This document shows, in pieces, positions 1-39,721 of a DNA stretch of 39,721 bases. The notes beneath the pieces are model-generated. The model was not told the origin of the DNA, made no database searches, and saw nothing but the letters and a program-made list of their open reading frames with translations. The DNA comes from Pseudobdellovibrionaceae bacterium (GTDB lineage: Bacteria; Bdellovibrionota; Bdellovibrionia; Bdellovibrionales; Bdellovibrionaceae), in assembly GCA_013359135.1 (NCBI GenBank), contig JABWCN010000042.1, forward strand, positions 1 through 39,721, given 5' to 3'. Each line of letters opens with the position of its first letter. The first letter of the stretch is position 1. The translations under genes and the position numbers were made by a program.

Positions 1-167
1 CCCGCAGTAACCAAAGAGTTTATCGGTAGAATCGGCGCTGCCACCGTAGAATTGGTGTTACTTTTCTGACAACCGATAAAGAGGCCTATGGAAAGCCCCA
101 ATAATGTCACTACTTTAAACTTATGACTAAAAAATTTTGTCCATTTACTTATTTTTAAATTCACCAT
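1..167 (-). CDS. Lipoprotein, N-terminal fragment (cut by window edge)
   Basis: Only the first 55 or so codons are inside the window; the gene continues past position 1. The ATG at 167 follows a good AGGAGTC Shine-Dalgarno sequence. The protein opens with a basic stretch (KISKWTKFFSHKFK), then a hydrophobic helix ending in LFIGC at about residues 30-34, which fits a lipoprotein signal peptide with Cys as the lipidated residue; Phe at -3 is less usual than Leu. What follows is Ser/Thr/Asn rich, like a tether. The function cannot be read from this fragment. It lies 28 bases downstream of another lipoprotein gene on the same strand, so the two may be co-transcribed. Confidence 0.65.
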   Translation of the reverse strand, partial: MVNLKISKWTKFFSHKFKVVTLLGLSIGLFIGCQKSNTNSTVAAPILPINSLVTA

Positions 168-195
168 ATAGACTCCTATTTTTCCTCTATACGTT

Positions 196-1002
196 TTAAT
201 TACTTACTGATCTAAAAGACTTACTTGCAGACAATCCACTAAAAGTACCTAGTTTATAGTAACCCTCTGATTCGCTAGGCACTAAAGAAGCCTTTTTAAT
301 TATATTACTAGCTCTGCAATTGTACGGCCCATCATATATAAACCAACACTTTCTATTGGCTGACTGTTCATTAGATAAACCTGTTTGAGGGTTTATTGTA
401 ATGTTAACTTGTGCAAAGTTTTTAAAATAGACAGCTCCACTCACATAGCCACTCCCCTGACCATCACCCTGATTTACAGAATTATCTATGACCAGAACAA
501 TAGATCCCAAGGCATCCTGGAAAAAGCCAGAAAATACAGTTTTAGAACCATTATTGTACCAATAATTGTAAAAAGCTTCTGCAACATTATTATCATATCC
601 ATTCTTGATATAAACATTATCACCTGATCCCGCTTCAAAGGTCCCCGTATAACTCTGATTGTTATCTGTATAAGAAATTTGAACACTTCCGTAGTATTTC
701 AAATCCCCATCTTGCTCTAAATTTACTGAAATTTTAAAATCTTTAGGGTTATTCAAAGCCCTAATCCCAACATAGGAATTAAAACGTGATAAACTCACTG
801 GGGTGAATGTCACGGTATCTCCTGATGAATCAGTTAATGTATTATCTGTTCCACTGCCTCCAGGCTCAGCTGTATCAACCGGAGTTGTTGTAGTTGTGGT
901 CGTATCCACAGGAGTTGATGCTGATGTTGTTTTGTTAGAGCTGCAACCTACAGCTAAAACTAAAATCAAACTCAGAGTAAGTATTATTTTCATTCTCATC
1001 AT
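196..1002 (-). CDS. Predicted lipoprotein of unknown function
   Basis: This 268-residue protein starts with a signal peptide ending in the lipobox LAVGC (Cys at residue 20), so it is probably lipidated and anchored in an envelope membrane. Residues 21-60 are a low-complexity Ser/Thr/Pro linker with a run of seven Thr, and the rest is a Gly/Asn/Tyr-rich, probably beta-rich domain of about 200 residues that I do not recognise. The start is backed by AGGAGGT just upstream of two adjacent ATG codons (1002 and 999); either could be used. The partial lipoprotein gene at 1-167 follows on the same strand. No catalytic motif is visible. It could be a surface adhesin or a structural lipoprotein, but nothing in the sequence decides this. 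Confidence 0.75.
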   Translation of the reverse strand: MMRMKIILTLSLILVLAVGCSSNKTTSASTPVDTTTTTTTPVDTAEPGGSGTDNTLTDSSGDTVTFTPVSLSRFNSYVGIRALNNPKDFKISVNLEQDGDLKYYGSVQISYTDNNQSYTGTFEAGSGDNVYIKNGYDNNVAEAFYNYWYNNGSKTVFSGFFQDALGSIVLVIDNSVNQGDGQGSGYVSGAVYFKNFAQVNITINPQTGLSNEQSANRKCWFIYDGPYNCRASNIIKKASLVPSESEGYYKLGTFSGLSASKSFRSVSN

Positions 1003-1278
1003 AACTACCTCCTTTGGAAGGTGTGAAGGTTATTCCTTCACTAGTTACTAGATTGATGTGCGAACTTCATACCAAAAGACCAAAATTTTCTAGCTTATCA
1101 GAACTACTATGCTTTCTCAGGTTGATACGGTCTAAAGAGTTGTTGAGGGTAGCGAGCTTTGCAAAAAATTGTCATCCGCGTCTCAATCTAAGACATTATG
1201 AACTTATTAGTATTCAACTCTATTACAAGTCCAATTCGCGTAAAGATATGTTATATACGTCCAAAACAAAGGATTGAC

Positions 1279-2529
1279 GTGGGTTTTTTATATCTCTTAG
1301 TACCTATATTCCTATATTTCCATTTGATGATTTTACTTTCTCATGACCTTCTTATAGCTCTCCCTGAACCACTTTGTGAGACTTGGTTAAAATCCCAACC
1401 AAAGCTTGCAAAACAGCTAACACTTAAAGCTTTTCCCAACTCAAATAGCCTAGAAAAATTTGAACTTTTTTATTGGACAATCACGGAATTCAATCCTCAA
1501 TGGCCAACACTAGTTTTCATTCCAGGAGGACCAGGACAAACCTTTCACCAATTAGAATGGCCATCGATCCCTGGAGTTAATTTTCTATATTTTGATCCCC
1601 GTGGATCTGGATGCTCTGCAGATCTTCCTGCGGAAATTAAAAACTCTTCATCCTTCTATTCCAGCGAACTGATTGCTGACGATCTTTTTGCTCTACAACA
1701 ACACCTAAAAATTAAAACCTGGTCAATATACGCTCATTCATATGGGACTATTCCAGCGACTATTTTTTCATCTAGATATCCATCCTTGGTTCATAAGCTA
1801 TTTCTGGAAGGGACTATACTTAATGGGACCCAAAGTTATTGGAAATCACAAGCCCGTGCTGATATTTTAGAAAAAGTATTTAGACAGCTACCAACAACAC
1901 TACAAAAAGACGTCCAAACTCATTTTTCTAATTCACCAGAAAAAAGTTATTGGTTCTCTCAATTATTACAGGAAAGGTTGGCTTATGGCCTGAATAAGGA
2001 AAAACTGATCACTGAGATAACTCGAAGATTAAAACACGAGATGAAGTCTGACTTTTCCCCACAAAAACTCAATGAAAATCTTCCTTATTTCTCTAAAAAT
2101 TTTTATATTCAAATCAGTTGCCAAGAACTTTCTATGGGCGAAGTAAGTGTTTCTAGACTGTACTCATATCAACATCTAAAATTTACTTTTTTCAACCCCA
2201 ATGACTTTCAAAACTTATGCTCTGAAATCACCTTCACGCAAAAAACCTACAACCACTCTAATTACCCCTTGAAAGTGCCAACCTTTTACTTTCAAGGTGA
2301 ATTTGACTACCAAACTCCCACCCAAGAAGCCTTCATCCATTATCAAAACAACCTCAGCACTCAAAAGATTTTTTTTACTTTAAAAAATGAAGGTCATAAT
2401 GCTTTACGTTTTTTTCTTTCAACTCCTGTTCAAGATAAAATATTCGAAGGTATGAATTTTAGAGATTTTCTACTTCATCAGTTAACAGACGACTTACCTT
2501 CAAAGTTTTCCAATCCTGTCTCTGAATAA
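1279..2529 (+). CDS. Exported alpha/beta hydrolase, proline iminopeptidase-like
   Basis: The protein has the alpha/beta-hydrolase layout of the prolyl/tripeptidyl aminopeptidase group: an oxyanion-loop motif IPGGPGQ, then FDPRGSG, the nucleophile elbow AHSYG (Ser about residue 154 from the chosen start), Asp in GEFD (about 343) and His in NEGHN (about 373), a full triad in the usual order. I chose the GTG at 1279, five bases after AGGA; the in-frame ATG at 1198 has no ribosome binding site and would add 27 polar residues before the hydrophobic segment. With GTG the protein is 416 residues and begins with a hydrophobic helix, so it is probably exported. Its 3' end overlaps the convergent methyltransferase gene by 52 bases. 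The substrate is not evident; peptide hydrolysis is a family-based inference. Confidence 0.8.
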   Translation: MGFLYLLVPIFLYFHLMILLSHDLLIALPEPLCETWLKSQPKLAKQLTLKAFPNSNSLEKFELFYWTITEFNPQWPTLVFIPGGPGQTFHQLEWPSIPGVNFLYFDPRGSGCSADLPAEIKNSSSFYSSELIADDLFALQQHLKIKTWSIYAHSYGTIPATIFSSRYPSLVHKLFLEGTILNGTQSYWKSQARADILEKVFRQLPTTLQKDVQTHFSNSPEKSYWFSQLLQERLAYGLNKEKLITEITRRLKHEMKSDFSPQKLNENLPYFSKNFYIQISCQELSMGEVSVSRLYSYQHLKFTFFNPNDFQNLCSEITFTQKTYNHSNYPLKVPTFYFQGEFDYQTPTQEAFIHYQNNLSTQKIFFTLKNEGHNALRFFLSTPVQDKIFEGMNFRDFLLHQLTDDLPSKFSNPVSE

Positions 2530-3353
2530 GCAAATCGTGTCTTTAGCTCATCAATCCCAGTTTGAGAAAGTAGATCTTGAATTCTTTCAAAGGTACGAAA
2601 CCTAGGGCCCTCGATTTTGCGAGCTATAATCAATTCATTTTTCATGGAATGCTCTAAACCAACAAATTCGGTAACTGTAACCTGATAACCATGGGCTTCT
2701 AATAGAAGACAACGAAGTACATTGGTGAGATGACTTGCAAACTCACGGGTGTGAATGGGATGACGCCAAAGTTCAGCTAATGGATTAGCCAGACGTTTAG
2801 CTTTATTTACTCTCAAGTGCTGAGCCACCTCGGCTTGGCAACAGGGAATCAAAACGACATACTTAGCTTTACGATGAAGAGCAAATTTAATAGCATCATC
2901 AGTCGCCGTATCACAGGCATGCAAAGCCGTAACCAAATCAACCTCTTTAGGAATTTGCTCTGACTGCATAGACTCCAAAACAGATAAGTTAAGGAAGGAC
3001 ATACGCTCAAATTTAATTTTCTTTTGCAAATCCAAAGAACTTTGAATCAAAGGGGCTCTCGTTTCTATCCCATAAATATGGCCTTGTTCTTTGTCTTTAA
3101 AGAAAAAATCGTACACCATAAAACCAAGATATGACTTACCAGCGCCATGATCAACTAGGTTCATATTGGGCTTAGTCTGAAGTAAATCGAGTAAAGCTGG
3201 TTGAAGGAACTGATACAAATGTTGAACTTGTTTCCATTTACGACGACTATCCTGGTTAATCTTTCCCTCTTTGGTAAGAATGTGGAGAGCTTTGAGCAGT
3301 TCCAATGTCTGAGGATCTTTAATATCTTCAATTTCAATTTTTTTAGTACTCAT
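2478..3353 (-). CDS. SAM-dependent methyltransferase (Methyltransf_32-like)
   Basis: This is a 291-residue cytoplasmic protein with a class I methyltransferase glycine-rich motif, DHGAGKSYLGF, at residues 68-78, the later motif ALHACDTATD, and a PCCQ motif. This set is typical of the Methyltransf_32 family (relatives of TRMT13 and RRNAD1/METTL25), so SAM binding is well supported. The substrate, possibly RNA, is not shown by the sequence. The first 60 residues are charged and helical and may belong to substrate binding. No strong ribosome binding site precedes the ATG at 3353. The gene converges on the alpha/beta-hydrolase gene, overlapping by 52 bases at the 3' ends, and lies downstream of argH on the same strand with a 46-base gap, so read-through from the arginine genes is possible. 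Confidence 0.8.
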   Translation of the reverse strand: MSTKKIEIEDIKDPQTLELLKALHILTKEGKINQDSRRKWKQVQHLYQFLQPALLDLLQTKPNMNLVDHGAGKSYLGFMVYDFFFKDKEQGHIYGIETRAPLIQSSLDLQKKIKFERMSFLNLSVLESMQSEQIPKEVDLVTALHACDTATDDAIKFALHRKAKYVVLIPCCQAEVAQHLRVNKAKRLANPLAELWRHPIHTREFASHLTNVLRCLLLEAHGYQVTVTEFVGLEHSMKNELIIARKIEGPRFRTFERIQDLLSQTGIDELKTRFAYSETGLENFEGKSSVN

Positions 3354-3399
3354 AACTCTATATAAATATTAATTTTCGTTCGATGTACAGAGTTTATCT

Positions 3400-4803
3400 T
3401 TATCCGTGAAGAGTTTTTAACGCTAGTTTTGCACTTTCTATTTGCTCTTTAACCACTGTTGGCCCAGCACCTCCTACAGTTTTTCTAGCTTGTAAAACAG
3501 CTTGGTGAGGTAAAATAGTTAAAACCTCTTCCGTAAAGAGAGGATTAAAAGAAAGTAATTCCTCACCCGTCATGTCTTCTAGGGCTCTCTTATGTCGCAA
3601 ACAGTATTGCACTACTTCCCCGACCACTTCATGAGCTTGACGAAAACTCATACCTTTCCCAACAAGGAAGTCTGCAAGATCTGTAGCATTAGAAAAATCT
3701 CCTCTAAGAGCCAGAGACATCTTGTCATGATTCCATCTTACTGACTCAAGCATTAAACGCATGAGATTAACAGAAGCTCTCACTGTATCAAGAGTCCTGA
3801 ATAGATAACTTTTATCCTCCTGTAAATCTCGATTGTAAGAAAGAGGTAAGCCTTTTAATGTCGTCAATAATCCAATCAGATCACCATACACTAAGCCCAC
3901 CCTTCCACGAATTAATTCAGCGACATCTGGATTTTTTTTCTGTGGCATGATACTAGATCCTGTAGTTACCTCATCTCCTAATTCGAGAAATGAAAAGGCT
4001 GGTGTACTCCACAGTATCAGTTCTTCTGAAAACCTGGATAAGTGCATCATTACAGTAGCGGCCACAGACAAAAATTCTACGGCAAAATCACGATCACTCA
4101 CGGTATCCATACTATTTTCCGTAGGCCCTTGAGAAAAATTTAATTCTTTAGCTGTAAAGTGACGATCCAAAGGAAAACGACTGCCCGCAAGTGCTGCCGC
4201 TCCTAGAGGACACTTCTCTAGTCTTTTAAGGGCATCAAAAGTCTTTTCTTTATCTCTTTGAAACATCCAAAAATACGCTAATAAATGATGAGCTAAGCTC
4301 ACGGGTTGGGCCGGCTGCATGTGAGTAAATCCTGGAAGTAAAACCTCTGTTGAAAGTTCAGCTTCAGATAAAAATTGCTTTTGAAGTTCAGCAATTTCTT
4401 CAATAAAAAGGTTAAGTTCTTTTTTTAAGTAAAGTTTAATGTCTGTTGCCACCTGATCATTACGACTACGACCAGTATGCAACTTACCAGCAAGTTGACC
4501 TATTTTTTCAAAAAGTTTCTTTTCTATATCAGAATGAATGTCTTCGGATCTGGGATCGACAGGAATTCCAAGCCCTTTTTTTAAAGAAACTTCAAATTCG
4601 GAATGAATTTCTTGAAGAGCTTGAACTAACTGTTCCCCTTCTACTTCTGTCAAAACTCCTTGCCGACTCAACATTTTTGCATGAACTATAGAGCCTTGAA
4701 TATCTACGGACCATAGTCGCTGATCTAAAGCCAAAGAGCTTGTGAAGAGTTCAACCTCTTGTAATGTTTCTTTACTGAATCTTGCACCCCATAGCTTTGC
4801 CAT
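3400..4803 (-). CDS. argH: Argininosuccinate lyase
   Basis: ArgH cleaves argininosuccinate to arginine and fumarate, the last step of arginine synthesis, as a cytoplasmic homotetramer. The 467-residue length is normal for the family. The fumarase/aspartase superfamily signature GSSIMPQKKNPD is present, with the flexible catalytic Ser in GSS, and so are the upstream signatures TGRSRNDQVATD and GFTHMQPAQPVSLAHH, which carry substrate-binding residues and the catalytic His-type region. The start at 4803 is preceded by AAGGGT. It lies four bases after argG, so the two are almost certainly one transcript from the ARG-box region around 6121-6235. Confidence 0.97.
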   Translation of the reverse strand: MAKLWGARFSKETLQEVELFTSSLALDQRLWSVDIQGSIVHAKMLSRQGVLTEVEGEQLVQALQEIHSEFEVSLKKGLGIPVDPRSEDIHSDIEKKLFEKIGQLAGKLHTGRSRNDQVATDIKLYLKKELNLFIEEIAELQKQFLSEAELSTEVLLPGFTHMQPAQPVSLAHHLLAYFWMFQRDKEKTFDALKRLEKCPLGAAALAGSRFPLDRHFTAKELNFSQGPTENSMDTVSDRDFAVEFLSVAATVMMHLSRFSEELILWSTPAFSFLELGDEVTTGSSIMPQKKNPDVAELIRGRVGLVYGDLIGLLTTLKGLPLSYNRDLQEDKSYLFRTLDTVRASVNLMRLMLESVRWNHDKMSLALRGDFSNATDLADFLVGKGMSFRQAHEVVGEVVQYCLRHKRALEDMTGEELLSFNPLFTEEVLTILPHQAVLQARKTVGGAGPTVVKEQIESAKLALKTLHG

Positions 4804-4807
4804 ACCC

Positions 4808-6013
4808 TTACATTCCCTTTTTATTTTTTAATTGTTCAAACATTCTGGATTGAAGACCAAAATTTTTCACAGAACCTGTACTTTCTCTCTGGTCAAAAGT
4901 GGTTGTGTCAAAAGAAGCTAAATCTTCAGAGTACAAAGCCCAGTCTGAAGTTCTCCCCTGAACCGTAACAACACCTTTAAAAAGTTTTAGTTGAACCGCG
5001 CCTGTAACTCGTTTTTGAGTAGCCTCTATAAACGCCTCTAAATTTTGCTTCAACGGATCCCACCACAAACCTTCATAGGCTAATCGACTCCACTCCTGAT
5101 CAATAATAGCTTTAAATCTGATTTCTTCTCGAGTGAGAACTAGATTTTCCAGTGCTTTGTGAGCCTTGAGTAATACAGTAGCCGCAGGGCACTCATAATT
5201 TTCTCTCACTTTGAGCCCCATCATTCGATCTTCCATAATATCAATTCTACCAATACCATGCTGCCCAGCAATTTCATTCAGCTTAATAACTAACTTTGCT
5301 GGAGAAAGTTTTTCACCGTTCAACTCTACTGGTTCGCCTGACTCAAACCTTAAGTTAAGATTTTGAGGTGAAGACAAAGATGATTCTTGTGATTTTGTCC
5401 ATTGAAAAATTTCTTCTGGTGGTTGGAAATCAGGCTCTTCAAGTCTTCCGCCTTCTATTGAACGTCCCCAAAGATTTTCATCAATACTCCAAATTTTTTC
5501 CAAACTTTGCTGAATGGGGACATGGTTTTTAATGGCATATTCAATTTCCCAAGATCGGGTCATGTTTCTTTCTCTTACTGGTGCATGAATAACAGCCTCA
5601 GGCAAAAGAACTCTTATTCCAAACTCAATTCGATATTGATCATTACCTTTACCTGTACAGCCATGAGCGAAAGCCTTAATACCAAGATTTTTAGCTATTT
5701 CAGCAGCTTTTTTAGCAATCAAAGGCCTAGCAATAGACGTAGACATAGGGTAACCTTGATAATCTCCATTAGCTTTCAAAGAAGTCCAACAGAAATCTTT
5801 TATAAATTCTTCTTTAGCATCCACAGTAAAGTGGCGAGTTCCAAGAATTTTAGCCTTTTCTGCAGCTTGAAGAATATCTTTAGGATCTTGACCGACGTCC
5901 ACCGTAACGGTCACAATTTCTTGATATCCATACTCTTGTCTCATAAGTGGGATACAAATCGAAGTATCTAACCCACCACTATAAACTAGAAGTACTCTAT
6001 TTAAATTTTCCAT
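4808..6013 (-). CDS. argG: Argininosuccinate synthase
   Basis: ArgG joins citrulline and aspartate with ATP to give argininosuccinate. The 401-residue length matches type I argininosuccinate synthases. The N-terminal ATP-pyrophosphatase P-loop LVYSGGLDTS is present near residue 10, followed by the conserved AHGCTGKGNDQ and later WGRSIEGG and GRIDIMEDR segments. The ATG at 6013 follows TAAGGAG. Transcription runs away from argF, with about 230 bases between the two start codons, and ARG-box-like palindromes lie in that gap. argH follows four bases downstream. Together with argF the window covers the last three steps from ornithine to arginine. Confidence 0.97.
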   Translation of the reverse strand: MENLNRVLLVYSGGLDTSICIPLMRQEYGYQEIVTVTVDVGQDPKDILQAAEKAKILGTRHFTVDAKEEFIKDFCWTSLKANGDYQGYPMSTSIARPLIAKKAAEIAKNLGIKAFAHGCTGKGNDQYRIEFGIRVLLPEAVIHAPVRERNMTRSWEIEYAIKNHVPIQQSLEKIWSIDENLWGRSIEGGRLEEPDFQPPEEIFQWTKSQESSLSSPQNLNLRFESGEPVELNGEKLSPAKLVIKLNEIAGQHGIGRIDIMEDRMMGLKVRENYECPAATVLLKAHKALENLVLTREEIRFKAIIDQEWSRLAYEGLWWDPLKQNLEAFIEATQKRVTGAVQLKLFKGVVTVQGRTSDWALYSEDLASFDTTTFDQRESTGSVKNFGLQSRMFEQLKNKKGM

Positions 6014-6120
6014 TTTAAACTCCTTAAGTTTAACTTATTCTATTTATTAATTTCTCAGCCAACATTCTTGCGTAACTTATAAGTAATTTAAGCGGTAATT
6101 TTAACTTAAAACTGTAGTTT

Positions 6121-6164
6121 TGCATAATTATGCATTTTTATACGGAACAATTCATAATTATGCA
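6121..6164. promoter_or_regulatory. Pair of ARG-box-like operators, argG side
   Basis: Positions 6121-6134 are a perfect 14-bp palindrome, TGCATAATTATGCA. Positions 6151-6164 read TTCATAATTATGCA, with one base of dyad symmetry lost. The two sites are 30 bp apart start to start, close to three helical turns. They resemble the AT-centred T(G/T)NAT...AT(T/G)CA arginine-repressor operators of other bacteria. They sit 107-150 bp upstream of argG and on the other side of argF, whose neighbour is an ArgR gene. Binding by ArgR is inferred from position and similarity. Confidence 0.7.
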
Positions 6165-6200
6165 TTAAAAATATTTTAAGCTTTACATTTTTTTATTTAG

Positions 6201-6235
6201 TGCATAATTATTTACTTCATTTTCATATTTATGCA
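6201..6235. promoter_or_regulatory. Tandem ARG-box-like operators, argF side
   Basis: Two further copies of the 14-bp motif lie just before argF: TGCATAATTATTTA (6201-6214, good left half, weak right half) and TTCATATTTATGCA (6222-6235). Their start-to-start distance is 21 bp, the same spacing as the paired 18-bp ARG boxes of Escherichia coli. The first copy overlaps a possible -10 (CATAAT at 6203) that has a TTTACA -35-like hexamer at 6182, so binding would block RNA polymerase. The second ends five bases before the argF ribosome binding site. Regulation by ArgR with arginine as co-repressor is inferred. Confidence 0.7.
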
Positions 6236-6247
6236 AAAGGAATTGAA

Positions 6248-7273
6248 ATGTTTAAAATTAAATCACCATTTTTTTTAACTGGTGAAGAGCTTTCTCACCA
6301 AGAATTGACCGACCTTATTGAAAACTCTTTAGAACTTAAAAAAAATAGATTTCAACATCAATCGATTAAACCACTCTCAGAGCAAACTGTAGCTCTAGTA
6401 TTTGATAAACCTTCACTAAGAACTAGACTTAGTTTCACCGTGGGCGTGCAAGAATTGGGTGGACACATCATTGAACTCACTTCATCAGCAAAAAAAAATG
6501 AAGACCCGGAAGATACCATTAGAGTCATGCAAGGAATGGTTTGTGGACTAATGTGGAGAACTTTTGCGCATAGCAATTTAGAACGAATGCTGCCCTATGC
6601 AAAAATACCCATCATTAATGGTTTATCAGATTTACACCATCCCTGCCAGGCACTTGCCGATCTAATGACTTTGAAAGAAAAATTTGGACAACTTAAGGGA
6701 TTAAAACTTTGTTATCTTGGTGATGGCAATAACGTCCTACATTCTCTATTATTACTTTTACCTTTTATGGGTGTTGATGTTCACTACTGTTGTCCAGACG
6801 GCTACTTACCACATCCAGAAATTTTACAACGTGCGCATCTGAGGGCCTCTAAAGTCGGAGCTAAAATAAATTTTTTTACATCTGCAAAAGAAGCTGTCAA
6901 AAATACAGATGCCATTTACACAGACGTATGGACAAGTATGGGTAACGAAGCTAACGCCCGCCAACGTTCTCATCATTTTATAGACCTCCAATTAAATGCA
7001 GAACTTTACCAACTTGCAAAGTCTTGCACGCTTATTATGCACTGCTTACCTATGAATAAGGGACAAGAAATTACAGAAGAAATGGCTAACCATCGCAACT
7101 CCGCCCTTTTCATTCAAGCAGAAAATCGACTTCATGCTCAAAAAGCTTTGATGCTTGGAATATGGAATGGCTTGAGTCAAATTCAAGCTCAAGACATAAT
7201 AAAACATGACAAATCAACTTCTGGAGCATTTAATAATCATACATGGCAATCAAGGAAACTAGACATCGATTAA
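6248..7273 (+). CDS. argF: Ornithine carbamoyltransferase
   Basis: ArgF transfers the carbamoyl group from carbamoyl phosphate to ornithine, giving citrulline. Visible motifs in order: carbamoyl-phosphate loop FDKPSLRTR (SLRTR about residues 56-60), HPCQALAD, the ornithine-side SMG loop in DVWTSMGNEA, and MHCLP. The SMG loop argues for ornithine rather than aspartate or N-acetylornithine as substrate. After HCLP the common RG is replaced by NKG, a mild departure. I chose the ATG at 6248, seven bases after AAAAGG; an upstream in-frame GTG at 6200 lies inside an operator and has no ribosome binding site. From 6248 the protein is 341 residues. The 3' end overlaps argR by 31 bases, so they are co-transcribed. 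Confidence 0.95.
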   Translation: MFKIKSPFFLTGEELSHQELTDLIENSLELKKNRFQHQSIKPLSEQTVALVFDKPSLRTRLSFTVGVQELGGHIIELTSSAKKNEDPEDTIRVMQGMVCGLMWRTFAHSNLERMLPYAKIPIINGLSDLHHPCQALADLMTLKEKFGQLKGLKLCYLGDGNNVLHSLLLLLPFMGVDVHYCCPDGYLPHPEILQRAHLRASKVGAKINFFTSAKEAVKNTDAIYTDVWTSMGNEANARQRSHHFIDLQLNAELYQLAKSCTLIMHCLPMNKGQEITEEMANHRNSALFIQAENRLHAQKALMLGIWNGLSQIQAQDIIKHDKSTSGAFNNHTWQSRKLDID

Positions 7274-7710
7274 AAATCTTAAAACAACTTTTAGGCAGTG
7301 GCGAGCTCTCCACTCAAGATGAACTCGTCTATGAACTAAAAAAAAGAGATTTTGAAATTACCCAGAGTACCATTTCAAGAGATCTCAGAAAATTAGGAGC
7401 GATCAAAGCTATCGATCCCATGGGCAGGACTATTTACAAACTCTCTGAGGAGACTAAGGAAGTGCTTCCTGTTACACAACAAGGATTCCAAGGTCTAATT
7501 ATCAAGATCAGCCACAATGGTTCTCTGATTGTCATTCACACCTCACCTGGCTCAGCGTCTTTAGTCGCAAGGCAGTTAGATATTTTAAAAAAAGACCTTA
7601 TTCTTGGAACCATCGCAGGAGACGACACTGTTTTTGTAGCTCCCGTGAATGTAAAAAAAATTGAGGCTGTTATGAAGTCAATTATTAAAGAGTTTAACCT
7701 TTCTAGATAG
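7243..7710 (+). CDS. argR: Arginine repressor
   Basis: ArgR is a hexameric DNA-binding repressor that uses arginine as co-repressor. The N-terminal winged-helix domain (residues 1-65) contains the recognition region QSTISRDLRKLG, whose Ser-Arg pair contacts the operator. The C-terminal domain contains GTIAGDDTVFV, the conserved oligomerisation and arginine-binding motif with its two Asp. The 155-residue length is standard. The start lies inside the end of argF (31-base overlap) with only a distant GGAG upstream, so translation may be coupled. Because the argF promoter region holds ARG-box-like sites, the gene is probably autoregulated. Confidence 0.95.
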   Translation: MAIKETRHRLKILKQLLGSGELSTQDELVYELKKRDFEITQSTISRDLRKLGAIKAIDPMGRTIYKLSEETKEVLPVTQQGFQGLIIKISHNGSLIVIHTSPGSASLVARQLDILKKDLILGTIAGDDTVFVAPVNVKKIEAVMKSIIKEFNLSR

Positions 7711-7718
7711 GAGAATTT

Positions 7719-8075
7719 ATGAAACTTCTTATTCCTTTATTTGTCGCTCTCCATGTATCAGCACAAAATGAATTTGATCCTAAAAATCAGAATCATCTTC
7801 AAGAGTCAGGGCAAATGTTTACGGTACAAATCATCCCTGGAGAAAAAGTTTCAAAAATATACGTTCTAGGTAAAGAAAGTGCCAAAATAAAAATTGAAGA
7901 TTTAAAAATTGAAGCAAGTGTTTTCGTAGGACAAAATGAAAAGAAACTAACTTTAGAGCGTAAAAAAGATTTCTTTTCAATTCACTCCCCACTTAAAGGT
8001 GATAAAATTTACCTTAAACTTAAAGATAAAAATTTGGACAAAATTGACGAATTCAAAATCAAACTTGTTCCCTAG
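7719..8075 (+). CDS. Small exported protein of unknown function
   Basis: This 118-residue protein starts with a short signal peptide ending near HVSAQ (residues 12-16). The mature part is Lys-rich and predicted beta: residues 30-118 read as alternating strands (FTVQIIPG, KIYVLG, ASVFVG, KIYLKL), like a small immunoglobulin-like or jelly-roll domain. No motif or Cys is visible. The ATG follows AGGAGA at good distance, and the gene starts eight bases after argR, so it is probably transcribed from the arginine promoter. There is nothing arginine-related in the protein itself. I do not recognise the family. Confidence 0.75.
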   Translation: MKLLIPLFVALHVSAQNEFDPKNQNHLQESGQMFTVQIIPGEKVSKIYVLGKESAKIKIEDLKIEASVFVGQNEKKLTLERKKDFFSIHSPLKGDKIYLKLKDKNLDKIDEFKIKLVP

Positions 8076-8201
8076 TCACCAACTTCTTAATTTGCATTAA
8101 GAGTGGCATTAGATACAACAGACAGTCTCTTAGAAATTTTTCGTCAACTTATTTCAAAGGTACTGTTCTCTGTGTGACATATACAACTGCCTTCTAATTG
8201 T

Positions 8202-8225
8202 CTATTGTTTTAACAGTAACAATAG
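8202..8225. repeat. 8-bp inverted repeat in an intergenic region
   Basis: CTATTGTT (8202-8209) and AACAATAG (8218-8225) form a perfect 8-bp stem with an 8-base loop, about 107 bases before the next start codon. No T-run follows on either strand, so it does not look like an intrinsic terminator. It could be an operator or an mRNA 5' structure. A weaker 6-bp stem, CTTAAT/ATTAAG, lies at 8086-8101. Nothing else was found between 8076 and 8332. Confidence 0.45.
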
Positions 8226-8332
8226 GTGGTACAACTAGCGTTTCGTAGACACTTGCAGGTGTTCTGTTCATCATGAATTTGATTTAACTATGGAATAAAT
8301 ACTGCAAATCAATTATTGATGGAAGTAATATC

Positions 8333-9256
8333 ATGCTAAACTTAAAGCTTTTTTTTGTATTGTATTTTCTATTGAATCTGACTTTTCAGACGACTTCATT
8401 TGCAAATGATTCTAGAACAGATTTTTATTCTGTCTCTCCAGTTCTTAATGACTTAACTGTAAGGGACATAGGAACCTATTCTGACCTTTCAAAAAAGCCA
8501 CCTCAGTATCTTTACCATTGGATTTCATTTGAATCTTTAGAGAGGCTTTTTTCTAATGAAAATTCAAAAAAACAAATGCCATTGAAATTAGTTGGAACTC
8601 AAGAATATCAATCCTTAATAGTTCAGAATATTCCAGATTTTATCAATGCACCTGGGTTATTTACTTGGCATAGTCCGATTGCTATGTTTGGAGGATCGAA
8701 CGAAATTTATGGTAATGGCGACGCTTTACTTGAATTAAAAGTTAATCCTAGCTCTCGAGTTGGAGTGGTTATCACTGGAGAAACAATCGGTGTTCACAAT
8801 AAGAGTACAAACTCTGAAATTCGCAGCTATGATTTAATTTTGCATATTCGTGCCACAGATTTTAAAGGCAAATTACTTCCACTATACCTTGAGTGGGTAG
8901 TTCTGAATCCACAAGCAATTCAAAGCGTTAAAGCTGACCCAGATAGCTTAGCACCTAAACTAGAATCCTACGCAAAGGCTTTAGACGCTATTGCAAACTC
9001 TGAAGAAAGAAAAAATACTGATCTATCTGATATAGAGCTAGTTGCTGGGCCCCATCACAATGGATATTTGTCGTGGGGTTTGAACGCCAGTGTGATTAGG
9101 AAAAGAATTGCCAGTTTCACTCAGAATAGAAAATATATTCCTTCTTTTTTAAAAGGCGATGGACTCAATTTTAACAAAACGTCTTCATCAAGCAGAACAT
9201 ATCGTTCTTGTTTTCAGTTTTACAAAAATATAGTAACTAAGCCCTTTATTCCATAA
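8333..9256 (+). CDS. Exported protein with ADP-ribosyltransferase-like residue pattern
   Basis: This 307-residue protein has a signal peptide ending near SFAND (about residue 25), so it acts outside the cytoplasm. Residues 60-200 show a spacing like PARP-type transferases: YHW with His62, GLFTWHSP at 108-115, LLELKV at 132-137, and YLEWVVLNPQAI with Glu187 at 185-196. In PARP1 the equivalents are the catalytic His, the GIYFAD strand, a beta strand, and NEYIVYDIAQV with the catalytic Glu. The middle aromatic residue of the H-Y-E triad is not clearly placed. Any enzymatic role is an inference from pattern only. It is a single gene with no partner or obvious immunity gene; the 44-bp element at 9306 follows it. 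The ATG follows GGAAG. Confidence 0.6.
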   Translation: MLNLKLFFVLYFLLNLTFQTTSFANDSRTDFYSVSPVLNDLTVRDIGTYSDLSKKPPQYLYHWISFESLERLFSNENSKKQMPLKLVGTQEYQSLIVQNIPDFINAPGLFTWHSPIAMFGGSNEIYGNGDALLELKVNPSSRVGVVITGETIGVHNKSTNSEIRSYDLILHIRATDFKGKLLPLYLEWVVLNPQAIQSVKADPDSLAPKLESYAKALDAIANSEERKNTDLSDIELVAGPHHNGYLSWGLNASVIRKRIASFTQNRKYIPSFLKGDGLNFNKTSSSSRTYRSCFQFYKNIVTKPFIP

Positions 9257-9305
9257 GCCTTTAACGCTAATTGAACTCTATGAGTTGCTCTTTAAAAGTT
9301 AGATA

Positions 9306-9349
9306 TCGACAAAATTTGTCATTTCGTCTTTTTCTCTACAGTGGAAAAA
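9306..9349 (+). promoter_or_regulatory. 44-bp conserved upstream element, copy 1
   Basis: This segment matches 22217-22260 at 40 of 44 positions; the differences are two TT/AA pairs. The shared core includes GTCATTTCGTCT and TTCTCTACAGTGGAAAAA. In this copy the left end GACAAA-A-TTTGTC is a 13-bp palindrome. It lies 41 bases upstream of the ATG of an exported coiled-coil protein, and copy 2 lies 58 bases upstream of a related-looking gene. A promoter with TTGTCA and TACAGT hexamers (15-base spacer) or a regulator site are both possible. The surrounding DNA is not similar, so this is not simply a recent duplication. Confidence 0.7.
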
Positions 9350-9390
9350 AAATCAGCTTACTGTTAAAGTTCCGTGACCCCGGAGACTCT

Positions 9391-11112
9391 ATGAATATTA
9401 GCTTTACAAATTTAAATAAATTTATAGCTGTTGCCTTGATTTCTTCAAGCTTCAGAATCATGGCAGAAACTACGGCCTGTTTGCACAACTACACAAGCAA
9501 TACACTACCACTTATCAAGTCTTCAATCTCTATAAAAAAAGCTAACCCCTCTGAGAACTATGGAGAAGCTCTTAATAGCTTAATTACCACATTACAACCT
9601 GACGAACGATTAGTCCGCTTAGGGATAGATAAATTCCATTCTGCTCAAGCTAAAGAGAGCACCCAACTTTCCACAGGAAAAAAGGCACTAGTTGAAAACC
9701 ATTTACAAAAAATTATGCCCACAGAAGTAGCACAGCTAAGTTTGAAAAGACTAACCAAACAAAATATTCTTCTTGGGCCTCTTCATGAAATTTTATTTAG
9801 AACCGCACTAAGTGATATTTCAACATCTGGCACCTTTGGAAAAAAAGAGGACCTAATTAAATATAAAAAATCTATGATTCAATCAGAAACTGGGGATATT
9901 TTATTCAGAGAAAAGCTTGCCTCTGAAATGTTTTCTGAACTTAAAATCTTACTCAATTTTTTTGGTAGCTCTTTTAAAAATTTAAGTCATTCAAATAAAT
10001 TAGAACTCATTGAAAAATTTAAAGAAAAAAGATCCAGATTTAGCTCCATTTTTGATTACAAAATCAAAGATGAGACGTTCATTGCAAACATAGAACTTCT
10101 TAACGAAATCACTTCTATTCCTGGCAATGAAGATTTTTTTAAAAAAACTTTTTTTATATCAATGGAATCCATCTACAAAATTTGCTATCATCGCGCTGAA
10201 GGCTCGATTGAAAAAAGTCTTGAGGTTGCCAAATATTCAGTTCTTCCAGCTACTATGGCTTACTTTTCACAGCAGTTTGGATTAGACTCACAAACTATTG
10301 CCTTATTTGGAGGCTTTATTGGACTAGGCTCTGTTGTAGCTTTCGCACATGATTTATCTAGAGAACCTAAAGAATCATTAATTCCGACGTTGAAATCGGC
10401 GCCAAAATCCCTTTGGATTAAGGGGGCTAATTATTTCAGAAGAAAGAATATAGAACATAAGTTAAACTCTGATTTTGATGTATCTTCTATTAACGCTGCA
10501 GCTGAGACTCTTAGCAGTTTAGCACCAGAAGCAGACAGGATAGCTCTTGATTTTGGCAAAATTAAACAAGAGCTTAATAATGGAATACAAGAAGATATTC
10601 ACCTATCCTCTTGGGGTAAAGAATTTTCATCAGGTGTTAGTAATTTGATAACTCGGCTTAATTTCATCCATGAAGAACTAGTTACAGTAAATACGAAAAT
10701 AACACCCATCTTAAACGAAGTTCATCAGTTAAATACGGCCAGAACCTCTAAACAAAGAGAAGCAATTGAAATCCTAAGTGAACAGTACGGTAAGAAATTG
10801 TTTACCTTACTTAGTGACCAACAAGCTATAGAATTAGATCTTATTACGCTATCTCACGCTCTGGATCAATATATTATAGGGCTACAGCATTATACCACTT
10901 CTTTACCAGCTCATCGGTCACTGAATTACGCCCAGCTTATTAACTCAAAGAGTGAAAATTTAAGAAATCAACTTTTAGTCCTTAAAAACTTTGCAGTTCC
11001 ACTAATAGCTTATAAAAAAAACATAAATTCAATTTTGAGTATCTTAGATTTGTCAACGACATCAGTTCAACTTAACAATCTTCAAAATTTGAATTTTGAA
11101 TTAGCTCAATAG
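9391..11112 (+). CDS. Exported helical protein with internal membrane segment
   Basis: I chose the ATG at 9391, after CGGAG; an upstream in-frame ATG at 9271 would put coding sequence through the 44-bp element and bury the signal peptide. From 9391 the protein is 573 residues. The signal peptide ends near MAETT (about residue 25) and the mature protein opens with C-x-H-x-Y-T (Cys30, His32, Tyr34, Thr35). Most of the rest is charged alpha-helix with likely coiled coils, broken by a hydrophobic Gly-rich segment at about 298-320 (ALFGGFIGLGSVVAFA). The gene at 22319 has the same N-terminal motif, helical build, membrane segment and upstream element. Function unknown; a periplasmic or envelope-spanning structural role is possible. 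Confidence 0.75.
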   Translation: MNISFTNLNKFIAVALISSSFRIMAETTACLHNYTSNTLPLIKSSISIKKANPSENYGEALNSLITTLQPDERLVRLGIDKFHSAQAKESTQLSTGKKALVENHLQKIMPTEVAQLSLKRLTKQNILLGPLHEILFRTALSDISTSGTFGKKEDLIKYKKSMIQSETGDILFREKLASEMFSELKILLNFFGSSFKNLSHSNKLELIEKFKEKRSRFSSIFDYKIKDETFIANIELLNEITSIPGNEDFFKKTFFISMESIYKICYHRAEGSIEKSLEVAKYSVLPATMAYFSQQFGLDSQTIALFGGFIGLGSVVAFAHDLSREPKESLIPTLKSAPKSLWIKGANYFRRKNIEHKLNSDFDVSSINAAAETLSSLAPEADRIALDFGKIKQELNNGIQEDIHLSSWGKEFSSGVSNLITRLNFIHEELVTVNTKITPILNEVHQLNTARTSKQREAIEILSEQYGKKLFTLLSDQQAIELDLITLSHALDQYIIGLQHYTTSLPAHRSLNYAQLINSKSENLRNQLLVLKNFAVPLIAYKKNINSILSILDLSTTSVQLNNLQNLNFELAQ

Positions 11113-11155
11113 AACTTTTTAACTTATTTTAGCTTTTAGCAAATAACATATCAGT

Positions 11156-11179
11156 AAAAATGGCCCCTAAAATAGGGGC
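11156..11179 (-). terminator. Intrinsic terminator for the minus-strand gene at 11186-11539
   Basis: GCCCCTA (11163-11169) and TAGGGGC (11173-11179) form a 7-bp, GC-rich stem with a 3-base loop. Read on the minus strand it is followed by CA and five T (11160-11156), a standard Rho-independent terminator layout just after the stop codon at 11186. The plus-strand gene ending at 11112 has no T-run after this stem, but the hairpin could still slow its transcript. Confidence 0.75.
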
Positions 11180-11185
11180 ATAAAT

Positions 11186-11539
11186 CTATTTACAGAACTT
11201 AGTTGAAAGTATTTTTCCACTACTATACTCATAAAGATCAAAACTTTGATCTATTTGAAAACTAATTTTCAGAAAATTGTTACTTAGATCGAAAAGACCA
11301 TAAGTCCTAGGTGTTTCACTAAATGTAATTTTATAGTAATTATTAGGACCAGGGACCCCTAAGTTATATCCCATTCTTACTGCAACTCCATCTTTAGAAA
11401 AAAACCAACCAGAGTTCTTATCTGAATAACAAAATAACTTACCAAGAACTTTACTTTGAATCAGCTCTTGATTTGAAGTTTTAGCTAAAGCACCAAAACC
11501 TATTAGGCTCATTGTAATCATTAAAATAGTATTTTTCAT
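11186..11539 (-). CDS. Small exported protein of unknown function
   Basis: This 117-residue protein has a clear signal peptide (MKNTILMITMSLIGFGALA, cleavage after residue 19). The mature part is about 98 residues, with two Cys (one in GKLFCYSD, one in the C-terminal TKFCK) that could form a disulphide joining the ends of a small beta domain. AAGGAG precedes the ATG at good spacing, and a terminator follows, so this is a single-gene transcript. It has no motif I recognise. It lies in a block of accessory exported proteins. Confidence 0.8.
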   Translation of the reverse strand: MKNTILMITMSLIGFGALAKTSNQELIQSKVLGKLFCYSDKNSGWFFSKDGVAVRMGYNLGVPGPNNYYKITFSETPRTYGLFDLSNNFLKISFQIDQSFDLYEYSSGKILSTKFCK

Positions 11540-11613
11540 TTTTTCTCCTTTTTAATTATGTTTTATACATTAATAATTGTGTTACTCGTGAGTAAAACGC
11601 CGCATCGTTTGAA

Positions 11614-11898
11614 TCACATTAAGACAACGTTTTTTTGGATACTTTCTACAATCCTTTGAATCTCTCTAAGCTCTTGCATAATTTTAGAGGTCGGCAGGTC
11701 AGCGTTTCCAGTTATAAGCTCTGTCAAACTGACTTGAAGTACCTGTGCAAGTGCAAGATAGGGCTCTCCCTTTATCTGCTTGCCATATTCCCAATCTCGG
11801 TAAGTGGATGCAGCTATTCCTAATTTCTCTGCCACTTCTTTTTGAGTCAAACCTTTGTTAACTCTCAATGTTTGTATTCTTTTTCCTAAGTTTTTCAT
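11614..11898 (-). CDS. XRE-family HTH transcriptional regulator
   Basis: The 94-residue protein is almost entirely a Cro/C1-type helix-turn-helix domain: residues 5-60 read LGKRIQTLRVNKGLTQKEVAEK, then LGIAASTYRDWEYGK, then the closing helices of the fold. Residues 68-94 form a short helix that could make a dimer. No ligand-binding or peptidase domain is attached. The start at 11898 lacks a clear Shine-Dalgarno sequence. It is divergent from the TIGR02147 gene at 12236, with a 337-base region between them that contains repeated TGAGAACACTA sites, so it could act there as well as or instead of the TIGR02147 protein. It is not near any phage gene in this window. Confidence 0.88.
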   Translation of the reverse strand: MKNLGKRIQTLRVNKGLTQKEVAEKLGIAASTYRDWEYGKQIKGEPYLALAQVLQVSLTELITGNADLPTSKIMQELREIQRIVESIQKNVVLM

Positions 11899-12105
11899 GA
11901 AGTAATAACTAATGACAACTTGAACATTTGTAAAATTAATTGATTTAATAATTTAATTAGAAATATTAATAAATCTGCAGAAGAGATATTAAAAACCAAA
12001 AAACTCTGAATTAAAACACGATAAAGATCGCAGAGATCTAGTGAAACCAAAGGATTTGATTTTAAAAAAAATTCCTTAGTGGATAAATAATATACAGAGC
12101 AGTGC

Positions 12106-12136
12106 TATCATGAGAACACTACACGTTCTCATGATA
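12106..12136. promoter_or_regulatory. 12-bp perfect inverted repeat, likely operator
   Basis: TATCATGAGAAC (12106-12117) and GTTCTCATGATA (12125-12136) are perfect 12-bp inverted arms around a 7-base spacer. The left arm overlaps a copy of TGAGAACACTA (12111-12121). TGCTATCAT at 12103 also resembles an extended -10 element (TGnTATAAT). No T-run follows, so this is not an intrinsic terminator. It lies 100-130 bp upstream of the TIGR02147 gene. The rest of the 11899-12105 stretch is AT-rich and shows nothing else. Confidence 0.7.
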
Positions 12137-12177
12137 AAATCTAAAATACTAATTTTCCATATGAATTTAAATGGAAC

Positions 12178-12234
12178 TAGTGTTCTCAAAAAAATGGCGA
12201 TACTGGCACAAGCGTTGCTATTCTGAGAACACTA
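12178..12234. promoter_or_regulatory. Inverted TGAGAACACTA operator pair abutting the TIGR02147 start
   Basis: TAGTGTTCTCA (12178-12188) and TGAGAACACTA (12224-12234) are exact 11-bp inverted copies with 35 bases between them, and the right one ends two bases before the ATG at 12236, over the place where a ribosome binding site should be. The right site is part of a 19-base direct repeat (12216-12234 versus 12103-12121, 17 of 19 identical). If TGCTATTCT is a -10, transcription would start close to the ATG, giving a leaderless or nearly leaderless message. Autorepression is the simplest reading. Confidence 0.7.
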
Positions 12235-12235
12235 T

Positions 12236-13138
12236 ATGAAGAACGTAAAGCCAATAATATATGAATATACAGATTACCGGTTGTATCTAAAAGCTCTTTA
12301 CGAGTTCGAGAAGACTCATGGTGACTTCTCTTATTCTACCTTTGCTCAACGGGCCGGATTCCAAGCCAGAAGTTATTTGCGCACGGTCATTACAGGAAAA
12401 AGAAATCTAACAGCAAATGCCATTGAAAAAGTGATAGTAGGATTTAATTTAGAGCTCAGTGAAGGCGAAGCTTTTAGGGCCTTGGTCCGATTTAATCAAT
12501 GTCAGAAGTTCTCAGAAAAACATCATTATTGGGATCAGTTTCTAAAACAAAGACCGAAGAAAAGTAAATCCGTTGTGGTAGATGAATACTATTATTTGGC
12601 AAGAATGGCATATCCCATTTTATTAGTGATTTTAAAACAAAATCATATAAAAAACACAATGGAAGAATTATCCAGATTAACAGGACTTTCAAAATCAGAA
12701 CTGCAGGACGGTTTACAGACTTTAGAAAAAATTGGGGCCGTTGTAAAAACCGGAACAGAGTCTTATTCTGCTTCTTTAAATAATTTCAAAACCCATGATG
12801 AAGTTCCCAATGTGGCTGTACAAAAATTTCACAGTAACATTTTAGAAAAAGCTATTGAAGGCCTAAACCTTCCTACCGCAAAAAGAGAATACCAATCTTT
12901 AATTATGGCTCTTAGCGAAGAAGAATTTCTTTATCTAAAGAAACGAGTCAAAAATTTTATGGACGAAATTGAAGAACTTTTCAGTGGTCAAAGACAAAAG
13001 TCTGAAAAAGTTTACTCAATTAATATCAATTTATTACCAATTTCACCTGATTTTATCCGCGAACAAAAAAATCAAGCGAGCCAGAAGTCAGTTCAGGAAA
13101 ACATGATGTCAATGGCATCAGAGGAGAATCAACTATGA
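12236..13138 (+). CDS. TIGR02147-family regulator
   Basis: The 300-residue protein has the family hallmark near the N-terminus: IYEYTDYRLYLKALYEF, then FSYSTFAQRAGF and SYLRTVITGKRNLT (residues about 35-65), a helix-turn-helix-like region. The central part (about 120-180) looks like a second winged-helix segment (MEELSRLTGLSKSELQDGLQTLEKIGAV). The family is known from Bdellovibrio and Fibrobacter; members are presumed transcription regulators but little is proven. The stop codon overlaps the start of the next gene as ATGA, and the metalloprotease gene follows, so all three form one operon. Inverted TGAGAACACTA sites reach to within two bases of the start, which suggests self-control. No normal Shine-Dalgarno sequence is present. 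Confidence 0.9.
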   Translation: MKNVKPIIYEYTDYRLYLKALYEFEKTHGDFSYSTFAQRAGFQARSYLRTVITGKRNLTANAIEKVIVGFNLELSEGEAFRALVRFNQCQKFSEKHHYWDQFLKQRPKKSKSVVVDEYYYLARMAYPILLVILKQNHIKNTMEELSRLTGLSKSELQDGLQTLEKIGAVVKTGTESYSASLNNFKTHDEVPNVAVQKFHSNILEKAIEGLNLPTAKREYQSLIMALSEEEFLYLKKRVKNFMDEIEELFSGQRQKSEKVYSININLLPISPDFIREQKNQASQKSVQENMMSMASEENQL

Positions 13139-13674
13139 AAACACTTTTAACAACAATCATCGCAGCTCTTGTGATTACAGGCTCAGCCTTCGCTCAGCGA
13201 GTCAACAACGGAGATCCTGGACTTGCGTTATCAAGTGCTGGAGCCTTACCAAAAGGAAGTGCTTTTGAAACTTTACTCGCAGCTTATGAGCGGGGGACAA
13301 TTCCATCGTTTACAGTAATGTCCAAGAAAGGTTTTAGTGGATCAATGGTGGATGCCTTTATCATAGATAATGAAAATAAAGATAAATATATTAGTGATTT
13401 AAAGTCTTCATATCTTAACTGTAAAATTAGAAACAACGGCCCACTTTTAGAGGAACAGCTTTTTTGTTCCTTTTCAAGGGAAAACACTTTTGAGTATAAG
13501 GTTGATTACGAAAGCAACAGTTTAAAAGGATTATATTATAGCTTTCGTGAATATCAAAAAATGATTATTTTTATTCTTAGCCCTTCAGCTAACGGCCTTT
13601 GTTTCAATCCAAGTGATTCTCATAAAATATTTCCCATAAATGGTATTTGCGGCGTTGGGTATTTATATAAATAG
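13135..13674 (+). CDS. Small exported protein in the TIGR02147 operon
   Basis: The protein has 179 residues and a signal peptide ending at SAFAQ (cleavage near residue 20). The mature protein has four or more Cys (in LNCKIR, QLFCSF, GLCFNP, GICGVG), consistent with disulphides in the periplasm or outside. The N-terminal mature part (GDPGLALSSAGALPKGSAFETL) is Gly/Ala rich; the rest is a beta-rich domain I do not recognise. Its start overlaps the regulator stop (ATGA), with GAGGAG six bases upstream inside the regulator gene, and the metalloprotease starts two bases after its stop. Small exported proteins in operons with TIGR02147 regulators are a recurrent arrangement in Bdellovibrio as far as I recall. 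Confidence 0.8.
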   Translation: MKTLLTTIIAALVITGSAFAQRVNNGDPGLALSSAGALPKGSAFETLLAAYERGTIPSFTVMSKKGFSGSMVDAFIIDNENKDKYISDLKSSYLNCKIRNNGPLLEEQLFCSFSRENTFEYKVDYESNSLKGLYYSFREYQKMIIFILSPSANGLCFNPSDSHKIFPINGICGVGYLYK

Positions 13675-13676
13675 TT

Positions 13677-14753
13677 ATGAGTTACAACTTTCATAATTTT
13701 TTTTTATTACTTGTAGGCGCGCTTGCTTTTTCATCTTTGCAGGTCAAATCGAACCCCTTGGAGTTTAACTACGAAGGAAAATCTCAAGATTTTCCTTCGA
13801 GTTATTTAAATATTAATAAAATTGAAAGTGACTACCAAAAAACTTATAAAAAACTTTTCCAAAGTTTGTCAGTTCCTGAGCTGGATCATTGCAAAATAGA
13901 AGTGCAGTTTAAAATTCTAAATGGTTACTGGGGAAGTGTCGAAACAGAGAAAAGTATTCAAAGTAAAACTATTAACGATTGTTCCTATGAAATTAAAATT
14001 GATGAACAGCTCATAGATAAAATGGAAGGGCAATTGGTTCTTATTCATGAACTAGTTCATATTATCCGCCATCACTTTAATCCCCTCGAAGAACGCTGGT
14101 TAGATGAAGGCTTAGCACAGTTGATAGAGACGGAATACATTGCTCTATGGCCCTATGACAAGCAGACGCAGTTATTCTCCCAAGAAAAGCTATTCCTCAG
14201 CAGTCATGATGAGGATTATTCTCCCAAAGGGAGAGGCTACAGCTCTAGTTATTTCTTCTTGAAATACATGTATAATCATTTTGGAGGTCTACATTTAGTC
14301 AAGAAGTTATTAACATCGCAAAAAACAGGATGGAGTAATATTCAAGAGTCATTAAAACAGCTAAGCGAGCAAGGAAAATTGCAAATCCCTAAAATTTTTT
14401 TTTCAAAAGAGATGATTTGGACACATTTTTCCTTTGCCATTTTTTTTAATGATTCAGCAAAGGCTGATTATGGTTTGTTTTTATTGGATTATAAATTTAA
14501 AAATGATACAGAAAAAAAGTCCCCTTTAATCAACGGGGAGAAAAGAATAACCTCTAATACAGAGATGGAAACTTTTTACCTACCACTTAATAAAGTAAAT
14601 AAGCAAATGCTCGCTGAAATAGATTTTAATAAATTTTCAGTTTATTTACTAAACTCATCTTCTAGTTTTAATATCGTCAAAGCGGATTCATCAATGAAAC
14701 TAATAAGAGCTCTGAATCAGTTTGAATATGCTGTTTTGGTGAAAAAACTATAG
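13677..14753 (+). CDS. Exported HExxH metalloprotease (gluzincin-like)
   Basis: The protein has 358 residues and an N-terminal signal peptide (hydrophobic residues 8-20, cleavage near VKSN). It carries a zinc-site HELVH at residues 124-128, followed by ERWLDEGLAQ, where Glu144 is the likely third zinc ligand, the WLxEG arrangement seen in M1-like and peptidase-MA-like gluzincins. The Glu is 16 residues after the second His, a little shorter than the classical 19 of M1 enzymes. There is no visible pro-domain cleavage motif. It starts two bases after the upstream exported protein and is the last gene of the TIGR02147 operon, so it is probably made under that regulator. Peptidase activity is a motif-based inference; the target is unknown. 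Confidence 0.82.
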   Translation: MSYNFHNFFLLLVGALAFSSLQVKSNPLEFNYEGKSQDFPSSYLNINKIESDYQKTYKKLFQSLSVPELDHCKIEVQFKILNGYWGSVETEKSIQSKTINDCSYEIKIDEQLIDKMEGQLVLIHELVHIIRHHFNPLEERWLDEGLAQLIETEYIALWPYDKQTQLFSQEKLFLSSHDEDYSPKGRGYSSSYFFLKYMYNHFGGLHLVKKLLTSQKTGWSNIQESLKQLSEQGKLQIPKIFFSKEMIWTHFSFAIFFNDSAKADYGLFLLDYKFKNDTEKKSPLINGEKRITSNTEMETFYLPLNKVNKQMLAEIDFNKFSVYLLNSSSSFNIVKADSSMKLIRALNQFEYAVLVKKL

Positions 14754-15048
14754 GAAACTAGCAAAAAGTATTTCCTTATTATTTTTCTTCGATACAGTCA
14801 AAAAAAATGACATCATTGGTGACAATTTGACAAAATAAATACGACTGTGGTTACCTAAAGTCATGAATTCTCAGAGTTCAACTTTATCCCAATTACATCT
14901 AAATACTTAGTTTTTTCCTACTGTTACAACAATCAACGAAGCCAAAAACTTCATAGACTTTCTTGGTCTCTAAATCGCACTGGTACTCATACATAAACAC
15001 GAATTCCTGCTATTTAATAAAATTAAACCTCACAATTTTGGAGAAACA

Positions 15049-15462
15049 ATGAAAAAATTGAATTTTATCTTAACCTACTTAATAGTCAGCTTAATCTCAA
15101 AAGTTAATGCCAATGAACTCAACCCTGTGTCTTTAAAAAATCTTGAGATTTTACAAAAAGCTCAAAAAATTTCATATTTTAAGAATCCTTGCTACGGCAT
15201 TAAAAACGTTCATTTTAGCCACTTTATTGGGTTCCGCTTCGAAGATGGAAAAGTTTATAAGTTAAGAGATTTTAGATCGTATGACGAAGCAAAACAGCTA
15301 AGTTTAATCTCTAAAGGTAAACTAGAAAATGAAATTGAACCTCATCCAGGTCAATACAAAAGCATTTTAAATTTTCTCGAAAGCCAAAAGGTTTGCCAAG
15401 GAGTTGATGGGGATAACTCTAGATTTTCAGTGGATTACTCGAAATTATTTTTTATCGAATAG
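15049..15462 (+). CDS. Small exported protein of unknown function
   Basis: The protein has 137 residues with a signal peptide ending near VNANE (residue 22). The mature part includes a pair of Cys (NPCYGI, KVCQGV) that could form a disulphide, and a central FRFEDGKVYKLRDF strand pair. No family was recognised. GGAG precedes the ATG at seven bases. The 295-base region before it (14754-15048) holds a TTGACA at 14827 with no convincing -10, and nothing else that I can support. It converges on the thioesterase gene at 15494. Confidence 0.75.
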   Translation: MKKLNFILTYLIVSLISKVNANELNPVSLKNLEILQKAQKISYFKNPCYGIKNVHFSHFIGFRFEDGKVYKLRDFRSYDEAKQLSLISKGKLENEIEPHPGQYKSILNFLESQKVCQGVDGDNSRFSVDYSKLFFIE

Positions 15463-15493
15463 TACCAGCTTAAATTGAAGCATGTAAAAAAAA

Positions 15494-15979
15494 TTAACGT
15501 GAGGCGAGCCTTTGTTCTCTACGTAGCTTTGCCTCTTGATAACGACGTTTATCCTCATCTGTCTCTAAAATAAGGCTAGGTACTTCTGTGGGCCTACCAT
15601 GAGAATTTAAAGCGACAAAGGTCATATAGGCTGAAGACGTGTGAAATAACTCACCTGTTTTAGGGTTTTCAGCCATGACTTTAACTCCAACTTCCATTGA
15701 TGTTTTTGAAACAAAATTGACTTTGGCTTTAAGATTTACCACCCATCCACGCTTGACAGGGGCATAAAATGACATTTGATCCATACTGGCCGTAACGACG
15801 TCTTTATTTGAGTGACGTTGTGCTGAAATAGCAGCGGCGATATCGATCCAAGACATGATCGTACCGCCGAATATAGTATCCAAGGAGTTAGTATGAATAG
15901 GTAACACAAGTTGGGTCATAGTGACTTCGGAATCAGAAACTTTTTTAGCCTTTAACTCCACACTACAACCCAATTTCAA
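15494..15979 (-). CDS. Hotdog-fold acyl-CoA thioesterase, YciA-like
   Basis: Enzymes of this family hydrolyse acyl-CoA thioesters in the cytoplasm. The sequence carries the family core: VTMTQLVLPIHTNSLDTIFGG with the central-helix motif FGGTIMSWIDIAAAISAQRHS, then VTASMDQMSFYAPVKRG, and the closing strand SSAYMTFVALN. The length of 161 residues is usual. The start is uncertain: TTG at 15979 has no ribosome binding site, and GTG at 15961 is an alternative; both keep the whole fold. The C-terminus is Arg-rich. The gene lies five bases after the LuxR-type gene on the same strand, so they are probably one transcript, but no functional link is evident. Confidence 0.88.
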   Translation of the reverse strand: MKLGCSVELKAKKVSDSEVTMTQLVLPIHTNSLDTIFGGTIMSWIDIAAAISAQRHSNKDVVTASMDQMSFYAPVKRGWVVNLKAKVNFVSKTSMEVGVKVMAENPKTGELFHTSSAYMTFVALNSHGRPTEVPSLILETDEDKRRYQEAKLRREQRLASR

Positions 15980-15984
15980 AAAAA

Positions 15985-16389
15985 TTAAATACCCATCGCA
16001 CCAATATCAGAATTACCAGAATTTCTGTTCAACTGACTTTGTGATGCTGGTAAAGTAGGAGCTGCTACAGTAGAGCTTCCCGCTGGAATAGTTTGTGTTG
16101 CTTGGCTGTTGAACTGAGCTGACATACTTTGAGTTTGAATAGCAGCATTGTTTTCAACGCGGCTTTCAGTCTCAACAAATCCAAGGTGAGGTAAGCACCA
16201 TACGATAAGTTGCGCTCTAGACTTAACTGACATTTTTTTATAGATGTTAGTTAAATGAAACTTAACAGTTTTCTCTGTTACGAAAAGCTGATTAGCTACT
16301 TCCTTGTTTGATAAACCCTTTGATACGAGTTCAGCTACTTCGGCTTCTCTATTTGAAAGTCCTTTTTGTATTAAGATATCTCTGAGCAT
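15985..16389 (-). CDS. LuxR-type HTH protein with low-complexity tail
   Basis: Residues 5-65 form a GerE/LuxR helix-turn-helix (GLSNREAEVAELVSKGLSNK, then the recognition part TEKTVKFHLTNIYKKM). There is no receiver or autoinducer-binding domain, so it is a solo HTH. Residues 75-134 are a Gln/Ser/Asn/Ala-rich, probably disordered tail (TQSMSAQFNSQATQ, ASQSQLNRNSGNSD). The ATG at 16389 follows a purine-rich GGGAGGGAG Shine-Dalgarno region. It is divergent from the cheY gene, with 328 bases between, so it might act there. What activates it cannot be seen. Confidence 0.88.
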   Translation of the reverse strand: MLRDILIQKGLSNREAEVAELVSKGLSNKEVANQLFVTEKTVKFHLTNIYKKMSVKSRAQLIVWCLPHLGFVETESRVENNAAIQTQSMSAQFNSQATQTIPAGSSTVAAPTLPASQSQLNRNSGNSDIGAMGI

Positions 16390-16644
16390 CCTTGCTCCCT
16401 CCCGCTAAATTGTTGTTATTTATAAGACCTTTGCCCCAAAACTTTCGGTTAATCCTTTTAAGCCTTAGATCCTATTTAACTCTGCCGAACTTTTTTACAC
16501 TTACCCATCCTGGATCAGCATAAACTCGTTTTAGGTCAAAATCATTTAAGATTTTCGTCTCAGATCAGCACGATGTTAGTTTTGAAACACACCACCTGAG
16601 TCTAAGTCTGCCTAAATTTTTTTTTCGATGCAAGCGTCCAGGAC

Positions 16645-16664
16645 TCTAGTTTTTAAAAACTAGA
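16645..16664. promoter_or_regulatory. 20-bp perfect palindrome upstream of cheY
   Basis: TCTAG, five T, five A, CTAGA: a 20-bp perfect palindrome ending 53 bases before the cheY-like start and 256 bases from the LuxR-type gene. It could be an operator or an AT-cored protein site; no long T-run follows, so a terminator is unlikely. In the rest of the 16390-16717 gap I see only the ribosome binding site ACAGGAGA at 16706 and AT-rich sequence. Confidence 0.55.
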
Positions 16665-16717
16665 CCGAATATTCCAAAAGAGCCAAAGAATTTTAACCAA
16701 AATATACAGGAGAATGC

Positions 16718-17137
16718 ATGTTCCCCCCTAATACCAAATTTCTAGTTATAGATGATTTTGCAACAATGCGAAAAATCATACGTAAAATATTAACCGAACT
16801 AGGATACACCAATGTGGAAGAAGCAGATGATGGTGCCAATGCTTGGCCTTTAATTCAAAAAGCCCATGAAGCTGGTACTCCCTTTCAATTTGTGATATCT
16901 GATTGGAATATGCCTAAAATGCTAGGAATTGATTTACTTCGTACATGTAAAGCTGATCCTAGATTTGCTGATCTTCCATTCATGCTAGTTACTGCGGAAA
17001 GTGAACAAAAACAAATTCTAGAGGCAGCTAAAGCTGGGGTTTCTGATTATGTGGTAAAGCCGTTCAATGCTGCGACTTTAAAGCAAAAATTGGAGAGAGT
17101 TTACGCAAAAACCAACAATGCAGCGAAAGCTTCATAA
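16718..17137 (+). CDS. CheY-like single-domain response regulator
   Basis: This is a receiver domain alone, 139 residues, as in CheY. The acidic pocket is Asp12-Asp13 (LVIDD), the phospho-acceptor is Asp62 (ISDWNMP), with Thr92 in VTAE and Lys114 in VVKPF, so the phosphorylation machinery is complete. A chemotaxis CheY would bind the flagellar switch when phosphorylated. A CheX phosphatase gene follows after 13 bases, then an HD-GYP-like gene 17 bases further on, so the three form an operon. There is no CheA or receptor gene in the window. The last residues (NNAAKAS) extend slightly beyond the usual end. Start chosen from ACAGGAGA. Confidence 0.92.
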   Translation: MFPPNTKFLVIDDFATMRKIIRKILTELGYTNVEEADDGANAWPLIQKAHEAGTPFQFVISDWNMPKMLGIDLLRTCKADPRFADLPFMLVTAESEQKQILEAAKAGVSDYVVKPFNAATLKQKLERVYAKTNNAAKAS

Positions 17138-17150
17138 TTAAGGAGTATCT

Positions 17151-17648
17151 ATGTCAGCTGCAGAAAAATTACAAAATCCTCTGCTCGATAAGCGATTAAT
17201 CAACTCTTTCGTAGACGGAGTCGCTAGTACTTTACAAACCATGGCTAACACTCCAGTAACCTTTGGAAAACCATTTGTTGAACCAAAATTTGCTGCTCGC
17301 GGTGAAATAGCAGGAGTTGTAGGTATGGTTTCTCATGATTGGAAAGCCACTTTAACTTTAAGTTTTCCTAAACCAGCCATTCTTTCTATCTTAGAAAATA
17401 TGTTGGGTGAAAAATTCACTGACATTACTGATGAAGTTCATGATGCTGTTGGCGAATTAACAAACATGATCTATGGAAGTGCTAAAGGATCACTCAATGA
17501 TATGGGCTACAATTTTGAAATGGCCATTCCTACTGTTATTAAAGGCCAGTTCATTATGTTACAGCATACTAAAAGTGCTACCTTAGTTATTCCTTTTAAA
17601 CTCACTCAACAAAATGCTGAATTCTTCATTGAAATATCTGTTTCTTAG
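17151..17648 (+). CDS. CheX-like CheY-P phosphatase
   Basis: CheX belongs to the CheC/CheX/FliY family, which dephosphorylates CheY-P through Glu and Asn of an ExxN motif. Here ELTN (Glu102, Asn105) lies in the expected helix, DEVHDAVGELTNMIYGSAK. The protein has 165 residues, is probably cytoplasmic, and starts after AAGGAG, 13 bases from the CheY-like gene, the natural substrate. The N-terminal half (FVDGVASTLQTM, KFAARGEIAGVVGM) matches the first half of the CheX fold. Only one ExxN motif is present, as in CheX rather than CheC. Confidence 0.9.
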   Translation: MSAAEKLQNPLLDKRLINSFVDGVASTLQTMANTPVTFGKPFVEPKFAARGEIAGVVGMVSHDWKATLTLSFPKPAILSILENMLGEKFTDITDEVHDAVGELTNMIYGSAKGSLNDMGYNFEMAIPTVIKGQFIMLQHTKSATLVIPFKLTQQNAEFFIEISVS

Positions 17649-17665
17649 AAGTTAGAATATAAGTT

Positions 17666-19072
17666 GTGACAATAAACTCAAACACTCTTACCACCTCAAA
17701 TCCAAAGTCTCAGGTTGCTAAGAGTGTTTTTGTCATTTCCAAAAAGGACAACTTTCTCTCTAAGATCAAAGGCTTCCTAAAAGAGTTTCCTGATTTTAAT
17801 TATCAAACTTTTCAAGAAATAAACGTTTTTCTTGAAATCCCCACGGAATCGCTATCACCCTATCTTTTTCTTATTGATGGTGATGTCGGTCAAAATGAAG
17901 TCACTGAGTGGACACAAACTCTAAAAATGAGTTTTGAAAAAACACCGCTGATCGTCTTTCATTCCAATAAAAACCCTCTGAATTTTGAGATTATCAAAAA
18001 GAATGGTGCAGATCATTTAATTCACATCGATTTTGATAAAGAGTTCATCATTGATCTCCTTTTAGAACTTATACCCTACGATTTTGATCCACATCATATC
18101 CCGTTAGCTGCATTGTCGGTGATTTCCAATAAAGATCTTAATCCCGACCTAGAAATTAATTTTGATGTCTATGTTCACTTACCATTTAATCATAAAACGA
18201 TTCTTTTAAGAAAAAAAGGAAGTAAAATTGAGGAAGAAAAACTAAAAAAACTAGATCAAAGTGATCAAAAAGTTTACTTTAAAAAGACAGAAAAGAAAGA
18301 GTTTCTAGAGTATGCGAGAACAGCTCAAACCTTTTCAAATGAGGCTAACCCTATAGCATTAACAGAGAGAAATCTGAAAACTAAAAAACTGATTTTTTTA
18401 ATTATGAGTGAGTTTTTCAATCAGGAAGTCACTGATTTTAAAGCTGGCAAAATTATTTTTGATCGATGTAAAGAAATAATCCAGGAATACAATCTTCTAA
18501 AGGATTATAATCCTAAAGAATCTTTTCATGAAATTTTAAAATATACTGGCGAACCCAGAACATTTTATAATGATGCCATCAACCTCTGCATTTTTTCTGC
18601 ACATTTAGGAAATATAATAGGATTAAGTAAGGAAAAAATTGAGTCACTAGCTCTAGCTGGACTTCTACACAACATTGGACTGTCTTACCTCGAAGATTAC
18701 GACATCAACACTCCATTTGAAGTTCTCGATAAAAATAATCAAGAGATTTATCTGTCCTATCCTGATAAATCTGTCCTAATGATAAAAGGAAAAAAAGTAC
18801 CTCTTCCCAATGACGTTGCCGAGGCTATTTTAGAACATAGGGAGAACTTGGATGGATCAGGATTCCCAAAGAAAAAAACAGCAGATAAAATTCACAGTCT
18901 TAGTAAAATTATCCGAGTGGCTTACGAGTTCCAAGCAATGACCTCGCTTTCCTCAGATCAAGTTAAAAAAACTCCGATTGCGGCTTTAGAAGAAATGAAA
19001 GAAAAAGTCTTAGCAAATCAACTTCCACTCGACATGAGCACTATTTTAAATTTTGCCAAAAGTGCTAAATAA
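17666..19072 (+). CDS. Degenerate HD-GYP protein with receiver-like N-terminus
   Basis: The 468 residues divide into three parts. Residues 18-140 read like a degenerate receiver fold (SVFVISKKD, LFLIDGD, TPLIVFHS). Residues 165-215 (VYVHLPFNHKTILLRKKGSK) match a short module also found at the start of the protein at 24395. Residues 300-440 are HD-GYP-like, but the metal ligands are altered: LLHNIG replaces HDIG (Asn336), YP (residue 365) replaces the usual HP, and HRENLDGSGFP replaces HHExxDGxGYP. It is therefore probably inactive as a cyclic-di-GMP phosphodiesterase and may bind the nucleotide or a partner. It is third in the CheY/CheX operon. The GTG start has no clear ribosome binding site. 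Confidence 0.82.
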   Translation: MTINSNTLTTSNPKSQVAKSVFVISKKDNFLSKIKGFLKEFPDFNYQTFQEINVFLEIPTESLSPYLFLIDGDVGQNEVTEWTQTLKMSFEKTPLIVFHSNKNPLNFEIIKKNGADHLIHIDFDKEFIIDLLLELIPYDFDPHHIPLAALSVISNKDLNPDLEINFDVYVHLPFNHKTILLRKKGSKIEEEKLKKLDQSDQKVYFKKTEKKEFLEYARTAQTFSNEANPIALTERNLKTKKLIFLIMSEFFNQEVTDFKAGKIIFDRCKEIIQEYNLLKDYNPKESFHEILKYTGEPRTFYNDAINLCIFSAHLGNIIGLSKEKIESLALAGLLHNIGLSYLEDYDINTPFEVLDKNNQEIYLSYPDKSVLMIKGKKVPLPNDVAEAILEHRENLDGSGFPKKKTADKIHSLSKIIRVAYEFQAMTSLSSDQVKKTPIAALEEMKEKVLANQLPLDMSTILNFAKSAK

Positions 19073-19104
19073 AGACACCGGCTTAGACATGTAACAATAT
19101 TAAA

Positions 19105-19752
19105 CTAGTCTTCTTCTTCGAAATCAACGTCATCCTCTTCGAAATCAAAATCAAAGTTAACTCCGTTGAGCATCTTTTTGTACTCATGAGAATCAAGATA
19201 AATAAATGGAGTTTTCCATTGTAAAGCTCTTGCTAGCTGGGCTGTTCCTTGGAGCTTAGAATGAAAAAAAACAACTACGAAACTAAAAAATAAAATCCAT
19301 CTAATTTTTGGATTACTGTCTCGTGGTAACAAGCTCACTACCTGAGTATCACTCAACCAATCTGCAACATGAGTCCGATTATGCCTTAAAAAGAGAGTCA
19401 TATAAAAAGAAACTCCAAAAAAGAAACTTATCATTCCCGATAAAGATCTCAACAGTGCCTGAGAAAAACTAATTCTCTGCTTATCAGCTAGATTAGCTCC
19501 AAAGCGACTAATCACTTTGAGTTGCATGTAATTTTTCCCAACTGTAGTTGAAAAAAAATAAAGTGAAAGGGTTTCATAGAATAATCGCACAAGAAAGCAA
19601 TAAACCAAATGAGCCCAATGAATTCGAAATTCATCCATTTTAATGAAGTTCATAACAACCACTAAAATAACTGGAGCTCGAAAAAACAGTATAATACTTT
19701 CATCAATACTTTTAGCTATTATTCTTTTCCATGTTGAAGGGAAGTAAACCAA
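19105..19752 (-). CDS. RDD-family membrane protein
   Basis: RDD-family proteins are inner-membrane proteins of mostly unknown function. The first helix region carries the family-style WKRIIAKSIDESIILF and the later conserved YFFSTTVGKNYMQLKVI; further hydrophobic stretches follow at about residues 45-65, 105-125 and 150-165. The C-terminus is very acidic (FDFDFEEDDVDFEEED) and must be in the cytoplasm or periplasm. I chose TTG at 19752, six bases after AGGAG; the longer reading from TTG at 19773 would place that AGGAG inside the gene. From 19752 the protein has 215 residues. It is just downstream of the cca gene on the same strand. Confidence 0.8.
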   Translation of the reverse strand: MVYFPSTWKRIIAKSIDESIILFFRAPVILVVVMNFIKMDEFRIHWAHLVYCFLVRLFYETLSLYFFSTTVGKNYMQLKVISRFGANLADKQRISFSQALLRSLSGMISFFFGVSFYMTLFLRHNRTHVADWLSDTQVVSLLPRDSNPKIRWILFFSFVVVFFHSKLQGTAQLARALQWKTPFIYLDSHEYKKMLNGVNFDFDFEEDDVDFEEED

Positions 19753-19818
19753 TATAGACTCCTGTGTATTCAACTTAGCGAAATCTTGAACCTTTGACTA
19801 GAGTTTTCAAGTTTCACC

Positions 19819-21042
19819 TCACTTTTTTTTAATTTTCTCTAAAAGACTTTCTTTTGAAAGTCCGGGGTTTAAAAGTTGCTCTTGAAAAGATAGTTCTAAG
19901 GCTTCACCCAAATCCTTACCCTGAAAAAAGTCTTTAAGATCTTCCCCTCTTAAAAGTGGTTTTGGCTTGTCTTTGATATAGCTGTCGGCCAAATTATAAT
20001 AACTTGTGATTTTTGCATCAAGTTCTTGATCTAAGACTGTTCTCTTTGCAAGTTTCATAAAACGATAAAAATCAACACTCAAACATAAATAGCGAAGCTT
20101 GCCCTCATTATAAGAAAAAATTTTTACCAAGTCATATTTGAATTGTAAAAGAGTTACTACCGATTTGAACACTTGATGGCTAATCCGTAATCCTTTCAGC
20201 AACTCTTTGTAATGTGGTACATTCCACAAGAGACAACTCAAAACCTCCTCTTCACCAATAGGCTTCTCTTTAAATAAATTCTTGTCTAGGTCTAGATTCT
20301 CAACGCCAAGATAAAACTTCCAAAGATTATTTTGAGAATATAACTCAACAAGTTTCAAAGAGTTCGAAGTATCCTTGAAACTCTTCAAAAGCTCTTCTCT
20401 TCTTCTCTCCAAAGAAACACCCTGTATATTATCTTTTAACTCCAGAGCTGACTTTAAAGTTTCGATATCTATTGTAAAGGCTAAAGAGTCCGCAAAACGA
20501 AAAAGCCTCAAAACTCTTAAATAATCCTCAGAAAATCTTTGCTGAGGATCACCTACCGTTCTCACTTTTTTTTGTTGAATATCTTTTAAGCCATCGACAT
20601 AGTCTAAGATTTTTTTATTTCTAACATCATAAAATAATGCGTTTATAGTAAAGTCTCTTCGCTGTGCATCTTCTACTTCATCCGCATATTCTATACTCTC
20701 TGGTCTTCGCCCATCTTCATATTTTCCGTCTCTTCTAAACGTAGCTACTTCGATTTGCTCACCTTGATCTTGAATGATCAAAATTCCAAATTTTTTTCCT
20801 ACAGGTATAACTTTCCCAATGAACAACTTCTCTATTTGTTCTGGTAAAGCATTCGTGGCCACATCAATATCATTGAACCTCCGTTTAAGAATAGCATCTC
20901 GGACACAGCCTCCTGCAAAATAAGCTTTAAAACCTGCTGCAAAAAGACTATCGCATATTTTTTTAGCTAAAATATACTGTTTAGTTTGCTGAAAATAATC
21001 ACTTAAATCTATCGAGACTTCACGTACAACTTTTTCTGACAT
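19819..21042 (-). CDS. CCA-adding tRNA nucleotidyltransferase (or related poly(A) polymerase)
   Basis: This is a class II nucleotidyltransferase of the CCA-adding/poly(A) polymerase family. The head domain shows AYFAGGCVRDAIL, then NDIDVAT with the catalytic Asp pair, then VATFRRD and RRDFTINAL, and the neck motif DPQQRFSEDYLRVLRLFRFA. The protein has 407 residues. In bacteria with one such gene it usually repairs or completes tRNA 3' CCA ends; separating this from poly(A) polymerase I needs comparison I cannot make. It diverges from queG with 47 bases between the starts. The start codon has only a weak TTAAG upstream. Confidence 0.9.
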   Translation of the reverse strand: MSEKVVREVSIDLSDYFQQTKQYILAKKICDSLFAAGFKAYFAGGCVRDAILKRRFNDIDVATNALPEQIEKLFIGKVIPVGKKFGILIIQDQGEQIEVATFRRDGKYEDGRRPESIEYADEVEDAQRRDFTINALFYDVRNKKILDYVDGLKDIQQKKVRTVGDPQQRFSEDYLRVLRLFRFADSLAFTIDIETLKSALELKDNIQGVSLERRREELLKSFKDTSNSLKLVELYSQNNLWKFYLGVENLDLDKNLFKEKPIGEEEVLSCLLWNVPHYKELLKGLRISHQVFKSVVTLLQFKYDLVKIFSYNEGKLRYLCLSVDFYRFMKLAKRTVLDQELDAKITSYYNLADSYIKDKPKPLLRGEDLKDFFQGKDLGEALELSFQEQLLNPGLSKESLLEKIKKK

Positions 21043-21089
21043 TAACTTAATAGTATTGCCTAATTTTAAAACTTCAATAAAATAAATTC

Positions 21090-22145
21090 ATGTTTTTAAA
21101 CCATTTACCTGAAGATCTGTCATTTCTATATCAAGAAATTGATGCTCTTGGTTTCACGGGGGCCAGTTATTTAAAAGCGACGACCCCACTAAGCTATGAC
21201 AAATATGTCCATTGGATTAATAATCATAATTACGGTGAAATGAATTACTTAAAGAACCATTTGTCAGTGAAAAAAGACTTAACCCTCCTACGGCCAGAAG
21301 CCAAATCTATTTTCTCATTCACTCATCCCTATCGAGTTTTAAATAAAAAGCAGCAACAACTTCCTATCGAGTCTTTACGAATCGCCCTGTATGCTCAAGA
21401 TTCTGATTATCATGACTGGCTTATAGAAAAACTTAACCAAGTCATTAATCTCTTGAAATCAAAGTTTCCCCATGATTTTTTCCTAGCAACAACAGATAGT
21501 TTTCCAATTTTAGAAAGAGATTTTGCCTATCAAAATAGGCTTGGGTGGATAGGCAAAAATAGCTGTTTGATTCATCCTAAAATGGGCTCTTTATTTTTAA
21601 TTGGCAATATCATTAGCAGCCTAGAAATAGCCTCTTTGCCTTTGGAACCTGTTCATGACTTCTGTGGGAAATGTCGGAAATGTATAGAAGCCTGCCCTAC
21701 TCAAGCCATCAGAGAAGATAGAACATTGACCGCTTCAAAATGTATTTCTTATTGGACTATTGAAGCAAAAAAAAATGCTCCTGAAGAATTAAGATCTTCT
21801 TTTAGTGACCATTTTTTTGGTTGTGACATTTGTCAAACCGTTTGCCCCTGGAATAAAAAAGCTCTGACTGATGTTTTTTCATACAATCTTAAACAGGCAG
21901 TTGACGTGGACCCAAAACTTATTGAAGAACTCAGATTTTTTCTTATAGCCAGTTCTATGGAAATAAAAAAGAAACTTCATCACACTGCCTTATCCCGCGC
22001 CAAGGTTTCTGGCCTGAGGAGAAATGCCATGTTAGTGATTGCAAACAAAAAAATCACTGAATTACGCCTAGAGGTTGAGTCTTGGACAAAGAGTGAAGAA
22101 TTAATGGAAATTGCAACTTGGACATTAGCACAACTAATAATCTGA
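21090..22145 (+). CDS. queG: Epoxyqueuosine reductase
   Basis: QueG reduces epoxyqueuosine to queuosine in tRNA, the last step of the queuosine pathway, using cobalamin and two 4Fe-4S clusters. The ferredoxin-like cysteine sets are CGKCRKCIEACP (Cys192, 195, 198, 202) and CDICQTVCPW (Cys245, 248, 252) with an extra Cys at 218, the family pattern. The N-terminal part includes DSFPILERDFA and GWIGKNSCLIHP, also typical. The 351 residues are the usual length. No good ribosome binding site precedes the ATG. Together with the divergent CCA-type gene it makes a tRNA-processing neighbourhood. No other queuosine gene is in the window. Confidence 0.95.
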   Translation: MFLNHLPEDLSFLYQEIDALGFTGASYLKATTPLSYDKYVHWINNHNYGEMNYLKNHLSVKKDLTLLRPEAKSIFSFTHPYRVLNKKQQQLPIESLRIALYAQDSDYHDWLIEKLNQVINLLKSKFPHDFFLATTDSFPILERDFAYQNRLGWIGKNSCLIHPKMGSLFLIGNIISSLEIASLPLEPVHDFCGKCRKCIEACPTQAIREDRTLTASKCISYWTIEAKKNAPEELRSSFSDHFFGCDICQTVCPWNKKALTDVFSYNLKQAVDVDPKLIEELRFFLIASSMEIKKKLHHTALSRAKVSGLRRNAMLVIANKKITELRLEVESWTKSEELMEIATWTLAQLII

Positions 22146-22216
22146 TATCTTAACTTCAGCTTCATTCCCTCACTGGAGTTCCAAAGTTGCACTTATTTAC
22201 AATTGAACCTTTGTGG

Positions 22217-22260
22217 TCGACAAAAAATGTCATTTCGTCTAATTCTCTACAGTGGAAAAA
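22217..22260 (+). promoter_or_regulatory. 44-bp conserved upstream element, copy 2
   Basis: This is the second copy of the element at 9306-9349 (40 of 44 bases identical), here 58 bases before the ATG of an exported coiled-coil protein. It contains GTCATTTCGTCT and TTCTCTACAGTGGAAAAA. Here the left palindrome is reduced to GACA/TGTC. AGTTGC about 32 bases before it also has a counterpart 23 bases before copy 1. Confidence 0.7.
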
Positions 22261-22318
22261 TTTTCAAATCCTGTTATTGTAAGTACCATCTCAATATATT
22301 GTTTAAGGAGTAGGTCTT

Positions 22319-23716
22319 ATGAAAAATAAAACAGTTGAATTTCTTTTATATTTGTTAGGCTTTACTCTTCAGATTTTTCCTATAAATGTAAAAGCAAGTA
22401 GCAGCTATTTATGCGGACACTACTACACACAAAGTCCCAGAGAAACAAGTTTGACGCAAAAAATGTTGACTCAACTGAACTCAGATAAAAATGTTTTTCT
22501 TCCTTTATTTATAACTGATTTTCTAAATCAAAATTTTGATCAAATTTATTCTCCATTTGATGCACAAGTGCAAAGATTAAGAAAAGTTGGAGACCAAAAT
22601 CAGTTAATTTCAGCAATGAGAATTTTTGAAACGGCAAGAACAGCAAATCAAAAAGCTTTGACTCTCGTTTCCAATGCTTCCAATCAATCAATGTTTTCTT
22701 TAATTCGTTCATCCGAGAGAAGAATTGAAAAATTAGATCAATTAATTAATGAAGCTAATCAATGCAAATCTAAAACTAATAGCTGTTTAGTAGAATTAAA
22801 GACAGCAATGAATGAGTCAAAAGTTAATTTAACTGCAGTTAAAGAACTTCAAGATCAGATAGCTAATTTTCTTTTAGAGATTAAAGACTTGAAAAGTTAC
22901 TTTGAATCCACAATAGCTCATGAATATGACAAAATTGAAAGTGAAAGTGCTCTGCGTGCGATAGAAAACATGATAAGTAAGGTGGAAAGCACACTCACTT
23001 TAACTAGTAATGTAGTCAATATAAACAGGTCTAACCTGATCAGCGCACTAAGCTTACAGGAGGAATTTTATATTCTTAATCAGTCAATAAAGGAGATGGC
23101 CGCCTCTGGACCTTCTTTAGATAAACTAAATATAAATGGGCCCATGGAAATGGTGAATGATTCTAAAACTAAACAAGTTTCACCAAAAGTAGGTTTAATT
23201 AAACAGCGTATTGCACAAATGATGGCCGCCAGAAGGTCAGCCTCCCAAAAATTATCAAGTCAACTTAAGAAATACAAAGCTGTTGTGATCGCCACAGCGG
23301 TTGTTGCCTCTAGTGGTTTAGGTGTCAATACTTATATCGATCATACTGCTCAAATTCGCCAACAACATAAAGAACAAACTCAGGCAGTTCGAGCAAGATT
23401 ACCTCAATTTTATAGTGCTGTTGATATTGCAAAAGAATTATCTAGAGTTGATGCAGATGGTTATAGGTCGACCAAATCTCCAATGTCTCAAGCTGTATTT
23501 AAAATTTATGATCAATACTATAAAGTTATTACTCCTGAGGATTTCGAGTATTTAGTGTCAGATTTAAATGATTCATCTCAAGACTATATTAGAGCAAAAT
23601 TTGTTGAAGAGCTCTCCTCTCGTGGACTAGCAAAAAATGATCCATCTCAGGACTATAATAGAGCAAAAGTTGGTGAAGAGATTTCATTTCGTGGAATAAT
23701 AAAATATGACTACTAA
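22319..23716 (+). CDS. Exported coiled-coil protein with internal membrane segment and C-terminal repeat
   Basis: This 465-residue protein follows AAGGAG. A signal peptide ends near VKASS (residues 24-28), and the mature protein begins with C-x-H-x-Y-T (Cys32, His34, Tyr36, Thr37), as in the protein at 9391. Residues 45-270 are Gln/Glu/Leu-rich helix, likely coiled coil. A hydrophobic segment lies at about 320-340 (AVVIATAVVASSGLG). The last 49 residues are two copies of a 23-residue unit with the pattern SQDYxRAKxxEExSxRG. It shares the 44-bp upstream element with the gene at 9391. Two Cys at 149 and 156 may form a disulphide. It is probably an envelope protein, but the function is unknown. 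Confidence 0.75.
   Translation: MKNKTVEFLLYLLGFTLQIFPINVKASSSYLCGHYYTQSPRETSLTQKMLTQLNSDKNVFLPLFITDFLNQNFDQIYSPFDAQVQRLRKVGDQNQLISAMRIFETARTANQKALTLVSNASNQSMFSLIRSSERRIEKLDQLINEANQCKSKTNSCLVELKTAMNESKVNLTAVKELQDQIANFLLEIKDLKSYFESTIAHEYDKIESESALRAIENMISKVESTLTLTSNVVNINRSNLISALSLQEEFYILNQSIKEMAASGPSLDKLNINGPMEMVNDSKTKQVSPKVGLIKQRIAQMMAARRSASQKLSSQLKKYKAVVIATAVVASSGLGVNTYIDHTAQIRQQHKEQTQAVRARLPQFYSAVDIAKELSRVDADGYRSTKSPMSQAVFKIYDQYYKVITPEDFEYLVSDLNDSSQDYIRAKFVEELSSRGLAKNDPSQDYNRAKVGEEISFRGIIKYDY
23570..23707 (+). repeat. Two tandem 69-bp units inside the gene at 22319
   Basis: Units 23570-23638 and 23639-23707 are in frame and in direct contact (23 codons each), then three codons (Asp, Tyr, stop) end the gene. 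They keep SQDY, RAK, EE and RG but differ at roughly a third of positions, so the duplication is not very recent. Copy number could vary between strains. Confidence 0.75.
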
Positions 23717-23832
23717 CGATTTATTTTATAATTCAGAGTTTTTCTTTCGAAAAGCTGTTTGTTAAAGTTATTACAAGTAAATAACTCTTTTTCAGAAAAA
23801 CTTAACTAATACATTTTGCAACAAAATAACCC

Positions 23833-24339
23833 CTACCCAATTCCTAACTTTTTTAATAATTCATCGATATCATTTTGTCCCAAACTTTTCTCACCGACAG
23901 TTTCTCTAAAGTCTTTACCAAATTGGTCTGAAACCCACTTAAGTCTTTCCAGAAAAGTTTCAGTCAGAAAATTTTTGGCCGAAGCTTCAGTAAATTTTAA
24001 GTTATTGATCATTGCCTGAAGCGTTTCTGTCGCGTCCAACAAAAGCGCTACGCAAACAAAATAAAACTGAGGATTATTTTTTATCTGCGAAGCTTTGTAA
24101 CCAACAGCCTTACACAAAGCACAGTAATCTGAGATAAAGTGTAAAGGATGTGATTTATCAACTAAAAGAGCCAGATTTTTTGCACCACCCATAATACGAT
24201 CCACATTGTTACCAAAATTTTCCAATTTCTTAACCTGGTTAGGATCAGATTCAATTTCACTTAAAATTTCTAGACTCTCATCAATTAATGATTTGGATTC
24301 CTGAACAAATTCATTTAAAATTTCTATGTCTAAACTCAT
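23833..24339 (-). CDS. Pseudo-HPt protein with CheZ/FliM-like CheY-binding tail
   Basis: The 168-residue protein is helical. Residues 8-60 resemble a CheA-type phosphotransfer (HPt) domain: FVQESKSLIDESLEILSEIE, then VDRIMGGAKNL where a true HPt has HxIKGxAxxL. The phosphorylated His is replaced by Asp47. The C-terminus, GQNDIDELLKKLGIG (154-168), closely resembles the CheY-binding tail of CheZ (QDQVDDLLDSLGF in E. coli) and the FliM N-terminal motif (SQxxIDALL). I infer that it binds CheY but does not accept phosphate at this position. A CheZ-type DxxxQ catalytic motif was looked for and not found. It diverges from the HD-GYP gene at 24395, 55 bases away. The start is backed by AGGA. Confidence 0.7.
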   Translation of the reverse strand: MSLDIEILNEFVQESKSLIDESLEILSEIESDPNQVKKLENFGNNVDRIMGGAKNLALLVDKSHPLHFISDYCALCKAVGYKASQIKNNPQFYFVCVALLLDATETLQAMINNLKFTEASAKNFLTETFLERLKWVSDQFGKDFRETVGEKSLGQNDIDELLKKLGIG

Positions 24340-24394
24340 GTGTTTATCCTAACAAAAAAAAATTTAGGCACAAGAATATAATAAGGAATTTCTT

Positions 24395-25327
24395 ATGGAC
24401 CATGTTTCGATCCGAGTTAGTACTCTTCGCGGTGATCAAAAAATCAATTTCGATGCTTATGTTAAGATTAATGACAAATTTGTACTCTACCTACGTCGAG
24501 GAGACAGCTTTGAAGGACAGCGCCTGAAACGACTTAAGGAAAAAAAACTCAAGAAAATGTTCATTCTTAGCGGAGATGAAAGCAACTATAGACAATATTT
24601 GAAAACAAATATCGAATCTGCTTATGATTCAACATCTTCCAAAGATATGGAAAGTCGAGCCGAGATTATTCAAGGCGAACAGCAATCTAATGTAGAAGAA
24701 GTGTTTGAAAAGCCAGAAGATAAAGCCGCCTATAATGAAACCAAAGATGCTGCTGGTAAGTACGTAGACTTTTTGATGAAAAATACACAGGCAGCTACAG
24801 CCGTTTTGAACATTGAAAATTCTGATAAAAACTTAGCTCACCATGGAGTTAGCGTGGCTACTTTTGCTATTTCTCTGGCTCAAAAACTAAATATGACCGA
24901 AAATAAAACGACACAAATTCTAACTTTAGGTGCCCTTCTTCATGATATTGGTCACCACGACACGACGGTTAATATAGCCCAACCCCTAAAGGCACTAACG
25001 CCTCAAGATCTTGCTCTGTACAAAGAACATCCGCTTAAAGGAGCAGAGAGAGTCAAAGATAAAAATCACTTTGATCAGCAAGTTATAACCATTATTAATG
25101 AACATGAAGAACTTCTTGATGGCACAGGTTTTCCCAAAGGAAAAAAAGAAAATCAATTAGATCCACTTTCAATTATTGTAGCTAGCTGTAATGCTGTTGA
25201 CCGTCTTATAACTTTTGAGGGAATTGCAAAAAACGAAGCTCCAAAAAAACTGATGATTGAAAGAGTTGGAATGCACCCCTTGAATCACATTCAACTGCTT
25301 TCTGAAGTCTTAAAGACTCTTAAGTAA
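24395..25327 (+). CDS. HD-GYP-type putative cyclic-di-GMP phosphodiesterase
   Basis: The 310-residue protein begins with a module of about 60 residues (FDAYVKINDKFVLYLRRGDS, RLKEKKLKKMFIL) also present in the protein at 17666, then a linker, then an HD-GYP domain (residues 140-290). Motifs in order are LAHHG (His149/150), LLHDIG (His183, Asp184), EHPLKG (His212) and NEHEELLDGTGFP (His237; GTGFP at 243-247). These mostly keep the metal ligands, so activity on cyclic-di-GMP is plausible, though HHE has become EHE. AAGGAA precedes the ATG. The next gene is 122 bases further on, so it is probably a single-gene transcript. It diverges from the pseudo-HPt gene. Confidence 0.85.
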   Translation: MDHVSIRVSTLRGDQKINFDAYVKINDKFVLYLRRGDSFEGQRLKRLKEKKLKKMFILSGDESNYRQYLKTNIESAYDSTSSKDMESRAEIIQGEQQSNVEEVFEKPEDKAAYNETKDAAGKYVDFLMKNTQAATAVLNIENSDKNLAHHGVSVATFAISLAQKLNMTENKTTQILTLGALLHDIGHHDTTVNIAQPLKALTPQDLALYKEHPLKGAERVKDKNHFDQQVITIINEHEELLDGTGFPKGKKENQLDPLSIIVASCNAVDRLITFEGIAKNEAPKKLMIERVGMHPLNHIQLLSEVLKTLK

Positions 25328-25449
25328 GCTTAGCTTAGAAACAATAGAACGATTATAACGTCTAAAGAATTTACACTTTTTATAGTGAAATATTTATAAG
25401 TAAAATCAATTTCTATGACTTCTATTTTCTCAAGGCAGATATTATTGAA

Positions 25450-26277
25450 ATGCGACCAATTAAGTTTAAAAAAAATTATTTAACTGTTACTAATTTCATA
25501 ACTTTCATTTTAATTATTACTAGCTTTGGGATTAGTTCATGTAATAGGAAAGAAAAACTTTTTCTGGGTAACGATAATAACACAAGAAACAGTATAGTTG
25601 GTGGACATCAAGTTTCTAACACTTTATCAACTGGAAAATATCTTGTAGGCCTATTCGCTCCCAGATTTGGCAACTGCACTGGTGTTATTATAGATCAGGA
25701 TCTTATACTTACAGCGGCTCATTGTCTTCCAAGTAATGCCAAATCATTGACCGTTGTTTTTTCGGCTAATCTTCTTGAGGCTCGCCCCGAAAACATGAGA
25801 TCCGTTTTAGCAGCAAAAGTATTTCCAGGATGGTCGACAAATCAAAATAAAAAATCTAACCGCGGAGATCTTGCTTTGATTCGAATTCAGGGACATCTTC
25901 CTACAGGTTTTTCCCCAGCTTTTCTTTTAACATCTTCAATGTATTTGCAAAATAAAAGTTTTACTCTTTTAGCTGGGTACGGACTAAACTCTGGAACTGA
26001 CCAGAATAGTTATCCTGGCATTTTGCGAGAGGTATTTACAACTATTTCTTATTCCAACTACTCTCCTACAGAAATTCTACTTTCTCAACTTGACGGTAAA
26101 GGCACATGTACTGGTGACTCTGGAGGTCCTGCTTTTATTTTACTCAATGGAAGCTATTATTTATGGGGTCTGACCAGCAGCGGAGACCCTCAATGTCGTT
26201 TTTATGGTATTTATACCAATATCGTCCCATTCTTGAATTGGATTAAAACGTCTGCCGGGGAACTTAAGAGTCTATAG
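25450..26277 (+). CDS. Chymotrypsin-family (S1) serine protease lipoprotein
   Basis: The protein has 275 residues. A signal peptide ends in ISSC, so Cys31 is probably lipidated and the enzyme anchored in the envelope. SIVGG near residues 48-52 looks like the activation site of a trypsinogen-type zymogen. The triad is complete: His91 in TAAHC, Asp140 in RGDLAL, Ser224 in GDSGGP. Position 218, six residues before Ser224 and matching residue 189 of trypsin, is Gly, so Arg/Lys specificity is not expected; a chymotrypsin- or elastase-like pocket is more likely. The start has a poor ribosome binding site. It converges on the gene at 26303. Confidence 0.9.
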   Translation: MRPIKFKKNYLTVTNFITFILIITSFGISSCNRKEKLFLGNDNNTRNSIVGGHQVSNTLSTGKYLVGLFAPRFGNCTGVIIDQDLILTAAHCLPSNAKSLTVVFSANLLEARPENMRSVLAAKVFPGWSTNQNKKSNRGDLALIRIQGHLPTGFSPAFLLTSSMYLQNKSFTLLAGYGLNSGTDQNSYPGILREVFTTISYSNYSPTEILLSQLDGKGTCTGDSGGPAFILLNGSYYLWGLTSSGDPQCRFYGIYTNIVPFLNWIKTSAGELKSL

Positions 26278-26278
26278 A

Positions 26279-26311
26279 AATAAATAATTTTTATTTTAAA
26301 ATTTATTTATT
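26279..26311. terminator. AT-only inverted repeat between convergent genes
   Basis: AATAAATAA (26279-26287) and TTATTTATT (26303-26311) are perfect 9-bp arms between the convergent genes ending at 26277 and 26303; the right arm includes the stop of the minus-strand gene. As a hairpin it is weak, being all A/T, so a bidirectional terminator role is only a possibility. Confidence 0.4.
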
Positions 26312-27016
26312 CCCTAAAGGAATTTGAGGAACATCTTGGCATAGAATGGGAATACCTTGAGTATTCAGAGGCTTCGCCATTTTATCCAACTCATTAAATG
26401 TATCTAACATGAAAATATGCCCATAAACCATTTCCCTGGCTAATGCGATGGCTCCGGCTTCACCTTTAGCTTCTAAAGTAGCCTCTTGAATTGGAGCCAT
26501 ATACGCTATTCTTGCAATGCTTTCTAAAGCATGACGTATCATGCAGTTATATCTCAGTTCTTTTTCAACTTCCTTTAAAAGATCTTTAGTAACACTTAAT
26601 ACCTGCTTAAGATCTTGATAATCAAAATAAGCACTATATAAAAGTCTTTTAGCTTGTTTAAGATTAAAGTCTACATAGTCTTTTACATTAGGTGCACCTT
26701 CAGGCCAAAAATCATTAAATTTATTTACCGTGCTCATACTTACATAATCATCGCAGGTTATGCTAATCCCATAAGGCTCAAAAAGTTGACTTTTGTAGTC
26801 AAAATTTGCAAATACGAAACTAAAGAAAAGTAGTCGTTTTTCAAAACTAATTAATTTTTCAGAAATAGCTTCGGACTGACCATTAGAAAGTAAGGAGTAT
26901 CTTGGCTTTCTTTCCTCATTAATTTTTATAGCCTCACGTAAATGATTTCTGAAACAGTTTGCTAAAACCACATCAGAAATCATAAAAAAACCTAATAATA
27001 AAATTAAAATTCTCAT
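26303..27016 (-). CDS. Exported protein of unknown function
   Basis: The 237-residue protein has a signal peptide ending at VVLAN (cleavage near residue 19), followed at once by Cys21 in NCFRNH. Other Cys are in ITCDDY, YNCMIR and LCQDVP, so two disulphides are possible. The body is mainly helical. I do not recognise the family. The gene lies 114 bases downstream of the BtaA-like gene at 27131 on the same strand, so it could be the last member of that operon or have its own promoter; the gap shows no clear promoter or terminator. There is no good ribosome binding site. Confidence 0.72.
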   Translation of the reverse strand: MRILILLLGFFMISDVVLANCFRNHLREAIKINEERKPRYSLLSNGQSEAISEKLISFEKRLLFFSFVFANFDYKSQLFEPYGISITCDDYVSMSTVNKFNDFWPEGAPNVKDYVDFNLKQAKRLLYSAYFDYQDLKQVLSVTKDLLKEVEKELRYNCMIRHALESIARIAYMAPIQEATLEAKGEAGAIALAREMVYGHIFMLDTFNELDKMAKPLNTQGIPILCQDVPQIPLGNK

Positions 27017-27130
27017 CCCATTAATCTATAAGATTTTTCTCAAAAGTACATACCTCTTATAAAAAATACTAACTTGTATGATCATTTAACACTTTATTTA
27101 ATATCTCTAAACTTATTCTCTGTGGCTATT

Positions 27131-28228
27131 CTAGTGCTTCTGATAGATATGAAACTCATAGACCCCAGTTCCATCAACATCATGGGCCCACACTTCCTTT
27201 TCTTTTAAAACAGACCAATTTTCAGTATTTATCTGCTTCGGTTTTCTCATAAAAGATCTTATCACCATCTGACTACCCCTCGATGTTTGAGGATTCAATT
27301 TTTGCAATATTTCATTGGCTGCAGCATCGGGAATATAAGATATTGTATCTGAAAGAGAGATAAAATCATAAGCATTTTTTGGCAATAATTCTAGCAAATT
27401 ACCTACATGATAATTTAACTTTGTCGTTGATTTTTTTACCTTCTGAATACATTCACTGTGGGCTTCTAAAGGTAAACCTTCTTCGTATCTGATCTCACCT
27501 AAAAACAAGATCTGCATGAAGTAGTTTTTTCTAACCAATTGACTTCTAAAAATCCTGTCAAACTCTTCAATTATAAACTGATAGGGTGGGCGCTGCTCTG
27601 TTCTGTGCTCTTCTTTGCCACTAAAATGACCTTTATATAGAAATTTATTAAATACGTATTCGCTGGCTAAAATTCGCATAAAAGAATTCCAACGTACTCT
27701 AGGCCATTCCTTTTCATAAATACTTATCTGCTCTTGCAAATTTTGCGCTTGAAAAATACTTGAAAAATCGCACTGTAGATAATCTCTAAATATTTTTCCT
27801 AGCTTTTGAAAGTGCGACTCCCAACGCCCTAGCAAAATAAATCCTTTCCCAATCCAGCTATTTTTTCTTTCTAACCAAAAACTTCTAGTCTTATCAGAAA
27901 GACTTAGTTTTTCAAAAAGCTCTAACCTACTATCACCTTCAAGTTTCAGTTTTTGTATAGCGCCACGATAACCCATAAAAAATAACCACTCTGCTTCAGA
28001 TAACTGTCGCATCGATTCATAACGTAATTCGCATAAATAAATCTGTTCCTGACTCATATCAATAATATCTAAAACTTTTGGGTTCTTAGCCAACAACGGT
28101 AAACAACGAGCTCCTGATCCTGCAATACTAAATACTCTATCGACATTCATTGGTAACAACTCATATTCCACAATAGTATCTTCATTTGCTAAAGTATAAT
28201 TTAAACTTGAAAAGTACTCTGTTGCCAT
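27131..28228 (-). CDS. BtaA-like aminocarboxypropyl transferase (DUF3419)
   Basis: BtaA moves the 3-amino-3-carboxypropyl group of SAM onto diacylglycerol, giving diacylglyceryl-homoserine, the first step to betaine lipid. The sequence shows the family start YFSSLNYTLANEDTIVEYELL and the SAM-binding segment FSIAGSGARCLPLL with the following DIIDMSQEQIYLCELRYESM (about residues 34-70), then FISLSDTISYIP later. The 365 residues are in the family range. BtaB, the N-methyltransferase that completes the betaine head group, is not in the window. The gene is 12 bases after the beta-barrel gene and the start follows AAGGAGT. It could act on a different lipid acceptor; that is an inference from its neighbours. 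Confidence 0.82.
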   Translation of the reverse strand: MATEYFSSLNYTLANEDTIVEYELLPMNVDRVFSIAGSGARCLPLLAKNPKVLDIIDMSQEQIYLCELRYESMRQLSEAEWLFFMGYRGAIQKLKLEGDSRLELFEKLSLSDKTRSFWLERKNSWIGKGFILLGRWESHFQKLGKIFRDYLQCDFSSIFQAQNLQEQISIYEKEWPRVRWNSFMRILASEYVFNKFLYKGHFSGKEEHRTEQRPPYQFIIEEFDRIFRSQLVRKNYFMQILFLGEIRYEEGLPLEAHSECIQKVKKSTTKLNYHVGNLLELLPKNAYDFISLSDTISYIPDAAANEILQKLNPQTSRGSQMVIRSFMRKPKQINTENWSVLKEKEVWAHDVDGTGVYEFHIYQKH

Positions 28229-28240
28229 TTTTACTCCTTG

Positions 28241-29320
28241 TTAAATATCTGAAAAAAATTGAAATCGAACTCCATAGAGATCTCCCTTGACTCGATCCTG
28301 AACTAACCAGTTCAGCGTTCCAAGACCTCCATTATAATTTTGATACAAAATCCCAATAGAAAATTTTTTTTTAAAAGTTCTTGTATATTGAGCACTGTAA
28401 AAATAATCTTTATAATAGGTATTACCAAACTCCTGTAGCTGTATTTCATTTTTTCCAGCATTATAAAGTAAAGAAAAGTAATGCACACCTTGAGTGATGT
28501 CTTCTGGATTACTATCTTCTGTATAAAGTACAAATTGTGGAGTCATTGTTAATTGCCCAATAAATATATCAGTACCAATACTTGCAAAACTTGACTCTTT
28601 TCTATAGATGAACAAAGAATTTTGTTGATTGTCTCTATAACCAATTTCTATTTTTGGAACCCAATTTTCAAAAGCATAATTAAGTCCATATCCAAATGTA
28701 TTTTTTTTTAGAGCTCTAGCAGCAACAAAGCTATTTTGTAGGCCTTTAAAATCAAACTTAAATCTAACACCTGGATTAATGTCTTCTTTTTGACTTTGTG
28801 GCTGTGTTATTATTGCAGGAAAGGTGTCTTCAGCTACTTCTGTAAATGCAACAAGATCTAATTGCCAATGCTCTCTTGAGACACTTAATGAAGCCCCCCC
28901 AGAATGGGTCAACTGAAAGGACAAAGGATCAATAAAAAGTCGATCATACTTTCTTGCTGTCCACACATCTAATGACGGGATTATCCACGAATCACTCCAA
29001 CGATTTGCTTGTCGTCCAATCTTCAAAAATAAACTTGATGTGGAATATTCAACATAAAACTCCTGCAAAAAGCCCTTTGATCTAACTGATCTCCATTCAT
29101 AAAATTCTGGATCATTAAAATTATGTTCTGCAAAAAAGTCAGTATAGAATCGAAATGATTTTACCTGAAAATCTGCTTGAGATGAAACGATAAGCCTGTT
29201 GACATGTATATTCTCATTAGCGACTAAATCATATCTAGGATTGAAGAGTAAACTAGCTTCTGCAACCTCCACTATGGTGGTACTTAAATAAAAAATAAAA
29301 ATAACAAGTCGTTTGATCAT
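28241..29320 (-). CDS. Outer-membrane beta-barrel protein
   Basis: The protein has 359 residues with a signal peptide ending near EVAEA (residue 22). The mature part is a series of short amphipathic strands with aromatic ends (FRFYTDFFAEHN, LFLKIGRQANRW, YGLNYAFENW, YFSLLYNAG, YTRTFKKKFSIGILYQNYN) and ends in YGVRFQFFSDI, typical of a porin-like barrel. The segment GRQANRWSDSWIIPSLDVW is similar to DUF1302-like or alginate-export-like barrels, but I cannot name the family. It is two bases downstream of the LolA-like gene and directly before the BtaA-like gene. With the ABC pair and LolA-like carrier it would be the outer-membrane end of an export route. Confidence 0.78.
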   Translation of the reverse strand: MIKRLVIFIFYLSTTIVEVAEASLLFNPRYDLVANENIHVNRLIVSSQADFQVKSFRFYTDFFAEHNFNDPEFYEWRSVRSKGFLQEFYVEYSTSSLFLKIGRQANRWSDSWIIPSLDVWTARKYDRLFIDPLSFQLTHSGGASLSVSREHWQLDLVAFTEVAEDTFPAIITQPQSQKEDINPGVRFKFDFKGLQNSFVAARALKKNTFGYGLNYAFENWVPKIEIGYRDNQQNSLFIYRKESSFASIGTDIFIGQLTMTPQFVLYTEDSNPEDITQGVHYFSLLYNAGKNEIQLQEFGNTYYKDYFYSAQYTRTFKKKFSIGILYQNYNGGLGTLNWLVQDRVKGDLYGVRFQFFSDI

Positions 29321-29322
29321 CT

Positions 29323-30018
29323 TTATTTTAAAGATTCAATTTTTCTTATAGTGAAAAACTCATCGTCAAAATCTTTTTTTTCCATAGCTTTTATAGTTAT
29401 CACAGATGTTTTATTAGCCTTGTCTTCAATACGAATTTGAGAAGGTCTTTGGGCTCCGGCTAAAACCTTATAGTTTTCAAAATAGGCTTTTTTCAATATC
29501 GTTTTTCCATTTAGACCTAAATACTCAGTTCTTAGAGGTCTACCTGTTGATTTTTCTACCCATAATCTAATAGCCGCATAAGTTAAATTTTCTTTCTTGC
29601 CTTCTAATAATAACTGAAACTCTTTAGGGGACTCGTTCTCAATTTTTGCTAAATAATCTCCAAACCACCTTGTTCTAGAGATGTCACCATTAGCCACTTG
29701 CCCTGACAACTTTTGAGATAAAGAAAGCCTAACAGTTCTCTTCAAATTTGGAACATATGCATGAAAATCACGATCAAGCATGAGCATATTTCTTCCTTTA
29801 TCCTGGGCTGGTGACTTTGTAACGATAATTGTACGATCCTGACCTTTTAAAAAAACTTGAAATTCTGAGATATCTTCTTCGCCCTTAACTTCAATAAGCA
29901 TCTCATAAGATTCTGCTGGATTTCTTATTTCGTCAGCTTTTTTTATAATATCTTGAGCTTTATCTGCAAAAGACAGAGACGCAAAGAATAAAAAAATTGT
30001 AATTAAAAATTTTCTCAT
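29323..30018 (-). CDS. LolA-like periplasmic carrier (outer-membrane lipoprotein-sorting family)
   Basis: The protein has 231 residues with a signal peptide ending at LSFAD (cleavage near residue 18). The mature part has the unclosed-barrel type sequence of the LolA-like superfamily: KAQDIIKKADEIRNPAESYE, KSPAQDKGRNMLML, ISRTRWFGDYLAKI, LRTEYLGLNGKTILKKAYF, RPSQIRIEDK. These match the distant LolA/RseB-like outer-membrane lipoprotein-sorting family that often sits with RND or ABC exporters, rather than the housekeeping LolA. It is expected to carry lipid or lipoprotein across the periplasm. The start follows AAAGGAAA. It lies between the FtsX-type permease (10 bases) and the barrel (2 bases). 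Confidence 0.82.
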   Translation of the reverse strand: MRKFLITIFLFFASLSFADKAQDIIKKADEIRNPAESYEMLIEVKGEEDISEFQVFLKGQDRTIIVTKSPAQDKGRNMLMLDRDFHAYVPNLKRTVRLSLSQKLSGQVANGDISRTRWFGDYLAKIENESPKEFQLLLEGKKENLTYAAIRLWVEKSTGRPLRTEYLGLNGKTILKKAYFENYKVLAGAQRPSQIRIEDKANKTSVITIKAMEKKDFDDEFFTIRKIESLK

Positions 30019-30028
30019 CAGATTTCCT

Positions 30029-31234
30029 TTATGTTGATCTTAATAATTCTGGGATTGATTTTCTTAAAATTTTAGCAATTGGCCAAAGGCTAGATAATCC
30101 AGCAGTCAAAGCTGGTAACAGAAGAGCATTAAAATAGTGAGCTGGTTGAATTTCTAGAAAAATTAAAAACTGTCTTGTTATTCCAGGACCTGGAGGCATA
30201 GGAATGCCGTGAGCAAGTAAGGTTTTTTCTACCAAAACTGCCAAAATAATACCAACAATACCACCTATACATCCTAAAATTAAATTTTCAGTAAACAGTA
30301 TTTGAAATAATCTTTTACGACTTTCACCGTTTGCCCTTAAAGCTCCCATCTCTCCGGATCTTTCTAAGAGAGACACAGCGATTGTATTAAAAATACCCAA
30401 AGCAACAATGATTAGTATAATAGTTCTTATAAATGAAAATTGAGCTTCTAAAAAGTCTACAGAGTTTTGATAGTAAGATTTATCCAGAATATCAAAAGGA
30501 ATCGGATCCAAATTTAAGTTTAAACTTTTTATTTTTTGCTCAATAACTGACCAGTCACCAACGCCTGTCGTTGATAAAGAAATTTTCTCAACTCTGTCTA
30601 CATTTAAAAGTTTTTGTGCTGATTTAAGAGATACTCTGAAAAAAGTATCATCAACGCTCTTTTTTCCCATATGAAAAATTCCAGCAACGATGTAATCAGC
30701 ACCATTCAGTTGTCCCGAAATAGTCTGACTTAAAACTGTTACGGAGTCACCTACTTTAGCACCAAGAGACTCAGCTAACCCTTTACCAAGAATAATCTCA
30801 TCCTCAGCTTTAATTTCTCCACCTTCAATAAAATTCATCTGATTAAAAAACTTATTCTCTCTTTCAGGGACAATTCCTTCCCCCTTGCCCCCTAGGTTAA
30901 TATCCCCTTTAACCAAGAAAGCATACAATGAAACTCTGGGAAACAGTTCAACAATTTCCGGTATTTTTCTTAACTCTTTTTCAAGTTCTTCTTCATGCTC
31001 AAGCCAATATTTCCAAGGCTTTTCTTGAACTTTATTATAGTAATCTTTAGGGTAAATTTCGCCAAAGCCGTAATAACCGTGGATAGTATTTTCACGGTAC
31101 TGGTTCATAATTCCCGAATTAAATCCTTGATAAATTAACAAACCGGCCGAACCTAAAGCTACAGTGAATAAACTAGCAAACGTTCTACGTACATTTCGGA
31201 ACAAATTTCTCCATGCAAGTTTTAGAGTATTCAT
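30029..31234 (-). CDS. MacB/LolC-type ABC transporter permease (FtsX family)
   Basis: The 401-residue protein has one N-terminal transmembrane helix (about residues 20-40, FASLFTVALGSAGLLIYQGF), a large periplasmic MacB-type domain (about 45-260), and three C-terminal helices (about 265-290, 310-335, 360-385) that form the FtsX domain. This is the layout of LolC/E and MacB permeases, which move substrates from the membrane to the periplasm mechanically rather than through a channel. The ATG overlaps the stop of the ATPase gene by four bases, so the pair is translationally coupled. The LolA-like gene follows ten bases later. Only one permease gene is present, so a homodimer is expected. Confidence 0.9.
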   Translation of the reverse strand: MNTLKLAWRNLFRNVRRTFASLFTVALGSAGLLIYQGFNSGIMNQYRENTIHGYYGFGEIYPKDYYNKVQEKPWKYWLEHEEELEKELRKIPEIVELFPRVSLYAFLVKGDINLGGKGEGIVPERENKFFNQMNFIEGGEIKAEDEIILGKGLAESLGAKVGDSVTVLSQTISGQLNGADYIVAGIFHMGKKSVDDTFFRVSLKSAQKLLNVDRVEKISLSTTGVGDWSVIEQKIKSLNLNLDPIPFDILDKSYYQNSVDFLEAQFSFIRTIILIIVALGIFNTIAVSLLERSGEMGALRANGESRKRLFQILFTENLILGCIGGIVGIILAVLVEKTLLAHGIPMPPGPGITRQFLIFLEIQPAHYFNALLLPALTAGLSSLWPIAKILRKSIPELLRST

Positions 31235-31920
31235 AACTCTTCCCTTTTTACAATAGAACCATCTTTTAAATGAAAAATTTCTCTAGCGTATGTCATTAAG
31301 TGTTGATCATGAGTAGAAAATATAAAACTTGTTCTTTCTTTTGTCTGCAAATCTTTGAAAACATTAATAATTTTTTCTGAAGTTTCAGAATCAAGATTTG
31401 CCGTAGGCTCATCTGCTAAAATAACCAAAGGTTTTTTAGCTAGAGCTCTAGCAATAGCTACTCGTTGCCGCTGTCCTCCAGAAAGCTCGAGTGGTTTTTT
31501 ATTAATATGATCAGCAAGCCCCATGAGATCTAAAACTTCTTTCCCAATTCGTTGCGAGTCAGTTGCAGAATATCCCAAAGAAGGTAAAAAATAAATTGTG
31601 TTTTCCAAAACTGTTAATGTTGGTATTAAGTAAAAAGACTGAAAGACAAAACCCACTTTTTCAAGACGAAGTTTTTCTTTTTGTGCTTCTGTCTTCCTTG
31701 TTACATCTTCTCCACAAAAAAATATCTTTCCCTGCGTTGGGCTCTCGATCAGACCAAGTATATTTAACAGCGTGGTTTTTCCTGTTCCACTAGGTCCAAC
31801 AAAACAAGTAAAACTTTCTTTCTTTAAAGAAAAATCAAGATGGTTCAAAACTGGAATTTTTTGTTGATTCCAATCATAGGAATACTGCAAATTTTTAGCT
31901 TCGAATAATAAATTATCCAT
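31231..31920 (-). CDS. LolD/MacB-type ABC transporter ATPase
   Basis: This ATPase of 229 residues shows Walker [10 protein letters not shown] (about 42-50), Q-loop FVFQSFYL, signature [15 protein letters not shown] (from 146), Walker B VILADEP and the switch His in STHDQH. The signature and sequence style place it with the LolD/MacB/FtsE group that works with FtsX-type permeases. Its ATP hydrolysis drives the permease at 30029, with which it overlaps by four bases. It starts 50 bases after the stop of the acyl-reductase-like gene, the largest gap in the run, with no promoter seen there. The ribosome binding site is weak. Confidence 0.95.
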
Positions 31921-31970
31921 GGGTTCAACTTACAATTTCACAAGCAAAGCGTCCAGAAATATATTTTGGT

Positions 31971-34106
31971 CTAGGTTCTTTTTCTTCGAGCTAAAGCTAA
32001 TTCCCGTGTTAACATAATTTCTTTTTCAGAGATATCACCTAAGTGACCATATATATTGGCTAACTTAACTCCATGTTTTTGAGAAAGCTTGTAAATTTCT
32101 TTAACCTTCATCCAATCAATATCTCGTCCTAAAGTAAAACTTTCATATTTCTCTTCCATTGAAAGAACTGCCGTCTCAGCTAAACAAGCATACACAATAT
32201 TTTTTGGTAAACCAATATCGCAAGTCAAATTATATGAACCTGGCAAAATTAATTCTCCAGACTCTATAATAAGGACATCTGGTCTTTTCCTTGCCTCTTC
32301 TTTAGTAAAATCTAATGGTCGAGAGCAATCGCAGACCACACATCCAGGTTTTAATTGCATCACGTCTACGATTTTTTGATCAAACGATGAGGTCGCTGTA
32401 ACCAACACGTCTGATATGCTAGCAAAATGATTTGCATCTGTTGATATCAAAATTTCACATTTAGGATTTAACATTTCTAACTCTAATTTTAACTGCTCCA
32501 AACGTTCTTTTCTTGGAGCAACTATGACTACTTTTTCAAAAACTAGACTTAGTAGTTTAGCAGAAACTTTACCAATTGAGCCAGTAGCTCCGATAACCAT
32601 GGCAATTCCTTGAACCAAACCCGTATTATGATTGAGATTTAAAAGCTTCATCTTCAAAACCACTTCATATAGCGCCCAGAGCGTTGCTGAAGCACTTAAA
32701 CTATTTCCTGTAGTTACAGGTAAGGGTGAGTTTTTGTTAATAGTTACCCCTGAATCACCAACTACTTTTGTATAAGCCCCAAGACCTATAATTTTTGCTC
32801 CTCGTTCTGCAGCATCAACACAGCATTTATGAATTTGATTGTAAATTTGCTCAGGCTCACTGTTCTTTAAAACTTTTGGAGTAGCTAACAACGCATAAAT
32901 AATACCATTCACTTCTCTGCCATTATAGTCGGAAACAATTTTATTTATTCTTCCATAAACAATTGGTGGTAGTTTGGCCACATGTTTATCAAAATCATCA
33001 TTCCATTTTTTTGGTAATTGCTTAACTAAGTTTCCTATCATGGGAATTCTTTGAAAATCTTTATGAGATAAAGCATGAACAACAAATGCAAAATCTGGAG
33101 CTTTATCATTCAAAACACTATCTTTTAATTTATGATACTTTTTAGTTAGTTTTACTTGCGTAGACAAATTCCGTTTTAATCCATATTTACGAACTTCATG
33201 CATCACCTCATTAGAAGTTCCTAAAAGACTTTGCCATTCTTCAAAGCTTTGCGATGATGCCTTCTGATGCTTCAATCTTAAAATCGCTTCTAGCAAACTG
33301 AAATTCAAATTAGGTGTAAAATTATACTTCGAAGGCATGAGCTGGTGTACTCTAGAAAAACCATAAGTATTTATCTTCTGCTCTAAGACTTCATGCTTCG
33401 TCCAAGTAATTAACTCTTTATCTTTAAAAATATCTGTATCTCTATGAAAGTAGTCAATTACCGGAAGATCACCGATAACGTAATTACAAGCCTTTAACTG
33501 GTTAACTATAAATTGCTTACCTTTTTCTTGAAATTCACTTTCAAATGCAACTGACTGTCCCTTCATAGACTTCATTGTTGCAAAATTTAAAGACGTCTGT
33601 GCCACTTGCATCAACCCAAGAAATGGACGGATTATTAATGGCAATCCTGTAATAGCATAAAGATCACCGAAAAAAAGTCGACTGCCTTCGATATGCCTTA
33701 AATACTCCTCAATATCTGAATTCATAAAGGCTATAGGAAGATAAAATCCCGACCTTGGATTAATTTCTTTTTTTCTAATTAATTCCATCATCGTTTCCAT
33801 GGTAATGATCTCTTTTAGCCCCGTCCCATCGCACAAAGGGACTGAGGAAGGCGTGTCCATGATTTCAAAATATTGCCGATGAATAAAACTTTTATTTCTT
33901 AAACACAAGGACGGTGGTAATGAACTTAAGGCAAAGGCATCTACCTCGTTGTTTAAAGTCTTAATTAATGCTTTCATCGCTGTGACAGAAAAGTTAGCTC
34001 CAAATCTTTGAACTTCAAATTTACAGGAATCGTACTCGAAATGACTTACATAATCCCAATGTGAATATCCAAAGCTTATTTCAGCTATGCGAAACGAATT
34101 TTTCAT
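31971..34106 (-). CDS. Long protein with C-terminal acyl-ACP-reductase-like domain
   Basis: I chose the ATG at 34106, five bases after GGAG; the longer reading from 34181 lacks a ribosome binding site. The protein has 711 residues. From about residue 337 on it resembles cyanobacterial acyl-ACP reductase (AAR): GLGAYTKVVG (441-450), TTGNSLSASA (465-474), the Rossmann motif GATGSIG (506-512), and YACLAETAVL with Cys641, at the place of the catalytic Cys in AAR (FACFAEAMLL), then SFTLGRD. The first 336 residues include FALSSLPPSL and I do not recognise them. AAR makes long-chain aldehydes from acyl-ACP with NADPH; aldehyde formation here is an inference. The gene overlaps the SDR gene by 26 bases. 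Confidence 0.75.
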   Translation of the reverse strand: MKNSFRIAEISFGYSHWDYVSHFEYDSCKFEVQRFGANFSVTAMKALIKTLNNEVDAFALSSLPPSLCLRNKSFIHRQYFEIMDTPSSVPLCDGTGLKEIITMETMMELIRKKEINPRSGFYLPIAFMNSDIEEYLRHIEGSRLFFGDLYAITGLPLIIRPFLGLMQVAQTSLNFATMKSMKGQSVAFESEFQEKGKQFIVNQLKACNYVIGDLPVIDYFHRDTDIFKDKELITWTKHEVLEQKINTYGFSRVHQLMPSKYNFTPNLNFSLLEAILRLKHQKASSQSFEEWQSLLGTSNEVMHEVRKYGLKRNLSTQVKLTKKYHKLKDSVLNDKAPDFAFVVHALSHKDFQRIPMIGNLVKQLPKKWNDDFDKHVAKLPPIVYGRINKIVSDYNGREVNGIIYALLATPKVLKNSEPEQIYNQIHKCCVDAAERGAKIIGLGAYTKVVGDSGVTINKNSPLPVTTGNSLSASATLWALYEVVLKMKLLNLNHNTGLVQGIAMVIGATGSIGKVSAKLLSLVFEKVVIVAPRKERLEQLKLELEMLNPKCEILISTDANHFASISDVLVTATSSFDQKIVDVMQLKPGCVVCDCSRPLDFTKEEARKRPDVLIIESGELILPGSYNLTCDIGLPKNIVYACLAETAVLSMEEKYESFTLGRDIDWMKVKEIYKLSQKHGVKLANIYGHLGDISEKEIMLTRELALARRKRT

Positions 34107-35121
34107 ATCCACTCCAAAAAGTTTGTTCATAATCGAAATACTCTGGACACCAGTGATCTCCAAGTACCTTTGTTGTTTCAACAGAACTAAATTCAGGTAA
34201 ACTCAAGGCATACTTTAATTGTTCCTTTGGAAACTCAAATATTCTATTAGCAATTTCTGCAGTTAAATTAGCTGGCAACTCTTTAATCAATTTAAATTCA
34301 CTTTTCTTAAAATTTAAATGTCGCATGACAGAGCTATAAAAATCTCGCAATCCTACACCTTTTTTAGGAGTAATATGATAGCTATAGTAGTTTTGAAGTT
34401 TATCATGAGATTCTGATTCAGATAAAGAATGATTTAATATATTAACAATAGCTTCAGCTGCGACATCAACTGGAACAAAAGGCAACTTAACTTGTTCATT
34501 ACCCGGCAGTAAAAAAATACCTGGCCAATTTTCAATATAATTTCTCAATTTCAAAAAACCTTGGACTGCTTTGTAAGGTCCATCAACTCTTTGAATTTCC
34601 CCGTTATTAGAATTCCCAACCAAAACTCCTAGCCTTAGATTAATTTTTTTAAGATTTTTATTTGGCCAATTTTGAATTTGAACTTCTGTCAAAGCTTTTC
34701 CCTCTGAATAAGGATCTGGAAAAGGATTTATTAAATGACTTTCATAAGGAGAAACAACTCCAGACATGTTAGATACAGCAGCCACTGAACTTGCGTTAAT
34801 AAAAATAGGAATGTCTAATTCTTGAGTTAATTTTAATGAAGTATTAGTTCCAAATACATTATTTACTATGATTTCATGATAAGGAGCATTTAAGTCATAC
34901 AAACCAGCAAGATGTAAAAACACATCAAACTTTTCTTTTGCTAGTGGTTTTAAATCCAAGCCTGCATTCCATAAGGAAAGATCACCAGTTAACCCTGTAT
35001 TGGCAGTTCTGGATAAAACACGTAAATCAACTAACGGGCTATTTTTCAATATGCGAACTACTTCTTTTCCTAAAAATCCTGTCCCACCAGTCATGAAAAT
35101 TTTAACTCTTTTTTTACTCAT
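34081..35121 (-). CDS. Extended SDR (NAD-dependent epimerase/dehydratase or acyl-reductase type)
   Basis: The protein has 346 residues. It has a nucleotide-binding TGGTGFLG at residues 11-18, a Ser pair in NASSVAA (near 111), and the catalytic YxxxK as Tyr138 and Lys142 in YSEGK, so it is an active-looking extended short-chain dehydrogenase. The segments LRLGVLVGNS and KLPFVPVDVAAEAI are shared with the NAD_binding_4 (thioester- and fatty-acyl-reductase) and epimerase groups. The order of genes suggests that it works with the acyl-reductase-like protein, with which it overlaps by 26 bases. A substrate cannot be assigned. The start follows TAGGAAA. Confidence 0.85.
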   Translation of the reverse strand: MSKKRVKIFMTGGTGFLGKEVVRILKNSPLVDLRVLSRTANTGLTGDLSLWNAGLDLKPLAKEKFDVFLHLAGLYDLNAPYHEIIVNNVFGTNTSLKLTQELDIPIFINASSVAAVSNMSGVVSPYESHLINPFPDPYSEGKALTEVQIQNWPNKNLKKINLRLGVLVGNSNNGEIQRVDGPYKAVQGFLKLRNYIENWPGIFLLPGNEQVKLPFVPVDVAAEAIVNILNHSLSESESHDKLQNYYSYHITPKKGVGLRDFYSSVMRHLNFKKSEFKLIKELPANLTAEIANRIFEFPKEQLKYALSLPEFSSVETTKVLGDHWCPEYFDYEQTFWSGYEKFVSHS

Positions 35122-35154
35122 TTTTTCCTACACTTTGATGTTTATACTCCAAGA

Positions 35155-36147
35155 TTAAACCATTATTGTTAACTGTTGGTGATGACACTTAAATTTAATT
35201 TCCTGCACGTCTCTAAATAAAATTTCTCCATCACCAAAAAAAGTAAGTTGTCTTTTCTGACTCAATGACCGAACCGTGAATGCACTTCGCTCCGAGATAT
35301 TTACAATACTACTTTCACGTATAGAGCCACGCAAAACTTTTAAAACACTTAAAAGCTGAGTTAATAAATGATGAGACTCAATCAAGGTTAAATTCATCAT
35401 CCCATCAGTATTTTGTGTATAAGGTGCTATCAAAAACTTTTTACCAAGATAGGGTTGATTATTAATCAGCAAAAAAGGAGCTTTAGATATCTTTCTCTTT
35501 CCATCCTCAAACTCAATTTCTACATTCCAGTCTTGTGAATCCCACTTCAATAAAGATTGTATTAAAAATGTAGAATAAACCTCGGATCCCATTTTTTTTA
35601 CAAATCGATGTGTGTATTTCGAAAAATGCCTAATCAAAGATTTCTCTTCTGAATCTTGAGACCTTTTCTGCAAAAAAGATCTCAACTTATTAGCTTTATC
35701 CGCAGTGATCGCAGGAATCCCAAAACCACCATTAGTGAGCATATATTTTTTTACTCCATTAGATTCAGCCTCAATAATATCAATCTTTTTTTCTTCGCCA
35801 GACAAAATACTTCTAGCCGCCTCACTGATACGTTGACTTATTCCTAATTCATGACTCAAATCATTCGCTGTTCCAGAACTAATAATAGACAATGGAGGAG
35901 TTTTATCTCCCAATTTTAGAGACATAACCATCTGCATGGTTTCATTAACTGTTCCATCACCACCACAAACCATCAACGCATTTGTTTTTTGCTCTAGTTC
36001 TGACAAGATAAAAGCCATAACCTCTTTCCTGTGACTAACAATATGAAATGACAATTCACATCGAAATAGAGATTCTGAAATTTTGTCTTTTAAAACATCG
36101 ACTTTTACAGCACCGGCTCTTGGATTTATGATGACAGAAACTCTCAT
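35155..36147 (-). CDS. Diacylglycerol-kinase-type lipid kinase (YegS/DgkB family)
   Basis: The enzyme phosphorylates a hydroxyl of a lipid such as diacylglycerol with ATP. It has 330 residues with the opening IINPRAG (residues 6-12) and the ATP-site motif GGDGT (62-66) in CGGDGTVNE, then SSGTANDLSHELG. The second domain carries TNGGFGI and LLINNQPYLG. These are diagnostic for the DAGK/YegS/LCB5 family; which lipid is used cannot be told. GAGG lies seven bases before the ATG, and the gene starts one base after the stop of the dikinase gene, so they are tightly coupled. It fits a pathway with lipid phosphate intermediates. Confidence 0.92.
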   Translation of the reverse strand: MRVSVIINPRAGAVKVDVLKDKISESLFRCELSFHIVSHRKEVMAFILSELEQKTNALMVCGGDGTVNETMQMVMSLKLGDKTPPLSIISSGTANDLSHELGISQRISEAARSILSGEEKKIDIIEAESNGVKKYMLTNGGFGIPAITADKANKLRSFLQKRSQDSEEKSLIRHFSKYTHRFVKKMGSEVYSTFLIQSLLKWDSQDWNVEIEFEDGKRKISKAPFLLINNQPYLGKKFLIAPYTQNTDGMMNLTLIESHHLLTQLLSVLKVLRGSIRESSIVNISERSAFTVRSLSQKRQLTFFGDGEILFRDVQEIKFKCHHQQLTIMV

Positions 36148-36148
36148 A

Positions 36149-38836
36149 CTAACCCTCTGACGTTAAAATTTTTATTGTTCCAGCTTTTCCATCAAAACGA
36201 ACTCGCATTCCTGACTTTAACTTTTTGGTTAATCCAGGAATAGACACAATAGTAGGAATTCCCATTTCTCTTGCCACAATAGCTGAATGGGATAATAGAC
36301 TTCCACGTTCAACAAGTAGACCTCTTATACTTGGATACAGTGGAACCCAACCTGGATCTGTCCTATCAGCCACTAAAATTTCTCCATTTAAATCTAAATT
36401 ATCTTGAGGCGATGAGATGTATTTTACTTCTCCCTCAATAACTCCAGGACAACAAGGAATTCCTTTTAAATCACAATCTTCACCCTCATAGTTCGGAACT
36501 TCAACTTCTTTAATAAATTGATTCCGCCAATACACTGGACCTCTTGTCATTATCCTTGGATCTGGTGACGCCTCAAATCCTTGATAGGATTTCTTCCTTA
36601 TATCTACTAATGAATTTAAATCATAAGATGGTAACGTTCCATTATAAACACCAAAAACTTCCTCAATAGTAAGCCAAAAAACATCTCTTGAATGATTTAA
36701 TGCATTTATTCCGGCTAATTCTTCACCAATATATTGAAAAATATTTCTAGCTAAACCATAAATTCGAGTTCTTGCAAAACGGGTATTTTCTCTATTTTTT
36801 ACAGCTTTTCTGGCATGTTTCAATACCCAAAAATAGAATCCTTTTTTAAAACCACCAAGCTCTTTAGCTACTTTTTCTTCGGCTATCTGTCTAATTCTAC
36901 TTTCTTCTTCTGCTTCCAACTGCTCTATCGTGTTTGATTTCAGATAATTTTTGATACAAACAAACAAATATGTCGGATCAGTATTAAGATCAATCTCTTC
37001 TAATTTCATCTCACTCATACATCTAAAACCAAATTTTTCTAGATATTTTTTGATCTCATAAAAAAATTCTGCGTATTGACTTTGGTTAATTGCTTCAAAT
37101 AAATCACTAGCTTCTGTCTCTTCAACAAGCTTTCTGAGTTCAACATTTTTCATTACCATTAGGGTCATTTTTTTAAGTGCTTTCATAGGCTCAGCACTCT
37201 CAAGCCCTCCTTCGTTGCTTAATAGGTCATTTTGTATTGTTGAATCAAACTGATGTAACCATGAAAGAGTTAACTTCCGTAGTAATCCAAAGTGGACCAT
37301 ACATAAAAAATCATTAATGATCGGTGCCTTCCAACGTCCAAGCATATTGACCTCAAGCTCTGAATAAACTTGTATCAATTGATCTCCACGCATCGTTTTT
37401 AAGTTTAATGACCGATATTTGTGATAATCTTTTTGAAAGGTTTCTAGAAACTCATCTACCATCGTCTGAATAGTTAAATGATATTTAAAAAAGCTAACTC
37501 CAGTAATTGTTTTTCTTATTCTTCCTGCCAAGGTATCCCAGGAAGGATGCGGTTTAATTCTATCTGCAATTTCATCTGTAAGACTTTCAGAAACACCCAT
37601 CATAGTTTCCATAAATTGACGATTTTGTTTGAAGCCTGGAAGTACACCTACCAATTTATACCAATTAAACAAATTATAATAGACTCGACCATTAATTGAA
37701 CCTAACATATAACTCAAATATGAATCCATTTCTTTTATAATTCTTGAAGGTACATTTAAAACTTCGCAAAATTGTACATAAACATTTTTATAGTTTCTAA
37801 GAGCAAAAGAAAAACTAAGAGGTAGTGTCAGTCCTCCATAAGATTCTATAATATTGGAGTTATCCCAAAGATTAGGATAACCCACTAAATCATTTTCTAG
37901 ATGAGTTACAGGTCTTGTTTGTAGAACATATAACGTCCCATTTTCAAAGGCCCACTCAATATCTTGAGGTTTTTGAAAATGGTTGTAAATCTGTTTACCA
38001 AGCTCCCACAACTGTTTTAACTGAGACTCATCCAGCGACGCTTGCATTTGCTTTGAAGGATCTAGATCGACCAATCTTGTATGTCCACTAAGACCTTTTT
38101 TCATCGCTGATTTTTTATCAACAATATCCTCTTTGATTTTTTTTCCTGAACTTGCTTCTAACCAAAATGAATCCGCAGGTAAAGCTCCTGAAACTAAACC
38201 CTCTCCTACGCCGTGAACGCTGCTAACTACATATTGATCTACTCTTTGAGCAACAGGGTCACAGGTAAACAATACTCCCGACTGATCTGGATCGATCATT
38301 TTTTGCAGCACAACTGAAACTTGAACACCAGATAATGGAATTTTATTTTTAATTCGATAAATAAGACCTCTCTCAGTAAAACCAGAGGCCCAACATTTTT
38401 TTATAGACAACAGAATTTCATCAAAATCAGAAATGTACAAATAGCTGGACAATTGACCTGCAAAAGAATGAGCTGTACCATCCTCATCTGAAGCTGAACT
38501 TCTGACTGAATAAACTTTTGTATCTTTGGGAAACTGTTTTAAAGCTTCTGTTAGAGCTTCTATTAAAAACTCTGGAGTCTTTGAGTTTAAAAATAAATCT
38601 TGAATTAATTTTTCTGCTATACTCGCAGATATTTTTCCCGATTCAAGCTCCTGGATGACTTTTTCTATAGATTCATCTAAACCTAAAATATCAATATATT
38701 TTTTGTAATAGCGTTTACCAAAAACTATCCATTCAGGTACTTGAAAGCCTTTTTGAGTCATTTGGTATAGGTTAAACCCTTTCCCACCGGATTCTTTTTT
38801 TGCAAAAGCGTAAGTTGAGTTTTTTGTAACCAACAT
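36149..38836 (-). CDS. PEP-synthase-like dikinase lacking the PEP-binding barrel
   Basis: The ATG at 38836 is eight bases after GGAG; a TTG at 38848 lies over that site. The protein has 895 residues. The ATP-grasp half of PEP synthase is at about 1-315 (GGKGFNL, VRSSASDEDGTAHSFAGQ, ending DIEWAF and LQTRPV). A long helical middle region (about 320-780) has no recognised motif. The phosphohistidine swivel domain is at the C-terminus with GSLLSHSAIVARE, His850 being the phosphate carrier. The PEP/pyruvate TIM barrel is absent. This ATP-grasp/middle/His order is that of rifampin phosphotransferase, where the middle binds the acceptor. I infer phosphoryl transfer from ATP to an unknown alcohol, perhaps a lipid. 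It begins two bases after the UbiA-like gene. Confidence 0.82.
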   Translation of the reverse strand: MLVTKNSTYAFAKKESGGKGFNLYQMTQKGFQVPEWIVFGKRYYKKYIDILGLDESIEKVIQELESGKISASIAEKLIQDLFLNSKTPEFLIEALTEALKQFPKDTKVYSVRSSASDEDGTAHSFAGQLSSYLYISDFDEILLSIKKCWASGFTERGLIYRIKNKIPLSGVQVSVVLQKMIDPDQSGVLFTCDPVAQRVDQYVVSSVHGVGEGLVSGALPADSFWLEASSGKKIKEDIVDKKSAMKKGLSGHTRLVDLDPSKQMQASLDESQLKQLWELGKQIYNHFQKPQDIEWAFENGTLYVLQTRPVTHLENDLVGYPNLWDNSNIIESYGGLTLPLSFSFALRNYKNVYVQFCEVLNVPSRIIKEMDSYLSYMLGSINGRVYYNLFNWYKLVGVLPGFKQNRQFMETMMGVSESLTDEIADRIKPHPSWDTLAGRIRKTITGVSFFKYHLTIQTMVDEFLETFQKDYHKYRSLNLKTMRGDQLIQVYSELEVNMLGRWKAPIINDFLCMVHFGLLRKLTLSWLHQFDSTIQNDLLSNEGGLESAEPMKALKKMTLMVMKNVELRKLVEETEASDLFEAINQSQYAEFFYEIKKYLEKFGFRCMSEMKLEEIDLNTDPTYLFVCIKNYLKSNTIEQLEAEEESRIRQIAEEKVAKELGGFKKGFYFWVLKHARKAVKNRENTRFARTRIYGLARNIFQYIGEELAGINALNHSRDVFWLTIEEVFGVYNGTLPSYDLNSLVDIRKKSYQGFEASPDPRIMTRGPVYWRNQFIKEVEVPNYEGEDCDLKGIPCCPGVIEGEVKYISSPQDNLDLNGEILVADRTDPGWVPLYPSIRGLLVERGSLLSHSAIVAREMGIPTIVSIPGLTKKLKSGMRVRFDGKAGTIKILTSEG

Positions 38837-38838
38837 GA

Positions 38839-39711
38839 TTATCTCCAATAAGTATAAGTTAATAACATAAAGTGACCAATTAAAAATATTCCTGAAATTA
38901 ATCTAAAAAACTTTGCCGAAGCCGTATTTTTCTTAATCACATAAATTAAACTCAAAATAAAATAGCACCCAGCTAGTAGGTAAAAAATTTCAATATTTTT
39001 CACCTCTAGAAAGTATAAAAATATTAAACCCAGTATTACTTGTGACATTGACAATGCCCAAGCTCCGATAGCACCAAAAAGCAAAGAATATGTTTCAACC
39101 AATGGTCGTTCTTCCTCTGCTGCGTAGGTTTTTCTGGCAAATTCAAAAAGATTAAAATAAAACCATGGTGTGATAAAAAACAGTACTGTCTGTAATGATA
39201 CTTCACTTCCAGCAGCGCTCGAGAATACAAATGCAGCGGAAAATCCTGATAAGCAACTTACAAAAGTGTGTAGCACAGCATAGGTAGTCAAATGAGGTCT
39301 AATAAAATTACCAACAAAGAACTCTTCATACATCAACATTGAATAACTAAGAGCAATCAAATGAACAAAGAAATACTCTTTACCAAGCAAGGCAACACTA
39401 GCTAATTCTGCTAAGATCAGAATCAACAAGGTAATCTTAACTTGATCGATTGAAAGAACACCTCTTGCCAATGGGCGCGTGGGATTATGTTTCAAGTCCA
39501 CGGTATAATCTTTAATCTCATCAAAAAGCCTAAGACGAAAGAAAAAAGAAACCAATAACACAAATGAAAAAATCGCTCTTTCTATAGAAAAAGTTTGCGT
39601 TGTTTTATCAAGCATACATAAGCCCAATCCCAATGAAAAAAAGAAAATCATCGGGAAATAACTTCCTGGATTAAAACGTTCTTTAATAAGAATCAGTAGT
39701 CCTTTAATCAA
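38839..39711 (-). CDS. UbiA-family prenyltransferase-like membrane protein
   Basis: The protein has 290 residues and seven to nine hydrophobic helices. The first Asp-rich motif is FDEIKDYTVDLKHNPTRPLARG (about residues 62-83), the UbiA (D/N)DxxDxxxD region followed by the NPxRP segment. The second motif is changed: FEFARKTYAAEEERPLVETYS, with a Glu cluster where UbiA enzymes have DxxxD. UbiA proteins move prenyl groups onto an aromatic or other acceptor inside the membrane; the substrate here is unknown. The start is TTG at 39711, five bases after GAGGT; the frame stays open up to the window edge at 39721, so a longer form cannot be excluded. Confidence 0.82.
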   Translation of the reverse strand: MIKGLLILIKERFNPGSYFPMIFFFSLGLGLCMLDKTTQTFSIERAIFSFVLLVSFFFRLRLFDEIKDYTVDLKHNPTRPLARGVLSIDQVKITLLILILAELASVALLGKEYFFVHLIALSYSMLMYEEFFVGNFIRPHLTTYAVLHTFVSCLSGFSAAFVFSSAAGSEVSLQTVLFFITPWFYFNLFEFARKTYAAEEERPLVETYSLLFGAIGAWALSMSQVILGLIFLYFLEVKNIEIFYLLAGCYFILSLIYVIKKNTASAKFFRLISGIFLIGHFMLLTYTYWR

Positions 39712-39721
39712 TGATAACCTC

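What the first reader, a model, noticed from the sequence alone, without database searches (positions are those of the whole stretch)
9306..9349. 44-bp element shared by two distant genes for exported proteins
9306-9349 and 22217-22260 match at 40 of 44 positions, with four differences confined to two TT/AA pairs, while surrounding DNA is unlike. Each lies 41 or 58 bases before the start of an exported coiled-coil protein. Strong conservation of non-coding sequence between unlinked loci points to a common regulator or unusual promoter, perhaps controlling a life-cycle stage.
Basis: seen in the sequence. Interest (0 to 1): 0.68.

Follow-up and report, generated by a model that had tools for sequence, protein, structure and literature searches.

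The report
Shared promoter for Bdellovibrionales exported-protein genes
The 44-base match is real and is part of a promoter module found upstream of some 36 genes, mostly for exported proteins, in this Bdellovibrio-like bacterium and at many genes in its relatives, so it looks like a single genetic switch for a large set of secreted proteins, several of which resemble digestive enzymes.

Summary
In detail: 9306-9349 and 22217-22260 match at 40 of 44 positions, and no third copy lies in the window. It is not a chance pair or a random dispersed repeat. A genome-wide profile search finds about 36 copies (E < 0.02). At E <= 1e-3 there are 9-26 in the five other species of the genus, 17 in one other genus, 1-4 in scattered Bdellovibrionales, and almost none outside the order. 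The sites share a fixed layout: an upstream GTCA block, the core TGTCTAAATCTCTACAG, a -35-like TnGAAA, 17 bp, then a -10 TAnnnT. The -10 was not used to find the sites, yet sits at exactly +20 in 25 of 36 (P ~ 1e-29). Of 108 downstream genes 97 encode a signal-peptide-like N-terminus, against 122 of 240 neighbouring ORFs. Several recognisable products are plausible exoenzymes (S1/P1 nuclease, S13 peptidase, GDPD, beta-lactamase-like). Best reading: an activator-dependent sigma70-type promoter defining an exported-protein regulon. The regulator is not identified and timing in the life cycle is untested. No description of this motif turned up in the papers searched; it differs from the FliA attack-phase promoter of B. 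bacteriovorus.

The parts
9306..9349 (+). Element copy 1: upstream block (TCGACAAAATTT), GTCA block, core and -35-like box
   Evidence: profile R1: 48.7 bits, E 2.7e-14
9318..9341 (+). GTCATTTCGTCTTTTTCTCTACAG: conserved 24-bp putative activator site
9342..9347 (+). -35-like TGGAAA
   Evidence: position-weight profile
9365..9370 (+). -10-like TAAAGT, 17-bp spacer
9391..11112 (+). Downstream gene, 573 aa, signal-peptide-like N-terminus, no Pfam family
22217..22260 (+). Element copy 2
   Evidence: 49.1 bits, E 2e-14
22229..22252 (+). GTCATTTCGTCTAATTCTCTACAG: conserved 24-bp putative activator site
22253..22258 (+). -35-like TGGAAA
22275..22280 (+). -10-like TATTGT, 16-bp spacer
22319..23716 (+). 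Downstream gene, 465 aa, signal-peptide-like N-terminus; paralogues elsewhere in the genome also carry the element

Best explanation
The element is the activator-binding part of a promoter shared by a regulon of exported proteins. A DNA-binding activator, not yet identified, recognises the core TGTCTAAATCTCTACAG plus an upstream GTCA block directly upstream of a weak -35 (TnGAAA). It recruits sigma70-type RNA polymerase to the -10 box 17 bp further on, switching the set of secreted and envelope proteins on together. Shown: the motif, its copy number, its rigid spacing to the -10, its position before signal-peptide genes and its restriction to Bdellovibrionales. Inferred: that a protein binds it, that the protein activates, and that the output is a predation-related secretome.
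For: 14 pattern hits against 0 in the reversed-pattern control in this genome. Hits in all five other species of the genus, with one control hit in all. A scan of 84,980 species genomes gave 10 stretches, all from Bdellovibrio or Bdellovibrionales MAGs. Profile R1 finds 36 sites at E < 0.02, including two in front of paralogues found independently by protein search. TAnnnT falls at exactly +20 in 25 of 36 pattern-selected sites, P 8e-30, and was not part of the search pattern. A -35-like TnGAAA lies 17 bp upstream of it. 97 of 108 downstream ORFs are signal-peptide-like against 122 of 240 neighbours, Fisher P 4e-13. Recognisable products include S1/P1 nuclease in two species, S13 peptidase, GDPD, beta-lactamase-like and TolC-like proteins.
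Against: No expression or binding data. No regulator gene found: CRP-type and DUF4423 families occur in motif-rich and motif-poor genomes alike. The internal symmetry expected for a dimer site is weak (P 0.02-0.04 by column permutation). Most downstream proteins have no known domain. The neighbour baseline for signal peptides is itself high (51%), the predictor is crude, and orthologous sites across species are not independent.
Confidence: 0.8

Rival explanations
1. Shared ancestry: the element is conserved only because the downstream genes are duplicates of one another.
For: Some targets are paralogues: the window 22319 gene and C3:73336 are 55% identical over the first 115 residues. Three contig ends carry near-identical element plus gene start. 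31 of 97 signal-peptide targets share a Cys-x-x-Tyr-type motif after the leader, against 7 of 122.
Against: The two window proteins show no significant similarity. Targets include unrelated enzymes. The paralogue at C58 lacks the element. Flanks diverge fully while the core and its -10 spacing stay fixed.
Confidence: 0.07
2. A repressor operator overlapping a constitutive promoter.
For: A site abutting the -35 could also block polymerase.
Against: Fixed phasing to the -10 (25 of 36 at one offset) and a degenerate -35 are typical of activator-dependent promoters; a repressor does not need exact phasing.
Confidence: 0.1
3. An alternative sigma factor with an unusually long recognition sequence.
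For: Rigid spacing and a whole regulon of exported proteins.
Against: The -10 (TAnnnT) and the -35-like TnGAAA at 17 bp are sigma70-like; the strongest conservation lies upstream of the -35, where sigma factors do not normally read.
Confidence: 0.05
4. A mobile or dispersed repeat without regulatory role.
For: More than 30 copies in one genome.
Against: Oriented, promoter-positioned copies before signal-peptide genes; no conserved flanks.
Confidence: 0.02

Closest known systems
FliA (sigma28) attack-phase promoters of Bdellovibrio bacteriovorus (TTAAG-N16-CCGATA; PMC3627812)
   Same: A promoter class shared by many genes in a predatory relative, including cell-surface and protease genes.
   Different: Different sequence and architecture: here a sigma70-like -10 TAnnnT and a 24-bp upstream activator-type site. 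The models find no copies in the genus g6, which I take from size and completeness to be Bdellovibrio itself, except one hit each in two of its genomes.
CRP/FNR-type class II activator promoters
   Same: The core has TGT-N10-ACA geometry as in TGTGA-N6-TCACA and sits at the -35 (comparison from general knowledge; symmetry test).
   Different: Half-sites TGTCT/TGTAG rather than TGTGA; the centre is about 3 bp further upstream than the usual -41.5; extra conserved upstream block; regulator unknown.
Ordinary sigma70 promoters
   Same: -10 TAnnnT, -35-like TnGAAA, 17-bp spacer.
   Different: Carries an extra, highly conserved upstream site shared by a regulon.

Membership tests
Sigma70-type promoter | -10 hexamer near TATAAT | tested here: met
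   TAnnnT at exactly +20 in 25 of 36 sites, P 8e-30
Sigma70-type promoter | -35 hexamer about 17 bp upstream | tested here: met
   TnGAAA, T in 33/40, G in 38/40, 17-bp spacer; degenerate relative to TTGACA
FliA (sigma28) attack-phase promoter | TTAAG-N16-CCGATA (PMC3627812) | tested here: not met
   Consensus lacks CCGATA at the -10
CRP/FNR class II site | TGTGA-N6-TCACA or close variant | tested here: inconclusive
   TGT-N10-ACA geometry present, other half-site bases differ; palindrome at centre 14.5, P 0.022 over 112 sites
CRP/FNR class II site | regulator of the family present where the regulon is and absent where it is not | tested here: inconclusive
   PF13545 proteins in 25 of 26 genomes, with or without the regulon
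CRP/FNR class II site | binding in vitro | not testable with these tools
   needs protein and DNA
RNA element of Rfam | match to a known RNA family | tested here: not met
   No Rfam match in the window at gathering threshold; the element lies upstream of the predicted transcription start

The most novel reading that the evidence does not exclude
The element is the binding site of a master activator for the predatory secretome of a group of Bdellovibrionales, the growth-phase counterpart to the FliA attack-phase programme, amplified in this genus and in one other and nearly absent from Bdellovibrio itself.
Probability: 0.35. Interest if true: 0.78.

Novelty: new member of a known kind. Interest (0 to 1): 0.6.

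Why it matters
In B. bacteriovorus the attack-phase promoters are mapped but growth-phase promoters could not be (PMC3627812). A sequence signature that picks out dozens of exported proteins gives a direct list of co-regulated candidates, many without any known domain, and a bait for fishing out the regulator.

Tried and rejected
Rfam: nothing. Pfam and NCBIfam on the two window proteins: nothing significant. AlphaFold on both with 2- and 4-sequence alignments: pLDDT 43 and 42, too poor for a fold search. CRP-type (PF13545) and DUF4423 (PF14394) gene counts as predictors of the regulator: not discriminating. Literature searches for a matching motif or for TIGR02147/DUF4423 regulators: no description found in the held library. 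A sigma54-activator response regulator behind one site in G074 is a single case and was not pursued.

Full report
Check of the observation. The two 44-bp copies are at the stated coordinates, match at 40 of 44 positions and differ only in two TT/AA pairs. The core pattern occurs twice in the window and never in 100 shuffles. The two downstream proteins show no significant BLASTP similarity.

Whole-genome scan. The window is one contig (C86) of a 3.84-Mb, 94-contig genome. Over 40 related genomes the pattern hits all five other species of the genus (4-7 each), one other genus of the family and one of the order, with one control hit in total. An exact degenerate pattern against 84,980 species genomes found 10 stretches, all titled Bdellovibrio, Bdellovibrionaceae or Bdellovibrionales MAGs.

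Architecture. Aligning 40 sites gives C-n-n-AAWT-n-GTCACTTTGTCTAAATCTCTACAG-TnGAAA, then a TA at a fixed place. In 36 pattern-selected sites TAnnnT lies at exactly +20 after the pattern in 25 cases, against about 1 expected per offset (P 8e-30). Since the -10 was not in the pattern this is independent evidence for a promoter. The -35-like TnGAAA stands 17 bp upstream of it. The element therefore lies upstream of the predicted start and is not a transcribed RNA element. In the window the -10 boxes are 9365-9370 and 22275-22280.

Regulon. A sequence-only profile finds 36 sites at E < 0.02 in this genome, and over the order 9-31 per genome in the genus, 17 in G021 and 1-3 elsewhere at E <= 1e-3. 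A second profile from other lineages reaches further low-copy genomes, with at most 4 in G089. In a 291-genome draw from the phylum only 3 genomes outside the order had a hit, each weak. Several weaker sites lack the upstream GTCA block but keep the core and the -10, so the core is probably the essential part.

Genes behind the sites. Of 112 distinct sites 108 have a downstream ORF; 97 look exported by a simple N-terminal hydrophobicity test, against 122 of 240 neighbouring ORFs. Reading the exceptions by eye, several have a signal peptide missed by my start-codon choice. Most of those scanned have no Pfam domain; those that do include S1/P1 nuclease, S13 peptidase, GDPD, beta-lactamase-like, S9 N-terminal, TolC-like and PGA_cap proteins. 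A Cys-x-x-Tyr-type motif follows the leader in 31 of 97, against 7 of 122, suggesting a large, very divergent exported family. The predation link is an inference from these contents and the lineage.

Mechanism. The best reading is an activator bound next to the -35. I could not name the activator. The core has the TGT-N10-ACA geometry of CRP/FNR sites, but symmetry is weak and CRP-type genes occur in motif-rich and motif-poor genomes. DUF4423/TIGR02147 regulators, one of which lies in the window at 12236-13138, are equally widespread.

Relation to known systems. B. bacteriovorus uses FliA promoters (TTAAG-N16-CCGATA) in attack phase, and its growth-phase promoters could not be mapped (PMC3627812). 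The present element is a different class. No paper found describes it.

Limits. Expression, binding and timing are untested. The signal-peptide predictor is crude and its baseline high. Sites in orthologous genes are not independent. R1 hits are partly selected for the -10, so only the pattern-selected set was used for the spacing test.

Noticed in passing
G000 contig ends C19, C22, C89 (L095-L097) and C18:5-322, C21:79309-79623: Near-identical copies of the element plus gene start end three contigs, and 58-60% identical C-terminal parts of the window protein 9391-11112 sit at two other contig ends: probably several collapsed copies of one gene family, not found in the other five species of the genus.
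   Followed up: partly
window 12236-13138: TIGR02147/DUF4423 regulator gene overlapping an exported-protein gene; the family has 4-39 copies in each of 26 Bdellovibrionales genomes and none in 14 control genomes.
   Followed up: partly
window 8333-9256: Exported protein whose apparent relative in another species (L035) has the element upstream, although the window copy has none.
   Followed up: no
L179 (G074): One site precedes an NtrC-like sigma54-activator response regulator instead of an exported protein.
   Followed up: no
L161 (G000 C21:33906-34095): Two sites in divergent orientation about 100 bp apart.
   Followed up: no
L068 (G000 C70): Site before a non-exported 216-aa protein without Pfam or NCBIfam match, with almost no 5' leader.
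   Followed up: no
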